From Cumulibacter soli (GTDB lineage: Bacteria; Actinomycetota; Actinomycetes; Mycobacteriales; Antricoccaceae), in assembly GCF_004382795.1 (NCBI RefSeq), contig NZ_SMSG01000008.1, forward strand, positions 62,001 through 126,000: 64,000 nucleotides of DNA. The letters are read 5' to 3'. Below the pieces are notes generated by a model, which worked only from the letters and a program-made list of their open reading frames with translations, had not been told where the DNA came from and did no database searches. How positions within the stretch are numbered: position 1 is the stretch's first letter; each line of letters starts with the position of its first letter. This document shows, in pieces, positions 1 through 64,000 of this stretch. The translations under genes and the position numbers were made by a program.

Positions 1-1256
1 ATGTGGTGTCGTTCGCAGCGGTCGGGGGTGGCTTGGCAGGTCGGGAATGAGCAGCCGTGGTCTCGGGCGATGAGTGCGTGAGTCTGATTCTCGGTCGCGA
101 TGCGACGGGTGCGCCCGAACGCTACGATGCCACCGGTGTCGGTGATCCACGTGGGGATCAGCATTGCTTCGTGCGCGAGGTGTGTGAGGTCGTTGATGGT
201 GATCCGGTCGCCGCCGGAGATGGTGCCGATCGCTGCCCAGTCGTGTGTGTCGTGGCTGGGGTCGTTGTTCGCGTGGAGGGCGGTGAGTAGGTCGTTGAGG
301 TTGACGGTCAGGTGCACGGTGGCGGGAGTGCCTCCGGTGGCCGGTACACCGCCGGCGGTGGCCAGTAGGTATTGCAGGGCTTCGTTGAGTCCGTCGTGGG
401 TGCGTTGTTCATAGCTGCGGGTGTCGCGGGTGCGGTCTTCGGCGGGGTGTGGTGCGCTATAGGGGCCGATGGCTGCCTCGAAGCGGGCTTTTAACTCTCG
501 GGTGAGAAAGCCGTGAATGCGGTACGTGCCGTCGGCGCGTTCGGTGCTGATGTTGATTGCGCGTCGCGCGTGCGCGAGGTGACCTCGGGGGAGGCGCCCG
601 TCGGGGGCGAGGACGTCGTCGATTTTTTGTGCGACGCGGTGTAGGTCGTTGGTGCCCATGCCGTGGGCGTGGTGCACGAGTGTCTGTTCTGCTGTGGTGC
701 GGTCGGCAGGTTCGAGGTCGGCGTTGGTGCGTAGGCGGCGCATGGCGGTGCTGATGATGTCGACTTGGTCGCGAGAGAGTTCTCCGGCGCGTACTGCTGC
801 CGCGAGCGTGGGCAGGTTGGGTGAGCCTTCGCCGGCGCTGAAGGAGTTGGTGGGAAGTATGTGGTCGGCGCGGCGGGCGCGTGCGCGCGCTTCTGCGGGC
901 CGGATCCGCAGCAGTTGTGCGAAGGCGTGCGCGGTGCTGGATGTGCACGTGTACTTGCCGAGTTCTTCGAGTAGCCCGGCTTCGTACAGGTGGCTTTCGA
1001 TGATGATGCATCGGGCCTGCTGAGACTCGAGCTCCCGAGCGAGCGCGATCAGTCCCTCGGGGCCAAGGGCGCCGAAGTCGCCGCGGTCGCCGACCGCGAT
1101 CAACGCATCAACAGCCGCCGCCATCTGGTCGAGTGCCGAACCGATTTCCGAAGCGAGCGATTCAGCCGCACCAGCCAGGGGTGAAGACCGATCGTGGCTG
1201 GCGCTGATGGCCAGCACGTCCGCGGAGACGTACCGCGCGTGATGCGACTCCAACAC
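1..1256 (-). CDS. DUF222 / HNH endonuclease domain protein (13E12-repeat type), 3' end cut by window edge
   Basis: An open frame with no stop runs from 1256 leftwards off the window (418 residues visible). The last visible residues, 401-418, show the HNH entry motif: C402 and C407, then C414 and the paired H417-H418 (C-x4-C ... C-E-R-H-H). The first ~330 residues are the helical DUF222 region typical of actinobacterial 13E12-repeat proteins. The start is GTG at 1256, chosen because a strong GAGGGAGG lies at 1263-1270 with 6 nt spacing and an in-frame TGA sits at 1269-1271. These proteins occur in many copies in actinobacterial genomes; nuclease activity is assumed from the fold and a cellular role is not established. 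The rest of the HNH domain lies outside the window. It lies downstream of the tetR gene on the same strand, with a 131-bp gap. Confidence 0.88.
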   Translation of the reverse strand, partial: MLESHHARYVSADVLAISASHDRSSPLAGAAESLASEIGSALDQMAAAVDALIAVGDRGDFGALGPEGLIALARELESQQARCIIIESHLYEAGLLEELGKYTCTSSTAHAFAQLLRIRPAEARARARRADHILPTNSFSAGEGSPNLPTLAAAVRAGELSRDQVDIISTAMRRLRTNADLEPADRTTAEQTLVHHAHGMGTNDLHRVAQKIDDVLAPDGRLPRGHLAHARRAINISTERADGTYRIHGFLTRELKARFEAAIGPYSAPHPAEDRTRDTRSYEQRTHDGLNEALQYLLATAGGVPATGGTPATVHLTVNLNDLLTALHANNDPSHDTHDWAAIGTISGGDRITINDLTHLAHEAMLIPTWITDTGGIVAFGRTRRIATENQTHALIARDHGCSFPTCQATPDRCERHH

Positions 1257-1387
1257 GACCAACCTCCCTCAGCGAATCCACGGTTCAAAGTACTGATCTC
1301 ATCGTACACATGTTCGAATCATGATGCATTAGTTGTAACTCCCGTCCTGGAGTACACCTCCGGTGATCGCCGTCGAGCGGTTCGAAA

Positions 1388-1966
1388 CTATGTGGACAGC
1401 AGAGGTTCGAGTCGCGCGAGATAACTCTTGATGAGCGCCAGCGCGTCACGCTCAGATAGCTGTCGCGCCATCAATAGCGACGCGACCCCATGCGCTAGTC
1501 CCATCACCTCAAGTGCGAGTCGGCGCGCGATGGTTGCGGTGAGATCGGGCCGCAGGATGTCGGCAAGTTCATCTGCGAGCCCGCTCAGGTGGGACTGATA
1601 TGCCTGGCCGGCGACCCCTGGATCCGAGATCGACAGTGCCTCTAGGGAAACTCCTAGGCGATGGAAGTCCTCGCTGACTGTATCGGTCGGCAACGCCTCG
1701 TCGAAAAACAGCTTGATCACGTCAAGTGGCGCCTTGCTGCCCTCGTGTTGGACGCGAGCCCGCCACCGTTGGACGCTCTTCTCGGCCAGGCGCTCGAGAG
1801 TCGCGCTGAGAAGTTCGTCTTTCGTGTTGCCGTAGTACTGGACGAGTCTGAGTGACACGTCTGCTTCCGCGGCCACGGCTCTCATGGTGACGGCGTTGAT
1901 CCCGCCGCGGGCTAGAAGCCGCTCTACGGCTTCCATGATCTGCGCTCTGCGTTCCTGTTCCGACAT
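1388..1966 (-). CDS. TetR/AcrR-family transcriptional repressor
   Basis: 192-residue TetR regulator, probably controlling the divergent MFS exporter. The N-terminal helix-turn-helix (about residues 20-55, ending in a QYYG-N-T-K-D-E-L-L stretch) is typical; the C-terminal ligand domain is divergent. The frame is open upstream to 2038, but the start at 1966 (protein beginning M-S-E-Q-E-R-R) is preferred: it has a GAGGGGGG ribosome site and leaves the two operator palindromes at 1989-2022 outside the gene. The layout (divergent, shared operators) is the classical TetR/efflux arrangement, so autoregulation plus drug- or metabolite-induced derepression is inferred. Confidence 0.88.
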   Translation of the reverse strand: MSEQERRAQIMEAVERLLARGGINAVTMRAVAAEADVSLRLVQYYGNTKDELLSATLERLAEKSVQRWRARVQHEGSKAPLDVIKLFFDEALPTDTVSEDFHRLGVSLEALSISDPGVAGQAYQSHLSGLADELADILRPDLTATIARRLALEVMGLAHGVASLLMARQLSERDALALIKSYLARLEPLLST

Positions 1967-1988
1967 ACGACCCCCCTCGCCGTAACGA

Positions 1989-2022
1989 TGATACATTCGT
2001 ATCAACTGATACGTGCGTATCA
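1989..2022. promoter_or_regulatory. Twin palindromic TetR operators between tetR and MFS gene
   Basis: Two copies of TGATAC-N4-GTATCA lie at 1989-2004 (spacer ATTC) and 2007-2022 (spacer GTGC), with centres 18 bp apart. Both 6-bp arms are perfect in both copies. The right copy ends where the MFS ribosome site (AAGGAGGGG, 2022-2030) begins, so occupancy would block that transcript directly; the left copy is 22 bp from the tetR start. That this TetR is the binder is inferred from position. Confidence 0.75.
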
Positions 2023-2031
2023 AGGAGGGGT

Positions 2032-3411
2032 ATGCCATCTCCGTCGCAACGACTCGCTTTGTGTGCGTCGTGTCTGGCCCAGCTGATCGTCGTGCTGGAT
2101 GTGTCCGTGGTAAACGTGGCCTTGCCCTCGATCCAAGTAGACCTCGGGCTAGGGCGGGTCTCTGCGTCGTGGGTGGCGATGGCCTACAGCCTCGGATTTG
2201 CCGGATTGCTCCTCGTGGGAGCGCGCCTGGCGGACGTTGTGGGGGTCGCCAGGTTGCTCGCCTGGAGCGTCTTCGCCTTCGCCTTGGCGAGCCTGGTCGG
2301 GGGCCTGGCGACGGAGGGGTGGGTACTCATCTCGGCCCGTGCTGCGCAGGGCATCGCGGCCGCTGCGGTGTCTCCGGCGACGTTTACCCTGTTGACGATT
2401 ACCTACTCCCAGGGGACCGAGCGTACGCGGGCCATCGCAATCTGGACCGCAGTGAGCCTGGCTGGTGGCGGGCTGGGCAACATCGCCAGCGGGATTCTCA
2501 CCGAGTTCATTTCGTGGCGTGCCACGCTACTGATCAACCTGCCCATCGGTGCCGGCGTCATCATCTCCGCGTTTGTGCTTCATCGGCGAGCAGTCGATCG
2601 ACGTGCCTCGGGTCGCATCGACTTGATCGGCGCAATATTGACGTCCGCTGCGTTCGCGTGTGCCACTTATGCGCTGTCCGTGGCCGGTGAACCCACCCTG
2701 AGTGCGGCTGCGATTGCGGCAGGATCGGTGGCGGTCGTGCTGTTCGTCCTGTTGGTCATGCAGCAGCGCCGAACGCTCGAAAAACTTGTACCGGATGATC
2801 TCGTCGGCGATCGGGTCATCGTCCTGGGAAACATCGCGACGGCGTTGACTGGCGCATGCTTCCAGATCGCTCTGTGGTACTTCCTGACCTATCGGTTTCA
2901 GACCCGATTCGACTTCTCGCCGACGCAAGCCGGTGTCGCCTTCGTCCCACTGACAGTGATCATGCTGGTTGTGAACTTGTGGGTCACGCCGCGCCTGATG
3001 AAGCGGCGCGCACCCCGATCGCTAGTTGCGGCAGGTGCGGCGATTGCGGTCCCGGGCTTGATCTGGCTCGCAGCCTTCGACGAGGGAGCCTTGGCCATCA
3101 CCGTCCTGGTGCCTACCGTCGTTGTCGGCATCGGCGGTGGCTTGGTGAACACACCATTGGCCACGCTCGTCACCGCAGGGGTCCGACCCGAGCACGCTGG
3201 TGCGGCGTCCGGCCTGATGAATACCGCAAAGCAGTTCGGCGGTGCGATCGGTGTCGCTGTGGCAAGCGCGGGCACGGTCATCACGGGTGCCGACAGAATC
3301 GCGTTCCTCGTCATGGCGGTGGCTGTCCTCGCCGTTCTTGCCATGGCGGCCGCGATCAAAGTGGACCGCGACGGATTTCCGCGTGAAACGACGCCGCCGG
3401 CTAAGACTTAA
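2032..3411 (+). CDS. MFS transporter, DHA2 (EmrB/QacA-type) drug efflux
   Basis: 459-residue integral membrane proton antiporter of the major facilitator superfamily. Residues ~13-40 carry the drug-exporter motif D1 (L-D-V-S-V-V-N-V-A-L-P-S-I), and a motif-C-like glycine-rich segment (G-G-G-L-G-N-I-A-S-G) near residue 145 is typical of DHA2 exporters. The length suggests 12-14 membrane helices. The ATG at 2032 follows AAGGAGGGG with 1-2 nt from the last G (4-6 nt from the AGGAG core). It is transcribed divergently from a TetR gene with shared operators, so it is likely induced by its own substrate. The substrate is unknown. Confidence 0.9.
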   Translation: MPSPSQRLALCASCLAQLIVVLDVSVVNVALPSIQVDLGLGRVSASWVAMAYSLGFAGLLLVGARLADVVGVARLLAWSVFAFALASLVGGLATEGWVLISARAAQGIAAAAVSPATFTLLTITYSQGTERTRAIAIWTAVSLAGGGLGNIASGILTEFISWRATLLINLPIGAGVIISAFVLHRRAVDRRASGRIDLIGAILTSAAFACATYALSVAGEPTLSAAAIAAGSVAVVLFVLLVMQQRRTLEKLVPDDLVGDRVIVLGNIATALTGACFQIALWYFLTYRFQTRFDFSPTQAGVAFVPLTVIMLVVNLWVTPRLMKRRAPRSLVAAGAAIAVPGLIWLAAFDEGALAITVLVPTVVVGIGGGLVNTPLATLVTAGVRPEHAGAASGLMNTAKQFGGAIGVAVASAGTVITGADRIAFLVMAVAVLAVLAMAAAIKVDRDGFPRETTPPAKT

Positions 3412-3452
3412 CCACCCCACGGTCCTTGCGTCGCGATTGGGCAAGCGATGCT

Positions 3453-3481
3453 GTGACAGTTATATGCAGATCGCATACAGT
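3453..3481 (+). promoter_or_regulatory. Leaderless promoter with operator palindrome in the spacer
   Basis: GTGACA (3453-3458, -35-like), 17-bp spacer, TACAGT (3476-3481, TAnnnT -10) and seven further bases to a GTG codon at 3489, which is where transcription should begin. No Shine-Dalgarno is present. The palindrome TATGC-AGATC-GCATA at 3463-3477 fills the spacer and overlaps the -10, as expected for a repressor site; the MarR gene at the end of the same transcript is the obvious candidate binder. Confidence 0.6.
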
Positions 3482-3488
3482 TGCGATC

Positions 3489-3869
3489 GTGGATAACGCA
3501 TTGGAAGAGGCCATCAACGAGTGGCACGAGGCCGTGAACTCCGGTGATCTGCAATGGTCGGCGACGTCAGTTTCAGACCCGGTTGTCGTACTCGGACCGA
3601 AAGGTGCAGGGCCGATTTCGGCGAGTCAGTTCGCTGAGTGGGTTCAGCGATCAGGTATTCAACTGATACCCCGGTCGTGGCATCCGATCAGTGACCGACT
3701 GATGGTCGTTGAACAAGACGCCGCTTGGCCGCAGAACCAAGCGCCGACGCGCGTCGCGACGGTGTTTCGGGTGACAGGTGCGAAGGTCACGGCCGCCCTA
3801 CGGTTGCCGGATCTGCGCTCAGCGCTGGAGTTGGCGTACGTCTGCCGCGAGATGGCCGCGACAGAATGA
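3489..3869 (+). CDS. NTF2/SnoaL-like small protein of unknown function
   Basis: 126-residue protein from GTG 3489. The pattern (N-terminal amphipathic helix E-E-A-I-N-E-W-H-E-A-V-N-S-G-D followed by short beta strands) resembles the NTF2/SnoaL/DUF4440 cone fold, but no catalytic residues can be assigned. The GTG start is chosen because a -10 element lies exactly 7 nt upstream, suggesting a leaderless mRNA; the frame is open further upstream to 3426. It overlaps the following MarR gene by ATGA (3866-3869), so the two are translationally coupled. It could bind or convert the ligand sensed by the MarR. Confidence 0.65.
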   Translation: MDNALEEAINEWHEAVNSGDLQWSATSVSDPVVVLGPKGAGPISASQFAEWVQRSGIQLIPRSWHPISDRLMVVEQDAAWPQNQAPTRVATVFRVTGAKVTAALRLPDLRSALELAYVCREMAATE

Positions 3870-4327
3870 ACGCTCCGGGTCCCGGTGAGGTCTTGTTCGG
3901 CTTCGTTCGGTACTGGTCGCGGCGCGCCAGGTCGGGCGATCGGTCTGTCGCCGAACAGGGACGGTTGGTCCTCGCGACCGAGTCGGTGGCGGGGCTGCTC
4001 AGCCGTGGCGAGCGTGCGAGCGTGAACGCCGTCGCCGATGAGATCGGCGTTGACCAGAGCGTGGCCTCTCGTTTGATGAGAAACGCAGCCGATGCGGGCT
4101 ACGTGACGATGACCAAGGCGCCGTCAGATGGGCGCGGACGCGAGGCGACGGTCACACCAAAGGGGCGCACCGTCATCCGTCAGGCGCACGAATGGCAGGA
4201 ACGAGTGTTCGACGAACTGACGGTTGGTTGGAGTCAGCAGCGACGTGACGATTTCCAGGCCGCATTAGCCGAGCTGATCGAGCGGTCGCGCGCGATCGAT
4301 ACGCGAGTCACACACATGACGCGATGA
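3866..4327 (+). CDS. MarR-family winged-helix regulator
   Basis: 153-residue MarR repressor. The winged helix spans about residues 45-105: recognition-helix segment V-D-Q-S-V-A-S-R-L-M-R-N-A, then a wing with S-D-G-R-G-R-E-A-T-V-T-P-K-G. The ATG at 3866 overlaps the stop of the preceding gene (ATGA); the frame is open upstream but would run far into that gene. Its stop codon lies inside the stem of the terminator at 4324-4363. It is inferred to repress its own operon through the palindrome at 3463-3477. Confidence 0.85.
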   Translation: MNAPGPGEVLFGFVRYWSRRARSGDRSVAEQGRLVLATESVAGLLSRGERASVNAVADEIGVDQSVASRLMRNAADAGYVTMTKAPSDGRGREATVTPKGRTVIRQAHEWQERVFDELTVGWSQQRRDDFQAALAELIERSRAIDTRVTHMTR

Positions 4328-4363
4328 GGGGGTGTGCGCCGGAGTCGGCGTACACCCCCTCAT
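4324..4363. terminator. Bidirectional stem-loop terminator
   Basis: 18-bp arms (4324-4341 and 4346-4363) with one G-T wobble and the 4-nt loop GAGT, between the convergent MarR and SDR genes. There is no long T-run, which is usual in high-GC actinobacteria. Confidence 0.8.
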
Positions 4364-4378
4364 GGGCGGAACAGGGCG

Positions 4379-5155
4379 TTACTTGGCGCCTTGACCGTCG
4401 TCGATCTTCACGATGGTCCCAGTGACAGCCTCCGAAGCAGGGGAGACCAGGAACAGCAAGGTGCTGTCCATCTGCGGCGGCTGGGCGATCCGCTTGCGCG
4501 GTGTCGCGGCCGCCAGGTCGCCCTGGCGCTCGAGCATGCCGTCCATCATCTCGCTGGCGAACATGCCGGGTGCGATGCCGTTCACGTTGATGTTGAACTT
4601 CGCCCACTCGGCCGACAGTGCTTCGGTCATCCGAACGATGCCGGCCTTGGTGATCGAATACAGCGCCGCGCCGTTGCCGTTGTAGCGGAACGCGCCCATC
4701 GAGGAGATGTTCACGATGCGTCCGCCGCGCTTCTCCGCGATCAGCCGGCGAGCGAACTCGGCGGCCAGAATGAACGGCGCGCGCAGGTTCGTGTCAAAGA
4801 CGGCGTCGATGAGTTCGACCGGCATCTTCGTGACGTACTGCGCGTCCGGAATACCTGCGTTGTTGACCAGAATGGTCGGCGTGCCGACGGCGTCGACCGC
4901 GGCCTGATACGCGGCGAAAATCGAGTCGGTGTTGGTGGCATCCATCTCGATTGCGACAGCGTTGCCGCCGGCGCCCTTAATGTCAGCGACCAATTCGTCG
5001 AGGCGATCCTTGCGGCGCGCTGTCGCGACGACGGTCGCGCCGGCGGCAGCCAGCGTCTGGGCGAACCGACGGCCTAGTCCGGAACTCGCACCGGTGACGA
5101 AGGCGACGTCGCCGGTGAGGTCCGCGCTGTTGTTGGGCAGCGGGAAGTTGCTCAT
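4379..5155 (-). CDS. SDR-family NAD(P)-dependent oxidoreductase
   Basis: 258-residue classical short-chain dehydrogenase. The Rossmann motif T-G-A-S-S-G-L-G lies at residues 21-28, N-N-A-G near 95, then Ser followed by Y-S-I-T-K as catalytic Tyr/Lys. The start at 5155 has GGAG 8 nt upstream; longer in-frame starts to 5245 would run into the upstream gene. It is the second gene of a two-SDR operon with a 40-bp gap, divergent from a TetR. It probably oxidises or reduces a hydroxyacyl-CoA or alcohol; the substrate cannot be told. Confidence 0.9.
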   Translation of the reverse strand: MSNFPLPNNSADLTGDVAFVTGASSGLGRRFAQTLAAAGATVVATARRKDRLDELVADIKGAGGNAVAIEMDATNTDSIFAAYQAAVDAVGTPTILVNNAGIPDAQYVTKMPVELIDAVFDTNLRAPFILAAEFARRLIAEKRGGRIVNISSMGAFRYNGNGAALYSITKAGIVRMTEALSAEWAKFNINVNGIAPGMFASEMMDGMLERQGDLAAATPRKRIAQPPQMDSTLLFLVSPASEAVTGTIVKIDDGQGAK

Positions 5156-5195
5156 ACCAATACTCCAATGAAAGTGTTGATCGCCGGTTGCCGGA

Positions 5196-5987
5196 CTACT
5201 TCGGGGGCATCCGGATCGCGCCGTCGAGTCGGACGACCTGACCATTGAAGTAGACGTTGCGGTTGAGCTCGAGAACGAAGGATGCGAACTCCTTCGGGTT
5301 GCCCAAACGCTTCGGGAACGGCACCGACTTCTCCAGGTTGGCGAAGACCTCGGGTGCGCGATCGCCGACGGCGAGCATCGGCGGGGTGGCGAAGATGCCC
5401 GGCAGGATCGTGTTGGCGCGGATGCCGAAGTTCATCAGGTCGCGAGCCAGCGGCAACGCCAGACCAGCGACGCCCGCCTTGTTCGAGCCGTAAGCGATCT
5501 GGCCGATCTGAGCATCCTGAGCAGCGACCGAACCGGTCAGCGTGATGCAGCCGCGCTCGCCGTCCTCAAGCGGCTCCAGCGACGCCATGCCGAGCGCGGC
5601 AAGCGAGGCCAGTCGGTATGACGCGACCAAGATCCCGTTGGCCGAGTAGGCGTAGTCCTCGGTGGAGAAGCGGGTGAGCTCGCCGGTCTCGCGGTTCTTG
5701 GAGAGGGTCTTGCCGCCGCGGGAGGTCTGTGCGCAGTGCACCAGAATGCGCTCCTGGCCGTTCGCTGCGCGCGCTTCCTCAAAGCCATCGATGACGCTCT
5801 GCTCATCGGTGACGTTCACCTTGTGGAAGGTTGCGCCGATCTCGGCTGCGACGGCTTTGCCGCCTTCCTCGTTCATGTCGAAAATCGCGACCTTGACGCC
5901 CTGTTCCGCGAGTGCGGTGGCGCTGGCCCGTGCGAGACCGGACGCGCCGCCGGTGACGACCGCCGAAACGCTGCTGTCGAGCTTCAT
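5196..5987 (-). CDS. SDR oxidoreductase, 3-hydroxyacyl-CoA dehydrogenase type II (HSD17B10)-like
   Basis: 263 residues. The nucleotide motif T-G-G-A-S-G-L-A is at 12-19 and the catalytic Y-G-S-N-K lies in Q-I-A-Y-G-S-N-K-A-G-V-A-G. The following A-R-D-L-M-N-F-G-I-R-A-N-T-I-L-P-G-I-F-A-T-P segment matches the HSD17B10/FadB2-like type II 3-hydroxyacyl-CoA dehydrogenases. NAD-dependent oxidation of 3-hydroxyacyl-CoA in beta-oxidation is therefore likely. It is first gene of the operon, with a GGAGG site before 5987. The divergent TetR at 6143 presumably controls it. Confidence 0.9.
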   Translation of the reverse strand: MKLDSSVSAVVTGGASGLARASATALAEQGVKVAIFDMNEEGGKAVAAEIGATFHKVNVTDEQSVIDGFEEARAANGQERILVHCAQTSRGGKTLSKNRETGELTRFSTEDYAYSANGILVASYRLASLAALGMASLEPLEDGERGCITLTGSVAAQDAQIGQIAYGSNKAGVAGLALPLARDLMNFGIRANTILPGIFATPPMLAVGDRAPEVFANLEKSVPFPKRLGNPKEFASFVLELNRNVYFNGQVVRLDGAIRMPPK

Positions 5988-6045
5988 GAATCCTCCGTTG
6001 TTCCTTAGTTCGCAGTGCTATGAATCCAGTACCTGCAGGTTAGAC

Positions 6046-6059
6046 TGAGTGCTCGCTCA
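6046..6059. promoter_or_regulatory. Probable TetR operator
   Basis: TGAGTG-CT-CGCTCA, an imperfect palindrome (5 of 6 arm positions) in the 155-bp gap between the divergent SDR operon and TetR gene. A second perfect 10-bp palindrome, ACCTGCAGGT, lies at 6031-6040. Assignment to the neighbouring TetR rests on position only. Confidence 0.45.
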
Positions 6060-6142
6060 ATGTCATCCCGGATCGGATCTACGGATGGGCGACACCCGAA
6101 GCCGTTGGACCTCTCGGTACAGAAACGCGATAAAGTCGCCGT

Positions 6143-6784
6143 ATGCTTGAATCGCTCGGTCTCGCCGATGACGTTACGGACCAGCCCGCAGCATTGCCTA
6201 CGACGGCCCGCGGGCGTCGGCGTCGCGAGGCGATTGTCGATGCAGCGACCGAAGTGATGCACGCGAACGGAATCTTTCAGTCCAGTCTCGACGAAGTGCT
6301 TGACCGCGGCGGAGCTGGGAAGTCCCAGCTGTACCACTACTTCGGGGGCAAGCAGGAGCTCATTCGTGCGGTCATCGAGCGCCAGCTCGAGAACGTGCTG
6401 GCCACCGAGCCGACGTTCGATTCGGTACGGACGTGGCGCGGCCTCGAGCAGTGGCGTGACGCGTTCCTCGCGCGGCACGCCACAGAATCTGGGCCGCTGG
6501 GATGTCGACTGGGCAAGTTCGCCGGCGAGTTGGACAACGATGAGGCATTACGCCCGGTATTGGTGGCGGCGTTCGAGGAATGGCGCTCGCATATGACCGC
6601 CGCGTTCGCTCGGATACAGGCGCGCGGAGAACTGCGCGTGGACGTCGATCCCGAGACGATGTCGAAGTCACTGATGGCGGCGATCCAGGGCGGACTTTTG
6701 CTGGGTCGGCTGCGGCGTGACGTCGATGCGTTGACTCACTCGATCGAGATGGCTTTTGGGTATCTCGGTACGTTCCGGGTCTAG
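6143..6784 (+). CDS. TetR/AcrR-family regulator
   Basis: 213 residues with a helix-turn-helix at ~25-75 (R-R-R-E-A-I-V-D-A-A, then K-S-Q-L-Y-H-Y-F-G-G-K-Q-E-L-I). The C-terminal half (G-P-L-G-C-R-L-G-K-F-A-G-E-L) resembles the TetR_C_6 AcrR-like family. It is divergent from the two-SDR operon and likely regulates it. The first ATG, at 6143, is taken; a start within the next 20 codons is possible because the N-terminal ~20 residues lie outside the domain. Confidence 0.85.
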   Translation: MLESLGLADDVTDQPAALPTTARGRRRREAIVDAATEVMHANGIFQSSLDEVLDRGGAGKSQLYHYFGGKQELIRAVIERQLENVLATEPTFDSVRTWRGLEQWRDAFLARHATESGPLGCRLGKFAGELDNDEALRPVLVAAFEEWRSHMTAAFARIQARGELRVDVDPETMSKSLMAAIQGGLLLGRLRRDVDALTHSIEMAFGYLGTFRV

Positions 6785-6832
6785 GCGCTGCATGGAGTCG
6801 GTCACAACCGGCGGTCAGACTGGTTCAAATCT

Positions 6833-6879
6833 GTACCGCTTGGTACGCTTTGATGGTTAATCACGGCAACACGGTTGCC
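6833..6879. promoter_or_regulatory. Inverted repeats upstream of the cysteine-leader ORF
   Basis: The stretch 6785-6902 holds no gene. It carries GTACC-N4-GGTAC (6833-6846, perfect) and GGCAAC-ACG-GTTGCC (6865-6879, perfect). The first may be an operator and the second an operator or an early leader hairpin. No convincing -35/-10 pair was found. Confidence 0.4.
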
Positions 6880-6902
6880 CCGTTGCAGAAGGGTGTTGAG
6901 TC

Positions 6903-7007
6903 ATGACGAAGTCTTCGTACGCTCCGCCCATGCCCAAGCAGCCCGCGTTGACCGTGCGTCGCACGATCGACTTCATGCGCACCTGCACCTGCACCTGTTG
7001 CCGCTAG
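6903..7007 (+). CDS. Cysteine-rich regulatory leader peptide (uORF)
   Basis: 34-codon ORF beginning M-T-K-S-S-Y-A-P-P-M and ending T-C-T-C-T-C-C-R-stop: four Cys codons among the last seven sense codons (6984-7001). AGAAGGG at 6887-6893 is a ribosome site with 9 nt spacing. Actinobacterial leaders with C-terminal Cys tracts are known to sense cysteinyl-tRNA supply and control sulfur-metabolism operons by attenuation. Here the operon downstream encodes an importer plus SsuD/MsuE-like desulfonation enzymes, which fits. A shorter in-frame start exists at 6930. A function in trans is not expected; the act of translation is the likely signal. Confidence 0.8.
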   Translation: MTKSSYAPPMPKQPALTVRRTIDFMRTCTCTCCR

Positions 7008-7008
7008 T

Positions 7009-7034
7009 ATCCAGGCCCTGTTGAGGGGCTGGAT
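7009..7034 (+). promoter_or_regulatory. Leader hairpin abutting the uORF stop (attenuator candidate)
   Basis: 11-bp arms with one mismatch (7009-7019 and 7024-7034) and a GTTG loop, starting 2 nt after the uORF stop at 7005-7007. A ribosome stalled on the Cys codons would cover its 5' arm. It has no U-tract, so it may act with Rho or by altering downstream folding rather than as an intrinsic terminator. A second perfect hairpin, GCCGCG-CAAC-CGCGGC, lies at 7115-7130. The rest of 7035-7202 shows no gene. Confidence 0.55.
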
Positions 7035-7202
7035 GCGACGATGGAGTCCTGACCTCCGCGATTGATTCGTGCGGATCTGAGACTCATTCCGTCGCCACCG
7101 CAGTTAAACCCGCCGCCGCGCAACCGCGGCTCGCGATCTGTTACTTCTGCGCGCTGTCCCACTTTCCTGGTCAGCCTAAAGTTCTCAAGGAATACCTAGC
7201 GA

Positions 7203-8717
7203 ATGAATCGCTTCAAACTCAAAGTGCTCGCGCTTGTCACTGCCGTCGTGGCATTGGTGAGCGCCTGTGGTGTCGCTGGTGCGACAAGCTCGACGCCGGG
7301 ACACCTGAACTGGGGGTGGGTTCTGCCCACGTCCTGGGATCCGGTCTCGTCCACCGCGGGTACCGACGTACACGCGCTGTCGATGGTGTACTCGGGTCTG
7401 ACCAAGCTCGACCCAGCGGGTAAAGCCGTTCCTGACGCTGCCGAATCGTGGGAATACAACGATGACGGCACAGCCGTAACGTTCACTTTGCGGCCGGATC
7501 AAACCTTCCAGGACGGAACTGTTCTCGACGCCGCTGCGGTCAAGGCGAGCTTGGAACGGGGCCGGGACGCTGAGTACTCAACCAAACGAGCCCAGCTAGA
7601 AGTGATCGAGAGCATCGACGTGCTGTCGCCGACGGAGGTTCAGCTGAACCTGAGCCGACCGGACTATCAGATCCCGGACCTACTGTCCGGCCTGACCGGT
7701 TTCCTGGTGAGCCCGACCGCTTTCGAGGCCGACGCGGAGGCGTTAGCAACGCAGCCGGTGGGTAGCGGGCCGTTCGAAGTGACGTCGTACACCCCGGGCT
7801 CAGAGGCCGAACTGAAGAAGTTCGATGGCTACTGGAACGCCGATCACATCTTTATCGACTCGATCACGCACAAGGAGCCGGCGGACGCTGCCGTCATCGT
7901 CGCGGGTTTGCAGTCAGGGCAGTACGACGTCGTAGAAATCCCGCCCTCGCAGGTCGAGGCCGCCGAGGCTGCCGGGTTCGACGTCGAGGTGAACCCCGCG
8001 CTGACCGTGCGCACCCTCGATGTCAACAACACGGTCGCGCCGTTCGACGACCCGAAAGTGATGGAAGCGATCAACTATGCGCTCGATCGGCAGGCGCTGA
8101 TCGACACCTCTGCATTCGGGTACGGCGAGCCGACCGTGCAACCATTCCCCGAAGGTCACATCGGCTACAACCCAGATATTGCTGATCTGTACCCGCATGA
8201 CATAAAGAAGGCCAAGGAGTTACTGGCCGAAGCCGGTTACCCTGACGGTATTGAGATTCCGCTGACGACGTACGACACCAGCGGTCTAGCCGAGCAGATT
8301 CAGGCCCAGTTGCTCGAAGCCGGTATCAAGGTCGATATCAAGACCATCACCCGCGCCCAGGCGTCGCAGACCATTTACATCAAGCGGGATGCACCGCTCG
8401 CGCTGGATTACTTCGCCGGTCGTGAATCGCCAGCCCAAGCGCTCGAGGTGCTCTTCGGCCCGGACGGGTTGATGAACCTTGGACGTAACGCTCCGGAAGA
8501 AGTCTCCGCCGGGATCAACGCCGTCTCGACCACGCCGACGGACGATCCGTCTTACGAGCAGGTACTGCACGACGCAGTCGATACCGCGGTGACTTCGATG
8601 CCGAACGTGTTCCTCTTCGCCTGGCCGCGCATCTTTGCGATCAGCCCCGGAGTGAAGGACTTCACGCCGTACATCGGCCCGCATCGTTGGGAAGACGTCA
8701 AGGTGGTCGGATCATGA
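7203..8717 (+). CDS. ABC transporter substrate-binding lipoprotein, family 5 (peptide/Ni/glutathione type)
   Basis: 504-residue solute-binding protein. A lipoprotein signal peptide ends in V-S-A-C22, so it is anchored outside the membrane. The SBP_bac_5 hallmarks follow: L-D-P-A-G-K-A-V-P-D-A-A-E-S-W-E near residue 70, D-G-T-A-V-T-F-T-L-R-P-D, and a C-terminal domain with A-K-E-L-L-A-E-A-G-Y-P-D-G. The start at 7203 has AAGGA upstream (about 10 nt). It is the first structural gene after the Cys leader, and ATGA-coupled to the permease. Family 5 proteins bind peptides, glutathione, nickel-chelates or opines; in this operon a sulfur-containing ligand is inferred. Confidence 0.93.
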   Translation: MNRFKLKVLALVTAVVALVSACGVAGATSSTPGHLNWGWVLPTSWDPVSSTAGTDVHALSMVYSGLTKLDPAGKAVPDAAESWEYNDDGTAVTFTLRPDQTFQDGTVLDAAAVKASLERGRDAEYSTKRAQLEVIESIDVLSPTEVQLNLSRPDYQIPDLLSGLTGFLVSPTAFEADAEALATQPVGSGPFEVTSYTPGSEAELKKFDGYWNADHIFIDSITHKEPADAAVIVAGLQSGQYDVVEIPPSQVEAAEAAGFDVEVNPALTVRTLDVNNTVAPFDDPKVMEAINYALDRQALIDTSAFGYGEPTVQPFPEGHIGYNPDIADLYPHDIKKAKELLAEAGYPDGIEIPLTTYDTSGLAEQIQAQLLEAGIKVDIKTITRAQASQTIYIKRDAPLALDYFAGRESPAQALEVLFGPDGLMNLGRNAPEEVSAGINAVSTTPTDDPSYEQVLHDAVDTAVTSMPNVFLFAWPRIFAISPGVKDFTPYIGPHRWEDVKVVGS

Positions 8718-9721
8718 CCACGGCAACGGTTCAAAACACGACGTCGGCCGCACGGCGGCCGGTCAGCAGAACCTTGATCGCGGCAGCCAAAGGGCTCGGC
8801 ACGGTGGTCACGGTGTTGCTGCTAGCCAGTTTCGCCACATTCGCGATGGGGGCGATTGCAGGTAGCAGCCCGGGCGCGGTCGCGCTCGGCAGCGATGCCA
8901 CCCCCGAGGCGATAGCGGCGTTCGACGCCAGTGTCGGATTCGATCGACCGCTGTTGGTGCGGTACTTCGACTGGCTCGGCTCGGCCCTGACCGGCGACCT
9001 CGGCACCTCCTGGTTCACCGGGATCCCGGTCACCGACTCGCTCGCCGACCGACTCCCCGTCAGCCTGGCGCTGGCTGGGTTCGCGCTACTGATCGCGATC
9101 GTGGTTGGTGGCCTCGCCGGCGTGATCGCCGGCACCCGCCCGCGTTCGGCCGTCGACCGCGGCATCACCTTGGTCTCGGGCGCGCTGTCCACGCTGCCGC
9201 CGTTCGTCGCCGGAATCGCGCTTATCGTGATCTTCTCGGTCGGCCTGGGCTGGATGCCGTCGGGTGGCTACATGTCGATCGACGCCGGATTCGGCACCTG
9301 GTTAAGTTTCCTTGTGCTCCCCGCGATCGCGCTGAGCCTGGACGCTGCTTGTGAGATCACCCGCCAGTTGCGCACCGGCATCGTCGCGGCGATGGAGGAG
9401 AACTACGTGACCGGCGCGGTCGTGCGTGGTCTCACCCCGCGACGGATCATGTTCGGTCACGTGCTGCGTAACGCCGCCGGCCCTGCACTGGCGGTGATCG
9501 GCCTGCACATTCCCCGGTTGATCGGCGGCGCCGTCGTCACCGAGGCAGTGTTTGTGCTGCCCGGCATCGGTGATTTGGCCCGAGACGGTGCGATGCAGGG
9601 TGATGTTCCGGTCGTGCAGGGCGTGCTGCTGGTGGCTCTGGCGCTCGTGCTGATCTGCAACGCTGCCGTCAACGTACTGCTCGAGCGGTTGCGCCCAAGT
9701 TCCTCGAGGGGGGACTCATGA
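8714..9721 (+). CDS. ABC transporter permease, DppB/GsiC type
   Basis: 335-residue inner-membrane permease of the BPD family. It shows an N-terminal helix (~25-50), then the long extracytoplasmic segment containing F-D-R-P-L-L-V-R-Y-F-D-W-L, which is typical of DppB/OppB. An EAA-like loop (Y-V-T-G-A-V-V-R-G-L-T-P-R-R-I) near residue 235 contacts the ATPase. The ATG at 8714 overlaps the binding-protein stop (ATGA); an upstream in-frame start at 8687 has no support. It is the second structural gene of the organosulfur operon. Confidence 0.92.
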   Translation: MTTATVQNTTSAARRPVSRTLIAAAKGLGTVVTVLLLASFATFAMGAIAGSSPGAVALGSDATPEAIAAFDASVGFDRPLLVRYFDWLGSALTGDLGTSWFTGIPVTDSLADRLPVSLALAGFALLIAIVVGGLAGVIAGTRPRSAVDRGITLVSGALSTLPPFVAGIALIVIFSVGLGWMPSGGYMSIDAGFGTWLSFLVLPAIALSLDAACEITRQLRTGIVAAMEENYVTGAVVRGLTPRRIMFGHVLRNAAGPALAVIGLHIPRLIGGAVVTEAVFVLPGIGDLARDGAMQGDVPVVQGVLLVALALVLICNAAVNVLLERLRPSSSRGDS

Positions 9722-10581
9722 GCTCGTTTACACGTTCGGTGCGCGGTAACCGCGCGGCGCAGGCCGCGCTGGTCGTCCTGACTTTCATCGCATTCCTGGT
9801 CGCGTTCGGTGGCCTGATTGCGCCGTACGATCCGCTGCAGCAAAGCACTGCCGTGTTGCAGGGACCCAGCGGCGCACACTGGTTGGGCACCGATCACCTC
9901 GGCCGCGACACCCTGTCGCGGCTGCTGGAAGGAAGCCGAATCTCGGTGCTGGGTGCGCTCGAGGCCACGGCAGTCGGTGTTGTCCTCGGTGCCCTTCCAG
10001 GGTTGCTATCGGTGTACGTCGGACGGACCGCCGAGTGGATTCTGCTGCGAGTGATGGATGCGGTGCTGTCGCTGCCATTCATCATCGTCGCGATCGCGGT
10101 CTCCGGGCTCGCTGGCGGGGGAATGCAGCCGGCGATGATCACCGTCGGTGTGTTGTTCACCCCCACGTTCTTCCGGATCGCGCGCTCGGCGACTCTCGGC
10201 CTTCGTCGCGCCGGGTACGTCGAGGCGGCCGAACTGTTCGGTTCGTCGACGACCCGGATGGTTCTTACCCACATCTGGGGCAAAGTCACCACCCCGATCG
10301 CGGTCGCCGCGGCGAGCACGACCGGCGCCGGACTGCTGATCGTGTCGTCGTTGCAGTTCCTAGGAATCGGCGTGACTCCGCCCGCGCCTACCTGGGGCGG
10401 AATGCTTGCCACCGACCTGACCTACTTGCACCACGCGCCGTTCGCGCCACTATGGCCGGCAGCGCTGATCATGCTCACCGTGGGCGCCCTGAACATCCTC
10501 GCGGACGCCATTCGCGAAGACAGCCCCACGACCCGTTCATCGCGCAAGAAGAAGGAGCGTGCCCGTGTCGACGCTAACTGA
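9718..10581 (+). CDS. ABC transporter permease, DppC/GsiD type
   Basis: 287-residue partner permease with the DppC-family N-terminus: A-P-Y-D-P-L-Q-Q, then W-L-G-T-D-H-L-G-R-D-T-L-S-R-L-L near residues 58-75. An EAA loop (Y-V-E-A-A-E-L-F-G-S-S) sits near residue 165. The start overlaps the previous stop (ATGA at 9718-9721). It forms the membrane channel with the preceding gene product and ends 17 bp inside the ATPase gene, so the genes are co-translated. Confidence 0.92.
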   Translation: MSSFTRSVRGNRAAQAALVVLTFIAFLVAFGGLIAPYDPLQQSTAVLQGPSGAHWLGTDHLGRDTLSRLLEGSRISVLGALEATAVGVVLGALPGLLSVYVGRTAEWILLRVMDAVLSLPFIIVAIAVSGLAGGGMQPAMITVGVLFTPTFFRIARSATLGLRRAGYVEAAELFGSSTTRMVLTHIWGKVTTPIAVAAASTTGAGLLIVSSLQFLGIGVTPPAPTWGGMLATDLTYLHHAPFAPLWPAALIMLTVGALNILADAIREDSPTTRSSRKKKERARVDAN

Positions 10582-12265
10582 AACCCACGCCAACAGTGAC
10601 AACGCCGCAGAGGCCGGCCGTGACCCGTTGCTGCGGATCGACAACCTCACCATCGGCACCGCCGACAAAGAACTGGTACACGGCGTCTCCTTCGAGGTCG
10701 GCAAGGGCGAGATCGTCGGCGTCGTAGGCGAATCCGGCAGCGGTAAGACGCTGACCTGCCGTGCGGTTCTAGGTCTGTTGCCAGGGGCCACGCGCGTCAC
10801 CGGCGGCACCATCACGCTCGGCGATCAGGACGTGGCGCGATTCAGCGACAAACAATGGTTGGACGTGCGCGGACGACGGGTCGGTGCGGTGTTCCAGGAT
10901 CCGGCCTCTTACCTGAACCCCTCGCTGACGATCGGTCGCCAGATCGCCGAAGTTCTCAAGCACACCAGCGATGTGGACCGCCATGAGATCCACGCGCGCT
11001 CTGTGGAACTACTCCATTCGGTTGGCCTGCGCGATACAGACCGAATCCTGAAGCAGCACCCGTTCGAACTTTCTGGCGGGATGTTGCAGCGGGCGCTTCT
11101 GGCAGTCGCGATCGCCGGAGAGCCGGAGTTGCTGATCGCTGATGAAGCGACTACGGCACTCGACGTGACGGTCCAGGCGGAGGTCCTCGACCTGCTGGAG
11201 AAGTTGCGGGTGGAGAAGGGGATGGCGATCCTGCTGGTATCGCACGACCTGGCACTGGTCGCAGAGCGCACGGATCGCGTGGCGGTGTTCTGCGACGGCC
11301 TGAAGGTCGAAGAGGGACCGACCGCACACGTAATCGCAAACCCGCAGCACGAGTACACGGCCGAGTTGCTCGCCGGAGCCCGGACAGTCGTCGGCCGCAC
11401 CGACGGAGAGGTGTCCGCCTCGGGGGACGTCGTACTCGACGTTTCGCATCTGGACGTATCGCTCGGTCGCGGAAGCAAGCGGCGACAAATCCTCAACGGC
11501 GTGGACTTGCAAGTGCGTACCGGCCAGATTGTCGGACTCATCGGCGAAACCGGTTCGGGTAAGACCACGCTCGCGCGCAGCGTGCTGGGTCTGGCGAAGT
11601 CCAGTCGCGGTGAGCTCTCGATCGGTGGCTCGAATGTCACTTCGATCAAGGGTCGGTCACGACGGGCGTGGCGTCGCACCGGAACGGTGCAGTACGTGTT
11701 CCAGGATCCATTGCGCGCGCTTGATCCCGATATGACCGCGCGGCAGAGCATTGCCGAACCGCTGGTGATCGCCAAGGAATCGGGTATCGCCGACCGGGTG
11801 ACCGAGGTTCTGCGCGCAGTCCGGCTGGATCCAGATCTCGCCGATCGCAAGCCTGCCGAGCTTTCCGGAGGTCAGCGGCAGCGCGTGTGCATCGCCAGGG
11901 CGTTGATCACCAACCCGTCGCTGCTGATTTGCGATGAGCCGGCGAGCGCGCTGGATGCTACGAACCGCAACCACATCCTGACGTTGCTGGACGATCTGCG
12001 CCGCACGCGCGAGATCGGCATCCTACTTATCTCGCACGACCTCGGCACGCTAGAAGGCCTCGCCGACGAAGTCGCGGTGCTGTACCACGGCAGCGTGGTC
12101 GAGTCCGGGCCGACGAGCGAGGTCTTCGCTGCACCATCGCACCTCTACACTCAACTACTCCTGGCGAGCACTCCCCATCTCGACGGTGCGCCCGTCGATT
12201 CTGATCGTCGATCCGCACTTCGCCGCGAAGTCGACTCGAAGCACCTGGAAGGAATCGCAAAATGA
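10565..12265 (+). CDS. Fused double ABC ATPase (DppD-DppF / GsiA-like)
   Basis: 566 residues with two complete nucleotide-binding domains. Domain 1 has Walker A G55-ESGSGK-T62, signature L-S-G-G-M and Walker B L-L-I-A-D-E. Domain 2 has Walker A G327-ETGSGK-T334, signature L-S-G-G-Q and L-L-I-C-D-E-P. One polypeptide thus replaces the usual DppD and DppF subunits, as in the E. coli glutathione importer GsiA. GTG 10565 is preferred because GAAGGAG ends 7 nt before it; the in-frame GTG at 10559 is too close. It energises import through the two upstream permeases. Confidence 0.93.
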   Translation: MSTLTETHANSDNAAEAGRDPLLRIDNLTIGTADKELVHGVSFEVGKGEIVGVVGESGSGKTLTCRAVLGLLPGATRVTGGTITLGDQDVARFSDKQWLDVRGRRVGAVFQDPASYLNPSLTIGRQIAEVLKHTSDVDRHEIHARSVELLHSVGLRDTDRILKQHPFELSGGMLQRALLAVAIAGEPELLIADEATTALDVTVQAEVLDLLEKLRVEKGMAILLVSHDLALVAERTDRVAVFCDGLKVEEGPTAHVIANPQHEYTAELLAGARTVVGRTDGEVSASGDVVLDVSHLDVSLGRGSKRRQILNGVDLQVRTGQIVGLIGETGSGKTTLARSVLGLAKSSRGELSIGGSNVTSIKGRSRRAWRRTGTVQYVFQDPLRALDPDMTARQSIAEPLVIAKESGIADRVTEVLRAVRLDPDLADRKPAELSGGQRQRVCIARALITNPSLLICDEPASALDATNRNHILTLLDDLRRTREIGILLISHDLGTLEGLADEVAVLYHGSVVESGPTSEVFAAPSHLYTQLLLASTPHLDGAPVDSDRRSALRREVDSKHLEGIAK

Positions 12266-13362
12266 GCAACATCGAAGTACTCGGAATGGTTGGCACCCGC
12301 GAAGAGTCGGAGGCGATGGCTGCCGATACTGAAGACGGTATCGATGTCGATTACCTCCGCCGTTTCGCAAAAGCGCACGATGAGGCCGGTTTCGACCGCG
12401 TGCTGATCGGCTACAGTTCCACCTCGCCAGACGGCATGGCTGTGGCCGCCGATGTGCTGAACCAGACGAAGAAGCTCGGCGTGCTCATCGCCCACCGCCC
12501 CGGTTTCGTTACCCCCACGCTTCAGGCCCGCAAGGTTGGAACGCTTGATCAGCTCTCCGGCGGCGGCCGAGTGGCGATCCACCACATCTCCGGTGGTAGC
12601 GACTTCGATCAGCGCCGCGACGGCGACTACATCGACAAGGAAGCGCGTTACCGGCGTACTGCGGAGTTCATTCAGGTGCTCCGCCAGACTCTGGACTCGA
12701 CCGAGCCGTTCGATTACGAGGGCGAGTTCTACAAGTTCGACCAGGCCTACAGCACCGTGCGTCCGGCATCGCCGGCGGGCATTCCGATCTACTTCGGCGG
12801 CCAGTCGCCGATTGCGGTCGAGGTCGGCGCCAAACACACCGATGTGTTCATGCTCTTCGGCGAGCCGCTGGAGCAAACGGCCGAGCGGATCGCAGTGATC
12901 CGGGCCGAAGCGGAGAAGTACGGCCGCACGGTCGAGTTCAGCCTTTCGACTCGCCCGATCGTCGCCGATACCGAGGATGGCGCATGGAAGCGTGCACAGG
13001 AGTTGTACGACGCCGCCGCGGCGCGTGTGCCTGATGCGCCCACCAAGGCACTCTGGGCGCCGGGGGCGTCGAACGCAGCGGTGTCGGCGCAACGCCTACA
13101 AGAATTGGCCCACGCGCAGGACGTGTACGACGAGCGGCTATGGATGGGCATGACCAAACTCGCTGGCCCAGGGGGCAACTCCACCGCGCCGGTAGGCACC
13201 GTCGAACAGGTCAGCGAAGCGCTGCTGAAGTACTACGACCTCGGCGTCACGAAGTTCCTGATTCGCGGTTTCGACCCACTCAACGACGTCATCGAGTGGG
13301 GTGAGGGCCTCGTCCCAGCGCTTCGCGCCGGTGCGCAGAACCGCCTGGCGGTGGGCGTGTGA
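12262..13362 (+). CDS. LLM-class FMNH2-dependent monooxygenase, SsuD (alkanesulfonate monooxygenase)-like
   Basis: 366-residue TIM-barrel luciferase-like enzyme. It has the SsuD-family segment H-R-P-G-F-V-T-P-T-L-Q-A-R-K followed by T-L-D-Q-L-S-G-G-G-R near residues 75-100, and Y-F-G-G-Q-S near 175. SsuD-type enzymes use FMNH2 and O2 to cleave a C-S bond and release sulfite. The ATG at 12262 overlaps the ATPase stop (ATGA). The FMN reductase needed to supply FMNH2 is the next gene. The exact substrate (sulfonate, sulfone or other organosulfur) cannot be told from sequence. Confidence 0.9.
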   Translation: MSNIEVLGMVGTREESEAMAADTEDGIDVDYLRRFAKAHDEAGFDRVLIGYSSTSPDGMAVAADVLNQTKKLGVLIAHRPGFVTPTLQARKVGTLDQLSGGGRVAIHHISGGSDFDQRRDGDYIDKEARYRRTAEFIQVLRQTLDSTEPFDYEGEFYKFDQAYSTVRPASPAGIPIYFGGQSPIAVEVGAKHTDVFMLFGEPLEQTAERIAVIRAEAEKYGRTVEFSLSTRPIVADTEDGAWKRAQELYDAAAARVPDAPTKALWAPGASNAAVSAQRLQELAHAQDVYDERLWMGMTKLAGPGGNSTAPVGTVEQVSEALLKYYDLGVTKFLIRGFDPLNDVIEWGEGLVPALRAGAQNRLAVGV

Positions 13363-13910
13363 GCGACGCCGTCAAGGTCGTCGGGATCGTCGCTAGTCCG
13401 AGTGAAGGCGGGCGGACGACGGCGGCGGTGGCGGGAATTCTCGCCGGCGCAACGAAAGCAGGCGCCGAAACCCGAATCATCGAACTGGCCAGCGCCGAGC
13501 GCTCGGTAGCGATCGAGGCGATCGACAGCGCCGACGCTGTGGTCTTCGGCAGCCCCGTATACCGGGCTACGTACAGCGCGCAACTGAAGGACGTGCTGGA
13601 GAATACGCAGCGTGGGCTGCACGGCGAGACCACGGCGCCACTGCGCGGCAAGGCGGCCGCCATCGCGTTCACTGGCGCCAGCGCGCATCACTTCCTGTCG
13701 ACGGATTCGGCGCGAGCGATCTTGGCATCATTCTTCGCCACGCAAGTCCTGTCACCCGCGTTATACCTCGAGCACAAGGATTTCCAGGACCGAGAGACGC
13801 TGGGCGAGATCGCGACCGGGTGGGCCGATCAGCATGGGGCTGCGCTGGTCGATCTCGCTCGCGCCGTACGGGCATCCGCCGCGCTATCGACGCTAGATCC
13901 GCTGGTCTAG
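13359..13910 (+). CDS. NAD(P)H-dependent FMN reductase (MsuE/SsuE-like)
   Basis: 183-residue flavodoxin-fold reductase. It has the N-terminal phosphate loop S-P-S-E-G-G-R-T-T near residues 13-21 and the conserved G-S-P-V-Y-R-A-T-Y-S-A-Q-L-K-D near 63-77, as in MsuE/SsuE. It probably reduces free FMN for the SsuD-like monooxygenase, with which it overlaps by GTGA (13359-13362). It is the last gene of the operon; no obvious terminator hairpin follows before 14006. Confidence 0.9.
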   Translation: MSDAVKVVGIVASPSEGGRTTAAVAGILAGATKAGAETRIIELASAERSVAIEAIDSADAVVFGSPVYRATYSAQLKDVLENTQRGLHGETTAPLRGKAAAIAFTGASAHHFLSTDSARAILASFFATQVLSPALYLEHKDFQDRETLGEIATGWADQHGAALVDLARAVRASAALSTLDPLV

Positions 13911-13958
13911 CGCGCACGCTCGTCATCGCGTGGCTGGTCTGTGATCGGTCCCTCGTGT

Positions 13959-13987
13959 TTGACTGCTATGTAACCAATCCATAGGCA
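13959..13987 (+). promoter_or_regulatory. Possible promoter with inverted repeat for the F420-enzyme gene
   Basis: TTGACT (13959-13964), 17-bp spacer, TAGGCA (13982-13987). The inverted repeat CTATG-N9-CATAG occupies 13966-13984, inside the spacer. A GGGGGA ribosome site precedes ATG 14006. This is a pattern match only. Confidence 0.35.
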
Positions 13988-14005
13988 GACATACACGGGG
14001 GACAG

Positions 14006-14941
14006 ATGAAGATCGGGCTAATGGTTCCGCAGTTTGCACGCACAGCGTCAGCATCGGCGCTGCGGGACGTCGGTCAGGCGGCGGAGGAACTGGGCTACTC
14101 GACCCTGTGGACCGGCGATCATGTCGTCCTGCCCGAAGTGCAGAACTCCTTCTACCCCTTTTCGGATGACGGCATCTATCCAGTGCCGAAAGAGGGGCAG
14201 TTCTACGACCCGTTCGCCACGCTCGCATTCCTCGCCGGTGTCACCTCACGGATCGCCTTGGGAACGGGCGTGTGTGTGGTGCCGTACCGTGACCGCCTGG
14301 TGCTCGCGAAGTCGATTGCCACCGTCGATCAGGTATCGGAGGGTCGGCTGATCTTCGGTGCTGGTGCAGGCTGGCTCTCCGAAGAGTTCGACGCCCTCGG
14401 CGTGGACTTCAGTCAACGAGGCAAGATCACCAACGAGACGCTGGAGTTGCTGGAGCAGGCGTTCGGTGGTGACACCAAATTGGATTACAGCGGGCAGTAC
14501 GTCGCCGCGACCGATGTGCACATCAGCCCGCAGCTACATCAGAAGCGCACGCTGCCGGTATGGATCGGCGGAGCATCGAAGGCGGCATTGAACCGGACCG
14601 CGCGGTTTGCAACGACCTGGTTCCCACACGTGAACGGCTCGACAGAACAGTTCCTGAACGCGGGCTCCGAGCGGATTCGGGCCCGTAAGGCCGAACTCGG
14701 CCTCGAGGGGTCCGTGGACACTGCGTTGTTCGTCCCGATTGAGGTCACTGACCATCCCACCGACGACGGTCCGGCGCACGAGCAGTGGATCGTACGGGGG
14801 ACCGTGGATCAGATCCGGGAGGTCATCGAGGGATTCAGCGCACGCGGCGTGAGTGAGGCGCTCTTCGTGCACGGCGGCAGCGTGCGACGGCGGATTGAGA
14901 CCATGCAGCGGCTCGTGTCCGGCGGCGTCCTGGAGGCCTAA
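14006..14941 (+). CDS. LLM-class F420-dependent oxidoreductase (TIGR03619-like)
   Basis: 311-residue luciferase-like TIM barrel. Features are the N-terminal strand M-K-I-G-L-M-V-P-Q-F, the W-T-G-D-H-V-V-L-P segment near residue 37 that in this family faces the deazaflavin, and G-R-L-I-F-G-A-G-A-G-W near 115. Such enzymes reduce or oxidise substrates with cofactor F420. It stands alone between the sulfur operon and a convergent thioesterase (6-bp gap). The substrate is unknown; FMN rather than F420 use cannot be excluded. Confidence 0.85.
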   Translation: MKIGLMVPQFARTASASALRDVGQAAEELGYSTLWTGDHVVLPEVQNSFYPFSDDGIYPVPKEGQFYDPFATLAFLAGVTSRIALGTGVCVVPYRDRLVLAKSIATVDQVSEGRLIFGAGAGWLSEEFDALGVDFSQRGKITNETLELLEQAFGGDTKLDYSGQYVAATDVHISPQLHQKRTLPVWIGGASKAALNRTARFATTWFPHVNGSTEQFLNAGSERIRARKAELGLEGSVDTALFVPIEVTDHPTDDGPAHEQWIVRGTVDQIREVIEGFSARGVSEALFVHGGSVRRRIETMQRLVSGGVLEA

Positions 14942-14947
14942 TCGCCG

Positions 14948-15778
14948 TTATCCGCCGGCGATGGTGTGTTCGGTCGTCGGCGGTGTGGGCCTGCGCGGCA
15001 TCCGCATCAGCACCTCTTGGCTCAGCGAGGCCAGGAGGCGTCCGTCTGCGTCCATGATTCGTCCCTGCGCCATACCGCGACTACGCGAGTTCGTCGTCGG
15101 GTACACGTCGACATAGGTCCATTCGGTCAGCCGGGGCGGGCGATGGAACCACAGCGTGTGATCCAGGCTCATCGCGGCGAACCCCATACCGTTTGCATTC
15201 GACGCGCGTGCCGACCGGATCACGGTCAGATCGCTGATCGCCAGCAGCGCGGCGTGCTGCATGTAGCGCGCATCGTCGAGCTCGTCGGTGAGCCGGATCC
15301 AGTAGGGATGCAGCCTGTTCTCACCATCCCACGGGGTGATCGATCGGATCTCGAAAGCATTCGCGACCGAGAGCCGGTTGCCGGCCGGTAACGGATGCGC
15401 GTCGTCCGGCCGTAGCGCGGGTGCCGCGAACTCTTGTTGCCAGTCCTCGCCGTCTTCGCCGGTATGCGCGGACACCATCGCGCGCAGCAGTTCCCGCCCG
15501 TCCTGGTGCATGATCACCTGCCGGCTGCTGAAGGAGCCGCCGTCGCGAACCCGCTCGACCTCGACGCTGATGTCACGCCCCATGTCACCGGCACGCAGGA
15601 AGGTGGCCTGGATCGAGTTGGCATCACGATCGTCGCCGATCGTGCGCATCGCGGCGACGAATGCCTGCCCCAGCAGGAATCCGCCGAATAGGCGATCACC
15701 GCCTGCCGCGGTCGGCGCCCGGAACGAATCCGTGGTGACTTCTTTGAGGTCCAGTACTTCGCGCAGGGTTAACGGCAT
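14948..15778 (-). CDS. TesB-type acyl-CoA thioesterase II
   Basis: 276-residue double-hotdog thioesterase. Landmarks are F-G-G-F-L-L-G-Q-A near residue 32, D-G-G-S-F-S-S-R-Q-V near 75, and in the second hotdog S-L-D-H-T-L-W-F-H-R-P near 220. It hydrolyses acyl-CoA to free acid and CoA. The start at 15778 (M-P-L-T-L-R-E) has GGGAG 10 nt upstream; a longer frame reaches 15820. It is convergent with the F420 enzyme and divergent from the CoA-transferase at 15953. A second family member lies at 62069. Confidence 0.9.
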   Translation of the reverse strand: MPLTLREVLDLKEVTTDSFRAPTAAGGDRLFGGFLLGQAFVAAMRTIGDDRDANSIQATFLRAGDMGRDISVEVERVRDGGSFSSRQVIMHQDGRELLRAMVSAHTGEDGEDWQQEFAAPALRPDDAHPLPAGNRLSVANAFEIRSITPWDGENRLHPYWIRLTDELDDARYMQHAALLAISDLTVIRSARASNANGMGFAAMSLDHTLWFHRPPRLTEWTYVDVYPTTNSRSRGMAQGRIMDADGRLLASLSQEVLMRMPRRPTPPTTEHTIAGG

Positions 15779-15952
15779 GCGTCTGCGTCTCCCGAGGTCG
15801 ATGATGACGATCGCACTCACAGTACCGAGGTGCCTCTCACCAGCTGTCAGAGCGACCGTTCAGTCAGTTTCTGGGGGTCACGCCGTGGGGTTCCGCGCCG
15901 GGTACCGCTACGGTGAAGGGCAGTTTGCGACGAGGGGTAGGAGACACCACGA

Positions 15953-18235
15953 ATGACTGCGCTTGACGATCTGAAGGTCCTCGACCTATCGACCGGAGTC
16001 GCTCCGGCCCTGATGACGATGATGCTCGCGGACTTCGGTGCCGACGTGCTCCGGGTGGAACACGCCGACGGCACTCGTGCTGCCAAGCGCGAGGATCCTG
16101 GCTACGCGATGTGGGATCGAAACAAACGATTGTCACTGCTGAACCCGGACGTGGCGGCGGATCGACAGCAGTTGGCCGCACTCATCGCGGCCAGCGACAT
16201 CGTGGTGACTCAACGTACCGCCGAGGAAGTCGTCTCCGCCGAGGAGCTCTCGCAGCTCTTGGAGGACAACCCGAACCCTACGCGGATCGTGGTGGTGCAG
16301 CCGGCGTACGCCGACTTCTGTCCGTGGGCGTCGGGGCGCGAGTCGAACGAGTTGGCTGCGGCTGCCATCGGCATGTCCCTACGACAGTCCTCAGCAACGA
16401 CCGGACCGATCGACCCGGTGTACCGGCATGTCATCTATGTCCAGGGAATCTGGGGCGCTACCAGCGCGCTGGCCGCCGTACACCACCGCACCTTGACCGG
16501 GCAGGGGCAGACGGTGACCGTTGGCGGCGCACACGCCGGTGCGATCGCCGGATGCGCCACGTCGGTCGTGGATCCCGACAACATCGTCGTTGCGCCGGCG
16601 GCAGGTAATGGCGGGCCGAACGCGACGTACAGCCCATACCAGTGTTCGGACGGCGAATGGCTGTTCGTCGGAGCGCTGACACCGAAGTTCCAATTGCCCA
16701 TGTTCGAGATGCTTGGCCTCGATATCCCGACCGATCCGCGGATCAATGGCGACATGGACGCGATGTTGCTACTGGAGAATCGCGATTGGGTCCGTGCGGA
16801 GATCGCAGCGGTGTACGCAACGAAGCCACGCGATCATTGGTTGGCCGAACTACATCGCCGCGGCGTGCCGGCCGGGCCGGTACAGGAGCGCGAATGTTGG
16901 CTTGACCACGACCAGGTCCAGGCGATCGGCATGCGCGCGGAGATCGATGACCCGCATCGTGGCCGCGTCGTCATGCCCGCGGTGCCGATCAATCTCGCTG
17001 ACACCCCCGGTAGCGTTCGCACGCCGGCGCCCTCGCGAGCGGATGCAGTGGACGCCGTCGAGTGGGTCGCCTCGGATGTCATCACCGCGACCGCCAGCGC
17101 CACCGCTGGGGCCGACGGCCCGCTGACGGGGCTGCGTGTGCTTGATCTCGGCACTGTGCTCGCCGGTCCGTTGACCGGCAGCCTGCTCGCTGAGCTCGGC
17201 GCCGAGGTGGTGAAGGTAGAGCCGTTGGAGGGAGATTCCTTCCGCGTCAAGGGGTTCATGTACAACCGCGGTATGCGCTCGCTCGCGATCAACCTACGCG
17301 ATGAGGCCGCGCGCGAGGCCTTCTACGATCTGGTGCGACACAGCGACGTGGTTGTCGATAACTTCCGACCGGGCGTTCTGACGCGACTGGGTATCGACTA
17401 CGACACGCTCAGCGCGATCAACGACCAGATCATCACGTTGTCGTTCACCGGATACGGCCACGCCGGACCGCTGCAGGCCGAGCCCGGCTTCGATCCGGTA
17501 TTGCAGGCGATGAGCGGCATGATGCGTGCCCAGGGTGGGGACGGCGATCCGGTGTTCCTGACGATGGCAGTCAACGACATTTGCTCAGCGGTGATCGGCA
17601 CGTTCGCCACCACCGTCGCGCTGCATCACCGCGCGCGTGCGGGACGCGGTCAGCAGATCACCGGCTCGCTCGCGGCGACCTCGGTGTTCATGCAATCCGG
17701 CGAGATCACTCGCTTCGAGGGCCGCCGACGTCCGCGGCGAGGCGGCGCGGAATACCAGGGCCCATCCGAACTTGATCGGCTGTATGCCACGGCCGGCGAT
17801 GGTTGGATCCGGCTTCAGGCGACCGAAGAACAGCGAGGCGCGCTTGCTGAACTCGGGTTGACTGGCGACCTGGAGGCTGCCTTCGCGACGCGAGAGCGCG
17901 ACGAGGTAGTGAAATCGTTGACGGCGGCCGGAATCGACGTGGTCGGCGCCTACCACCCGAACGAGCTGATCGAGCACAAGAACCTTCGCGACAGCGAATT
18001 GATCCAGCAGCAATCGAGGCCTAATGGGCGGCCGTTCTTCGCGACGGGCCGGTTGGTGCGCTTCAGCGAGACCGAGCGCTCGGACGTGATGGGTCCGCCC
18101 GGACTCGGCCAGCACAGCGTTGAGATCCTGCGCAGCGTGGGGATCGAAACACCGCGGATCGATGCGTTGTTGAGCAGCGGTTCTGTGGTGACTGGTGAAC
18201 CGATGCCACTGGATAAGTTCGTCAGTTACCGATAA
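15953..18235 (+). CDS. Two-domain CaiB/BaiF (class III) CoA-transferase
   Basis: 760 residues made of two tandem class III CoA-transferase domains, ~1-365 and ~393-760, joined by an Ala/Thr-rich linker. The second domain has the full N-terminal motif (V-L-D-L-G-T-V-L-A-G-P near 396-406), P-G-F-D-P-V-L-Q-A-M-S-G, and the family's aspartyl nucleophile at D542 (V-N-D-I-C-S-A-V). In the first domain the aligned position is G165 (V-Q-G-I-W-G-A-T), so that half probably has no transferase chemistry. Usual family members are ~400-residue single domains that dimerise in an interlocked way; this fusion would be a built-in heterodimer. Acyl donor and acceptor are unknown. Confidence 0.9.
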   Translation: MTALDDLKVLDLSTGVAPALMTMMLADFGADVLRVEHADGTRAAKREDPGYAMWDRNKRLSLLNPDVAADRQQLAALIAASDIVVTQRTAEEVVSAEELSQLLEDNPNPTRIVVVQPAYADFCPWASGRESNELAAAAIGMSLRQSSATTGPIDPVYRHVIYVQGIWGATSALAAVHHRTLTGQGQTVTVGGAHAGAIAGCATSVVDPDNIVVAPAAGNGGPNATYSPYQCSDGEWLFVGALTPKFQLPMFEMLGLDIPTDPRINGDMDAMLLLENRDWVRAEIAAVYATKPRDHWLAELHRRGVPAGPVQERECWLDHDQVQAIGMRAEIDDPHRGRVVMPAVPINLADTPGSVRTPAPSRADAVDAVEWVASDVITATASATAGADGPLTGLRVLDLGTVLAGPLTGSLLAELGAEVVKVEPLEGDSFRVKGFMYNRGMRSLAINLRDEAAREAFYDLVRHSDVVVDNFRPGVLTRLGIDYDTLSAINDQIITLSFTGYGHAGPLQAEPGFDPVLQAMSGMMRAQGGDGDPVFLTMAVNDICSAVIGTFATTVALHHRARAGRGQQITGSLAATSVFMQSGEITRFEGRRRPRRGGAEYQGPSELDRLYATAGDGWIRLQATEEQRGALAELGLTGDLEAAFATRERDEVVKSLTAAGIDVVGAYHPNELIEHKNLRDSELIQQQSRPNGRPFFATGRLVRFSETERSDVMGPPGLGQHSVEILRSVGIETPRIDALLSSGSVVTGEPMPLDKFVSYR

Positions 18236-18326
18236 CGGCTGGGCGCCTGTTTCGCTGTGTGGACAGGCGTTGTCCCGGCCACATCGACCGCTTAGGTTGA
18301 TGCAGAGGCCTTCTAAGGAGTGTTCG

Positions 18327-19277
18327 ATGACAGAGACGACGCGCATTGTCGGTGTGACTGAGTTCGGTGGCGCCGAAAAACTGCACGTGATCGAGGTACC
18401 GATTGACCATGCCGGCCCTGGCGAGGTACGGGTCGCCGTACACGCTGCTGCCGTGAATCCGACCGATACGTACATCCCGTTGGGTGCTCGGGTCCGCCCT
18501 GGGCAGGAACCGAACTTCCCGTACGTGCCGGGGATGGACGTCGCTGGTGTGATCGACGAGATCGGTGAGGGCACCGACACCGATCTGAAGATCGGTGATC
18601 GGGTGATGGGCATCGTCGTCCCGAACGAGGCGCACGGCGGCTATCGGGCCAGCATTGTGCTCCCGGCCGAGTCGGTCACCCACGCACCCGCGGGTACCTC
18701 ACATGTCGAAGCTGCGTCGCTGCCGATGAACGGGCTCACCGCGCGACTTGCCCTGGATCTACTGGGGTTGCAGCCGGGACAGGTGCTGGCTGTGACCGGC
18801 GCGGCAGGCGCTTTCGGCGGGTACGTCGTACAGCTGGCGAAGGCTGATGGGCTGACGGTGATCGCGGACTCGTCCGAGTCCGATGAAGAACTGGTCCGCG
18901 GGTTCGGTGCCGACATCATCGTGCGACGTGGCGAGAATGTCGCGGACCGCTTCCGGGAACATTTCGCCGACGGTGTGGACGCCCTGGCCGACGGATCCGT
19001 TCAGGGCGAGCAGGTACTCTCCGCGGTCAAGGACGATGGCAAGGTGGCTACAGTCCGGTTCTGGAAGGGGAACGGCGAGCGTCAGTTGCAGTTCTTCCCG
19101 GTTGGTGTCGCGAACTACTGGAAGAACCGCGAAGCGTTGGACGCGCTGCGTCAGCAGGCCGAGGAGGGCGTGCTGTCGTTGCGTATCGCGAAGACGTTCC
19201 CGGCCGAAGACGCGGCCGCCGCACAGCAGATGCTGATCGGCGGCGGTGTGCGAGGCCGCATCGTCCTGGAGTTCTAG
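18327..19277 (+). CDS. Zinc-independent MDR oxidoreductase / quinone-oxidoreductase-like
   Basis: 316-residue medium-chain dehydrogenase. N-terminal GroES-like part (V-A-V-H-A-A-A-V-N-P-T-D-T-Y near residue 45), then the NADPH-binding motif A-V-T-G-A-A-G-A-F-G-G-Y near 155. The zinc-ligating Cys/His set is absent, as in quinone oxidoreductases (zeta-crystallin type). The start at 18327 is set by TAAGGAG 6-8 nt upstream; the longer frame to 18195 lacks support. It follows the CoA-transferase by 91 bp on the same strand and may be co-transcribed. Confidence 0.88.
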   Translation: MTETTRIVGVTEFGGAEKLHVIEVPIDHAGPGEVRVAVHAAAVNPTDTYIPLGARVRPGQEPNFPYVPGMDVAGVIDEIGEGTDTDLKIGDRVMGIVVPNEAHGGYRASIVLPAESVTHAPAGTSHVEAASLPMNGLTARLALDLLGLQPGQVLAVTGAAGAFGGYVVQLAKADGLTVIADSSESDEELVRGFGADIIVRRGENVADRFREHFADGVDALADGSVQGEQVLSAVKDDGKVATVRFWKGNGERQLQFFPVGVANYWKNREALDALRQQAEEGVLSLRIAKTFPAEDAAAAQQMLIGGGVRGRIVLEF

Positions 19278-19365
19278 ACGCCGATACCCGCCCGGTCGTG
19301 GTTACTGGTGGCATCTCTGCAGCGTGCCGTTCGCACAGGCGCGAGCCGCTGCTCAGTCCATCGGG

Positions 19366-20238
19366 CTAGCGGCGCTCGGCGGCGACCAGCTCGCGCACGG
19401 CGGGGGCAACCTCGCCGGCAAATCGTTCGGTGATAGCGCGGTCATCGCCGCCGATGATGAAGGCACTGATGCCGTGTGTGATCGCGAGGGCGGCGAGTTC
19501 CTCGGCCCACTGACGCGAGGGCGACTGCGACGCGCCCATGTAATTCATCAGCCGGCGGATGTCCGTGGGGGATCGGCCGGCCTGGATCGCGGCGGCGTCT
19601 ATGCGGGCATTGAGTACTGGCAGGTCCGCGGCGCCGCCCGATAGGTACTCCATCGACGGCAGCCACCCATCCGCGTGAGCTCCGGTCAGCGCCAGCATCT
19701 TTGGTTTGTACGCGCCAACCCAGATCGGGACCTCATGGGCTGGTGCCGGCCCACGTTTTGCGCCGACAACCTGGTAGTGCTCGCCGTCATGCTGCACACC
19801 GCCGCGCTTGTCGGTGTCCCACAGTTCACGGATCACGGTGATGGCCTCGCGTAGCGCGTCGACTCCCTGCCCCGGGGTAAGCCGGCGGCCGCCCATCGCG
19901 GCGATGCCCTCCCAAAATGCGCCCGCACCCAGGCCAAGGTTCACTCGTCCGCCGCTGAGTATGTCGAGGCTGGCGACGGCTCGGGCCAATACGGCCGGAG
20001 GCCGCAACGGCAGACTGAGCACATTTCCGGCGATGCGAATGCGCTCCGTGCGGGCAGCGACATACGACATCAAGGTCCAGGTATCCAGGAACGATGACTG
20101 ATACGGATGGTCCTGGAAGGTCACCAGATCCAAGCCCGCAGTGTCCGCAGCCATCGCCAGATCGAGGGCTTGACGGGGATTATCGGCCGTCGGGGTGACA
20201 AACGTGCCGAAAAGTAACTCGTGACCGTAGTCCGTCAT
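19366..20238 (-). CDS. LLM-class F420-type oxidoreductase
   Basis: 290-residue luciferase-like enzyme: F-G-T-F-V-T-P-T near residue 10, V-T-F-Q-D-H-P-Y near 40, G-G-R-V-N-L-G-L-G-A-G near 95-105, W-V-G-A-Y-K-P-K-M-L near 170. Cofactor (F420 or FMN) and substrate are not determined by these motifs. It lies 35 bp downstream of an orphan binding lipoprotein on the same strand, which suggests the imported compound or its product may be its substrate. It is convergent with the MDR gene. Confidence 0.85.
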   Translation of the reverse strand: MTDYGHELLFGTFVTPTADNPRQALDLAMAADTAGLDLVTFQDHPYQSSFLDTWTLMSYVAARTERIRIAGNVLSLPLRPPAVLARAVASLDILSGGRVNLGLGAGAFWEGIAAMGGRRLTPGQGVDALREAITVIRELWDTDKRGGVQHDGEHYQVVGAKRGPAPAHEVPIWVGAYKPKMLALTGAHADGWLPSMEYLSGGAADLPVLNARIDAAAIQAGRSPTDIRRLMNYMGASQSPSRQWAEELAALAITHGISAFIIGGDDRAITERFAGEVAPAVRELVAAERR

Positions 20239-20273
20239 GCCGAACCTCCGAGGAATCAGGCGCTGCCCAGAGA

Positions 20274-21533
20274 CTACTTCTGATGCGGGGTCTTGTACTC
20301 CTTCGCGTCATCGGAGACGAACAGGTCCGCCTCGATGCTCAGCCCGCCGGCTACGTCCGGATCTGGCGTCAGGATGAAGGCTTCGCGGGTCGATGGCTCA
20401 CCGTCCTTGGAAAAGTCCAACGTCCCGGTAAGTCCCTCGGTATCAAGTGAAGTGACCTTCTTCTTTGCCGCGAGCACACCCTTGCGGGTCATATCCCCGG
20501 AGTCACACGCCTCGTTCAGTACTGCTTCCCAGACCATCCCGGTGCTGTAGCCCATGGGGACGCCGACGCTCGGCTCGTCATCGGTTGAATCGGTGTAGTC
20601 CTCGGCGATTTGCTTCGACAGTTCAAGATCCGCCGAGAAAGGGGCAGTGGAGGAGACCATGTAGAAGTTGCTCAGGGCATCGACCATCGCCGGATCGTCC
20701 AGCAGTTGCGGCTGGAATGCCTGGTTGTTGCCGATCATCGGTACGGACAATCCCTGCTCGGCGTTTTGCAGCGCGATGGAGCCGGTCGCGGCCGGGGTGG
20801 TGGTGATCGCGATCAGGTCGACACCTTCGCTCTTCAATTTGGTGACGGTCGCCGTCATGTCTGTATCGGTGGTCGAAATCGGCATCGACACGACATCGAG
20901 ATCGTGTTGTTCGGCGTACCAGTCGACCGCCATCTTGCCGTTCTGTCCGTACTCGGCGTCCTGCCAAATGTGGCCGATCTTGTCGCCATCGGCCAGCATG
21001 CCTTGCTCCTGCATGAAAGACAGGCCGTTGATCATCTCAACGTCGTAGGTCTGTCCGACCAGCATGATCTGTTCGCGATCCAGATTCCCCGCAGCCCACC
21101 CGGCCGGGGTGCTGAGCACATCATCGGCGGTCATCTTCTCCTTGAGCGCCGACAGGATGTGCGAGCCGCCGAGTTGCAGTACGCCCAAGTCATCCTGAGC
21201 AACCGAGGCGTACTGGGGAACCGCGACATCAACTTTGTACACCGTGTCCTGCATATCCAGCACGATGTCGCGGCCGCAGATACCGCCAGCGGAGTTCACG
21301 GTGTCAGCCCACAACTGGTTTCCGGCCGCGATCGCCAAACCGCCTGCCTTGTACGGCCCGGACAGATCGGTCATCACCGCGAGCCGAATCTCCGAATCGC
21401 TGACTCCTACATCTGTCTTCAGGCCACCTTCGCTCATCGAGTCACCGCCATCGGACGATTTCGTTGAGCACGCCGCGCAGAGAATGAGCGCGAGGGCGCC
21501 AGCGGCCAGTGACTTGTTCACAGCTGCAGACAT
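20274..21533 (-). CDS. Branched-chain amino acid/amide-type ABC substrate-binding lipoprotein (orphan)
   Basis: 419-residue periplasmic-binding-fold protein (Peripla_BP_6, LivJ type) with signal peptide and lipidation Cys at C22 (A-A-C). Core: I-R-L-A-V-M-T-D-L-S-G-P-Y near residues 48-60, then G-I-C-G-R-D-I. It is closely similar throughout to the protein at 43868-45133 (shared S-G-P-Y-K-x-G-G-L, E-A-C-D-S-G-D-M-T-R and F-V-S-D-D-A-K-E-Y-K-like ends). No permease or ATPase gene is in the window, so it would have to share a transporter encoded elsewhere or act as a receptor. A TetR operator copy lies 25 bp upstream. Confidence 0.9.
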   Translation of the reverse strand: MSAAVNKSLAAGALALILCAACSTKSSDGGDSMSEGGLKTDVGVSDSEIRLAVMTDLSGPYKAGGLAIAAGNQLWADTVNSAGGICGRDIVLDMQDTVYKVDVAVPQYASVAQDDLGVLQLGGSHILSALKEKMTADDVLSTPAGWAAGNLDREQIMLVGQTYDVEMINGLSFMQEQGMLADGDKIGHIWQDAEYGQNGKMAVDWYAEQHDLDVVSMPISTTDTDMTATVTKLKSEGVDLIAITTTPAATGSIALQNAEQGLSVPMIGNNQAFQPQLLDDPAMVDALSNFYMVSSTAPFSADLELSKQIAEDYTDSTDDEPSVGVPMGYSTGMVWEAVLNEACDSGDMTRKGVLAAKKKVTSLDTEGLTGTLDFSKDGEPSTREAFILTPDPDVAGGLSIEADLFVSDDAKEYKTPHQK

Positions 21534-21557
21534 GAAAGAGCCCCTTCGGTCGGATTC

Positions 21558-21577
21558 GACCTACTATTGCGTATGTC
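21558..21577. promoter_or_regulatory. TetR operator copy upstream of the binding-protein gene
   Basis: GACCTAC-TATTGC-GTATGTC: the same 7-6-7 palindrome as the perfect site at 22244-22263 with one arm change. It lies between the tetR 3' end (21599) and the SBP start (21533), so the SBP can be controlled separately by the same TetR. Confidence 0.6.
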
Positions 21578-21598
21578 ACTACCCGTGTCCAGGAGTCC

Positions 21599-22240
21599 TC
21601 AACGACGCAACCCGCGGATCGCAAACTCGGAGAGCTCGTGAACGGTGCGCGAATCGCGCAATGCCCGCCTGCTGGGATCGGCCGCCTGCCGGTGCCATAC
21701 ACACGCCCAGTTCAGCGTTCCGAGCAAGGCTTTGGCGGTAAGTACCGGATCGGTGCCGGCAACGCTGCCATCTTGCTGGCCGGTGCGAATGAGCTCCACG
21801 AACAACTGCTCGTAATCCCGCCGTAGTGCGTTGATCTTCTCGGTGACATCGATCCAATGCGGATGAGAACGCGCGGATTGAGAGTAGACGTTGATGCTTT
21901 GCAGAAGAACCCTTTGGTAGTCGAGATCGGCGACCATTGCGGCTATGTGAGCGCGGGCCATCCGAGCGAGCCGATCGAACGGCGTCAGGGCTTCGTCCGC
22001 CACGATCGGCTGCACGTGGGCGATCATTCGTTCGATACCACGTTGCTGTACAGCGAGTAATAACGCGGCCTTCGTACGCCAGTAGTGGTAGATACGCCCC
22101 TTGGTCGCGCCTAGTTCCGCAGCCACATCGTCGATGCTGGATCGATCGAAACCGCGCTCGGCGAACACCTTTGCGGCGGCGTCCAGGATTTCGGTGACGC
22201 GCTCATTGGAATCGTCCCCGTCCCGATCCGGCAAAGTCAT
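21599..22240 (-). CDS. TetR/AcrR-family regulator
   Basis: 213 residues. The helix-turn-helix spans ~15-65 (F-A-E-R-G-F-D-R-S-S-I-D-D-V-A-A-E-L-G and K-G-R-I-Y-H-Y-W-R-T-K). The C-terminal half resembles the KstR2-like TetR_C family common in lipid-catabolism loci. It is divergent from an acyl-CoA ligase/dehydrogenase operon, with a perfect 20-bp palindrome adjoining its own start, and a second copy in front of the downstream SBP gene. The ligand is probably an acyl-CoA (inferred from the targets). Confidence 0.9.
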   Translation of the reverse strand: MTLPDRDGDDSNERVTEILDAAAKVFAERGFDRSSIDDVAAELGATKGRIYHYWRTKAALLLAVQQRGIERMIAHVQPIVADEALTPFDRLARMARAHIAAMVADLDYQRVLLQSINVYSQSARSHPHWIDVTEKINALRRDYEQLFVELIRTGQQDGSVAGTDPVLTAKALLGTLNWACVWHRQAADPSRRALRDSRTVHELSEFAIRGLRR

Positions 22241-22243
22241 GTC

Positions 22244-22263
22244 GACATACTAAGGCGTATGTC
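22244..22263. promoter_or_regulatory. Perfect 20-bp TetR operator
   Basis: GACATAC-TAAGGC-GTATGTC, perfect 7-bp arms, 3 bp upstream of the tetR start codon and 64 bp upstream of the divergent acyl-CoA ligase start. The near-copy at 21558-21577 supports it as a real site. Confidence 0.7.
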
Positions 22264-22326
22264 ATGGTTCCCCTCGGCGTCATCTCGTACTCTGCAGGGA
22301 ACCTACGAGTGGATGGGGACAGCACA

Positions 22327-23877
22327 GTGCAGGAGTTGATCTACGGGCGCACGTATTACCCGACCGCCGCGTGGCGTCACGACGCCATCGCAATTCGAGA
22401 TGGCGAGTTCTCCTCGACGTTCGCCGAGCACACGGACCGCATCGAACGCCTTGGTCGCTCAATCCAATCGGTGCTGGGATCGCCGTCGGAACGGTACGCC
22501 GTACTTTCCTTGAACACTCACGAGTTCCTCGAGGCCTGGCAGTCTGCGATGCTCGGCGCAGCCGTGATCACCCCGCTGAATTACCGACTTGCCGCCGCCG
22601 AACTCGCGGGCATTCTCGCCGATAGCGGTGCCCGACTGGTCTTCGTCGACGCCGACCTGCGTGAACTCTGGAGCGAGGTGGCACAGACAGGCGGTTTCGG
22701 TTCGCCTACCGTGGTGGGAATTCGCTGGCACGGCGACGGCGTCACCGATTTCGAACAGTTCCTATCCGCATCTCAGCCGGGTCCGCTGGATGAGCCGGAT
22801 GAAACCGATCTGATGGCGCTGATGTACACCGGCGGTACGACGGGACGCCCCAAGGGCGTGATGATTTCGCATAAGGCCGCCGTGTTGAATATGTTTCACC
22901 AGTTGTCGATCCACCGTCCCGGCGCGCACACCGTCTACCTGCATCAGAGCCCGATCTTCCATGGCGCGGCAATGTGGGGGTTGATGGGTCCCACTGCCGG
23001 CGGAGGTCAGCAATGCGTGTTGCCGAAGTTCACGCCCGAACTGGTGCTGGAGACGGTCGAGAAGTTCCGCGTCACCGAATCGCAGATGGGCCCGACGATG
23101 GTCGGGATGTTGCTGGATGCCTGCGGCGAGGATGTCACGAAGCTCGCGTCCTTGCAGCAGCTCGTGTACGGCAGCGCACCCATGCCGCAGGGCACCGTCG
23201 ATCGCCTGGTTCGCGATCTGCCGAACGTCAAACTGCTGCACGGCTACGGTATGACCGAATCCACCTCAGTCGTGAGCTTCCTGCGCTGGGAGGAACTGCT
23301 CGCCGATCGTTCGCTGATCGCCTCGGTCGGCCGCGTTGCGCCTGGAGTGACGGCGACGATCCAGGACGCCAACGGCGTGATCCTGCCGCCCGGTGAGCAC
23401 GGCGAAATCTGCGTACGCGGGGGAAATCTGACCGACGGTTACTGGCAGATGCCAAAGGAGACCGCCGAGGTATTTCGAGATGGCTGGTACCGCACCGGCG
23501 ATATGGGTCGGATGGACGAGCGCGGCTACATGTGGGTCGTGGACCGGATTAAGGACATGATCATCACCGGTGGCGAGAACGTGTACTCCGCGGAGGTGGA
23601 AAATGCCATCTCCACGCATCCCGCCGTTCGGCAGGTAGCCGTGATCGGTGTGCCGAGCGAGCGTTGGGGTGAGCAGGTGCACGCTGTCATCGTCACGCAC
23701 AACGACCGTGAACTTGCCGAGGCCGACATCGAGCAACACGTTCGAGCACAGATAGCTGGATACAAGGTCCCGAAGTCGTGGACCTTGCAGACCGAAGACC
23801 TGCCAACCTCCGGTGCGATGAAGATCCTGAAGAAGGATCTACGCGAGCGCTTCATCGCCGGTACGTCAGCGAACTAG
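22327..23877 (+). CDS. AMP-forming acyl-CoA synthetase
   Basis: 516 residues from GTG 22327 (GGGGA about 8 nt upstream; an in-frame start at 22264 overlaps the tetR operator and is less likely). The ATP-binding motif M-Y-T-G-G-T-T-G-R-P-K-G-V lies near residue 165, H-G-Y-G-M-T-E-S-T near 310, Y-R-T-G-D-M-G near 390 and the hinge D-R-I-K-D-M-I-I-T-G-G-E-N near 410. It activates a carboxylic acid to acyl-adenylate then acyl-CoA. The P-T-S-G-A-M-K-I-L-K-K end contains the catalytic Lys. It is followed 10 bp later by an acyl-CoA dehydrogenase; both likely respond to the divergent TetR. Confidence 0.92.
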   Translation: MQELIYGRTYYPTAAWRHDAIAIRDGEFSSTFAEHTDRIERLGRSIQSVLGSPSERYAVLSLNTHEFLEAWQSAMLGAAVITPLNYRLAAAELAGILADSGARLVFVDADLRELWSEVAQTGGFGSPTVVGIRWHGDGVTDFEQFLSASQPGPLDEPDETDLMALMYTGGTTGRPKGVMISHKAAVLNMFHQLSIHRPGAHTVYLHQSPIFHGAAMWGLMGPTAGGGQQCVLPKFTPELVLETVEKFRVTESQMGPTMVGMLLDACGEDVTKLASLQQLVYGSAPMPQGTVDRLVRDLPNVKLLHGYGMTESTSVVSFLRWEELLADRSLIASVGRVAPGVTATIQDANGVILPPGEHGEICVRGGNLTDGYWQMPKETAEVFRDGWYRTGDMGRMDERGYMWVVDRIKDMIITGGENVYSAEVENAISTHPAVRQVAVIGVPSERWGEQVHAVIVTHNDRELAEADIEQHVRAQIAGYKVPKSWTLQTEDLPTSGAMKILKKDLRERFIAGTSAN

Positions 23878-23887
23878 GAGCCAGACG

Positions 23888-25030
23888 ATGAGCAGTACGC
23901 CACGCGGTGTGGAGACATTCGGGCTCACCGAGCGCGAGCGAGATTTGTTCTTGCAGACGAGGGAATTGGCGCGCGAGGTACTCGCGCCGCTCGATCGACA
24001 CGACGGACGTGTGAACCGCGAACAGGTCGCCGCGTTGGGTGAAACCGGGCTACTGGAGCAGTTGTATCCGACCGGGGTGGGCGAGCAGTTCCAGCCTGCG
24101 TCCGCGATGACCATTTGCCTGATCCGAGAAGCGCTGTCCTACGAGACCGTCGAGGCAGAATCAGGTTTCGCGATGCAAGGTATCGGCGGTTATCCACTGG
24201 TCAGCGCCAGCGAAGACCACCGGGATGCCTGGATCGAGAAGTTGCGCTCCGGCGTGGCGATCGCTGGGCTAGCCCTCACCGAACCGGGCGCGGGGTCGGA
24301 TGCGGCGAATCTCAGCCTGAGTGCGACTCAACGAGGGAGTGGGTGGCGGCTGAATGGCACCAAACGGTGGATCACCAACGCACCCGATGCCGACTTCTAT
24401 GTGACTTTCGCTCGCACTACGCAAGGAGCGCGAGCGCGCGGTATCTCGGCATTCCTGGTTCCCGGCGACGCCGCCGGTCTGAGCGCTGAGCCGATCGAGA
24501 TGGTCTCGCCGCACCCGCTCGGTCAGCTGGACTTCGCCGATGTCGCGGTAGAGGCCGAGCAACTCGTCGGCGTGCTGGATGACGGGTTCCGACCGGCGAT
24601 GGCCAATCTCGACCGGTTTCGGCCCAGCGTGGGCGCAGCAGCCTGCGGTATGGCGCAAGCCGCTATGGACGAGACGACCAGGCATACCAAAGAACGGGTC
24701 GCGTTCGGCGCGCCGCTGTTTTCGCAACAAGCACTCGCGCACGGCCTTGCTGACGCCCAATCCGAACTTGCTGCGTCGCGAGCGTTGGTGCGGCTCGCGG
24801 CGCATGCGCTCGACGCGGGAGACCCCGAGATAACGACGTACTCGGCCATGGCGAAACTGCGGGCGACCGAGACAGCGCAACGGGTGATCGATACCGCGAT
24901 CCAGTACCACGGAGCGAGTGGGCTGCAACGTGGCCACCTGTTGGAGCGGCTCTATCGCGACGTCCGAGCATCGCGGATCTACGAGGGTGCGAATGAGGTA
25001 CAGCGCACCATCATTGCCCGTGCCTTATAG
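23888..25030 (+). CDS. Acyl-CoA dehydrogenase
   Basis: 380-residue FAD enzyme introducing the alpha-beta double bond. Motifs: L-T-E-P-G-A-G-S-D near 135, W-I-T-N-A near 164, and the C-terminal I-Y-E-G-A-N-E-V-Q-R with the general-base Glu at E366 (MCAD-type position). The start at 23888 follows GGAGCC. It is the second gene of the ligase/dehydrogenase operon. The acid activated by the ligase is presumably its substrate after CoA loading. Confidence 0.92.
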   Translation: MSSTPRGVETFGLTERERDLFLQTRELAREVLAPLDRHDGRVNREQVAALGETGLLEQLYPTGVGEQFQPASAMTICLIREALSYETVEAESGFAMQGIGGYPLVSASEDHRDAWIEKLRSGVAIAGLALTEPGAGSDAANLSLSATQRGSGWRLNGTKRWITNAPDADFYVTFARTTQGARARGISAFLVPGDAAGLSAEPIEMVSPHPLGQLDFADVAVEAEQLVGVLDDGFRPAMANLDRFRPSVGAAACGMAQAAMDETTRHTKERVAFGAPLFSQQALAHGLADAQSELAASRALVRLAAHALDAGDPEITTYSAMAKLRATETAQRVIDTAIQYHGASGLQRGHLLERLYRDVRASRIYEGANEVQRTIIARAL

Positions 25031-25080
25031 GTAATAGGCTGTGGCATAACGTTCACCACACATCCAGCTAAGGCGGCGTC

Positions 25081-25596
25081 ATGGATCCGGTCACCCTTGG
25101 ATTCCTCATTGTGGGTGCCGTGGGTCTCGGGGTTCTGCTGCTGTCATTAGTCGTTGGGGATCTAATTCATCTCGGCGATGTCGACGCAGACGGCCCGTTC
25201 TCGCTACCCGCGATCGCCGCGTACGTCGGCGGTGTGGGCTTCTTCGGCGCGATCGCGGCCAGCATTTTCGGAAGTGTGACCCCGGCGCTGATCGCCGGGT
25301 TATTGCTCGCGCTTCCGCTTGCCTTCGGTGCCGTGCGACTGACGCGCAGCCTGTCGAATATGCGCACCGATCGCACGCTGACTGAGGACGACCTGGCGGG
25401 CGCGCTCGGCGTCGTCATCACGCCGATTCCGGCCGCCGGGTACGGTGAGGTCCGCATCAACCTGAACGGGACCGACCTGAAGTATTCGGCGCGTGCCGAT
25501 CAACCGATCGCCAGTGGCACGCCCATTTTCGTTATCAATGCGCTCTCCGCGACGTCGGTCGAGGTCGTCTCCACAGGCGAATCGCAGTTCCCATAA
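25081..25596 (+). CDS. NfeD-like membrane protein
   Basis: 171 residues. A hydrophobic N-terminal segment (~5-27) and a further membrane region (~45-82) are followed by a C-terminal beta-rich OB-fold domain (E-D-D-L-A-G-A-L-G-V-V-I-T-P-I-P onward), the layout of short NfeD/YqiJ proteins. These are partners of flotillins, and a flotillin gene follows 33 bp later. Probable role: membrane-domain organisation with the flotillin. Confidence 0.82.
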   Translation: MDPVTLGFLIVGAVGLGVLLLSLVVGDLIHLGDVDADGPFSLPAIAAYVGGVGFFGAIAASIFGSVTPALIAGLLLALPLAFGAVRLTRSLSNMRTDRTLTEDDLAGALGVVITPIPAAGYGEVRINLNGTDLKYSARADQPIASGTPIFVINALSATSVEVVSTGESQFP

Positions 25597-25629
25597 TCAA
25601 ATCTCGGTACCCGACAGCAGAGGGAAATC

Positions 25630-27111
25630 ATGTCGCCGATCGTCATATCCATCATCGGATTCGTCGTACTCATCATCCTGCTTGTGCTGCTGATTCTCTC
25701 TCGGATCAAGGTGGCCGGACCAAACCAGGCATTTCTGGTTACCGGGCGCCGCGGACGGTCGGTGACGGGAAATGACGGGTCGATCTCCACGGACCTCTCC
25801 GGCCAGAAGGTCGTGATGGGCGCATCTGTTTTCGTACTGCCGGTCGTGCAGAAGTTGCACAGTATCGACCTGTCCAGCCGTCGGATCCCGGTCGGCATTC
25901 GTGGCGCGGTCAGCCTGCAAGGAGTCAAGTGCGATCTCGAAGGCGTCGCGATCGTGAAGGTGGGCGGTAGCGAGTCTTCGATCCGCGCGGCCGCGCAGCG
26001 CTTCCTGAATCAGCAAGAAGGCATCGACGTCTTCACATCCGAGGTGCTCGCCGGCGCGCTGCGCTCGATCGTCGGCCGGCTGACAATCGAGGAGATCATC
26101 CGTGACCGCGCGGCCTTCGCCTCGGCGGTTGCAGAGGAGGCTGAATCGTCGCTGACAGGGCAAGGTTTGGTGCTCGATACCTTCCAACTGCAAGACATCC
26201 AGGCAGAGGGCACGTACCTGCAGGATCTGGGTCGGCCCGAAGCTGCACGAGTGATCAAAGAGGCTGCGATCGCCGAAGCTCGGGCGCGGCAGGCCGCCGA
26301 GCAAGAGCAGCTACTCGCCGATGAGGCGATCGCGGTAGCCAACCGGCAGCTGGAACTGAAGCGTGCCGAGGTCAATGCACAGATCGACGCAGCGCAGGCA
26401 GATGCGGCCGCAGCCGGACCGTTGGCGAAGGCGGAACAGGACCGGCGCATCCTTTCCGAACGCGAGAAGGTCGCGGTCGCGAACGCGGCTCTGACCGAAC
26501 GGCAACTCGACACTGACGTTCGCAAACCAGCTGACGCCGCGCGGTACCGCGTCGAACAGGAAGCCGAGGCGGCCAAGAACGCCGCGATCCTCAAGGCGGA
26601 CGCCGACCGGCAGGCGACGATCGCGAACGCGCAGGCGCAGGCCGAACTGGCACGCCTGACCGGTGAAGGTGAGCAGGCACGACGTACGGCATTGGCTGAA
26701 GCTGAGGCGATCGAGGGCGCCAAGAAGGGTGAGGCCGAGAAATTGCGCCGTCAGGCGATCGCCGACGCGATTGAACGTGAGGGTGCTGCCGAAGCATCTG
26801 CGATCCTCGCTCGCGGACAGGCCGAGGCTGAGGCGATGGACAAGCGTTCCGAGGCGTTCGCGACCTATGGCGAGGCTGCGATGCTGGACCTATTGGTGAA
26901 GGTGCTGCCCGAGGTGGTCGGCTCGGCGGCGGCCCCGCTGTCGAATGTCGATCAGATGACGGTGATCTCGGCCGACGGGCCGGCTGCGCTGTCGAAATCT
27001 GTGGCTGGAAACGTGGCGCAAGGACTGCAGCTGTCGAAGGACCTCACGGGCGTCGACGTCTCGGATCTACTTGCACGGTTGTCGAATAGGCTCGGTACCG
27101 CGGAGAACTGA
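25630..27111 (+). CDS. Flotillin / SPFH-domain protein (YqiK/FloT-like)
   Basis: 493 residues: one N-terminal membrane helix (~3-25), the SPFH/band-7 domain (~30-230, with V-T-G-R-R-G-R), then a long Ala/Glu-rich coiled coil (~230-400, with many A-E-A and A-Q-A repeats) and a conserved C-terminus (L-D-L-L-V-K-V-L-P-E-V-V). This is typical flotillin architecture. It scaffolds membrane microdomains in other bacteria. It is paired with the upstream NfeD-like gene. Confidence 0.92.
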   Translation: MSPIVISIIGFVVLIILLVLLILSRIKVAGPNQAFLVTGRRGRSVTGNDGSISTDLSGQKVVMGASVFVLPVVQKLHSIDLSSRRIPVGIRGAVSLQGVKCDLEGVAIVKVGGSESSIRAAAQRFLNQQEGIDVFTSEVLAGALRSIVGRLTIEEIIRDRAAFASAVAEEAESSLTGQGLVLDTFQLQDIQAEGTYLQDLGRPEAARVIKEAAIAEARARQAAEQEQLLADEAIAVANRQLELKRAEVNAQIDAAQADAAAAGPLAKAEQDRRILSEREKVAVANAALTERQLDTDVRKPADAARYRVEQEAEAAKNAAILKADADRQATIANAQAQAELARLTGEGEQARRTALAEAEAIEGAKKGEAEKLRRQAIADAIEREGAAEASAILARGQAEAEAMDKRSEAFATYGEAAMLDLLVKVLPEVVGSAAAPLSNVDQMTVISADGPAALSKSVAGNVAQGLQLSKDLTGVDVSDLLARLSNRLGTAEN

Positions 27112-27146
27112 TAGTTTCGCCACAGTCGATAAATGTGGAGGAACGA

Positions 27147-28106
27147 ATGCAGGTCAACGGCCGAATCGCTGTAGTCACCGGGGCAGGATCAGGAATGGGT
27201 CGGGAGTTGGTTCGGCAACTCGCGGCACAAGGATGCCATGTCGCGGCCTGCGATATCGCTGAGCGAGGCCTCACGGAGACTCGAGAATTGTGCGCTGAGT
27301 ACGACGTGCGGGTAACCACTCACCTGGTAGATGTCGCCGACGAGTCACAGTTGCAGAACTTTGCCGCTGAAGTCCGCGAGCAGCACGACACCGACCACAT
27401 CCACCTACTGTTCAACAACGCCGGTATCGGTGGCGGTGGCAGCATTATCACCGACTCGCGGGAATCCTGGGAACGTACCTTCAGCATCGACTGGGGCGGT
27501 GTTTATCTCGGCGTTCGAACCTTCCTCCCGATGCTCATTGCCGCCGACGAAGCGCGGATCGTGAACACCTCCAGCGTGAACGGCTTCTGGGCCAGCCTGG
27601 GCCCGACCACACCACATACGGCGTACGGCGCGGCGAAGTTCGCTGTGAAGGGATTCACCGAGGCGCTGATTACTGATCTGCGCGTCAATGCGCCGCACGT
27701 GAGCGCGGCGGTAGTCATGCCCGGACACATCGGAACCGCGATCGTGTCGAACTCGCGCAAGGTCGCAACCGGTGTGGACAGTGATCAGCTCAGCCCCAGC
27801 GAGATCGCCGATGTCCGTGGGCGCATGTCCGTACTCGGCGAGGACATCGAATCACTGAGCGACGATGAGATCCAGGCGTTGGTTGCCGATCGAGCTCGGC
27901 ATTTCGAGGAGAAGGCACCGACCACTGCGGCCGAAGCGGCGGGGATCATCCTGGACGGCGTGCGTCGGGATAAGTGGCGGATTCTCGTCGGCGAGGACGC
28001 CGTCGGCCTGGACGAGCACGTGCGTCGTGATCCGGAGAACGCCTACACGCCGGAGTTCCACGCCATGCTGCAAGAGGACATTCGCTGGGGTCTCGGCGGG
28101 CAATGA
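27147..28106 (+). CDS. SDR-family oxidoreductase (long form)
   Basis: 319 residues. T-G-A-G-S-G-M-G at 11-18, N-N-A-G near 93, S-S-V-N-G then Y-G-A-A-K as catalytic Tyr/Lys. It is ~60 residues longer than typical SDRs, because of an extra helical segment after the active site (S-D-Q-L-S-P-S-E-I-A-D-V-R-G-R, about 210-250). The start is ATG 27147 with GGAGG 5 nt upstream, not the GTG at 27135. It overlaps the next gene by ATGA, so it is first in an operon with the deacetylase-like gene and two acyl-CoA dehydrogenases. Confidence 0.9.
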   Translation: MQVNGRIAVVTGAGSGMGRELVRQLAAQGCHVAACDIAERGLTETRELCAEYDVRVTTHLVDVADESQLQNFAAEVREQHDTDHIHLLFNNAGIGGGGSIITDSRESWERTFSIDWGGVYLGVRTFLPMLIAADEARIVNTSSVNGFWASLGPTTPHTAYGAAKFAVKGFTEALITDLRVNAPHVSAAVVMPGHIGTAIVSNSRKVATGVDSDQLSPSEIADVRGRMSVLGEDIESLSDDEIQALVADRARHFEEKAPTTAAEAAGIILDGVRRDKWRILVGEDAVGLDEHVRRDPENAYTPEFHAMLQEDIRWGLGGQ

Positions 28107-29227
28107 TGGCCTCCTCGAACACGGGATGGGTGTGGCACGAGCGGTACGGTTGGTATGACACGGGTCGATTCGCTGGCCTGGTGCCGCCCGGCGGATGGGG
28201 CGAACCCGATGTACATATGGAAAATGGGGAGACCAAGCGACGGCTCGCCTCTCTGGTATCGGCCTCCGGCCTCATTCATGAATTGACCCCGATCCGGCCT
28301 CGCCAGGCCACTGACGAGGAGATACTCACCGCGCATACCGCGGACTACCTCGCGTACTTAGAGGAGCAGAACGCTCATCCTCGTGGCGGGATCGCCGACC
28401 GCGGCATCGGACGGACGGTATTCAGCCACGGCGATTTGGACATCGCACGTCTCGCCGCTGGGGGTGTGATCGAGGCGGGACTCGCGGTCGCTCGCCGCGA
28501 GGTCGACAACGCTTACGCGCTCACTCGCCCGCCCGGACACCACGCACTGCCCGACACCGGGCTGGGGTTCTGCGTGTTTGGGAACATCGCGATCGCAATC
28601 CATGCGATCCGCGCGGCGACCAGCCTGACACGGTTCGCTGTCGTCGACTGGGATGTGCACCACGGCAATGGGACCCAGGCGATGTTCTGGGACGATCCGG
28701 ACGTGCTGAGCATCTCGGTCCACCAGGATCAGTTGTTCCCGGACGCGCAGGGACTCGTCGATGAACGAGGCGGACCCGCGGCCGAAGGCATGAACCTGAA
28801 TATCCCGTTGCCGCCAGGGTCCGCGCGTGGCGCCTATCAGCAAGCATTCGAGCAGATTGTGTTGCCCGCGCTCGATGCCTACGCGCCCGAGATGGTGATC
28901 GTCGCGTGCGGATTCGATTCGGGTACGTACGACCCGCACGGACGGATGATGCTCGGTAGCGATGACTTCCGCTGGATGACGGCGCAACTCAAACAGTTTG
29001 CGGTAGATCGCAGCGACGGCCGGCTTCTGGTCGTACACGAAGGCGGATACTCGGCGTGGTACGTGCCGTTCTGCGGTCTGGCCGTCGTAGAGGAACTCAG
29101 CGGTGTACGCACCGACATCGTCGACACCTTCATGCCGCGACTGGCCGCCAACCCCACCACTCGATTGCAACCACACCAGCAAGAACATATCGACCGCGCC
29201 GCTGAGGGCCTGCGGCTACTGAAATAA
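28103..29227 (+). CDS. Class II histone-deacetylase-like amidohydrolase
   Basis: 374-residue arginase/deacetylase-fold hydrolase with a full HDAC active site: tandem H146-H147 in R-P-P-G-H-H-A, zinc ligands D184, H186 (D-W-D-V-H-H-G-N-G-T) and D272 (C-G-F-D-S-G), and the transition-state Tyr Y316 in E-G-G-Y-S. Bacterial members act on acetylpolyamines, acetoin-like or acylated small molecules rather than histones. It is ATGA-coupled to an SDR and followed 9 bp later by acyl-CoA dehydrogenases, so an acyl-amide or acyl ester catabolite is a reasonable guess. Confidence 0.9.
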   Translation: MMASSNTGWVWHERYGWYDTGRFAGLVPPGGWGEPDVHMENGETKRRLASLVSASGLIHELTPIRPRQATDEEILTAHTADYLAYLEEQNAHPRGGIADRGIGRTVFSHGDLDIARLAAGGVIEAGLAVARREVDNAYALTRPPGHHALPDTGLGFCVFGNIAIAIHAIRAATSLTRFAVVDWDVHHGNGTQAMFWDDPDVLSISVHQDQLFPDAQGLVDERGGPAAEGMNLNIPLPPGSARGAYQQAFEQIVLPALDAYAPEMVIVACGFDSGTYDPHGRMMLGSDDFRWMTAQLKQFAVDRSDGRLLVVHEGGYSAWYVPFCGLAVVEELSGVRTDIVDTFMPRLAANPTTRLQPHQQEHIDRAAEGLRLLK

Positions 29228-29236
29228 GAGGGATTC

Positions 29237-30484
29237 ATGGCAGAACAGGACATCGTCGGTCTCACCAGTTCCGAGGCCGCGTTTCGTGAGGAGGTTCGCG
29301 ACTTCCTCGAGCAAAACCTCACCGAGGAACTCCGCCGCGCCGGAAAGCTCACCACGTCGGTCTACCCCGATCATGAAGCGAGTATGCAGTGGCAGGAGAT
29401 CCTCCGCCAGAAAGGCTGGGCCGCGCCGGCATGGCCGGTCGAATTCGGTGGGTGCGACTGGACCCCGCGCCAGCACTACATCTTCAGCAGCGAATGCACC
29501 CGCGCGGGAGCGCCCGGCCTGTCGCCCATGGGCATCCGGATGGTCGCGTGGGCGATCATGCGATACGGCAGCCAACAACAGCAGGATTACTTTCTGCCGC
29601 GGATACTGACCGGTGAGGTCTTCTTTTGCCAGGGGTACTCCGAGCCAGGATCCGGTTCGGACCTCGCCTCGCTCGCGATGCGCGCCGAGGACGACGGCGA
29701 TGACCTGATCTGCACCGGCAGCAAGATCTGGACGACGCACGCCAACGAGGCCAACTGGATCTTCTGCCTGGTGCGCACGACGCGCACCGATGTCAAACAG
29801 CGCGGCATTACCTTCCTGCTGATCGATATGAGAACTCCCGGCGTCCAGGTGCGCCCACTGGTGATGTCCTCGGGCGAACGCGTGCAGAACGAGGTCTTCT
29901 TCGACAACGTGCGCGTTCCGAAAGCTAACGTGCTCGGCGAGATCGATGACGGCTGGAGTGTTGCGAAGTACCTGCTGCTATTCGAGCGGGGCGGTTCGGC
30001 GGCCTCGCCCGGGCTCAAGGTGCGCGCCGAGGCACTCGCTGCCGAAGCAGCGCAGCAGAGCGGTCCGGACGGTGGACCGTTGAGTGAGGATCCGGCGTTC
30101 ATGCGTCGACTGGCCGAATTGGAGATTCGGATCGACGTACTTGACGTGCTCGAACAGCGCACACTGTCGGCTGTATCGAGTGGGAAGGACCCCGGTACGG
30201 CATCGTCGATGCAGAAGATTCTCTCCAGCGAACTCAGCCAGGACCTCACCCATCTGGCGTTACAGGCCGCCGGGCCGTACGGGCGGGCATATCAACCGCA
30301 CGCAACGATGCCGGGCGGACAGGTCATGAACTTCGTGCCGCCTTCGGACGGGTACGTCGGCGGCGAGCCGTGGCAGGCCGTCGCGTCTAGTCGGTACCTG
30401 AACGATCGGGCCGGATCGATCTACGCCGGCAGTAACGAGATTCAACGCAACATCATCGCCAAGGCACGGCTGGGGCTGTCATGA
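29237..30484 (+). CDS. Acyl-CoA dehydrogenase, alpha-type subunit of a likely heteromer
   Basis: 415 residues. Motifs: Y-S-E-P-G-S-G-S-D-L-A near 138, I-W-T-T-H-A near 165. At the C-terminus I-Y-A-G-S-N-E-I-Q-R-N-I has Ala where MCAD-type enzymes have the base Glu; E250 in L-L-F-E-R-G is a candidate alternative base (isovaleryl-CoA-dehydrogenase-like position). The next gene is another acyl-CoA dehydrogenase overlapping by ATGA, the arrangement of actinobacterial alpha2beta2 FadE pairs used on steroid side chains and other bulky acyl-CoAs. Confidence 0.9.
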   Translation: MAEQDIVGLTSSEAAFREEVRDFLEQNLTEELRRAGKLTTSVYPDHEASMQWQEILRQKGWAAPAWPVEFGGCDWTPRQHYIFSSECTRAGAPGLSPMGIRMVAWAIMRYGSQQQQDYFLPRILTGEVFFCQGYSEPGSGSDLASLAMRAEDDGDDLICTGSKIWTTHANEANWIFCLVRTTRTDVKQRGITFLLIDMRTPGVQVRPLVMSSGERVQNEVFFDNVRVPKANVLGEIDDGWSVAKYLLLFERGGSAASPGLKVRAEALAAEAAQQSGPDGGPLSEDPAFMRRLAELEIRIDVLDVLEQRTLSAVSSGKDPGTASSMQKILSSELSQDLTHLALQAAGPYGRAYQPHATMPGGQVMNFVPPSDGYVGGEPWQAVASSRYLNDRAGSIYAGSNEIQRNIIAKARLGLS

Positions 30485-31614
30485 CCATTTCCATCACTGA
30501 CGAACACGCGCAATTACGCCAGTATCTGAATCGTTTCCTGGGCGAACGGTACGACCTGGCCAAGAGCCGCGACGTCATCAAGAACGGCTCCGGCTGGCAG
30601 CCGGACATTTGGCAAGCATTCGCCAGCGAACTCGGCATCCTAGGCGCCACGTTCAGCGCCGAGGCAGCAGGTGATGACGGTGGCGCAGCTGAAGCGCTGA
30701 CGATCACCGAAGCGCTCGGCGGCGCGCTCGTGGTCGAGCCGTACGTCGAGACCGTGGTACTGGCAGGCACCCTCGTGCGCGAGCTCGTCGGCGCACAAGC
30801 CAACGATCACCTGCGGGCGATCGCCGAGGCACGAGCGATCTACGCGGTCGGCACGCTCGAGTCGGGCAGCGGTCACTGTTATCACGACGTACAGACCACG
30901 GCGCGTCGTGACGGTGAGGGTTGGGTGCTGAACGGGGCGAAAGCAGTCGTAACGTTCGCCCCAGTCGCCACCGATCTGCTTATCACCGCTCGCACCTCCG
31001 GCGCGCGGCGAGATGTCGACGGCATCTCACTGTTTCGTATCGCTACCGCAGACGCGCCGGCCGGGCTGAGTCAACACGTGATGCGGACCTACGATGACAG
31101 GCTTGCCGCCGACCTCGTCCTCGACGGAGTACAGCTTTCCGCCGACGCGCTCGTAGGCGCCGAGGGCGGCGCGTGGGCTGCACTGGATCTCGCGGTCGAT
31201 TCCGCGACGGCCGCGGTCTGTTCCGAAGCCGTTGGTTGCATGCGCAAGCTCGTCGACGACACTGTGGAGTACGCCAAACAACGCGAACAGTTCGGCAAGC
31301 CGATCGGCAGTTTCCAGGTGCTGCAGCACCGCATGGTCGACATGTACATCCAGACCGAACAGGCATCGGCGGCCGCCGAACTTGCATTCGGCGCGCTGGA
31401 ACGTCAGCCGCAGGCGCGAGCGAAAGCAGTGTCGGCAGCGAAGGTAACGGTGGCCCGCGCGGCGCGGTACGTCGGTCAGCAAGCGGTTCAGTTGCACGGC
31501 GGTATGGGCATGACCGAGGAACTCGCGGTTGGGCACTATTTCAAGCGCCTCACCGCGATTGAGAGCGAGTTCGGCACCGACGAGCACCACCTGATCCGGT
31601 ACGCCGCGAACTGA
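30481..31614 (+). CDS. Acyl-CoA dehydrogenase, beta-type subunit of a likely heteromer
   Basis: 377 residues. The sequence is shorter in motif content: the loop near 125 is T-L-E-S-G-S-G instead of T-E-P-G-S-G-S-D, and the C-terminus (Q-L-H-G-G-M-G-M-T-E-E then E-F-G-T-D-E-H-H-L-I) has no Y-E-G motif. Q-F-G-K-P-I-G-S-F-Q-V-L-Q-H near 265 is conserved for FAD/CoA binding. Such degenerate partners are typical of FadE heterotetramers in which one subunit supplies the active-site base. It is translationally coupled (ATGA) to the preceding gene. Confidence 0.9.
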   Translation: MTISITDEHAQLRQYLNRFLGERYDLAKSRDVIKNGSGWQPDIWQAFASELGILGATFSAEAAGDDGGAAEALTITEALGGALVVEPYVETVVLAGTLVRELVGAQANDHLRAIAEARAIYAVGTLESGSGHCYHDVQTTARRDGEGWVLNGAKAVVTFAPVATDLLITARTSGARRDVDGISLFRIATADAPAGLSQHVMRTYDDRLAADLVLDGVQLSADALVGAEGGAWAALDLAVDSATAAVCSEAVGCMRKLVDDTVEYAKQREQFGKPIGSFQVLQHRMVDMYIQTEQASAAAELAFGALERQPQARAKAVSAAKVTVARAARYVGQQAVQLHGGMGMTEELAVGHYFKRLTAIESEFGTDEHHLIRYAAN

Positions 31615-31697
31615 ACCGACGCGGACGAGTGATCGGCTTCACAAAATGGTGTGGTGATGGTTAGGTCGAGGCATCCCAAGTGCCAAGGAGTTTCGCC

Positions 31698-33230
31698 ATG
31701 ACACAACCTGCCGTCTACACCGCCGACCGAGCACGATCAATCGACGAAGTACGGGTGCGCGCAGCCCGCATAGCCAGTGGGCTGCGCGCGCTAGGGCTCG
31801 GGCCAAACGACCGCTACGCCATCGTGATGCGCAACGAAGTCTGTTTCGCTGAAGCAACCATCGCCGGTGGACTCATCGGTGCGATACCGGTGCCGGTCAA
31901 TTGGCATTGGACCGGAGCCGACCTCAAACATCTGCTGAGCAATAGCGCGGTCAAGGTCGCTTTCGTGCATACAGATCTGCTCCCGGCAGTAATCGAGAAC
32001 AAACCGGAGCACGTTGTGGTGATCGAGGTGCAGACACCGCCCGAAATCAGTGCCGCGTACCGGATCGGAGACGTTGCGGCGACCGGTGACTTCGCGACGA
32101 TCGAGGATTTGGTCGCCCAGAACGAGCCAGTGAGCGACCCGAATACCGTGCCGCCGAACAGCATCATCTATACGTCGGGGACGACCGGTCTCGCGAAGGG
32201 GGTTATCCGCGAACCCATGGACCCGGCGTGGATGCCGGAGGTGTTCGAAGGGGTTACCGAACTGCTGAAATTCGCTCCCGGCGAATCAACGATCGTGCCG
32301 GCGCCGATGTATCACGCCTCGCCGAACACTCACTTCATCTGGGCGATCGCGATGGGGGTGACCACCCACCTCATGCCGCGATTCGATCCCATCGAGTTCA
32401 TGCGGATGGTGGACCAGTACAAGATTCAGACCACTCAGATGGTTCCGGTGATGTTCCGGCGCCTCCTGGCGGTCCCCAAGGCCGAGCGCGACAAATACGA
32501 CCTGTCCTCCCTCAAGGCCGTCGTACACGCCGCGGCGCCATGCCCGCCGGACCTCAAAGAGGCAATGATCGACTGGCTCGGTCCGATCATTTACGAGTAC
32601 TACGGTGGTTCGGAGGGCGGCGCGTGGACCTACGTCACCAGCGAGGAATCTCTCGCGCGTCCGGGTACTGTCGGCAAACCCGTCGGCGAATGTCAGATCA
32701 AAATTCTCGGACCGGACGACCAGGAACTGCCCGCTGGCGAGGAGGGCATGGTCTACGGAAAATCCGGTAGTACGTGGCCGGATTTCACCTATATCGGTAA
32801 TGATGAAAAACGTCGTGACATCGCACGCGGGGATTTCTTCACCGTTGGCGATATCGGTTACGTGGACGAAGAGGGCTACCTCTTCCTGTCCGATCGAGCC
32901 AACGACATGGTGATCTCCGGAGGGGTGAACATCTACCCGGCCGAAATTGAAGCCTCCCTACACAACCTCGATGGCATCGAGGATGTGGCCGTGTTCGGCA
33001 TCCCGGACAAGGAAATGGGGGAGGCGCTCGCCGCCCACGTCCAACTTGTCGAAGGCGCCTCGATGACCGAGGACGACGTACGCCGGCATGTGCGCGAAAC
33101 GCTCGCCGGCTACAAGGTGCCGAAAGTGGTGGTGTTCGAGCAGAAGCTACCTCGCGAAGACACCGGCAAACTCTTCAAGCGCCGCCTCAAGGCGCAGTAC
33201 TGGGAGGGCAAGACCCGCATCAACGGCTGA
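31698..33230 (+). CDS. AMP-forming acyl-CoA synthetase
   Basis: 510 residues. Y-T-S-G-T-T-G-L-A-K-G-V near 158, Y-Y-G-G-S-E-G-G near 302, V-G-D-I-G-Y-V-D-E-E-G-Y and hinge D-R-A-N-D-M-V-I-S-G-G-V-N near 405, C-terminal catalytic Lys in R-E-D-T-G-K-L-F-K-R. The start at 31698 has AAGGAG 7 nt upstream; a longer frame from 31680 is not needed. It lies 83 bp after the dehydrogenase pair on the same strand and likely loads their substrate onto CoA. Confidence 0.92.
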   Translation: MTQPAVYTADRARSIDEVRVRAARIASGLRALGLGPNDRYAIVMRNEVCFAEATIAGGLIGAIPVPVNWHWTGADLKHLLSNSAVKVAFVHTDLLPAVIENKPEHVVVIEVQTPPEISAAYRIGDVAATGDFATIEDLVAQNEPVSDPNTVPPNSIIYTSGTTGLAKGVIREPMDPAWMPEVFEGVTELLKFAPGESTIVPAPMYHASPNTHFIWAIAMGVTTHLMPRFDPIEFMRMVDQYKIQTTQMVPVMFRRLLAVPKAERDKYDLSSLKAVVHAAAPCPPDLKEAMIDWLGPIIYEYYGGSEGGAWTYVTSEESLARPGTVGKPVGECQIKILGPDDQELPAGEEGMVYGKSGSTWPDFTYIGNDEKRRDIARGDFFTVGDIGYVDEEGYLFLSDRANDMVISGGVNIYPAEIEASLHNLDGIEDVAVFGIPDKEMGEALAAHVQLVEGASMTEDDVRRHVRETLAGYKVPKVVVFEQKLPREDTGKLFKRRLKAQYWEGKTRING

Positions 33231-33231
33231 G

Positions 33232-33244
33232 CGCCGACACGGCG
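33232..33244. terminator. Short stem-loop between convergent genes
   Basis: CGCCG-ACA-CGGCG between the acyl-CoA ligase stop and the convergent GrdB-like gene. Only 5 bp of stem, so weak. Confidence 0.3.
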
Positions 33245-33254
33245 ACAGGCGGTG

Positions 33255-34178
33255 TTACCTATTGCGGACCGTTTGCGCGATGCGTTTGATGTCGTCGTTC
33301 TCGGCGCGAAGTCGTGCGAGTTCGTCAGCATCGAGCCGCTCAGCGTTGTTGTAATCGAGGCGCCACTCGCGTGGCCCCGGCCACCGCAACGGATTGGTCA
33401 CCGTTGTTCGTGCGGCCGGGGCCGACTCGAGCACCTGTAAGGCCAGTTCGAACGTGGCGTCCTGCGAAGGCGTGTCGTGCGGGATCCCAGCGGCGTTGCC
33501 CAACGGGACGTCACTGAACACGAAGCGCGGTACGCCGCAGTACTCCACAATGTCCTTTGCCGCGCCCATCAGCACGGTGGAGATACCGCTGGCCTCCAGG
33601 GCACGCGCGGTCAGCGAACAGCTCTGGTGACACACAGGGCAGTTCGCGATCAACACCACCGCATCGATGTCAGCGTCGTGGCAGCGCGCGACGACTTCCG
33701 GCGCGTCGACGGCCAGCGTATGTCGCTGGCTGCGGTTCGTCGGAAGCCCATAGAAGCGCGTTGCGAGTTCCCCGATGCGTCCAGCTGCCGCTGTCCGGCG
33801 TGCCGCGTGAATCGGAAACCAAGCCTGCATATCGGTGGCCGACGTGTGTGCGCGATCAATGGCAACGTGCGAGATTCGCAGGTCGGGATCGGTCTCGGTG
33901 CTGCCTTCGTACACCTCATAGAACTTCGCCGCCGCGTTGTACGGCGCTCCAGGACCCTGATCGCCCTTGTCGGGCTGATACTGCGCCGCAGTGGTCACGA
34001 GCGCGACTCGGCTGCGGTGAAGCGGCGTGGTGAGCGGCGCGAACGGGCTATCGGTAAAGTGCGCCCACCGGTACGGATTTCCGTACCCGAGCGCGAGGTA
34101 CCAGTCGCGGGTGCGTTGAATGTAATCGACAGGCCGGTCCCACTCCGGCGCGAACTCGACCTGCTCAGCGTCGTTCAT
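33255..34178 (-). CDS. GrdB/PrdB-like (glycine/sarcosine/betaine/D-proline reductase family) protein, Cys form
   Basis: 307 residues resembling the selenoprotein B family of glycine/betaine/proline reductases. At residues 179-187 it reads N-C-P-V-C-H-Q-S-C (C180, C183, C187), where clostridial GrdB/PrdB carry Sec; the flanking L-T-A-R-A-L-E-A-S-G-I-S-T-V is characteristic. No in-frame UGA is involved. Family homologues occur widely in aerobic actinobacteria and proteobacteria with no glycine-reductase partner; their reaction is unknown. It stands alone here, divergent from the Rv3520c-like enzyme at 34296 (117-bp gap). A thiol-redox role is only an inference. Confidence 0.75.
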   Translation of the reverse strand: MNDAEQVEFAPEWDRPVDYIQRTRDWYLALGYGNPYRWAHFTDSPFAPLTTPLHRSRVALVTTAAQYQPDKGDQGPGAPYNAAAKFYEVYEGSTETDPDLRISHVAIDRAHTSATDMQAWFPIHAARRTAAAGRIGELATRFYGLPTNRSQRHTLAVDAPEVVARCHDADIDAVVLIANCPVCHQSCSLTARALEASGISTVLMGAAKDIVEYCGVPRFVFSDVPLGNAAGIPHDTPSQDATFELALQVLESAPAARTTVTNPLRWPGPREWRLDYNNAERLDADELARLRAENDDIKRIAQTVRNR

Positions 34179-34295
34179 CAGATACCTCCCGGGATCGTTC
34201 GCCGAGCGTAGCCGAACCGCTTGAAGCCGCGGTGTGCTAGAGAAACTGGAAGGACCGCGCGAGAATCAGCCGTCAGATCAGCAAGGAGATTCGCC

Positions 34296-35324
34296 GTGAA
34301 AATAGGCGTGACGTTCGGCTCGAGTACCAACTTTCCCGCGATGCTCGACGAGATCGCCGGGTACGACGCGGCGGGGGTGGACGCGATCTGGTTGGGGGAG
34401 TCGTATGGATTCGACGCGATTGGCCCACTCGGAGCGTTGTCGCAGATCACCAGCCGCGCGTTGCTGGGCCCCGGGATCGTATCGGCGTACTCGCGCACAC
34501 CAACCCTGTTGGCGCAGAGCGCGCTCACCCTCGACGCGCTGAGTGGCGGACGGGCGATACTAGGGCTGGGGGCATCGGGCCCTGCTGTCATCGAGGGCTG
34601 GCATGGCGTGCCATACGAGCGCCCGGTGGCCAGGATGGCCGCCATCATCGACATCTGCCGCCGCGTGTGGGCACGCGAGGTCGCGACCGGCTCACCGCCA
34701 TATCCACTGCCGGTGAATTCTCGCCGCGCACTCAAGGTGATGGCCACGGGACCGCGGACGAAAATCCCCATCTATATTGCCGCTCTGGGTGCAGCATCGG
34801 TGCGGATGACGGCGCGCAAGGCTGACGGCTGGACGAGCGTCATGTTTTGGCCGGAGCGAGCCGACGGCGTCTGGGGGAGCGCGCTTCGTGAAGGGCTCTC
34901 GCGACGAGGCGACGACCTCGCTGCGTTGCAGATCGTCGCGCCGGCGCACGTCGCCATCGACACCGAGCACGCGGATCGGCATTGGGACGCATTGCGCGCG
35001 CACACCGCGCACTACGTCGGTGGGATGGGCCCTCGTGGGCAGAATTTCTATCATGACGTCCTGTCCCGTTACGGGCTGGGAACAGCGGCTGATCGCGTCG
35101 CCGACCTCTACCTGAACAAACAGCGCGAGCAGGCAGCAGCCGCGGTGCCGCAGGAGTATCTCGAGGGCGTCGCGCTGATCGGCAGTCGAGAGCACGTACG
35201 CCAGCGGCTACAGGCGTACGCCGACGCCGGTGTTTCGATGCTCAACGTGACGCTTGCCGGATCGACGAGCGAGGAGCGCATCGCGCAGTTGAGGTTGGTA
35301 CGCGAACTTGCCGACGGCCTGTAA
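34296..35324 (+). CDS. LLM-class F420-dependent oxidoreductase, Rv3520c-like
   Basis: 342 residues from GTG 34296, set by AAGGAG at 34283-34288 (7 nt); the open frame reaches 34221 without a ribosome site. Motifs: I-W-L-G-E-S-Y-G-F-D-A near 30, G-G-R-A-I-L-G-L-G-A-S-G-P near 85-97, E-G-W-H-G. It aligns along its length with the protein at 62860-63903, and both belong to the Rv3520c type of F420 enzymes found in cholesterol/lipid regulons. Substrate unknown. Confidence 0.87.
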   Translation: MKIGVTFGSSTNFPAMLDEIAGYDAAGVDAIWLGESYGFDAIGPLGALSQITSRALLGPGIVSAYSRTPTLLAQSALTLDALSGGRAILGLGASGPAVIEGWHGVPYERPVARMAAIIDICRRVWAREVATGSPPYPLPVNSRRALKVMATGPRTKIPIYIAALGAASVRMTARKADGWTSVMFWPERADGVWGSALREGLSRRGDDLAALQIVAPAHVAIDTEHADRHWDALRAHTAHYVGGMGPRGQNFYHDVLSRYGLGTAADRVADLYLNKQREQAAAAVPQEYLEGVALIGSREHVRQRLQAYADAGVSMLNVTLAGSTSEERIAQLRLVRELADGL

Positions 35325-35428
35325 CCGGTATTGACGCCGCAATCAATAACCTGCTGACATAGGGCTGATGCCAGGATTACGCCTGATGTCACATGCACGT
35401 CCTGACTCAATGGCGAGGAGCCGCGCAG

Positions 35429-36829
35429 ATGCTTGATCGCGACCCATCGACAATCTCCGTCGTTCAGGCTCTGCTCGAGCCGAAGTCGATCGCTATCGTC
35501 GGTGCATCTGCCCGGGAGGGGTCGGTCTCGGCGCGCCCGCTGGAGTTGCTACTTCGGCACGGGTACGCCGGAAACATCTATCCGGTCAACCCTCGGTACG
35601 AGCAGATCGGCGCTACGCCGTGCTTTAGCGATCTGAGCGCAATTGGGGAGCAGGTTGACTTGGTCCTCTCGATGGTTCCCGCGGCAGCGACCATCGACGT
35701 CGTTCGGGCCGCAGGGAACGTGGGCGCCAAGGTAGTGGTGGTGTTCGCGTCAGGATTCGCCGAGATCGGCGCGGAGGGCGCCGCCTTGCAGGAACAACTC
35801 GTGGCGGAGGCAAAGCGCGCGAACGTGCGGGTTCTCGGCCCCAATTGTCAGGGAGCAATCAATCCGTCCGCTGCGGTGTTCGCGACCTTTACCGCCGCTG
35901 CGCAGCGAGACTTGGCCTCAGGCAGCGGTGTGGCATTTGTCGGTCAAAGCGGTGCGGTCGGTGGATCCGTGCTTGATATGGCCGCTGAGCTCGGGTTGTC
36001 GCTCGACGCATGGGTAGCCACGGGCAATCAGGCCGATCTCGATCTGGTTGAAGTAGCGACCGCGCTCATCGCGGACGAGAAGATCCGCACCGTGCTGATG
36101 TACGCCGAGGGGATTTCGGACGTTTCAGGATTCGAGCGATTGTGCGCCGCCGCGCATGCCGCTGACAAGAGCCTGGTCTTGCTGCGATCGGGCCGTTCCG
36201 TTGTAGGTAAGCGCGCTGCGGCCGCACATACCGGAGCCGTTCTCGGCGCAGACGACACGGTCCTGCGCGCGGCGCGCCAGCACGGCGTCATGCTCGTTGA
36301 TGACGTCGATGAACTGTTGGCCGCACCCATGATGCTGACCGGTCGCATGATCGGCGGCCGGAACCTGGCCATCATCACCACGTCCGGTGGCGGGGGGATT
36401 TTGCTAGCGGATCACTGCGATGCCCACGGGCTGCGCGTTCGGGAGTTGAGTGAGCGCACCCAGCGATCGCTGGAGCAGTTCGTGCCCGCTTTCGGGTCCG
36501 TCAGCAATCCGGTCGATGTCACTGCGCAGATTCTGAATACTCCGACTGCGTTCGAGGATTTCGCGCAGGTCTGCGCGATCTCTGCGGCAGATCCCGACGT
36601 CGATGGCGTTGCTATCGTGCTGACGATGGTCACCGGAAAGCGCGGCGCTGATCTGGCGCGCGCGATCGTCGATGCGATGACGAATGCCGATACGAAGCCG
36701 GTCTGGGTCGCCTGGCTGGCAAGTCGAAGCCAAACAGCTGAGGGTCGAGACGTCCTACGTGCCGGCGGAGTGCCGACCTTCGACTCCGTGGGAGCTCTCG
36801 CCCGGGCGGTCGCGCAACTGGCGCCCTAG
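35429..36829 (+). CDS. ADP-forming acyl-CoA synthetase alpha subunit-like (CoA-binding + succinyl-CoA ligase-like domains)
   Basis: 466 residues. A CoA-binding Rossmann domain (I-A-I-V-G-A-S-A-R-E-G-S near 22-33) is followed by two ligase-CoA domains. H267 in A-A-A-H-T-G-A is the His phosphorylated in ADP-forming acetyl-CoA synthetases. The ATP-grasp (beta) half present in single-chain members is absent and no separate beta gene is in the window, so it may pair with a distant subunit. The start at 35429 has GAGGAG 8 nt upstream (longer frame from 35393). It ends in a CTAG shared with the convergent SDR stop (36826-36829). Confidence 0.87.
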   Translation: MLDRDPSTISVVQALLEPKSIAIVGASAREGSVSARPLELLLRHGYAGNIYPVNPRYEQIGATPCFSDLSAIGEQVDLVLSMVPAAATIDVVRAAGNVGAKVVVVFASGFAEIGAEGAALQEQLVAEAKRANVRVLGPNCQGAINPSAAVFATFTAAAQRDLASGSGVAFVGQSGAVGGSVLDMAAELGLSLDAWVATGNQADLDLVEVATALIADEKIRTVLMYAEGISDVSGFERLCAAAHAADKSLVLLRSGRSVVGKRAAAAHTGAVLGADDTVLRAARQHGVMLVDDVDELLAAPMMLTGRMIGGRNLAIITTSGGGGILLADHCDAHGLRVRELSERTQRSLEQFVPAFGSVSNPVDVTAQILNTPTAFEDFAQVCAISAADPDVDGVAIVLTMVTGKRGADLARAIVDAMTNADTKPVWVAWLASRSQTAEGRDVLRAGGVPTFDSVGALARAVAQLAP

Positions 36830-37695
36830 CCGCCGTCGTTGAGGCGCTTGTGGACCGTACTGCGTACGCCGGTACTGCCGCGGTTCACGCCGACCAGCCC
36901 GCGGGTCTTGGGGTCGATCCCGAGGTGTCCGAATGAGTCGCCGCCGGGGCCGGCAGCGACGAGACCGCCGTCCACCACGATCGACTCGCCGTTAATGAAG
37001 GACGAGTCGTTGCTCGATAGGAAAGCGATCGCGCCGGCAATATCAGCGACATGACCCCATCGTCCCGTGATCTGTGCGGTCGGCAGGATGCGATCCAGTC
37101 GTTCGGGATCGGCTCCGGACTCCATCAGCGGTGTGCGGATTACGCCCGGCGAGACGGCGTTGACGCGAATCCCGCGAGGGCCAAGTTCAACGGCGGCAGA
37201 ACGCGTGATACCGATGACCGCATGCTTCGCAGCCGAGTAGGCCATCGCTCCCGAACTGCCGTTGTACGCCGCGATCGACGCTATATTGACGATCCGGGAG
37301 CCCTCGGGCATATGTGGAACGGCGTGCTTGATACCGAGGAATACGCCTCGAACCAGCACTTCGAAGGTGAAATCCCAGTCCTCAACGGCGGTTTCGGTGA
37401 CCACGCCGAAGGCGCCACCGAGCCCGGCGTTGTTCACCAATACGTCCAGCCGGCCGAAGGAATCGATCGCGGTCTGCACCATCTGCGATATATCCGATTC
37501 CAGGCGTACGTCCACGTGTGCGACGACCGTACTCCCGGGATGCTCACGTTCAATCTCGGCGGCGGCCTCATGTGCGTGCGGCAGGTTCAGGTCGGCCAGC
37601 ACTACTTTGAATCCGTCGGCGACCAGCCGTTGCGCGGCAGCACGGCCGATCCCGCTGCCTGCGCCGGTGATGATCGCTACTTCGTCGGTACTCAT
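36826..37695 (-). CDS. SDR-family oxidoreductase
   Basis: 289 residues: T-G-A-G-S-G-I-G at 10-17, N-N-A-G near 90, Y-S-A-A-K near 158, P-G-V-I-R-T-P, and the C-terminal I-V-V-D-G-G typical of FabG-like SDRs, plus a ~35-residue C-terminal extension (G-I-D-P-K-T-R-G-L-V-G-V-N-R-G onward). It is the last gene of a minus-strand run with the ligase at 37707 (11-bp gap). Confidence 0.9.
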   Translation of the reverse strand: MSTDEVAIITGAGSGIGRAAAQRLVADGFKVVLADLNLPHAHEAAAEIEREHPGSTVVAHVDVRLESDISQMVQTAIDSFGRLDVLVNNAGLGGAFGVVTETAVEDWDFTFEVLVRGVFLGIKHAVPHMPEGSRIVNIASIAAYNGSSGAMAYSAAKHAVIGITRSAAVELGPRGIRVNAVSPGVIRTPLMESGADPERLDRILPTAQITGRWGHVADIAGAIAFLSSNDSSFINGESIVVDGGLVAAGPGGDSFGHLGIDPKTRGLVGVNRGSTGVRSTVHKRLNDGG

Positions 37696-37706
37696 CCCCG
37701 GCGCAC

Positions 37707-39326
37707 CTATTCCTTCGGCTCACGCAACGTGCGACGCATAATCTTGCCCGTCGCCGTACGCGGCAGATCATCCAGGAAGACGATTTCGCGTGGGACTTCA
37801 TGCGCAGCGAGCCGGGCACGCACGTAGGCGCGCAATTCCTGGCCGAGTTCATCAGAGGTCTGTACGCCCGGTCGAGGTACGACGAACGCGCGAATGGCCT
37901 CCCCGCGACGCTCGTCCGGGACGCCGATGACCGCGGCGAGCGCGACCGAATCATGCGCACAGAGGCAGTCCTCGATCTCCGTCGGACCGATCCGGTACCC
38001 CGACGAGTTGATGACATCGTCGTCGCGGGATTCGAACCAGATGTAGCCGTCGTCGTCCATCCGGCCGAGATCACCGGAGATCAGCCAGTCGCCGTGAAAC
38101 TTCTTCGCGGTGCCTTCGGGGTTGCGCCAATACTCCTTCATCACCAGCGGGTTGTGCCGCCACACGACGATCCGACCCGTCTGATTGCGGACCGGATTGA
38201 AGTCTTCATCGACCACCATCACGCGGCTACCTGGTGCCGGGCGACCGGCAGCGCCAGGTTTGGTCTCGAAGACCTGCGAGGAGTGCAGCGCAAATCCGTT
38301 CATTTCGGTCTGGCCGTAGGCGTCGTTGATCTGTCCACCGAAAAACTCGGAGGCCCACCCGCGCAGTTCGGCGCCGAGCGCCTCACCGCCGGACATCATG
38401 GCACGAATGCTGAACCCGCCGCCGTCAATCCCCGAGGCGCGGAACCCGCGAAGCGCTGTCGCGGGGAGCAGGGTGAGGCTGACCTTGTGCTCGCGCATAA
38501 TTCTGGCCGCCCGCTGCGGATCGAATCCTTCCTTGCGGTCGACCACCAGCGGCACCTCATACAGCAGCGCCGCCATCATGATGCACATGATCCCGGCGAT
38601 CCAGGCCCAGTCCGCGACCGACCAGAACACGTCGTCTGACTCGGGATGGAAGTCGTAACACATCTCCATCGGCGGCATCTGCCCGAACAACTGACGATGC
38701 GCGTGTAGCGCGCCCTTCGGGTTCCCCGTCGTGCCGGAGGTGTAGACCAACAGCGCCGATTCTTCGGACTCGGTGTTGATTGTCTCTAGCTGCGGTGAAG
38801 CTGCTGCCAACGCCGACTCAAAGGACGCTGGATCATCTGCAGGGGCGCCGATGACGAGCAAGGGGAGGTCGCGATCGCCGATGCCTTCGACGACTTTCTC
38901 GCGGTGCTCCTGGAACGTAATGACTGCCTTCGCGCCCGAATTGCCGAATCGGTAGTCCAGGGCGCTCGGGCCGAACAACTGCGAGATCGGCAGTACGACG
39001 GCGCCGATTCGCCAGATGCCGACGAATGCGGCTGCGGTATCGAAAGCCTGCGGATTGATGATGACCACGACGTCGCCGCGGCCTACCCCGCGATCACGTA
39101 GCGCGTTGCCGATGCGGTTGCTGCGCTCCAGCAACTCCGCCCACGTGAAGTCACGTGTGGAGAAGTCCGGGTAGACCTCGGTGATGGCCCGCCGCGTCGG
39201 ATCTCGATCCTCGATGACGGCTGCGCCCATGTTGAAATGCTGCGGAATCTGAAAGGTCGCATAGTCGATCTGCTTCCAGAGGTCGTCGTAGTTGTCGACC
39301 CGCGTGAGCATCTTCTGCCAAGCCAT
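37707..39326 (-). CDS. AMP-forming acyl-CoA synthetase (medium-chain/ACSM-like)
   Basis: 539 residues. ATP motif V-Y-T-S-G-T-T-G-N-P-K-G near 193, Y-G-Q-T-E-M-N-G near 335, I-S-G-D-L-G-R-M-D-D-D-G-Y near 425 and S-S-G-Y-R-I-G-P-T-E-I-E near 447, with P-R-T-A-T-G-K-I-M-R-R at the C-terminus (catalytic Lys). The S-V-A-D-W-A-W-I-A-G segment near 233 is typical of the acetyl/medium-chain acyl-CoA synthetase branch. It is upstream of an SDR and downstream (117 bp) of the phosphotransferase-DUF6285 fusion, all minus strand. Confidence 0.92.
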   Translation of the reverse strand: MAWQKMLTRVDNYDDLWKQIDYATFQIPQHFNMGAAVIEDRDPTRRAITEVYPDFSTRDFTWAELLERSNRIGNALRDRGVGRGDVVVIINPQAFDTAAAFVGIWRIGAVVLPISQLFGPSALDYRFGNSGAKAVITFQEHREKVVEGIGDRDLPLLVIGAPADDPASFESALAAASPQLETINTESEESALLVYTSGTTGNPKGALHAHRQLFGQMPPMEMCYDFHPESDDVFWSVADWAWIAGIMCIMMAALLYEVPLVVDRKEGFDPQRAARIMREHKVSLTLLPATALRGFRASGIDGGGFSIRAMMSGGEALGAELRGWASEFFGGQINDAYGQTEMNGFALHSSQVFETKPGAAGRPAPGSRVMVVDEDFNPVRNQTGRIVVWRHNPLVMKEYWRNPEGTAKKFHGDWLISGDLGRMDDDGYIWFESRDDDVINSSGYRIGPTEIEDCLCAHDSVALAAVIGVPDERRGEAIRAFVVPRPGVQTSDELGQELRAYVRARLAAHEVPREIVFLDDLPRTATGKIMRRTLREPKE

Positions 39327-39443
39327 GGAGGTCCCCCATCGTCGCTACGTTTCTGCCGATCCTAGACGCGCGTCGGTTCGGTGTCCGGCACCGCAAAATA
39401 CGGCGTGCCCGGCGTGCCGGCGTGCCCGGATGCGGTGCGCTCG

Positions 39444-40781
39444 TTAGCGCTCTGGCGGGGCAGGGTAGGCGAGATACTTTGGGTTCCACACCAACAGGCG
39501 GCTCTCCACTCCGGTGCGCACCGCGGTGATCAGTGCATCGGTGAGTTCGGCTCCGTCGCGGATCGCGATAGCAAGTTCGTCTTCGCTGGCGTATCCGGCA
39601 GCCGCGAGCGCATCGGCAAGTCGCTGTTGCAGGATTGGACCAGAGTTCAACTCGCGTGCCACGACGCTGACCGCACTGCGGATGAGGCGGTCTGAATAGA
39701 CCTTGCTCCGGCCAGTGGTAGAGATGATCCGCTGCAAGATCTCGTCGATGGTTGGCCATTCGAACATGCCGCCGTCGCGGGTTTCGGTGGGCAGATCCCG
39801 CTCACCGGGCACCGCGAGGCCGAGTCCGACGAGAACATCGAACTCGTTCTCGGCGACGCGGCGTCCGATCAGCGCCAATTCGAGGGAGTCCTCTTCGCCG
39901 ACGAGCGTGCGCGCGGCCTGCCGGCGGCACATGGTGCCCCATCGGATCGATCCGAACACGGACCACCACTGCACTTCGCGGTCTTCTGGGCGCCATCCGG
40001 CGACCGACTCGTAGCCGTCCAGTAGCGAGGAAATCGACCCGAATCCGCCGACGACCTCGGGATAGCCGAACCGCCACGCCTTGGTGCTGACCCAGCCCAT
40101 GTCCTCCAGTGGATCGCCGATGTGTGGGAGTTCCCAGTCCAGGACGGCCGCCAAGCGGCCATGATTGAACATCAGGTTGCCGTGTCGGAAGTCCCCGTGC
40201 ACGAACACTCGTTCGCGTCGTGGGGTCGGGTTTTCGCGCAGCCAGCGCCACCCGATTTCCATAGCCGGGAGCAGTCCGCCCGCGCGGTAGTCCTCCTCGA
40301 ACTGTGCGACATCGTCGTGGTATTTGATGCTGGGTGAGCAGTCAAACGGGATCTTCTGGATCTGGGCAATGGCCCGACCGAGGTCTTCGGCAAGCAGGTC
40401 GCGGTTGCGCTGTACCTCAGGATCGCGCAGGTTGCGCGGTGCGAGGGTCTCGCCGTACTCGCGGGACATGATGACGAACGGCGCGCCGAGTCCGGCGTCT
40501 CCGTCCCCGCTGTCGATGATCGCCGGAACCGGCACGCCGGCCTCGCCGGCGGCGCGAATAACGGCAGCCTCCTGAGCCATATTTTCCGGACGCTGGTTCT
40601 CGATCGGATCACGCCGTAGGACGAGATCCCGGTCCTCGCCGTTGATTGTCGCGACGAAAGTCCAGATCGACTTGCTGGCACCAGCAGTCACCGGCTCAAC
40701 GTCACGCACGCTCACCTCAGCCTCCAATACGCGAGCCAGCCGCTGCTGGATGGCCTGGGCGAGGTCGTTACTGTCACGCAT
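39444..40781 (-). CDS. ACAD10/LvaA-type phosphotransferase fused to a DUF6285 domain
   Basis: 445 residues. Residues ~1-330 form an aminoglycoside-phosphotransferase-like kinase: catalytic loop H195-G-D197-F-R-H-G-N, then V-L-D-W-E-L-P-H-I-G-D-P with the metal-binding Asp. The last ~105 residues (W-P-T-I-D-E-I-L-Q onward, ending V-E-S-R-L-L-V-W-N-P-K-Y-L) look like DUF6285, usually a separate small protein beside such kinases. In levulinate catabolism LvaA with the small LvaB phosphorylates 4-hydroxyacyl-CoA; the fusion could combine both. The start overlaps the upstream tetR end by 8 bp. Confidence 0.88.
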   Translation of the reverse strand: MRDSNDLAQAIQQRLARVLEAEVSVRDVEPVTAGASKSIWTFVATINGEDRDLVLRRDPIENQRPENMAQEAAVIRAAGEAGVPVPAIIDSGDGDAGLGAPFVIMSREYGETLAPRNLRDPEVQRNRDLLAEDLGRAIAQIQKIPFDCSPSIKYHDDVAQFEEDYRAGGLLPAMEIGWRWLRENPTPRRERVFVHGDFRHGNLMFNHGRLAAVLDWELPHIGDPLEDMGWVSTKAWRFGYPEVVGGFGSISSLLDGYESVAGWRPEDREVQWWSVFGSIRWGTMCRRQAARTLVGEEDSLELALIGRRVAENEFDVLVGLGLAVPGERDLPTETRDGGMFEWPTIDEILQRIISTTGRSKVYSDRLIRSAVSVVARELNSGPILQQRLADALAAAGYASEDELAIAIRDGAELTDALITAVRTGVESRLLVWNPKYLAYPAPPER

Positions 40782-41439
40782 CCGTGGGATCTCCTATATA
40801 GCCGACACAAGATAATGAAAGCTCTTCGTACTTCTGAACCAGCTCGTCGATTCCGATGTCCCCATCGGGTCGATACCAGGTAGCGACAGCGGTGCACGCG
40901 GTGACGACATAACGCGATGCCGTCACGGGGTCGCTGGTGGTGAATACGCCCTGTTTCGTGCCGTCGCGCACGACGCGGTCAAACATCCGCTGCTGGGTGT
41001 CGCGCTTGGAAATGATGAGCGCGCGGGCATCGCGACTCAAACTGCGTAACTCGGAGTTGCCGATGTAACTCTCTATGCGCGCGACCGCGTGGGTGCGCAC
41101 ATGGGTCCCGACGAGGGCCTTGAGCCGGCTCACCGGATCTGGCGCCGCGGTGTACAGCGCATCTTCGGAGGCAGAAACCAGGTTGTCCAGACCGCGATCG
41201 AGGATCACCACGAGCAGGTCATGTTTGGAATCGAAATGGTTGTAAAGCGAACCTGGGCTCACTCCGGCGGCTTCAGCGATGTCTCTGACCGAGGTTCCGT
41301 GATAGCCGCGCTTACCGAAGACGCGCACCGCGGCGTCGAGGATGGTCCCAAACGTTGCGTCGTCATCCGGGGACACCAAATCGGTGTGGGCCGATGGCCC
41401 GTGCGGTGCGTTTCGGTCGCTGAACATGCGATCAATCAT
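40774..41439 (-). CDS. TetR/AcrR-family regulator (KstR2-like)
   Basis: 221 residues; helix-turn-helix ~30-80 (V-F-G-K-R-G-Y-H-G-T-S-V-R-D-I-A-E-A-A-G-V and G-S-L-Y-N-H-F-D-S-K-H-D-L-L). The C-terminal domain is of the type found in acyl-CoA-sensing KstR2/FadR-like repressors. It overlaps the phosphotransferase gene start by 8 bp, so it is first gene of the operon running to 36826. The start is uncertain: ATG at 41439 or 41427, neither with a clear ribosome site. Confidence 0.86.
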   Translation of the reverse strand: MIDRMFSDRNAPHGPSAHTDLVSPDDDATFGTILDAAVRVFGKRGYHGTSVRDIAEAAGVSPGSLYNHFDSKHDLLVVILDRGLDNLVSASEDALYTAAPDPVSRLKALVGTHVRTHAVARIESYIGNSELRSLSRDARALIISKRDTQQRMFDRVVRDGTKQGVFTTSDPVTASRYVVTACTAVATWYRPDGDIGIDELVQKYEELSLSCVGYIGDPTDA

Positions 41440-41561
41440 GCCATGACTGGCCCGGAGGAACCGAGTGCAGCCTGGCGTTTTTTGGCGTTCGTTATGGGGT
41501 TTCGTCGACGGGTGCAGCGAAGAAAGCGTCGATCGCGGGCTTGTTGATCTGCGCAGGTGGT

Positions 41562-41575
41562 TGAACGTATGTTCA
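41562..41575. promoter_or_regulatory. Candidate TetR operator between tetR and ABM gene
   Basis: TGAAC-GTAT-GTTCA, perfect 14-bp inverted repeat, in the 246-bp divergent gap 41440-41685, which holds no gene. It lies 111 bp before the ABM start and 123 bp before the TetR start. Confidence 0.5.
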
Positions 41576-41685
41576 TATCGCGGAGCGCGCTAGCGGTTCT
41601 GCCATCGATTCTGTCATGCTCAACGGACATTGGGCGCGGGTCAACGACAGTCCGGACCCGACCTGCGCCACGGAAAGGAAGTCAT

Positions 41686-42000
41686 ATGTCGATCGTTATT
41701 TTCGTCGAGTACACCCCGAAGGAAGGCAAGAAGGACGAGCTGCTGGAGGCGCTCACCAGCAACGCCCACCTCGCCCACGCCGAGGAAGGTTGCGAGCGGT
41801 ACGCATTCCACAGCAGCAAGGAAAAGGTGTACCTGATCGAGTCCTGGGCCTCCAAGGAGGCGCTCGGAAAGCACGCCGAGGGCGATGCGATCAAGGCCTC
41901 ACGCGAGGCGACCAAGGGCCTGCTCGAGGGTGACGCGAAGTTGACGATCATGCGTCCGGCGCCGTCCGGTGACGCCGCTAAGGGGCAGGTCTCGCTGTAG
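41686..42000 (+). CDS. Antibiotic-biosynthesis-monooxygenase (ABM) domain protein
   Basis: 104-residue ferredoxin-like ABM/YgiN protein: V-E-Y-T-P-K-E-G-K-K-D-E-L, A-H-A-E-E-G-C-E-R-Y-A-F-H near 30-43, Y-L-I-E-S-W-A-S near 50-57. These small dimeric proteins act as cofactor-independent oxygenases or quinol/heme-related enzymes; function here is unknown. GGAAAGGAAG precedes ATG 41686. It is followed by a very strong terminator, so it is monocistronic. Confidence 0.87.
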   Translation: MSIVIFVEYTPKEGKKDELLEALTSNAHLAHAEEGCERYAFHSSKEKVYLIESWASKEALGKHAEGDAIKASREATKGLLEGDAKLTIMRPAPSGDAAKGQVSL

Positions 42001-42007
42001 TAATTAG

Positions 42008-42055
42008 GCATATAAGAAACGTCGGGTCTCATCAGACCCGACGTTCCTTATATGC
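42008..42055. terminator. Bidirectional terminator with 22-bp stem
   Basis: Arms 42008-42029 and 42034-42055 are complementary at 21 of 22 positions with the loop CATC. It lies between convergent ABM and SDR genes. The A/T-rich outer stem gives T-rich runs on both strands. Confidence 0.9.
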
Positions 42056-42062
42056 GCAGTGC

Positions 42063-42878
42063 TTAGGTGTGGCGAATCGTCATACCGCCGTCGACCGGAA
42101 TAATCGCACCGGTGACGAAGCTCGATGCCGGCAGACACAGGTTCAGCGTCATCTGCGCGACTTCCTCGGCGCGGCCGTAGCGACGCAGCGGAACGCGAGC
42201 CTTCGCGTACTTGGCCTTGAGCTCGTCGTCGTACTTCGCGGTCATCCCGGTCTGAATCGGTCCCGGGCAGATGCAGTTGACATTGACGCCGTGGTAGCCC
42301 AACTCGACGGCCAGCGACTTCGTCAGGCCGACCACACCGGACTTCGACGCAGCGTAGGACAGCAATCCGCGCTGCGCGACGATGGCTTCGGTCGAGGCGA
42401 TGTTGACCACGCGCGGCGCGTCCGACTTCAGTAGATGCGGGAGCGCTTCGCGGACCAGGCGGGCCTGCGCGGTGACGTTCACGGCCATCGTCGCTGCCCA
42501 GGCTTCCTCGAATTCGTCGTCCTCCTGGACAGTCGTGTTCGGGCGCGATACGCCAGCGTTGTTAACCACGATGTCGAGGCGATCCGCCCAGCCGATGGTC
42601 TGCGACACCAGGTGCTTGATGTCCTCGGGCTTGGACACGTCGGTGACGACGCCAAGAGCGCGGTCGGCGCCGTACGCTTCGGCGATCTGATCGACTACTT
42701 CAGACACGCGGTCCTCACCGAGATCAGCGACCACCACCCGCGCGCCCTGCGATGCGAACAGCAGCGCCGTAGCCCGGCCCATACCGCTCGCGGCTCCGGT
42801 AACGATTGCCGCGCGGCCCTCGATGGAGCGACTCAGCGTCGGCAACGGCTGCGCTGCGGGATTCTCGGCGTTGGACAT
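42063..42878 (-). CDS. SDR-family oxidoreductase
   Basis: 271 residues: V-T-G-A-A-S-G-M-G at ~26-34, N-N-A-G near 107, Y-A-A-S-K near 178, P-G-P-I-Q-T-G and C-terminal I-P-V-D-G-G. A ~18-residue N-terminal extension precedes the domain. FabG-like, likely a hydroxyacyl-CoA or alcohol dehydrogenase. It is divergent from another SDR at 43030 (151-bp gap). Confidence 0.9.
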   Translation of the reverse strand: MSNAENPAAQPLPTLSRSIEGRAAIVTGAASGMGRATALLFASQGARVVVADLGEDRVSEVVDQIAEAYGADRALGVVTDVSKPEDIKHLVSQTIGWADRLDIVVNNAGVSRPNTTVQEDDEFEEAWAATMAVNVTAQARLVREALPHLLKSDAPRVVNIASTEAIVAQRGLLSYAASKSGVVGLTKSLAVELGYHGVNVNCICPGPIQTGMTAKYDDELKAKYAKARVPLRRYGRAEEVAQMTLNLCLPASSFVTGAIIPVDGGMTIRHT

Positions 42879-43029
42879 AGTGCCTCCTCAGTGTTGGTTT
42901 TCCCGAGGGTATTGGGTGGTCGCTACATAGCCAAGGGCGCATGGCGCCTTCACCGACCCTCGCGGTAACTTCAGCACGCTATCCAACGCGTCGTGAGTAC
43001 CCACTCGGCGCCCAGTTTCGAGGAGTCCG

Positions 43030-43785
43030 ATGAACAACCAGAAGCCCGATCTGACTGGGAAAGTAGCGATCGTGACCGGCGGAAGTCGCGGGCTCGGCCA
43101 ACAGATGTGCCTGGCATTCGCCGAGGCCGGGGCGGACGTCGTCGTGGCCAGCCGCAAGTTTGAGGCGTGTGAAGCGGTGGCCGCCCAGGTTCGCGAGCGC
43201 GGTCGCCGCGCGCTGCCGGTCGCGGCCCACCTTGGCCGGTGGGAAGACGCAAATATGCTCGCCGAGAAGGCTTATGACGAGTTCGGTAAGGTCGACGTGT
43301 TGGTGAACAATGCGGGCAAATCGCCGCTGTACCCGAGCCTCGGAGAGATCGATGAGGGGTACATGGACGCCGTACTCGGGCTGAACTTCAAGGTCCCGTT
43401 TCGGCTCGCGGTGCTTGTCGGCGAGCGGATGAAGGCCGATCGTGGTGGCAGCATCATCAACATCTCGAGCGTTAACTCGTATAAGCCCGATACCTTCTCC
43501 TTGCCCTATTCGGCGGCGAAGGCGGCGCTGAACGTGATGACGCAGGGGTTGGCTGAGGCGTTGGGCCCAAACGTGCGCGTGAACGCGATCGCACCGGGCG
43601 GTTTCGAGACCGATATCGCGACGAACTGGCCGGCGGGTGTGCGTGAACGCCTGGAGAGCATCACCAGCCTGAACCGGACGGCGCAACCGAGCGAGATCGT
43701 TGGCCCGGCGCTCTTCTTGGCCAGCGACATGTCCAGTTACGTGACCGGCACCTTGTTACGGGCCGACGGCGGCGTCATCGGCTAG
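43030..43785 (+). CDS. SDR-family oxidoreductase
   Basis: 251 residues: T-G-G-S-R-G-L-G at ~16-23, N-N-A-G near 95, S-S-V-N-S then Y-S-A-A-K near 160, A-P-G-G-F-E-T-D. The R in T-G-G-S-R-G suggests NADPH preference. GAGGAG precedes ATG 43030. It ends 9 bp before a terminator stem and is monocistronic. Confidence 0.9.
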   Translation: MNNQKPDLTGKVAIVTGGSRGLGQQMCLAFAEAGADVVVASRKFEACEAVAAQVRERGRRALPVAAHLGRWEDANMLAEKAYDEFGKVDVLVNNAGKSPLYPSLGEIDEGYMDAVLGLNFKVPFRLAVLVGERMKADRGGSIINISSVNSYKPDTFSLPYSAAKAALNVMTQGLAEALGPNVRVNAIAPGGFETDIATNWPAGVRERLESITSLNRTAQPSEIVGPALFLASDMSSYVTGTLLRADGGVIG

Positions 43786-43794
43786 ATCGCGACT

Positions 43795-43845
43795 GCGGCG
43801 CTATTGCTCTGCGCAGTTCGAAACTGGCGTGAGCAATAGCGCCGC
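43795..43845. terminator. Bidirectional stem-loop (15-bp perfect stem, structured loop)
   Basis: Perfect 15-bp arms 43795-43809 and 43831-43845; the 21-nt loop contains an inner CAGTT-CGA-AACTG hairpin. It lies between the convergent SDR and binding-protein genes. Confidence 0.75.
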
Positions 43846-43867
43846 AAGGTCTTGCTAAGTGCGCGGC

Positions 43868-45133
43868 TTATTCGTACGGCGCCTTGTATTCCTTCGCGTC
43901 ATCGGAGACGTACAAGTCGCTCACCGCTTGCGTCCCGCCCGGGATGTCTGCGGCCAGTTGCGCGATGTAGACCTCGCGGGTGGTGGGCGCGTTCGGGTTG
44001 CTGAAGTCCAGGGTGCCGGACAGGCCGCCGGTATCGAGGTCGTCGACAGTTTTGCGCGCCTCCATCACGCCTTCACGCGTCATATCTCCCGAGTCGCACG
44101 CAGCTTCCAAAATTGCGCCCCAGGCCAGCGCGGCGAGGTACCCGACGAAGGCCGTGCTGGATGGCGGGTCCTCGATGTCCATCTCATCCCATGCATCGCG
44201 GACCTTCTGCGCCTCGGGCGTATCGGTCATCCACGGCGCCGCCGACGCGGTGAGGTAGTAGTTGTCGGTCAGCGCGTCGACGACTTCCTCGCTGGTAACC
44301 AGGGTGGGCGCGTAAGTCGGCCCCCAACCCAGCAGCGGCATATCCATGCCCTGAGCCTTCATCTGTACGCCGATGGAGGAGACCTGCGCAGGCGAGACCA
44401 TCGCAGCCATGAGCTTGACGCCGTCTGACTTCATCTTCGTCACGGTTGAGGTCATATCGGCGTCGGTGGCCCCGACCTCGGACTCGATGATCGTGATGTC
44501 GTGTTGTTCGGCGAAGTACTTGGTGCCCGCGATGCCGTTCTGGCCCGCTTCGTTATTCAGGTAGATGGCACCGATCGTGTCGCCCTCCGACAGCATGCCC
44601 TGCTCCATCATCCAGGAGAGGCCGTTGATCATCTCAACGTCGTACGTCGTGGTGGTCGCGAGGATCTGATCGTTGTCCAGGTTGTTCGAGGCCATCGACG
44701 GCACGCCGGCCAGCATCTTGTCCTGCGACAACTTTGTCTTGACCGCGGCGAGGGTGGGCGACCCCAGCAGTTGCACCAGGCCGAGGTCATTCGAACGCAT
44801 CTCTTCGTAAAGCGGTACGGCGTTCTCGGCCTTGTAGCCGTGATCCTTGATGTCGAATTCGATCTGGCGGCCGCAGATGCCACCATTGTCATTGACCTCG
44901 TCGGCCCAGATCTGGTGACCGTAGAGCGCGGAGAGGCCACCGGACTTGTATGGACCGCTCGCGTCGTACAGCACACCGAGCGTGATGGTGTCGTCCGTGA
45001 CGCCGATGTCGGTTTTCAGGCCGCCTTCGCCATCGTCCCCGCTACCGCCCGACTCGGACTTGGTCGAGCAACTCGTGAGCGCGAGGATGACAGCGGCGCC
45101 AAGACCAACGAGCGCCGTGGTGGATTTACGCAT
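43868..45133 (-). CDS. Branched-chain amino acid/amide-type ABC substrate-binding lipoprotein (orphan paralogue)
   Basis: 421 residues; signal peptide with lipobox L-T-S-C22, Ser/Gly linker, then Peripla_BP_6 domain (I-T-L-G-V-L-Y-D-A-S-G-P-Y near 52-64, G-I-C-G-R). It is a clear paralogue of 20274-21533, sharing long colinear blocks and the E-A-C-D-S-G-D-M-T-R-x-G-V segment. No permease or ATPase lies nearby. It is divergent from the kinase/dehydrogenase pair at 45363, hinting that it captures the substrate degraded by that pair. Confidence 0.9.
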   Translation of the reverse strand: MRKSTTALVGLGAAVILALTSCSTKSESGGSGDDGEGGLKTDIGVTDDTITLGVLYDASGPYKSGGLSALYGHQIWADEVNDNGGICGRQIEFDIKDHGYKAENAVPLYEEMRSNDLGLVQLLGSPTLAAVKTKLSQDKMLAGVPSMASNNLDNDQILATTTTYDVEMINGLSWMMEQGMLSEGDTIGAIYLNNEAGQNGIAGTKYFAEQHDITIIESEVGATDADMTSTVTKMKSDGVKLMAAMVSPAQVSSIGVQMKAQGMDMPLLGWGPTYAPTLVTSEEVVDALTDNYYLTASAAPWMTDTPEAQKVRDAWDEMDIEDPPSSTAFVGYLAALAWGAILEAACDSGDMTREGVMEARKTVDDLDTGGLSGTLDFSNPNAPTTREVYIAQLAADIPGGTQAVSDLYVSDDAKEYKAPYE

Positions 45134-45287
45134 GTGGCTTCCTTCTGGATGGTCCTACCTGGGATGCCATGCGCTCGTGACTCACGTCATGTGTGAACCA
45201 GCGCACATGGATGCCCGATTCTGTATCCACCCAACGTTCGTGTCAATCGGTTAGCGGAGATTCACCGGCGAATCGAGACCTGATCGT

Positions 45288-45340
45288 TTGACAACGAGCG
45301 TTCAGTCGACAAATGTTGAGACCTGACACGTAAGTCAGGT
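45288..45340 (+). promoter_or_regulatory. Promoter and inverted repeat upstream of kinase/ACAD pair
   Basis: TTGACA at 45288-45293 is a consensus -35; an AATGTT at 45312-45317 (18-bp spacer) is a plausible -10. Just downstream, ACCTGAC-ACGTAA-GTCAGGT (45321-45340) is a perfect 7-bp-arm inverted repeat, probably an operator. The rest of the 229-bp gap 45134-45362 shows only a weaker repeat, CATGTG-N10-CACATG, at 45188-45209. Confidence 0.5.
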
Positions 45341-45362
45341 TCGCTTTTCTACGGGAGGGTCG

Positions 45363-46382
45363 TTGATCGACCGGGAGACCATTCGTCCGCGCCTGCAACG
45401 ATGGATTACAGAGGTACATGACCCAGCGGCCGAACTAGGGGAGGTCTGGGCACTGCCGGGGCACGCCGGACTGAGCTTCGGGTTCGAAGTACGTCGCGCC
45501 GATGATGTCGAGAAGTTGGTGATTCGGCTTGCCCCACCCGGTGTCCGGCGTAAGGGCAACACCGACGTGCTGCGCCAAGTTCCGCTGCTGAAGTCGTTGG
45601 ACCGTGCTGGCATCCCAGTAGCGGCGGTGCTCTGGAATTCACCGGACGAGTCGTGGTTCGACACGGACGCTTACATCCAGCGGTTCCTCACCGGCGGGCC
45701 GTTGGATATGGCAAACGCCCAGGGTGAGAAACTGCCGGAGGCTGACGTTCGCCCCTACCTGGCGAACGCGGCACGCGTGCTCGCCAGCATCCATTCGGTG
45801 GATTGGCGTGCGGACCTGGCCGAATGGGAGCCCGTCAAGCTGCCTGAGCAGGACATCGAGTTCTGGCGCACGCTGCAGCCGAAGATGGCCGAGCCGCACA
45901 TGCCGCCCGCGGCCGATGCGCTGGCCGACGCGTTGCTGGCCAGCAAGCCGAAGGACTACCCGATCGGCGTCTTCCACGGCGATTTCCACACCAATAATGT
46001 GCTCTTCGAGGATGATGCCTCGATCAGCGGTGTGGTCGACTGGGAGATCTCCGGTATCGGCTCGCAAACGCTGGATATCGCGTGGTTGTCGATGATGACC
46101 GACCTTGCGTGCTGGGCGCCGAACAAGCAGGCGATCATGCGTGTCGTGGTTGATCCGGCGTGGCTGCTGGCTCAATACCAGGAGGCGCTTGGGCGAGAGG
46201 TCCGCGATGCAGCCTGGCATAAGGCATACGCGTGCTACCGGTTCGGTGTGATCACCGGGTTCAACCTTTATCTGCATCGCAGTGGCAAGCGCGACGACCC
46301 GCACTGGGAGGACGCCGGCGAGTCGACTATTCCGTTGTTCGACCGTGGGCAGCACCTGCTCGCGCACCCCGAGGACTTCTAA
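45363..46382 (+). CDS. ACAD10/LvaA-type phosphotransferase
   Basis: 339 residues from TTG 45363 (GGGAGG about 4 nt upstream; no nearby ATG or GTG in frame fits better). The kinase loop is H205-G-D207-F-H-T-N-N-V, then V-V-D-W-E-I-S-G-I-G. It resembles the aminoglycoside-phosphotransferase-like domain of ACAD10/11 and LvaA, which phosphorylates the hydroxyl of 4-hydroxyacyl-CoAs. The next gene, 32 bp on, is an ACAD10/11-like dehydrogenase that would remove the phosphate, so the pair could dehydroxylate a hydroxyacyl-CoA. Confidence 0.88.
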   Translation: MIDRETIRPRLQRWITEVHDPAAELGEVWALPGHAGLSFGFEVRRADDVEKLVIRLAPPGVRRKGNTDVLRQVPLLKSLDRAGIPVAAVLWNSPDESWFDTDAYIQRFLTGGPLDMANAQGEKLPEADVRPYLANAARVLASIHSVDWRADLAEWEPVKLPEQDIEFWRTLQPKMAEPHMPPAADALADALLASKPKDYPIGVFHGDFHTNNVLFEDDASISGVVDWEISGIGSQTLDIAWLSMMTDLACWAPNKQAIMRVVVDPAWLLAQYQEALGREVRDAAWHKAYACYRFGVITGFNLYLHRSGKRDDPHWEDAGESTIPLFDRGQHLLAHPEDF

Positions 46383-46414
46383 CCGCCGTACGTCGGCACA
46401 AGAAAGGCAACAAT

Positions 46415-47710
46415 ATGTGGGATTTCGAAACCGACCCGGAGTATCAGGCGAAGTTGGACTGGGCCGACAACTTTGTCCGCGAAGAGATCGAGCACTTCGA
46501 TCATGTCTTCCTCACGCCGTACGACAAGTCCGACGAGAAGATGATGGCGGCGATTCGCCCGCTGCAGCAGAAGGTCAAGGAGCAGGGACTGTGGGCCTGC
46601 CACCTCGAGCCGGAGTACGGCGGGCAGGGGTACGGGCAGGTGAAGCTCGCCCTGCTGAACGAGATTCTCGGTCGATCGAGCTTCGCGCCCTCGGTGTTCG
46701 GCTGCCAGGCTCCCGACTCCGGAAATGCCGAAATCTTGGCGAAGTACGGCAACGAGGCACAGAAGGCGCAGTTCCTGCAGCCGTTGCTGGACGGCGAAAT
46801 CTCTTCCTGCTACTCGATGACCGAGCCGCTCGCCGGCGCCGATCCGACCCTGTTCACCACCACCGCTGTCCGCGACGGTGATGGCTGGGTGATCAACGGT
46901 GAGAAGTGGTTCTCCTCCAGTGCGCGCTATGCCTCGTTCTTCTTGGTGATGGTGAAGACCAACACCGAGATTGAGGCGCACCGCGGTATGTCGATGTTCA
47001 TCGTGCCCGCCGACGCGCCGGGGATCGAGATCATTCGTAACGTCGCGATGGGTGGCGAACCCGACGAACACGGCGATCACGCCTACATCCGATACAACAA
47101 CGTCCGGGTGCCGTTCGAGAACCTGCTCGGTGACGAGGGTGCCGGCTTCGAGGTCGCGCAGACTCGGCTCGGTGGCGGTCGTATCCACCACGGCATGCGC
47201 ACCATCGCCGGGGTTCGAAAGGCGTTCGATCTGATGACCGAGCGTGCTGTGTCGCGCACGATGCGCACCGGACGCTTGGCTGATATGCAGGCAACCCAGG
47301 AGAAGATCGCCGACTCCTGGATCCAGATCGAACAGTTCCGCCTGCTGCTGTTGCGTACGGCTTGGCTGATCGACAAGCACCAGGACTACCGCAAGGTGCG
47401 CAAGGACATCGCCGCCGTCAAGGTCGTCATGCCGACCGTTTTCCACGATGTCGTGCAGCGAGCGATGCAACTACACGGCGCCCTGGGCATCTCCAACGAA
47501 ATGCCGTTCAGCAGGATGATGGTCACCGCGCAGGTCATGGCGATCGCCGACGGGCCGACCGAGGTGCACAAGTGGACCGTCGCCAAGCAGTTGCTTCGGG
47601 ACGTCGAGCCAGGGGAGCCGCGCTTCGGTTCCGGTCACTTGCCGACGCTGCGTGAGGCCGCCCGCAAGAAACTTGGCGTATCGATCGAACTCGAGGCGGG
47701 CGCTCTCTAG
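46415..47710 (+). CDS. Acyl-CoA dehydrogenase, ACAD10/11-LvaC type
   Basis: 431 residues, near the length of LvaC. T-E-P-L-A-G-A-D-P near 133, K-W-F-S-S-S-A-R near 162, F-E-V-A-Q-T-R-L-G-G-G-R-I-H near 245, and the C-terminal A-D-G-P-T-E-V-H-K-W-T-V, a signature of the ACAD10/11 branch instead of the usual Y-E-G. ATG 46415 has AGAAAGG about 7 nt upstream; longer frames run back into the kinase gene. It probably acts on the phosphorylated product of the upstream kinase. Confidence 0.9.
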   Translation: MWDFETDPEYQAKLDWADNFVREEIEHFDHVFLTPYDKSDEKMMAAIRPLQQKVKEQGLWACHLEPEYGGQGYGQVKLALLNEILGRSSFAPSVFGCQAPDSGNAEILAKYGNEAQKAQFLQPLLDGEISSCYSMTEPLAGADPTLFTTTAVRDGDGWVINGEKWFSSSARYASFFLVMVKTNTEIEAHRGMSMFIVPADAPGIEIIRNVAMGGEPDEHGDHAYIRYNNVRVPFENLLGDEGAGFEVAQTRLGGGRIHHGMRTIAGVRKAFDLMTERAVSRTMRTGRLADMQATQEKIADSWIQIEQFRLLLLRTAWLIDKHQDYRKVRKDIAAVKVVMPTVFHDVVQRAMQLHGALGISNEMPFSRMMVTAQVMAIADGPTEVHKWTVAKQLLRDVEPGEPRFGSGHLPTLREAARKKLGVSIELEAGAL

Positions 47711-47728
47711 CGCACGAATCACTCACCG

Positions 47729-47764
47729 ACGCAAGGCCCGCCGCTGATGCGGCGGGCCTTGCGT
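47729..47764. terminator. Stem-loop terminator (perfect 16-bp stem)
   Basis: Perfect arms 47729-47744 and 47749-47764 with loop TGAT, 18 bp after the dehydrogenase stop. It ends the kinase/ACAD transcript; the next gene starts 18 bp later. Confidence 0.85.
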
Positions 47765-47782
47765 TCGTCCTAGACTCCACGC

Positions 47783-48568
47783 ATGATCAGCCGCCAACTC
47801 TCCGCGTTCAACACGGCAACCGCGTCCGCGAACAAGATCCACGACGACGAGACCGCGCGAAAGTTCGGCTTCACCGGCGGGCTCGTCCCCGGCGTTGAGG
47901 TGCATGGTTACCTTTCCTGGGGCCCTGTCAGTGTCTGGGGCGAACGATGGCTTGCCGGTGGCGTGATGTCCTCGCGGTACAACACCCCGACGTACGACGG
48001 CGCCCTAGTCACCGTCGGCTTCGATGAGCAGAGCGGACAGGGGAGTGTCGCCACGGGCGACCACATTGATGCGGTCGCGACCTGCACCATGCCGGCGACG
48101 CAGCCGGCCGCACCGCCCGGATCGGATTACCAGCACCGGCCGCTACCGGACGAACGCCCGGTAGCAAATGAACATTCGCTGCGCACCGGCGTACACCTCG
48201 GCAGCGTGGACGTGGGCTTCCCGGATGAGAAGGCGCGGACGTATTTGGCCGACGTCCGCGAGACGCTGCCGATCTACACCGACCTCGGTGTGGCGCACCC
48301 CGGGTGGGTGCTGGGTCTGGCCAACGCATTGCTGACGCAGAACGTCGTGCTGGGTCCCTGGATTCACGTGGGCAGTACCGTGCACAACTTCGCGATGATC
48401 CACCAAGGGCAATTCATCAGTACCCGCGGAAAGGTCGCCGCCCAGTACGAGAAGAGCGGTCATCGATTCGTCGAGTTGGACGTCGCTGTGCTCGCTGATG
48501 ACACTATCGCCGCGCAGATCCACCACGTGGCGATCTATGAACCACGTCAGGTCCGCGAGGCTCACTAG
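47783..48568 (+). CDS. Hotdog-fold (MaoC/FAS1-dehydratase-like) protein of unknown function
   Basis: 261 residues. The segment F-G-F-T-G-G-L-V-P-G-V-E-V-H-G-Y near residue 27-42 is like the hydratase 'GGxxPG' region of MaoC-like proteins, and two repeats of beta-rich sequence suggest a double hotdog. The canonical D/H catalytic pair is not evident. No family name can be assigned with certainty. The ATG at 47783 has no strong ribosome site and follows the terminator closely, so a separate (possibly leaderless) promoter within or beside the terminator is implied. Confidence 0.75.
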   Translation: MISRQLSAFNTATASANKIHDDETARKFGFTGGLVPGVEVHGYLSWGPVSVWGERWLAGGVMSSRYNTPTYDGALVTVGFDEQSGQGSVATGDHIDAVATCTMPATQPAAPPGSDYQHRPLPDERPVANEHSLRTGVHLGSVDVGFPDEKARTYLADVRETLPIYTDLGVAHPGWVLGLANALLTQNVVLGPWIHVGSTVHNFAMIHQGQFISTRGKVAAQYEKSGHRFVELDVAVLADDTIAAQIHHVAIYEPRQVREAH

Positions 48569-48678
48569 GTGAGGTCGGACCAACTCGGGATCCGTTACCC
48601 CACAAGAAATTCGCGCGACACGTAACCAACGTGACCAATGGCCTGGACCACAGCCCATGCGCGCCATAGGGTACTGAC

Positions 48679-51045
48679 ATGGCTGGTTCGATTCTTGGTA
48701 CTGAGGTACGTCGCCTGGAGGATCCTGAAATCCTGCTGGGCAAGGGCATCTACGTCGGAGACATAAAACCCGAAGGCGTCGCGTACGCCGCATTCGCGCG
48801 ATCGACGCTCGCGCACGGGAACATCCTGTCGATCGACACGAGCGAAGCGGAAGGCATGCCTGGCGTGCTGAAGGTGTACACCGCGGAGAATCTGGGGGTC
48901 GAGCCGTTCGAGCCGACCATGCAGGTTGCTCCAGTTGCGGCACGCCCACCGCTGGCGACCGGCAAGGTTCGCTTCGCCGGGGAGGCGGTCGCAGCAGTGA
49001 TCGCGCAGACCCCGGGGCAAGCGCTTGACGCCGCGGAGACGATTTTCGCGGATATCGATCCGCTGCCGTCGGTGACCGATATGGAGAAGACGACCGCGGC
49101 CGACGCCCCGGTGATTCTCGAGGCGCTCGGCAAGAACGTGCTGACCGGCACCCGCGATCCCAGCGAGGTCCTCGACGATGCCGACATCGTCGTGAAAGCT
49201 CGACTGTCCAACCAGCGCGTCGCCGCGACCCCGATGGAGGGGCAAGGCATTCTCGTCGTGCCGCCGCGCGACGGTGAGCCGCTGACTATTCACGCGAGCT
49301 CGCAGGGTGCGCACTGGGTGAAGGGACAGGTGCAGCGCGCGTTCGGGTTCTCCGATGAGGAGATCCGGGTGCTCACCCCGCAGGTGGGCGGCGCATTCGG
49401 CGCGAAGTTCAGCATGCCGCACGAAGGCGCGATCGCCATCAAGGGTGCGATGGACCTCGACCGCCCGGTGCAATGGATCGAGACTCGCTCGGAGAACTTC
49501 TCCGGCATGCCGCACGGCCGCGCGCAGGTGCAGTGGGTCGAGATGGGCTTCAAGAAGGACGGCACCGTGACCGGGTTGCGCTGTCACGTCATCGGTGACG
49601 GTGGCGCGTACGCTGGCTTCGGTGGCGGCCTGTACGGCTCGACCAAGATGATGGCGCAGGGCGTGTACGAGATTCCGAAGATCGCGTTCTCGTCGGCGTT
49701 CGTGCTGACGAACACCACGCAGACCGGCGCCTTCCGTGGCGCGGGACGGCCCGAGGCCACCGCACTGCTCGAGCGGCTGATGGATATGGGTGCGGCCGAG
49801 TTGGGTATCGACCCGGTCGAGATCCGCCGTAAGAACCTCATTCCTGCTTTCGATACGCCGATGACGACCATCGTTGGTGCGCCGTACGACAGCGGCGACT
49901 ACGCCAAGCCGATCGATGCGGCGCTAGAGGCCGGCGGATACCAACAGTTGCGTGCCGAGCAGGCCGCTCGCCGTGAACGCGGCGACCGGGTTCAGCTGGG
50001 CATCGGCGTGAGCGCGTACGTCGAGGTCACTGCCGGGCTCGGTCCGTCCGAGTGGAGCAGTGTCGTGATCGAGGATGACGGCAGCGCGACGATGCGGGTG
50101 GGAACCGGTGCGAGTGGCCAGGGCCACCGCACGGCGTTCGCGATGCTGCTGTCTGATCACCTGGGCATTCCGATGGAAGACATCCGTCTCGTGCACAACG
50201 ACACGGCGGAGGTGCCCAGTGGATTCGGCACCGGCGGTTCGCGCTCGCTCCAGGTCGGTGGAAACGCCCTGCGTAACTCTGCCGATCACGTGCTGACCCG
50301 TGCGAAGCAGCTGGCTGCCGAGAAGTTCGAGGCCAACGTTGATGACATCGTCGTCGCTGATGCCGGCGGCCTGGGTGTTGCAGGCGTGCCCGGCCAGTCG
50401 ATCAGTTGGACTGAGTTGGCTGGGTTGGCCAAGGAGAACGGCGGCGAGCCGCTGCAGTACGCCGGAATCTGGGACGGACCGGGCCCGTCCTTCCCGTTCG
50501 GGGCGCATCTGTCGGTGGTCGAGGTCGACCTGGACACCGGCTACGTCACTCCGCGTAAGCACATCGCGGTGGACGACTGCGGCCGGATCCTGAACCCGAT
50601 GCTGGTGCGTGGCCAGCAGCACGGTGGTATCGCCCAGGGCTTGGCTCAATCGCTGTTCGAAGAGGTGCTGTACGACGAGGACGGCAACCTGGTCACTGCG
50701 GCCTTGGCTGACTACGGCATGCCATCGGCAGCCGACCTGTGCGACTTCGAGGCGTTGAACACCGAAACGGATGCCCCGGGCAACCCGATCGGGGCCAAGG
50801 GCATCGGTGAGTCAGGCACGATTGGTTCGACTCCGGCCGTGCACTCGGCCGTGATCGACGCTGTCTCGCACCTTGGCATCCGGCATATCGACATGCCGTG
50901 CACACCGGAGAAGGTGTGGCGCGCCGTACGCGATGCGGAAAACGGCGTGATCCACGATCCGTGGACTGACATCCCGGCGTTCTTCGCGGATCTGCCTGAG
51001 CAGGTCGCAACGGCGCCTGGCGGCGACGCCGGAGTCCAGGCCTAA
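48679..51045 (+). CDS. Molybdenum hydroxylase (xanthine dehydrogenase/CO-dehydrogenase family) large subunit
   Basis: 788 residues. An aldehyde-oxidase a/b-hammerhead domain (~15-130) is followed by the Mo-cofactor binding domain: Q-V-G-G-A-F-G-A-K near 234-242, active-site loop A-F352-R-G-A-G-R357 (form II type, not the Cys-Ser-Phe-Arg of true CO dehydrogenase), G-T-G-A-S-G-Q-G-H near 475, and catalytic E711 in G-I-G-E-S-G-T. It hydroxylates a C-H next to N or carbonyl using water. The [2Fe-2S] small and FAD medium subunits, normally adjacent, are missing on both sides. Terminator at 51061. Confidence 0.92.
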   Translation: MAGSILGTEVRRLEDPEILLGKGIYVGDIKPEGVAYAAFARSTLAHGNILSIDTSEAEGMPGVLKVYTAENLGVEPFEPTMQVAPVAARPPLATGKVRFAGEAVAAVIAQTPGQALDAAETIFADIDPLPSVTDMEKTTAADAPVILEALGKNVLTGTRDPSEVLDDADIVVKARLSNQRVAATPMEGQGILVVPPRDGEPLTIHASSQGAHWVKGQVQRAFGFSDEEIRVLTPQVGGAFGAKFSMPHEGAIAIKGAMDLDRPVQWIETRSENFSGMPHGRAQVQWVEMGFKKDGTVTGLRCHVIGDGGAYAGFGGGLYGSTKMMAQGVYEIPKIAFSSAFVLTNTTQTGAFRGAGRPEATALLERLMDMGAAELGIDPVEIRRKNLIPAFDTPMTTIVGAPYDSGDYAKPIDAALEAGGYQQLRAEQAARRERGDRVQLGIGVSAYVEVTAGLGPSEWSSVVIEDDGSATMRVGTGASGQGHRTAFAMLLSDHLGIPMEDIRLVHNDTAEVPSGFGTGGSRSLQVGGNALRNSADHVLTRAKQLAAEKFEANVDDIVVADAGGLGVAGVPGQSISWTELAGLAKENGGEPLQYAGIWDGPGPSFPFGAHLSVVEVDLDTGYVTPRKHIAVDDCGRILNPMLVRGQQHGGIAQGLAQSLFEEVLYDEDGNLVTAALADYGMPSAADLCDFEALNTETDAPGNPIGAKGIGESGTIGSTPAVHSAVIDAVSHLGIRHIDMPCTPEKVWRAVRDAENGVIHDPWTDIPAFFADLPEQVATAPGGDAGVQA

Positions 51046-51060
51046 TCAGTAACAGCGTGT

Positions 51061-51094
51061 GCGCCCCGCTTCCGTCACGACGGAAGCGGGGCGC
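51061..51094. terminator. Stem-loop terminator (15-bp stem)
   Basis: Perfect arms 51061-51075 and 51080-51094, loop CACG, 15 bp after the molybdenum hydroxylase stop. Confidence 0.85.
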
Positions 51095-51215
51095 AGCCGT
51101 GTGGTGCCCGCCGCTCGCCCGGCCCGCTCTTCACGGGTATTCATGACAGGTGTCATGGGCAATACGTGACGTTCGAGGACGCGACGGAGTATTTGCTCCC
51201 GGCACGATCAACGCT

Positions 51216-52157
51216 ATGACCTCAACGCAACAACCGTTAGCGATCGACCTCGTCGACGTGACAAAGTCATTCCAGATCGGCACCCAGCCCGTGCACGCCG
51301 TACGCGGTGTCAACCTGCAGATTCGCCCCGGCGAAATCGTGGCATTCCTCGGCCCGAACGGCGCCGGGAAAACCACCACGCTCGATATGGTGCTCGGACT
51401 GACTACGCCCACATCGGGGACTGCGCGTGTCCTGGGACTTGCGCCACGCGCCGCGATCGACGCCGGTCGAGTTTCTGCCGTACTGCAAACCGGCGGCCTA
51501 CTGTCGGACATCACCGTGCGCGAGAGCGTGCAGATGATCGCCTCCACCTACCGCGATCACACGGGCGTCGAACAGGTGATCCAGCGCGCCGGACTGCGCG
51601 ACATCGCGAGTCGTCGCGTGTCGAAATGCTCCGGAGGCGAGCAGCAGCGACTGCGTTTCGCGTTGGCGCTACTGCCGGACCCGGACTTGTTGATCCTGGA
51701 CGAACCGACCGCGGGGATGGACGTGAACGCGCGGCACGACTTCTGGGACACGATGCGCCAGGACGCCGATGCGGGTCGAACCGTCGTCTTCGCGACGCAC
51801 TACCTGGAGGAAGCCGATGACTTCGCTGACCGCATTGTGCTGATCGCCTCCGGGCGCATCGTCGCCGATGGATCGACCGATGAGATCCGCGCTCGCGCCG
51901 GCGGACGTACCGTCTCGGCGACATTCAACGAGACAGACATCGCGCTGATCCATCAGCAGTTGACCGCGAGCGCAGACGTATCGGACGTTGCTTGGCGCGG
52001 CCCACGGGCGATTATCCAGACCGCTGACAGCGACGAACTAGCGCGCAAAATCCTTGGGCCGATGGGCGGACGAGATCTGGAGATCGTCACCGCCAACCTC
52101 GACAACGCCTTCAAGGCACTGACCGCGGACGTCACCAGTGAGCAGGTATCAGCATGA
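51216..52157 (+). CDS. ABC transporter ATP-binding protein (ABC-2 exporter)
   Basis: 313 residues: Walker A G-P-N-G-A-G-K-T-T near 46, signature C-S-G-G-E-Q-Q near 140, Walker B L-L-I-L-D-E-P near 160, H-loop A-T-H. The ~90-residue C-terminal extension is typical of DrrA/NatA-like exporters. The start at 51216 (M-T-S-T-Q-Q-P) is chosen by domain length; a longer frame to 51150 exists. It is first gene of a four-gene coupled unit with a permease, a kinase and a response regulator. Confidence 0.92.
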   Translation: MTSTQQPLAIDLVDVTKSFQIGTQPVHAVRGVNLQIRPGEIVAFLGPNGAGKTTTLDMVLGLTTPTSGTARVLGLAPRAAIDAGRVSAVLQTGGLLSDITVRESVQMIASTYRDHTGVEQVIQRAGLRDIASRRVSKCSGGEQQRLRFALALLPDPDLLILDEPTAGMDVNARHDFWDTMRQDADAGRTVVFATHYLEEADDFADRIVLIASGRIVADGSTDEIRARAGGRTVSATFNETDIALIHQQLTASADVSDVAWRGPRAIIQTADSDELARKILGPMGGRDLEIVTANLDNAFKALTADVTSEQVSA

Positions 52158-52900
52158 ACACGACCTTCGTCGGAATCGAGCTCAAACGCATCCTCCGTAA
52201 CGGTGCCGGGCTGTTCTTCATCGCTGGGCTCCCGGCGGTGATGTACGTCGTCTTCGGCGCAGCCCAGTCCTACAAGGACGAAACTGTCGGCAGCGGCAAC
52301 GTCGCCATGTACATCATGATCTCGATGGCGGCGTACGGCGCAGTCACCGCGACCACCAATATCGGCGGGACAGCGGCGGTGGAACGCATGCTCGGCTGGG
52401 GCCGGCAACTCGGACTCACGCCGCTACGCGACAGTGGCTACATCGCCATGAAGGCAATCACCGCCATTGCGATCGCGATCATTCCGGTCGCATTGATCTA
52501 TGTCATTGGTGGGTTAACCGGGGCGAAAGGCGACGCCTCGAGTTGGGTCGTCAGCGCGATTTTGGTGATCGTCGCATCCGCGATATTCGCGCTGTTCGGA
52601 TTGGCGATCGGCGCCGGATTCCGTTCCGAGACTGCGGTGAGCGCCGCCGGGGGAACTATCGTCGTCCTCGCGTTCCTGGGTAACGTGTTCATTCCGCTCA
52701 GCGGAGTCATGCTGGATATCGGCCGGTTCACGCCGCTGTACGGCGTGGTCGCGCTCGCCCGCTACCCGCTGACGGAAGGACGGCTGACCACGGACGAGGC
52801 CGACTCGCTGGGGCTCATCTTGGCTAATGTGGGCGTATGGACGGTGATCTTCGCGATCGCAGCGGTGCTGCTGGTGCGCAAGGGCCGCCAACGCCAGTGA
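52154..52900 (+). CDS. ABC-2 type transporter permease
   Basis: 248 residues with about six hydrophobic segments (near 20-40, 55-75, 100-125, 137-160, 168-190, 220-243), the usual ABC-2 layout. ATGA overlap with the ATPase gene, GTGA overlap with the following kinase. It forms the membrane half of an exporter, probably of a lipid or antimicrobial compound sensed by the linked two-component system (inferred). Confidence 0.9.
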   Translation: MNTTFVGIELKRILRNGAGLFFIAGLPAVMYVVFGAAQSYKDETVGSGNVAMYIMISMAAYGAVTATTNIGGTAAVERMLGWGRQLGLTPLRDSGYIAMKAITAIAIAIIPVALIYVIGGLTGAKGDASSWVVSAILVIVASAIFALFGLAIGAGFRSETAVSAAGGTIVVLAFLGNVFIPLSGVMLDIGRFTPLYGVVALARYPLTEGRLTTDEADSLGLILANVGVWTVIFAIAAVLLVRKGRQRQ

Positions 52901-54006
52901 CAGAGTCCGCGCAGGGGAGTAGGCCGCGGCACGCTGAGGACCGCGAGCACGAACGTAGGCAACTCGGCTGGCTGCTGGGCTCCGTATGGGTGCTGTTCCT
53001 CGTCTACCCGCTGTTGTCATCGCTGACGGCCGACGTCAGTTGGGGGTTGCGGATCCTGGCCGCCGTCCTGACCGTGGGCTTTGGTGCGTTCTACGTACGC
53101 ACGATGTGGTGGATGGAAGGCGACGCACTGCCGCCTACGGGACGTGCAGCGCTTCGCCTGCTCGCACTGGTGCTCGTCGTGCTCGCAACCTCGGCGATCA
53201 TCGGAATCGAGGCGCTCGGATTCAGCCCGTTCATTGTTTCCTACGCCGTATTCGCGTTCTCTCGCGCGCTGAGCGTCGCCGTATTCGCGCTCGTGCTGGC
53301 CGCGACGATCATCATTCCGGTCGCGGCCCGCGAGTTCGATCAATGGTGGTTCATGACGATGATCGTCGTCCTCGTCGGAGTGACCACCGGTGCGGTGCGC
53401 ATCATTACCGAACGCGCCGCCGTCGGTGAACTAGCCAAAGAACAGCTCGCGGTGGTGGCCGAACGCGAGCGGGTCGCGCGCGACGTACACGATGTACTCG
53501 GCCACAGCCTCACCGTGGTGATCGTGAAGGCAGAGCTGGCCGAGCGTCTGGTGCGGATCGATCCCGAGCGGGCCGAGCGGGAACTGAGCGAGATCACCTC
53601 ACTCAGTCGCGAGGCGCTCGCGGAGGTACGCGCAACAGTCGGAGGTCTGCGCGTCGCGCGATTGGGCGATGAACTCGACACCGCCCGGCACGCGCTGACG
53701 ACGGCAGGGATCGAGGCGGATATCCCCGATACGCCCGATGCTGTCGACCCGCGATACCGCATCATCTTCGCGTGGGTACTGCGTGAAGCAATCACGAACG
53801 TCGTACGGCACTCGCGCGCCAGCAGCTGCACGGTTGAGTTGACCGAACGTCGGATTCGGGTGATCGATGACGGCACCGGCCGCCATACGGCCAACGAAGG
53901 TAACGGATTGCGTGGCATCCGAGAACGGGTCGAGGCCGCTGCGGGACGCTTCAGCATCCTGCCGGCGAGCACCGGAGCAGGGATCGAACTCAAGGTGGAG
54001 ATGTAG
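52897..54006 (+). CDS. Sensor histidine kinase, DesK/NarX (HisKA_3) type
   Basis: 369 residues. About four to five membrane helices (~25-150), then HisKA_3 dimerisation domain E-R-V-A-R-D-V-H198-D-V-L-G-H with phospho-acceptor H198, then a short HATPase domain (E-A-I-T-N-V-V-R-H-S, D-D-G-T-G, G-N-G-L-R-G-I-R-E-R-V). GTG 52897 overlaps the permease stop; the frame is open further upstream inside the permease gene. Small multi-TM kinases of this kind sense membrane state or membrane-active drugs. Confidence 0.92.
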   Translation: MTESAQGSRPRHAEDREHERRQLGWLLGSVWVLFLVYPLLSSLTADVSWGLRILAAVLTVGFGAFYVRTMWWMEGDALPPTGRAALRLLALVLVVLATSAIIGIEALGFSPFIVSYAVFAFSRALSVAVFALVLAATIIIPVAAREFDQWWFMTMIVVLVGVTTGAVRIITERAAVGELAKEQLAVVAERERVARDVHDVLGHSLTVVIVKAELAERLVRIDPERAERELSEITSLSREALAEVRATVGGLRVARLGDELDTARHALTTAGIEADIPDTPDAVDPRYRIIFAWVLREAITNVVRHSRASSCTVELTERRIRVIDDGTGRHTANEGNGLRGIRERVEAAAGRFSILPASTGAGIELKVEM

Positions 54007-54008
54007 CG

Positions 54009-54614
54009 ATGGTGCGAGTTCTATTGGCCGACGACCAAGCGCTGGTCCGTGGCGCGCTCGCGGCGCTGCTATCGATGGAACGCGATATTGAGGTGGTGGC
54101 CGAAGTCGGCCGCGGCGATGAGGTCGTCGATGCTGCATTGGCGAAGAGCGTAGAAGTGTGCTTGCTCGACATCGAGATGCCGGGCATGGACGGAATCGCA
54201 GTGGCTGAAGCGATGCGCACCCACATGCCGACATGCCGAACGTTGATGGTGACGACATTCGGACGTCCCGGATATGTTCGCCGCGCGCTCGCCGCCGGCG
54301 CCGCGGGGTTCATTGTGAAGGACACACCAGCGGCCGAACTGGCCGAAGCGGTGCGGCGGGTGCATGCGGGCCTACGGGTTGTTGACCCAACCCTGGCGAC
54401 CGATACGTTGCTTGAGGGACATTCGCCGCTGACCGACCGCGAGCGTGAAGTGCTCGCGGTCGCGCTGCACGGGGGGACGGTGGCGCGGATCGCCGCTCAG
54501 GTGCATTTATCGGCCGGCACCGTACGCAATCACCTGTCCTCGGCGATCGGCAAGACAAATACGTCGACCCGTGCCGAGGCGGCACGGGTCGCGCAGGAAA
54601 ACGGTTGGTTGTGA
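54009..54614 (+). CDS. NarL/DesR-type response regulator
   Basis: 201 residues. Receiver with acidic D8-D9 and phospho-acceptor D54 in L-L-D-I-E-M-P-G; C-terminal LuxR helix-turn-helix (L-T-D-R-E-R-E-V-L then V-A-R-I-A-A-Q-V-H-L-S-A-G-T-V-R-N-H-L). It begins 2 bp after the kinase stop. It likely regulates its own exporter operon. Confidence 0.93.
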   Translation: MVRVLLADDQALVRGALAALLSMERDIEVVAEVGRGDEVVDAALAKSVEVCLLDIEMPGMDGIAVAEAMRTHMPTCRTLMVTTFGRPGYVRRALAAGAAGFIVKDTPAAELAEAVRRVHAGLRVVDPTLATDTLLEGHSPLTDREREVLAVALHGGTVARIAAQVHLSAGTVRNHLSSAIGKTNTSTRAEAARVAQENGWL

Positions 54615-54615
54615 G

Positions 54616-55647
54616 TTACTTGAGCGCCTGCTCCGCGGCTTCGAGCGAGTTGGCGACCGTCGCGTTGAGCACGGTGTGGTCATAGCCGTCGTCCGCCATC
54701 GCGCCGACCTCATAACGATGCCGTACGCCGATCTGGATGCAGGCGCCGCGCCAGCGCTGGAACGCGACGTAGAAGTCGAGGCGAGAGATGTCGTTACCGC
54801 TCTTCTCGGCGTAGCGCTGCGCGACCTGATCGCGCGTCATGAACCCCGGAGCCTGGGTCGGCGTGTTCGTGGTCGCGCTGTTAGCGGCCTCACCGGGCTC
54901 TGACCATGAAGACAGCAGCCACCCGAGGTCAGCCATGCTGTCACCGACAGTAGCCAACTCCCAGTCGAAAACGGCAACGATCTCACCGGCGGGCGTGATC
55001 GACATGTTGCCCAGTCGGAAGTCACCGTGCGCGATCCCAGTGACCTGCGGCGGTACATCGCCGACGAGCTTCTGCGCAATCCGCACGACCTGGTCGGTCT
55101 CCGGCGGCATCACGGACTGAACCTGCTTGGTCCACCGATCTACCTGACGCTCGATGTAACCGGTCGTCTTACGTGAACCTGGCACGTCCAGCCCGTTGAC
55201 GTCAACAGAATGCAGCGCGGCGAGTACGTCGGCGGCCTGCTCGCTGGCGCGATACCGAGCGGACTCATCGATACCGAGCGCGTCCTCGGTCGAAGCGAGC
55301 ACGATCCCCTCGACGAAATCCATCACGTAGAAGTCTGCGCCGGTGACCGAGTGGTCATCGCAGAACGCACGTGCACGAGCTACCGGGACGCCAGAGTCCT
55401 GCAGGGCCGAGACGAACTTCCACTCGCGACCCATATCGTGCGCGGACTCCAGCACGCTGCCGGTCGGCGGACGGCGCAGCGCGAGGCGCTGCCCCGACTG
55501 GTCGCTGACGAGGTAGGTCAGATTGGAACGGCCGCCGGCAATGAGTGTGAACTCGGCCGGGCCGGTGAAACCGGAAACATTGTCGGCGAGCCAGGCGGAG
55601 ACGGCCTCCGGCTCGATTCCGGCAATCGGTGGGGAATCAGAGGTCAT
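54616..55647 (-). CDS. ACAD10/LvaA-type phosphotransferase family protein
   Basis: 343 residues. Kinase-like fold: L-I-A-G-G-R-S-N-L-T-Y near 36, catalytic loop A-H-G-D-F-R-L-G-N-M near 207, metal motif V-F-D-W-E-L-A-T-V-G-D near 225. It is the third kinase of this type in the window and the only one with no linked dehydrogenase. It is convergent with the response regulator (1-bp gap). Substrate is likely a hydroxyacyl-CoA or other small molecule. Confidence 0.88.
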   Translation of the reverse strand: MTSDSPPIAGIEPEAVSAWLADNVSGFTGPAEFTLIAGGRSNLTYLVSDQSGQRLALRRPPTGSVLESAHDMGREWKFVSALQDSGVPVARARAFCDDHSVTGADFYVMDFVEGIVLASTEDALGIDESARYRASEQAADVLAALHSVDVNGLDVPGSRKTTGYIERQVDRWTKQVQSVMPPETDQVVRIAQKLVGDVPPQVTGIAHGDFRLGNMSITPAGEIVAVFDWELATVGDSMADLGWLLSSWSEPGEAANSATTNTPTQAPGFMTRDQVAQRYAEKSGNDISRLDFYVAFQRWRGACIQIGVRHRYEVGAMADDGYDHTVLNATVANSLEAAEQALK

Positions 55648-55663
55648 TCCTCGACTTTAACGG

Positions 55664-55673
55664 ACCGATCGGT
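55664..55673. promoter_or_regulatory. Small perfect palindrome upstream of the phosphotransferase
   Basis: ACCGATCGGT, 17 bp upstream of the start at 55647; possible operator. The gap 55648-55848 also holds CTCAC-CATCT-GTGAG (around 55779-55793) and the GT promoter at 55815; no gene. Confidence 0.35.
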
Positions 55674-55814
55674 TGTTCATCTCAGCCACCTGCCGCGGAC
55701 ACCGCCGCCACGCGCCGAGCCCAATCTGCATGCGCTGGAAAGCCCCGGCCACGCACGACGCGTGCGGGTTGAGTGTTTGCTCACCATCTGTGAGTGTCAT
55801 CGGGCCCCAAACTT

Positions 55815-55842
55815 TTGTTGAATGTGCAAATAGGCGTAGGGT
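55815..55842 (+). promoter_or_regulatory. Promoter of a leaderless glycosyltransferase transcript
   Basis: TTGTTG (55815-55820), 16-bp spacer, TAGGGT (55837-55842). The GTG start codon at 55849 is 7 nt downstream, where transcription should start, and no Shine-Dalgarno is present. Confidence 0.5.
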
Positions 55843-55848
55843 GCGCGG

Positions 55849-57033
55849 GTGACCTCTCGCTTGCGCATCGCGTGCGTCTCGCTACATACCTCGCCCACGG
55901 ATATGCCCGGACAGGGCGACGCGGGCGGGATGAACGTCGTGGAGCTGAATCAGGCGCTCGCGCTGGGTAGGAGCGGACACAGCGTCGATTTGATTACCCG
56001 GCGGGCCAGCGACGATCAGCCCGCCCTCAGCGAGGTCGCCGGAGGAGTCCGGCTGCGGCTCATCGACGCCGGTCCGCCGCGACCGATGGCCAAAAGCGCT
56101 CAAGAAGCCGTCTTGGATGAGTTCCGCGCAGGTCTGGCACGGCTCGAGCCGTACGACGTAGTGGTCTCCCAGCACTGGATGTCCGGTGTCGCAGCGCTGC
56201 CGATCGCGCGGGGTTGGTCAGTGCCGCATCTGCAGAGTTACCACTCGATCGCCGCCCCCGTCGGCGCCGATCTATCGGCGGGCGAGCCGCCGGAATCGGC
56301 CGGGCGTGAAGCAGGGGAGCGGCTGCTGGCGCGTGAATCAGATGCGATCATCACGATCAGCCGGGCAGAAGCGCGCACGGTCATCGAGCGCCTCGGCGCC
56401 GACCCGGCACGGGTACACGTCGTCCCGCCCGGGGTCGACCACGAGGTATTCGTACCGCAACTGCAGCGCGCGCACCCGCCGTACGTGGCATATGCGGCGC
56501 GACTGCAACCGCTGAAGGCCCCGGACCTCGCAGTGCGCGCCATCGCGGCCGTCCCGCCCGAGATCCGGCCCGAACTGCATATCGCCGGCGACACGTCGGC
56601 GGATTTCGCCGACTACGGCGCGGAACTGCAGGCCCTCGTCGACGAACTGGGTGTGCGCGACAAGGTGCGATTCGTGGGCTCCTTCGACCGGCCCGGGCTC
56701 GCTGAATTTCTCGGGCGCGCCGTGCTGACCATCGTGCCGTCGTACTCCGAGACCTTCGGGCTCGTCGCGTTGGAGTCTGCCGCGTGCGGCACCCCGGTGA
56801 TCGCCTCGGCGGTTGGCGGCCTGGTCGAAGCGGTCGCCGATGACGTGTCAGGAACCTTGATGCATACGCGCGATCCAGCGGCATGGGGGGGCGAGATCGC
56901 ACGATTGAGCGGTGATCCCGCAGCCTGGCGTGCGCTGGTGAGCGGTGCGCAGCAGCACGCTGCGACGTTCGGCTGGGACGCGTCCGCCGACGGATTACTC
57001 GGCGTTCTCGCGCGCGTAGTGGGGCGCGGATGA
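55849..57033 (+). CDS. mshA: GT4 glycosyltransferase, MshA-like (mycothiol step 1)
   Basis: 394 residues. The N-terminus I-A-C-V-S-L-H-T-S-P then P-G-Q-G-D-A-G-G-M-N (residues 20-29) matches MshA, which joins UDP-GlcNAc to inositol-3-phosphate. Further matches are S-Q-H-W-M-S-G, G-A-D-P-A-R-V-H-V-V-P-P-G-V-D, and the GT4 donor motif E-T-F-G-L-V-A-L-E-S-A-A-C-G-T-P. It is shorter than Mycobacterium MshA but near corynebacterial length. The next gene encodes the MshB-like deacetylase with an ATGA overlap, supporting the assignment; a paralogue acting on another GlcNAc glycoside is the alternative. Confidence 0.7.
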   Translation: MTSRLRIACVSLHTSPTDMPGQGDAGGMNVVELNQALALGRSGHSVDLITRRASDDQPALSEVAGGVRLRLIDAGPPRPMAKSAQEAVLDEFRAGLARLEPYDVVVSQHWMSGVAALPIARGWSVPHLQSYHSIAAPVGADLSAGEPPESAGREAGERLLARESDAIITISRAEARTVIERLGADPARVHVVPPGVDHEVFVPQLQRAHPPYVAYAARLQPLKAPDLAVRAIAAVPPEIRPELHIAGDTSADFADYGAELQALVDELGVRDKVRFVGSFDRPGLAEFLGRAVLTIVPSYSETFGLVALESAACGTPVIASAVGGLVEAVADDVSGTLMHTRDPAAWGGEIARLSGDPAAWRALVSGAQQHAATFGWDASADGLLGVLARVVGRG

Positions 57034-57785
57034 GCATCTTCGATGGTGTGCGGCGAGTGCTGTTCGTACACGCGCACCCGGACGACGAAACCATCGCGAC
57101 CGGGGCATTAATCGCCGAGCTTGTCAGCCGGGGAGTTGAGGTCGGTGTGCTGACCGCGACGCGCGGGGAGATGGGCGAGGTCGTCGAGGGTCCGCTGCAA
57201 CACCTCGCCGGTACGGATGAGTTACGTCAGGTACGCGCCAACGAATTACGTGCGGCACTGCACGCGCTGCGGGTCACCTGGCACGCCTACTTGGGCGAAC
57301 CACCTGCTCGCGCTCGTGGACTCGCCGCGCGTAACTATCACGATTCGGGTATGCGATGGATCCGGCCTGGCCTAGCGGGTCCCGATGAAAACGTGTCGGC
57401 CGAGGCACTGACCAGCGCCGACCTCGATGAGGTAGCCGACGATATCGCGGCTTCGATATCGGCCTATGCACCCGACCTCGTCATCACGTACGACGAAGGG
57501 GGCGGGTACGGGCATCCCGATCACATCGCGTGTTACGAAGCTACCCGGCGCGCGATCACCGCGACCGGGACTCGCCTCGCCGTCGTGATTACCGACGAGG
57601 ACGCAGCCACCGATGGCGAACGGGTGGACGGCGCGCGCCACCTGGAAACCCTCACCGAGGCGCTGCGCGCGCACGCGACTCAGGTGCGGGTAGATGGCGC
57701 GGACATCGTGCATAGCGGCGGTCAGCGCGAGCGGATCGTGACGCACGCCCTCCTGCGCCCGGAAATCGGCGACGCGCGCGGTTAA
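57030..57785 (+). CDS. mshB: PIG-L/LmbE deacetylase, MshB-like (mycothiol step 2)
   Basis: 251 residues. Zinc site: A-H16-P-D-D19-E and H165 in G-H-P-D-H165; D18 or D19 vicinity supplies the base. The N-Y-H-D-S-G-M segment near 100 is shared with MshB. It would remove acetyl from GlcNAc-inositol. It is shorter than mycobacterial MshB (~300 residues), so it could instead be a mycothiol-conjugate-amidase relative. It overlaps the upstream GT4 gene (ATGA). Its TAA overlaps the convergent CoA-transferase stop in a shared TTAA (57782-57785). Confidence 0.7.
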   Translation: MSIFDGVRRVLFVHAHPDDETIATGALIAELVSRGVEVGVLTATRGEMGEVVEGPLQHLAGTDELRQVRANELRAALHALRVTWHAYLGEPPARARGLAARNYHDSGMRWIRPGLAGPDENVSAEALTSADLDEVADDIAASISAYAPDLVITYDEGGGYGHPDHIACYEATRRAITATGTRLAVVITDEDAATDGERVDGARHLETLTEALRAHATQVRVDGADIVHSGGQRERIVTHALLRPEIGDARG

Positions 57786-58435
57786 CTGCACAACGGTGCG
57801 TCGGTCACCGATCGCACATGCTCGAACGTCACTCCCGGAGCCAGATCCAGCACGGTGAACTCGGCGCCGTCGACGCTGAACACGCCGAGTTCGGTATAGA
57901 CGCGGTCGACTACGTTAGTCGCAGTAAGCGGATAGGAGCAGGTCTCGACCAATTTGCTGACGCCAGTGGGCGAGTTGTGCGTCATCGACACGTACACCGA
58001 TTTCGCGCCGACGGCGAGATCCATCGCTCCGCCAACACCGGGCAGACGGGACATATTTCCGGTGGACCAGTTCGCCAGGTCCCCGTTCACCGCCACCTCG
58101 AACGCGCCGAGCACGGATACATCCAGGTGGCCTCCGCGCATGATCATGAAGGAATCGGTGTGGTGGAAGTACGATCCACCCGTCAGCAGCGTGACCGGCT
58201 GCTTACCGGCGTTGATCAGGTCCCAGTCCTCATCACCGGCAGCCGGTGCCGGACCCATGCCGAGAATTCCGTTCTCCGAGTGCAACAGGATCTCACGATC
58301 GGCCGGCAACGCGTTGGCGACCTCCGTCGGTCGGCCGATCCCGAGATTGACATAGGACCCGTCCGGGATGTCGGCGGCAATCCGTGCCGCGATCTGCTGC
58401 GGCGTCCATCCCGGCCTCGTCGGTGACGTCGTCAC
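57782..58435 (-). CDS. 3-oxoacid CoA-transferase subunit B (PcaJ/ScoB type)
   Basis: 217 residues of the family I CoA-transferase beta subunit. The catalytic Glu is E54 in H-S-E54-N-G-I-L-G, with V-N-L-G-I-G-R-P-T near 29-37 and G-G-A-M-D-L near 138. It transfers CoA via a glutamyl-CoA thioester, typically from succinyl-CoA to a 3-oxoacid such as 3-oxoadipate or acetoacetate. ATGA overlap with subunit A upstream. Confidence 0.92.
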   Translation of the reverse strand: MTTSPTRPGWTPQQIAARIAADIPDGSYVNLGIGRPTEVANALPADREILLHSENGILGMGPAPAAGDEDWDLINAGKQPVTLLTGGSYFHHTDSFMIMRGGHLDVSVLGAFEVAVNGDLANWSTGNMSRLPGVGGAMDLAVGAKSVYVSMTHNSPTGVSKLVETCSYPLTATNVVDRVYTELGVFSVDGAEFTVLDLAPGVTFEHVRSVTDAPLCS

Positions 58436-59109
58436 GATGCCTGCACCCCAATCTCTACGACCTTGTCCACGAAGATTCCGGGAGTGACGATGTGTTCGGG
58501 ATCCAACTCACCCAGGCCCACGATTTCGTCGACTTCGACGATCGTCGTGGTGGCTGCAGTCGCCATCGTCGGCCCGAAACTCCGTTGTGCCTTGTTGTAC
58601 ACGAGGTTGCCCCACCGATCGGCGCGCTTTGCTTTGATCAGTGCGTAATCACCAGCAAGTGGCTCCTCGAAAACATGCTCCCGGCCGTTGATGACACGCG
58701 TCTCCTTGCCTTCTGCCAACTGCGTACCGCCCGCAGTCGGGGTGAAGAATCCGCCGAGTCCGGCACCAGCGGCACGCATCCGCTCGCTCAGCGTGCCCTG
58801 TGGCACCAGCTCGAGCTGGAACGATCCGTCCTGCCACCGCTCAAGCACCCAATTCGCGCGGTCCACCGAACGAGGATAGGAACAGACGAGTTTGGCGACC
58901 CGCTTCTCCCAGATCAACGTTGCGATCGGCGTCCCATCGCCGCCCGCGTTATTGGTCACCAAGGTCAACTTGCGCGCGCCGCTGTCCAATAACGCTGCGA
59001 TCAGCTCCCGCGGCATACCCGCACCGCCGAACCCGCCAAGCAGGATGGTGTCGCCGTCCTGCACGGTGCTCAGCGCCTCGGCGCAGGACGAAACTCGTTT
59101 GTCAATCAC
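58432..59109 (-). CDS. 3-oxoacid CoA-transferase subunit A (PcaI/ScoA type)
   Basis: 225 residues. CoA-binding G-G-F-G-G-A-G-M-P near 25-33, V-T-N-N-A-G near 51, then E-L-V-P-Q-G-T-L-S-E-R-M-R-A-A-G-A-G and F-F-T-P-T-A-G-G-T. The body is close to PcaI of the beta-ketoadipate pathway (A-L-I-K-A-x-x-A-D-R-W-G-N-L). Whether the acceptor is 3-oxoadipate cannot be decided without other pca genes, none of which are here. Confidence 0.92.
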   Translation of the reverse strand: MIDKRVSSCAEALSTVQDGDTILLGGFGGAGMPRELIAALLDSGARKLTLVTNNAGGDGTPIATLIWEKRVAKLVCSYPRSVDRANWVLERWQDGSFQLELVPQGTLSERMRAAGAGLGGFFTPTAGGTQLAEGKETRVINGREHVFEEPLAGDYALIKAKRADRWGNLVYNKAQRSFGPTMATAATTTIVEVDEIVGLGELDPEHIVTPGIFVDKVVEIGVQAS

Positions 59110-59181
59110 ACGCTTCCCCGTCCGTTTGGCAGGAAAGTCTAGCCAGGACGCCAGGAGACGTCGCGGCGGCTCGTCGTCGAA

Positions 59182-59847
59182 TCAGATTCCGTCCTCGCCG
59201 ACCGTCACCAAGTGCGACTCGTACGCGAACACGACTGCCTGTGCGCGATCGCGTAACGAGAGTTTGGTGAAGATGCGTCCGACATGGGTCTTCACCGTTT
59301 GTTCGGCCACGACTAGCGAGGCGGCTATCTCAGCGTTCGAGAACCCGCGAGCGAGTAAACCCAGCACCTCTAGCTCGCGCCCGGTGAGCGCGTTCAGTTC
59401 GACCGAACGGGTGGCGCTGGGGCGCGCGCGTGCGAATTGCTCGATCAACCGCCGGGTCACGGTCGGTGCCAATAGCGCATTGCCCTCGGCGGCGATTCGC
59501 ACGGCGGAAATCAGGTCGGCGGGGGGAGCGTCCTTAAGGAGAAACCCGCTCGCGCCGAGTTGCAGCGCGGTGTACACGTAGTCATCGATGTCGAAGGTGG
59601 TCAGCATGACGACCTTCGGTGCATCAGGGCGGGCGAGGATCTGCTCGGCGGCGGCCAGACCGTCCATCACCGGCATCCGCACGTCCATCAGCACCACATC
59701 GGGCCGATGTTCTCGGACGGCGCGGACTCCCGCTTCGCCGTCCGCGGCGTCGGCCACCACGCTGATATCGCCTTGAGCGTTCAGCAGCGCACCGAATCCT
59801 GCGCGCACCATCTGCTGGTCATCGACGATCACTACCCGGATGGTCAC
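59182..59847 (-). CDS. NarL-type response regulator
   Basis: 221 residues from GTG 59847 (GTGA overlap with the kinase stop; longer frames lie inside the kinase gene). Receiver with D-D-Q near residues 9-11, phospho-acceptor D55 in L-M-D55-V-R-M-P, conserved Lys in F-L-L-K-D; C-terminal LuxR helix-turn-helix (L-T-G-R-E-L-E-V-L, N-A-E-I-A-A-S-L). Partner of the upstream histidine kinase. Confidence 0.93.
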   Translation of the reverse strand: MTIRVVIVDDQQMVRAGFGALLNAQGDISVVADAADGEAGVRAVREHRPDVVLMDVRMPVMDGLAAAEQILARPDAPKVVMLTTFDIDDYVYTALQLGASGFLLKDAPPADLISAVRIAAEGNALLAPTVTRRLIEQFARARPSATRSVELNALTGRELEVLGLLARGFSNAEIAASLVVAEQTVKTHVGRIFTKLSLRDRAQAVVFAYESHLVTVGEDGI

Positions 59848-61169
59848 GTGTTGCCCTGCAGATCCAGTTCCCAGGCCTCGGCGTTCTCGGCGGAGGTAGG
59901 CAGCCACGCGAGCACCTCGAAGCCGCCATCGGCCGTCTGGCCGGTGGCGAGCGTGCCACCGAGCGCGACGGCACGTTCGCGCATCCCACGCAAGCCGTGG
60001 CCACTGCCGGGCATGGGGTTCACCGGGTGTTGCGGCGCCGGGTTGCGGACGGAGATCTCCACGGACCCGATTGAGCGCTCAATGACCACCCTGGCCGGTG
60101 AGCCGGCGGCGTGGCGCACGACGTTGCTCAACGATTCCTGAACGATTCGGTACGTCGCGATCGAGACGGAACGTTCCAGATCACTGAGGTCGGCGCTGAC
60201 GAAATCGACCTTGGTGCCTGCCCGGCCGACGTGTTCGATCACTCGGGGGAGGTCCTCGACGCCGGGTTGAGGGGCTCGCTCGGCTTGAGCCTCGTCCCCG
60301 CGCAGTACGCCGAGGATTCGACGCAGCTCTGCCAACGACGACCTGCTCTGTTCGCTGATCTCCTGAAACTCTCGGCGGACCTCATCCGGCAGGTTCGGGA
60401 TGCGGTACTCGGCGGAGGACGCCTGCACCGTGATCACCGACATGTGGTGCGCGACCACATCGTGCAACTCGCGGGCGACCTGTGCTTTCTCCTGCAGCAT
60501 CTCGCGCTGTTCGCGCTCCTGCTCACTGATCTGCTTATGTTGCTTCGCGCGGGCCTCCGAGGCGCGCAGTTGTCGAATACCCAGACCGATCGCGCCGAGA
60601 ACGAGGCTGACCCACGCTGCTACGAAGAACGCGCCAGTGAACCCGCCGGCGAGAACTTCCAGTGCGAGACTGACCAGGATCATCGCGCCGTAGGTGATCG
60701 CTGCATCGCGCAGCGGTACCGAGTAGCCCAGCAACAACGTGCAGGCGAACAGTGCGAGCATGGAGCATACGGTCCATGGCACCGGCAGCGCGTAGACCGC
60801 GGCGCCGTCGGAGAACAGCCCGTTCGGCAGCAACGCGAACGTGATCAGAACCGTTCCGAGCAGCACCACGCCGACGGCGGCCCGTGGGTTGTAGTGGGCG
60901 AGTACGACGCCGACCGATCCCGGCAGGGCCAGCAGCATCCCCCAAGCACCTAGCCCGTACGCGGCGCCGAGCACCGGTGCTTGGACGGCGTACAGCACGA
61001 TTGCGACGGCGATCAGCGCGCCAAGTCGAATCTGCTGCGCAATCGGCTTGCGGGGTGCCGACGTACTGGTCGCCGCCGGTCGCGTGGCGGCCGCGGCTGA
61101 GCTATTTTCGTCTGCCGAGGTCAGTCGTTCGAAGAAACTACGCTGCCTGGACTTCGTGGATGTACTCAT
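59844..61169 (-). CDS. Sensor histidine kinase (HisKA_3)
   Basis: 441 residues. A Ser/Thr/Ala-rich cytoplasmic N-terminus (~1-55), about five membrane helices (~60-205), a coiled coil (K-Q-H-K-Q-I-S-E-Q-E-R-E-Q-R), then V-A-R-E-L-H236-D-V-V-A-H-H with phospho-acceptor H236 and HATPase motifs (R-I-V-Q-E-S-L-S-N-V-V-R-H, G-S-G-H-G-L-R-G-M-R-E-R). The start at 61169 has GGAGG 5 nt upstream; the open frame continues to 61376. Divergent from a DUF998 gene across a 197-bp gap. Confidence 0.92.
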   Translation of the reverse strand: MSTSTKSRQRSFFERLTSADENSSAAAATRPAATSTSAPRKPIAQQIRLGALIAVAIVLYAVQAPVLGAAYGLGAWGMLLALPGSVGVVLAHYNPRAAVGVVLLGTVLITFALLPNGLFSDGAAVYALPVPWTVCSMLALFACTLLLGYSVPLRDAAITYGAMILVSLALEVLAGGFTGAFFVAAWVSLVLGAIGLGIRQLRASEARAKQHKQISEQEREQREMLQEKAQVARELHDVVAHHMSVITVQASSAEYRIPNLPDEVRREFQEISEQSRSSLAELRRILGVLRGDEAQAERAPQPGVEDLPRVIEHVGRAGTKVDFVSADLSDLERSVSIATYRIVQESLSNVVRHAAGSPARVVIERSIGSVEISVRNPAPQHPVNPMPGSGHGLRGMRERAVALGGTLATGQTADGGFEVLAWLPTSAENAEAWELDLQGNT

Positions 61170-61366
61170 GGCCGCCTCCAACGGATCGCCGGATGAGCGT
61201 CGGGCCAACAGGTTGGTTTGCACGCCACTAACGCTAGTCGGCCGGCGCGGCCGCGACATCACTCTGAAGTAGTACTTTCCTGTTGCTCGTAGTGCCTCAG
61301 GGGGAGGTCCAAGACCCCGCTGCGGCGTGATGTCTGCGGTGCGACCGTGCCGCGAGATTTCAGGGC

Positions 61367-62059
61367 ATGACCACAACGCCCGTCAGTTTTCGCCCACTCG
61401 CCGTCCCCGCCGCAGCAACGCCGACAATCAATTCTCGCGGCAGCGTGCTGCCGAGTTCGTTGGCCAGCATCGGTGCGCTGACGGCCATTGCGGCGATGGT
61501 CGCGATTCACGTCCTGATGGCGGGCTCGGTCGATCCGGTCTCGCAAACGCTGAGCATGTACGGTGTCGCGACCGCATCCAGCGGGCTGTTCGCAGTTGCC
61601 TGTACCGCCTTGGCGCTCGCCGTTGTCAGCCTGGCCAGTCACCTGCCCGTCATGGGTCGCATCAGCGCATACCTCGGCGCGGTGATGCTGGAACTGGTCG
61701 TCATCTTCCCCACGGACGCCGGTTCGGGTGCGCTCTCGCTCAGCGCTCAGATCCATCGATACGCCGCCGCGGCTGCGTTCGTACTGTTGGCTGTGGCGAT
61801 CATGAGCTATCTGCCGCAGTGTTCGGCGCGCCTGCGGCACAGCATGCTGGTGATTCTGGTTGGTGTCGCGCTGGCGTTGCTATTGACTATCGCGGCGGCG
61901 TTGTGGCCGACGCTGTGGTCGATGGACGAGTGGCGCGGAATTCCGCAGCGTCTACTGATGTTCCTGGAGGCCTCAGCGATCGCGATGTTCGGCCTGCGGG
62001 TGTGGCGGGCGAGCGTTGGACGTGGGGTGCGTAACAGCGCTGAGGTTGTCGCTGGGTAG
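61367..62059 (+). CDS. DUF998 integral membrane protein
   Basis: 230 residues with about six hydrophobic segments (near 32-50, 70-93, 98-115, 128-147, 155-178, 190-208). S-V-D-P-V-S-Q-T-L-S-M-Y-G after the first helix and the F-P-T-D-A-G-S and H-R-Y-A-A-A-A-A-F stretches are DUF998 hallmarks. Function unknown. It is divergent from the two-component system and may be regulated by it. Confidence 0.82.
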   Translation: MTTTPVSFRPLAVPAAATPTINSRGSVLPSSLASIGALTAIAAMVAIHVLMAGSVDPVSQTLSMYGVATASSGLFAVACTALALAVVSLASHLPVMGRISAYLGAVMLELVVIFPTDAGSGALSLSAQIHRYAAAAAFVLLAVAIMSYLPQCSARLRHSMLVILVGVALALLLTIAAALWPTLWSMDEWRGIPQRLLMFLEASAIAMFGLRVWRASVGRGVRNSAEVVAG

Positions 62060-62068
62060 TTTGTCTCA

Positions 62069-62863
62069 ATGACCGGACGCCCCGATAATCTTGCCGAAAT
62101 ACTCGATCTGGAGACCATCGATCGCGGCCTGTTTCGCACGACGCACCATTTCGAGGAGCAGTTTCCGCTGTACGGCGGGCAGGTAGCCGCGCAAGCGATC
62201 CTGGCCGCCGGCCGGACCGCGCCGCCCGAGCGCGTGCCGCACTCGATGCACTGCTATTTCCTGCGTGGCGGAGACCCGGCCAAGCCCGTTGTCTTCCACG
62301 TCGCCGCCGACTTCGACGGCGGCAGTTTTTCCTCGCGTCGGGTTATCGCGGTGCAGGACGGCGACGTCATCTTCAACTGCACCGTGAGTTTCCAGCGGCA
62401 CAACGAGGGCCCGGATAATCAGATGGTGACCGCCGAGCCGATCGGTAATCCGGACGAGCTCGCCGACTGGGATCCGCGCCGGCTGCACTCGGTCGCGATG
62501 AAAGAGCCGAACCGCGACAACCCCAACAATTACTGGCCCAAAGACTGGTTGGCGAAGGTCGATATTGACCTGGGCGACGACCCGATGATGCACGCGGCCG
62601 GCTTGGTCTACCTCACCGACGCCGGCAGCGGACTAGCAGAAATCCGGTCCAAGGAGGTCGGGTTCCTGTCCACGATCGATCACACCGTGTGGCTGCACCG
62701 CATCCCGGACATGAACCAGTGGCACCTGTTCAACTACGGCCCGCGGCGCACCGGCGATGGTCGCGGACTCTATACGGGATCGGTCTTTGACATGGACGGT
62801 GCGGTCATCGCGACCGTGGCTCAGGAATCGTTGTTCCGCTACCAAAAGAAGGATCGCTCATGA
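62069..62863 (+). CDS. TesB-type acyl-CoA thioesterase
   Basis: 264 residues, double hotdog: L-Y-G-G-Q-V-A-A-Q-A near 33, F-D-G-G-S-F-S-S-R-R-V near 80, S-T-I-D-H-T-V-W-L-H-R near 203, and the C-terminal G-L-Y-T-G-S-V-F-D. ATGA overlap with the F420 enzyme gene downstream. A relative at 14948 shares the D-G-G-S-F-S-S-R and D-H-T-x-W-x-H-R blocks. Confidence 0.9.
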   Translation: MTGRPDNLAEILDLETIDRGLFRTTHHFEEQFPLYGGQVAAQAILAAGRTAPPERVPHSMHCYFLRGGDPAKPVVFHVAADFDGGSFSSRRVIAVQDGDVIFNCTVSFQRHNEGPDNQMVTAEPIGNPDELADWDPRRLHSVAMKEPNRDNPNNYWPKDWLAKVDIDLGDDPMMHAAGLVYLTDAGSGLAEIRSKEVGFLSTIDHTVWLHRIPDMNQWHLFNYGPRRTGDGRGLYTGSVFDMDGAVIATVAQESLFRYQKKDRS

Positions 62864-63903
62864 AGGTAGGACTCGGCGCCGGGTATTGGTCCTCCGGGCC
62901 GCCGGCGGGAATCGAGGCAGAACTTCAGCGCGCCGAGGAACTCGGCCTGGACAGTTTTTGGACTGCGGAAGCGTACGGATCCGATGCGCTGACCCCGCTC
63001 GCGTGGTGGGGTGCGAGCACCAAAAACATCCGCCTGGGTACCTCGGTATGTCAGATGTCGGCGCGGACCCCGACCGCGTTGGCCATGGCCGCGCTGACCG
63101 TCGACCATCTCAGCGGCGGGCGAATGGTGGTGGGTATTGGCGCCTCAGGTCCGCAGGTCGTGGAGGGTTGGTACGGACAGCCGTTCCCGCGGCCGTTGGA
63201 GCGCACTCGCGAGTACGTCGACATCATGCGCGCCGTCTGGCGGCGCGAGGAGCCAGTCACGTACGCCGGCAAGCATTACCAACTGCCGTACGACGGTGGT
63301 GCCGGTCTCGGAAAGCCGTTGAAGTCGACGGTCCATCCGCTGCGCACCGACATTCCGATCTTCCTTGGCGCGGAGGGTCCGAAGAATGTCGCTTTGGCAG
63401 CGGAAATCGCCGACGGGTGGATTCCGCTGTGGTTCTCGCCCAAGTCGGATCAGTTCTACCGGGACGCGCTGGCCGAAGGATTCGCGCGCGAAGGTGCCCG
63501 GCACACGGTCGAATCGTTCGAGGTGGCGTCCGTGCTGTCAGTGGTCGAGGACGAGGACGTCGACGCTGCCGCGGCGCGGATCAAACCCGGGTTGGCGCTC
63601 TACGCCGGTGGTATGGGAGCGAAGAATGCAAACTTCCACAAGGACGTCTTCGTGCGGATGGGCTGGGGCGAGGTCGTCGCCGAGGTTCAGGACCTGTACC
63701 TGGCCGGACGCGCCCAGGACGCGGTGTCGGTCATTCCTACCGAGATGGTCGAGGATGTTGCGTTGATCGGCCCGGCAGAGAAGATTGTGGAGGACTACCA
63801 GCGTCGTTGGCGCGATTCGTGCCTGACAACGGTGATCCTGCATGGCGTACCGCAAGGAGAAGGCGGGGATCGCATCCTCGCCGCACTGCGGGATCAGGCA
63901 TAA
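62860..63903 (+). CDS. LLM-class F420-dependent oxidoreductase, Rv3520c-like
   Basis: 347 residues, the length of M. tuberculosis Rv3520c. F-W-T-A-E-A-Y-G-S-D-A near 32-42, G-G-R-M-V-V-G-I-G-A-S-G-P-Q near 87-100, E-G-W-Y-G-Q-P-F near 102. It is coupled to the thioesterase (ATGA at 62860). It is a paralogue of the protein at 34296-35324. In mycobacteria this type belongs to the cholesterol regulon, where the substrate is also not settled. Confidence 0.9.
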   Translation: MKVGLGAGYWSSGPPAGIEAELQRAEELGLDSFWTAEAYGSDALTPLAWWGASTKNIRLGTSVCQMSARTPTALAMAALTVDHLSGGRMVVGIGASGPQVVEGWYGQPFPRPLERTREYVDIMRAVWRREEPVTYAGKHYQLPYDGGAGLGKPLKSTVHPLRTDIPIFLGAEGPKNVALAAEIADGWIPLWFSPKSDQFYRDALAEGFAREGARHTVESFEVASVLSVVEDEDVDAAAARIKPGLALYAGGMGAKNANFHKDVFVRMGWGEVVAEVQDLYLAGRAQDAVSVIPTEMVEDVALIGPAEKIVEDYQRRWRDSCLTTVILHGVPQGEGGDRILAALRDQA

Positions 63904-63955
63904 GCACCACCATGTGAGCGCGGCGAGAGCCGCTGACAGCTGAGGAGAAGCAGGT

Positions 63956-64000
63956 ATGACAGCGACACCATCGTTCAGGCTGGATGGGAAAGTAGCCCTG
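63956..64000 (+). CDS. SDR-family oxidoreductase, N-terminal fragment (cut by window edge)
   Basis: Only 15 codons are visible: M-T-A-T-P-S-F-R-L-D-G-K-V-A-L, the standard lead-in to the T-G-x3-G-x-G motif of SDRs. GAGGAGAAG upstream gives a ribosome site. Probably the next gene of the thioesterase/F420 operon (52-bp gap). Confidence 0.6.
   Translation, partial: MTATPSFRLDGKVAL

Follow-up and report, generated by a model that had tools for sequence, protein, structure and literature searches.

A tetR gene of Cumulibacter soli is flanked on both sides by nearly the same 20-base inverted repeat, and the genes beyond the repeats encode an acyl-CoA ligase and an acyl-CoA dehydrogenase on one side, and an SBP and a luciferase-like (LLM) oxidoreductase on the other. 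This locus raises the question whether the repeats are the operators of the TetR protein and whether a single repressor governs these genes, as proposed in the original prediction, which tied capture, CoA activation, dehydrogenation and the LLM enzyme into one pathway. We analysed the window, that is the whole stretch of 64,000 nucleotides, together with its genome and the loci of TetR relatives elsewhere. Overall, the mini-regulon very probably exists and appears to represent a recurrent type of DarR-related repressor that would control acid uptake and acyl-CoA breakdown.

Predicted operators and genes of the window

Both repeats are present where they had been predicted (Table 1). Operator 1 is a perfect 7-6-7 inverted repeat and operator 2 carries one change in an arm, and TAC-N6-GTA is retained in both. 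Their likeness is wider than had been noticed: 20 of 23 bases are common to 21556-21578 and 22242-22264, among them four of the six in the spacer. Both operators share, imperfectly, the core ATACT(N)4AGTAT that has been reported in operators of DarR from Mycolicibacterium smegmatis (PMC10636190), operator 1 with 9 and operator 2 with 8 of its 10 bases, and in each of them C replaces A at core position 10. The C at position 13, also found in both, is rare in foreign sites (6%); at position 4, the C of operator 2 is the departure met most often among foreign sites (9%).

Table 1. Predicted features around the two operators, in order of position.
Feature	Position	Strand	Sequence or match	Context
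LLM (luciferase-like) oxidoreductase	19366..20238	-	PF00296 9.1e-50	
LIV-type SBP (Peripla_BP_6), lipoprotein-like	20274..21533	-	PF13458 1.7e-39	
Operator 2	21558..21577		GACCTACTATTGCGTATGTC	65-base gap between tetR and SBP gene; 14/16 to RACATACTNNNNAGTATGTY
Promoter-like TGGACA-17-AATAGT for SBP-LLM	21563..21591	-		second hexamer inside operator 2
Predicted TetR repressor, DarR-related	21599..22240	-	TetR_N 2.7e-17, TetR_C_24 2.5e-16 (Pfam)	
Operator 1	22244..22263		GACATACTAAGGCGTATGTC	divergent gap between tetR and ligase gene; 15/16 to RACATACTNNNNAGTATGTY
Candidate -10 hexamer of a putative leaderless tetR transcript	22247..22252	-	TAGTAT (by eye)	inside operator 1
AMP-forming acyl-CoA ligase	22264..23877	+	PF00501 1.5e-72	
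Acyl-CoA dehydrogenase	23888..25030	+	PF00441 2.3e-45	

The pair is specific to this locus. When the whole genome was searched for GACMTAC-N6-GTATGTC, as had been suggested, operators 1 and 2 were the sole places at zero or one mismatch. With up to two mismatches the search gave 12 forward and 13 reverse matches, the operators included, whereas the reversed control gave 6 and 9. In addition, we built a matrix from 77 distinct foreign sites beside homologous tetR genes. They were obtained from 96 sites at 64 loci out of 70, namely the 66 described below and four from the order. In the window the matrix ranked operator 1 first with 25.9 bits and operator 2 second with 21.4 bits, followed by a third place with 7.0 bits, and no place in 6 Mb of simulated DNA scored above 16.5 bits. 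A wider regulon in this genome was rejected, as the other two-mismatch places lie near background and all score at most 14.3 bits. The best of them, C1:625219, adjoins a small gene that looks WhiB-like by eye, and the place C3:587134 (13.4 bits) was rejected as well: it lies near a TetR gene whose helix differs (IKRGALYYHISSK). No exact copy of RACATACTNNNNAGTATGTY, the longer motif introduced below, occurs in the genome.

The tetR product belongs to the TetR family (TetR_N with 62.7 bits against a Pfam cut-off of 24) and has the recognition helix GATKGRIYHYW and a TetR_C_24 domain at its C-terminus. The first gene downstream of operator 2 encodes the SBP, which shows a lipobox-like LCAAC by eye, and the LLM gene follows after 35 bases. 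The best NCBIfam match of the LLM oxidoreductase, TIGR03619, stays below its cut-off (134.5 versus 166.9 bits). The enzyme is probably of the F420 type; cofD is present in the genome and F420 is therefore likely made. On the other side, the listed ATG of the ligase at 22264 touches operator 1; judged by eye, translation more likely begins at the GTG at 22327, which has GGGGAC in front of it. The acyl-CoA dehydrogenase gene follows after 10 bases, and its product matches best the NCBIfam cyclohexane-1-carbonyl-CoA dehydrogenase with 209 bits, below the cut-off of 650. As for the promoter-like sequence upstream of the SBP gene, a scan for its type found one instance versus 1.3 expected by chance, a weak signal when taken alone.

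The LIV-type SBP family is strongly expanded in this genome, where ten scattered copies comprise the SBP beside operator 2 and nine paralogs; 20274-21533 and 43871-45109 are the members within the window. Tandem runs of 8, 5, 6 and 9 such genes occur in other genomes of its genus or family (L091, L092, L093 and L094). LIV-type permeases stand beside one of the ten copies, that on contig 11, and none was found beside the SBP under study, which may borrow a permease from elsewhere.

Recurrence of the operator beside related tetR genes

Loci for comparison were chosen by similarity of the TetR protein and not by the motif. Within the order, the core ATACTNNNNAGTAT was matched at 9 or more of its 10 positions beside 11 of 14 tetR relatives, versus none of 26 control loci of SBP paralogs; the three loci of the 14 that lack a core site lie on long branches of the tree. 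The longer motif RACATACTNNNNAGTATGTY was derived from the loci of the order and then tried on 80 further loci (L122-L201), the best 80 of 263 relatives obtained by a profile scan of species genomes. Three pairs across the two sets (L114/L139, L116/L172 and L117/L176) look like the same loci, and all counts given here are of loci and not of independent events, with many close relatives such as five from Achromobacter. Among these best 80 of 263, RACATACTNNNNAGTATGTY was matched at 14 or more of 16 positions in 56 loci and at 13 or more in 66, the site of the remaining 14 falling below 13. As controls, 40 permuted palindromes were used, 34 of them distinct. At 14 of 16 positions, 38 of the 40 found none of the same 80 loci, and the other two found one locus and, for a palindrome that keeps ATACT, six. 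At 13 of 16 positions the highest control reached 12 of the 80 loci, versus 66 for RACATACTNNNNAGTATGTY.

For the neighbouring genes we considered the 66 of the best 80 of 263 loci whose TetR has the helix KGR-x-YH, excluding the 14 with other helices. These loci, from Proteobacteria and Actinobacteria, share helix (GATKGR[IV]YH) and RACATACTNNNNAGTATGTY with the window and likewise have SBP, ligase, acyl-CoA dehydrogenase or enoyl-CoA hydratase genes under the operator. A site at 13 or more of 16 positions was present in 60 of them and fell short in 6. In all 60 site-bearing loci, a site lies at most 500 bases before a listed gene match, on its reading side; genes at the loci were named from tblastn matches (E ≤ 1e-8) to window proteins and to those of locus L113, and each distance was measured to the start of the match and not to the start codon. 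The matches so preceded were tetR and enoyl-CoA hydratase (27 loci each), LIV-type SBP (21), FadD-type ligase (13), acyl-CoA dehydrogenase (10), SDR (2) and CaiB (2). Counted by site, 86 of 88 stand before such a match, versus a mean of 22.3 and a maximum of 34 of 88 in 500 random draws. About half of the loci also have LIV permease or ATPase matches (LivH in 34 and LivF in 38 of the 66), whereas in the window the SBP gene comes without transporter genes and is accompanied by the LLM gene. No LLM match at E ≤ 1e-8 was found in the best 80 of 263 loci, each of which extends for 8 kb or less on either side. SBP genes at several loci (L124, L137, L152, L178, L180, L194 and others) are preceded by two operators, spaced by about 110 or 230-300 bases.

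Among 397 genomes of the order, two contain an exact match to RACATACTNNNNAGTATGTY; the reversed control of this search also matches, in G012. One of the two genomes carries the closest relative of the TetR protein, and the match lies in that very locus, between an enoyl-CoA hydratase gene and a SBP operon of the Peripla_BP_6 (LivK) type. This operon is led by the SBP gene and further comprises genes for LIV transporter, acyl-CoA dehydrogenase, cyclase, TetR and AMP-ligase, with a CoA-transferase gene further on. In the other genome, no acyl-CoA genes were seen by eye around the matching site and no TetR relative was found at E ≤ 1e-28, and this match may be due to chance. The SBP of the window belongs to the same Pfam family as the SBPs of the relatives and is not their ortholog.

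The TetR protein itself is 34-42% identical to the best 80 of 263 relatives. Close orthologs were found neither by exact peptide patterns in genome contigs nor, above 42% identity, in similarity searches. The best 80 come from Pseudomonadota, which predominate, and Actinomycetota, whereas DarR homologs are described in a review as occurring mainly in Gram-positive bacteria (PMC5575661). Two single records are labelled Oceanobacillus (Bacillota; L149) and Hydrogenedentes (Hydrogenedentota; L153). Their TetR proteins match, exactly or nearly so, TetR proteins of one alphaproteobacterium and one actinobacterium among the relatives, and the labels may be wrong or the contigs mislabelled. On the protein tree the TetR of the window forms a long, unplaced branch beside another long branch (support 19), and a DarR-like clade has a support of 95 (SH-aLRT, quick tree). 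The KGR-YH group is defined by its helix and is not one clade, with five changes on the best tree of which at least two are forced. The window falls into this group by its helix and by sites with 15 and 14 of 16 matches to RACATACTNNNNAGTATGTY beside acyl-CoA and LIV-type genes. FadP and LiuQ of beta-proteobacteria are, according to PMC5343134, TetR regulators that govern fatty acid and branched-chain degradation; they resemble the TetR studied here in family and in their link to acyl-CoA catabolism, and some of the proteobacterial loci may be identical with FadP or LiuQ systems. Among the papers listed by our literature searches, which lay mostly outside subscription journals, none reported the wider DarR-related group, the operator letters or the gene set. 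A PADLOC scan gave nothing useful.

Relationship to DarR and rival readings

The closest solved relative of the TetR protein is DarR (PDB 8suk, E=1.6e-31), for which PMC10636190 reports the structures 8suk, 8sua, 8svd and 8sv6. There, Lys44 and Gly45 read TXC half sites, and W177, Q184, L192 and R165 are among the residues that bind c-di-AMP and cAMP. Carrying the residue numbers over by our own counting on the alignment, the DNA-contacting Thr43, Lys44 and Gly45 of DarR correspond to T46, K47 and G48. The pocket residues His94, Arg135, Tyr138, Leu168 and Asn172 are kept as well, His94, Arg135 and Asn172 being H98, R140 and N177 in the window, whereas Met66 is replaced by Ile, Asn97 by Ala, His105 by Gln, and Val108 and His109 both by Leu. 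All 70 relatives compared share K47, G48, H98, R140, N177 and W182 with the window. From this comparison, the TetR of the window probably acts on DNA like DarR. However, its sites add an outer ACA/TGT to the DarR core, and residue 49 of DarR is Tyr but the corresponding residue here is His. DarR occupies its operator as two interacting dimers; by eye, operator 1 lacks the TXC motifs for the second dimer. The neighbourhoods differ too: SBP, LLM, ligase and acyl-CoA dehydrogenase genes surround the TetR of the window, whereas DarR regulates a putative MDR transporter, fatty acid genes and cspA (PMC10636190). Repression of its own gene, predicted here, is a trait of DarR as well.

Given this kinship and the shared operator core, the TetR could be DarR itself, co-repressed by c-di-AMP and cAMP, so that the operons would follow a second messenger and not a substrate; a diadenylate cyclase domain (PF02457) is indeed present in the genome. 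However, the DarR signature W(X)6Q(X)7L plus Arg165 is broken, with W182 kept and P189, S197 and K170 at the other places. All 16 scored members of the DarR clade (18 proteins, 2 of them not scorable) have Gln and Leu together, versus 1 of 70 KGR-YH proteins; counted separately, Gln is present in 24 and Leu in 23 of these 70. The replacements of Asn97, His105 and His109 in the pocket also speak against this reading, which we regard as quite improbable. DarR in the strict sense was rejected since Gln and Leu of the nucleotide signature are missing, and because of their absence the TetR of the window is probably a metabolite-sensing variant and not DarR itself.

The second operator can be doubted separately. 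Operator 1 might be a real, autoregulatory site and operator 2 weak or decayed, the SBP and LLM genes then lying outside TetR control or being reached by read-through from the tetR promoter. Besides its arm change, operator 2 scores 4.5 bits less than operator 1, and with the consensus pattern ACATACYNNNNRGTATGT it is only one of nine two-mismatch places (ten places in total versus seven for the control). The SBP and LLM genes are oriented like tetR, and the 65 bases that separate tetR from the SBP gene showed no terminator-like site. Yet the 21.4 bits of operator 2 exceed simulated DNA and all other places scored, TAC-N6-GTA is intact, L133, L179 and L193 also have C at position 4 of their best sites, and operators precede SBP matches in 21 other loci. 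Taken together, we consider a decayed operator 2 unlikely. That both operators are chance similarities or a repeated DNA element without regulator binding is extremely improbable. The loose three-mismatch pattern was not significantly enriched in the window (8 found versus 5.3 expected, with 20 of 100 shuffles as high), in keeping with chance; but the only two copies in the genome within one mismatch both sit in short gaps around tetR, and both take the top ranks with a matrix of foreign operators. Chance and a repeat element were rejected by the genome-wide search and the foreign-site matrix.

Proposed regulon and its place in a wider family

With good confidence we predict that a metabolite-sensing TetR repressor related to DarR governs a local regulon of two sites, and this regulon could work as follows. 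The TetR would bind both RACATACTNNNNAGTATGTY-type operators via K47-G48 of the recognition helix, contacting TAC-N6-GTA. Occupancy of operator 1 would cover the start region of tetR and of the divergent operon for ligase and acyl-CoA dehydrogenase, and occupancy of operator 2 the putative SBP-LLM promoter. An organic acid or its CoA thioester, bound in the pocket with the conserved R140, H98 and N177, would release the repressor, and capture, CoA activation and dehydrogenation would be switched on together. Since sites precede such matches in the foreign loci, the placing of capture, activation and dehydrogenation under one repressor appears to recur, which supports the single repressor of the original prediction in regard to SBP, ligase and dehydrogenase. 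The LLM enzyme, which had been included as well, is joined by adjacency only.

A broader reading is tentative, its chances falling slightly short of even. DarR would be one branch of a repressor family of at least two phyla with one operator code. The larger part of this family, marked by KGR[IV]YH and RACATACTNNNNAGTATGTY, would sense a catabolic acid or acyl-CoA and drive LIV-type uptake, CoA ligation and beta-oxidation, the second-messenger site being confined to the DarR branch. His versus Tyr at DarR position 49 would set the specificity for the outer ACA/TGT, and the window would represent a diverged member with an SBP lacking transporter genes and an LLM enzyme. In regard to position 49, of the 58 proteins with His and a core site (the window included), 56 have the outer AC on one side of the core or on both, and 29 on both, versus 5 and 0 of the 21 proteins without His. 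The tree gives only two to three independent contrasts for this association, so that a test on the tree has no power, and shared descent accounts for it as well as cause does.

Through the analysis, a repeat spotted by eye becomes a regulon that can be tested and whose operator code is known. The analysis would also link the c-di-AMP-binding repressor DarR to a broad set of putative catabolic regulators without the second-messenger site, and the operator code could allow regulon predictions for many unstudied TetR genes. The further question arises how a metabolite repressor and a nucleotide-reading repressor came to share an operator.

Several neighbouring genes are worth mentioning. Between two sets of acyl-CoA genes, the stretch 25081-27111 encodes a flotillin-like protein (Pfam Band_7 and Flot) preceded by a 171-residue frame without family match. 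A protein with a histone deacetylase domain (28103-29227) lies within a series of SDR, acyl-CoA dehydrogenase and ligase genes. Finally, a protein of 760 residues (15953-18235) has the look of a fused pair because both of its halves match a single CaiB-type CoA-transferase frame in other loci.
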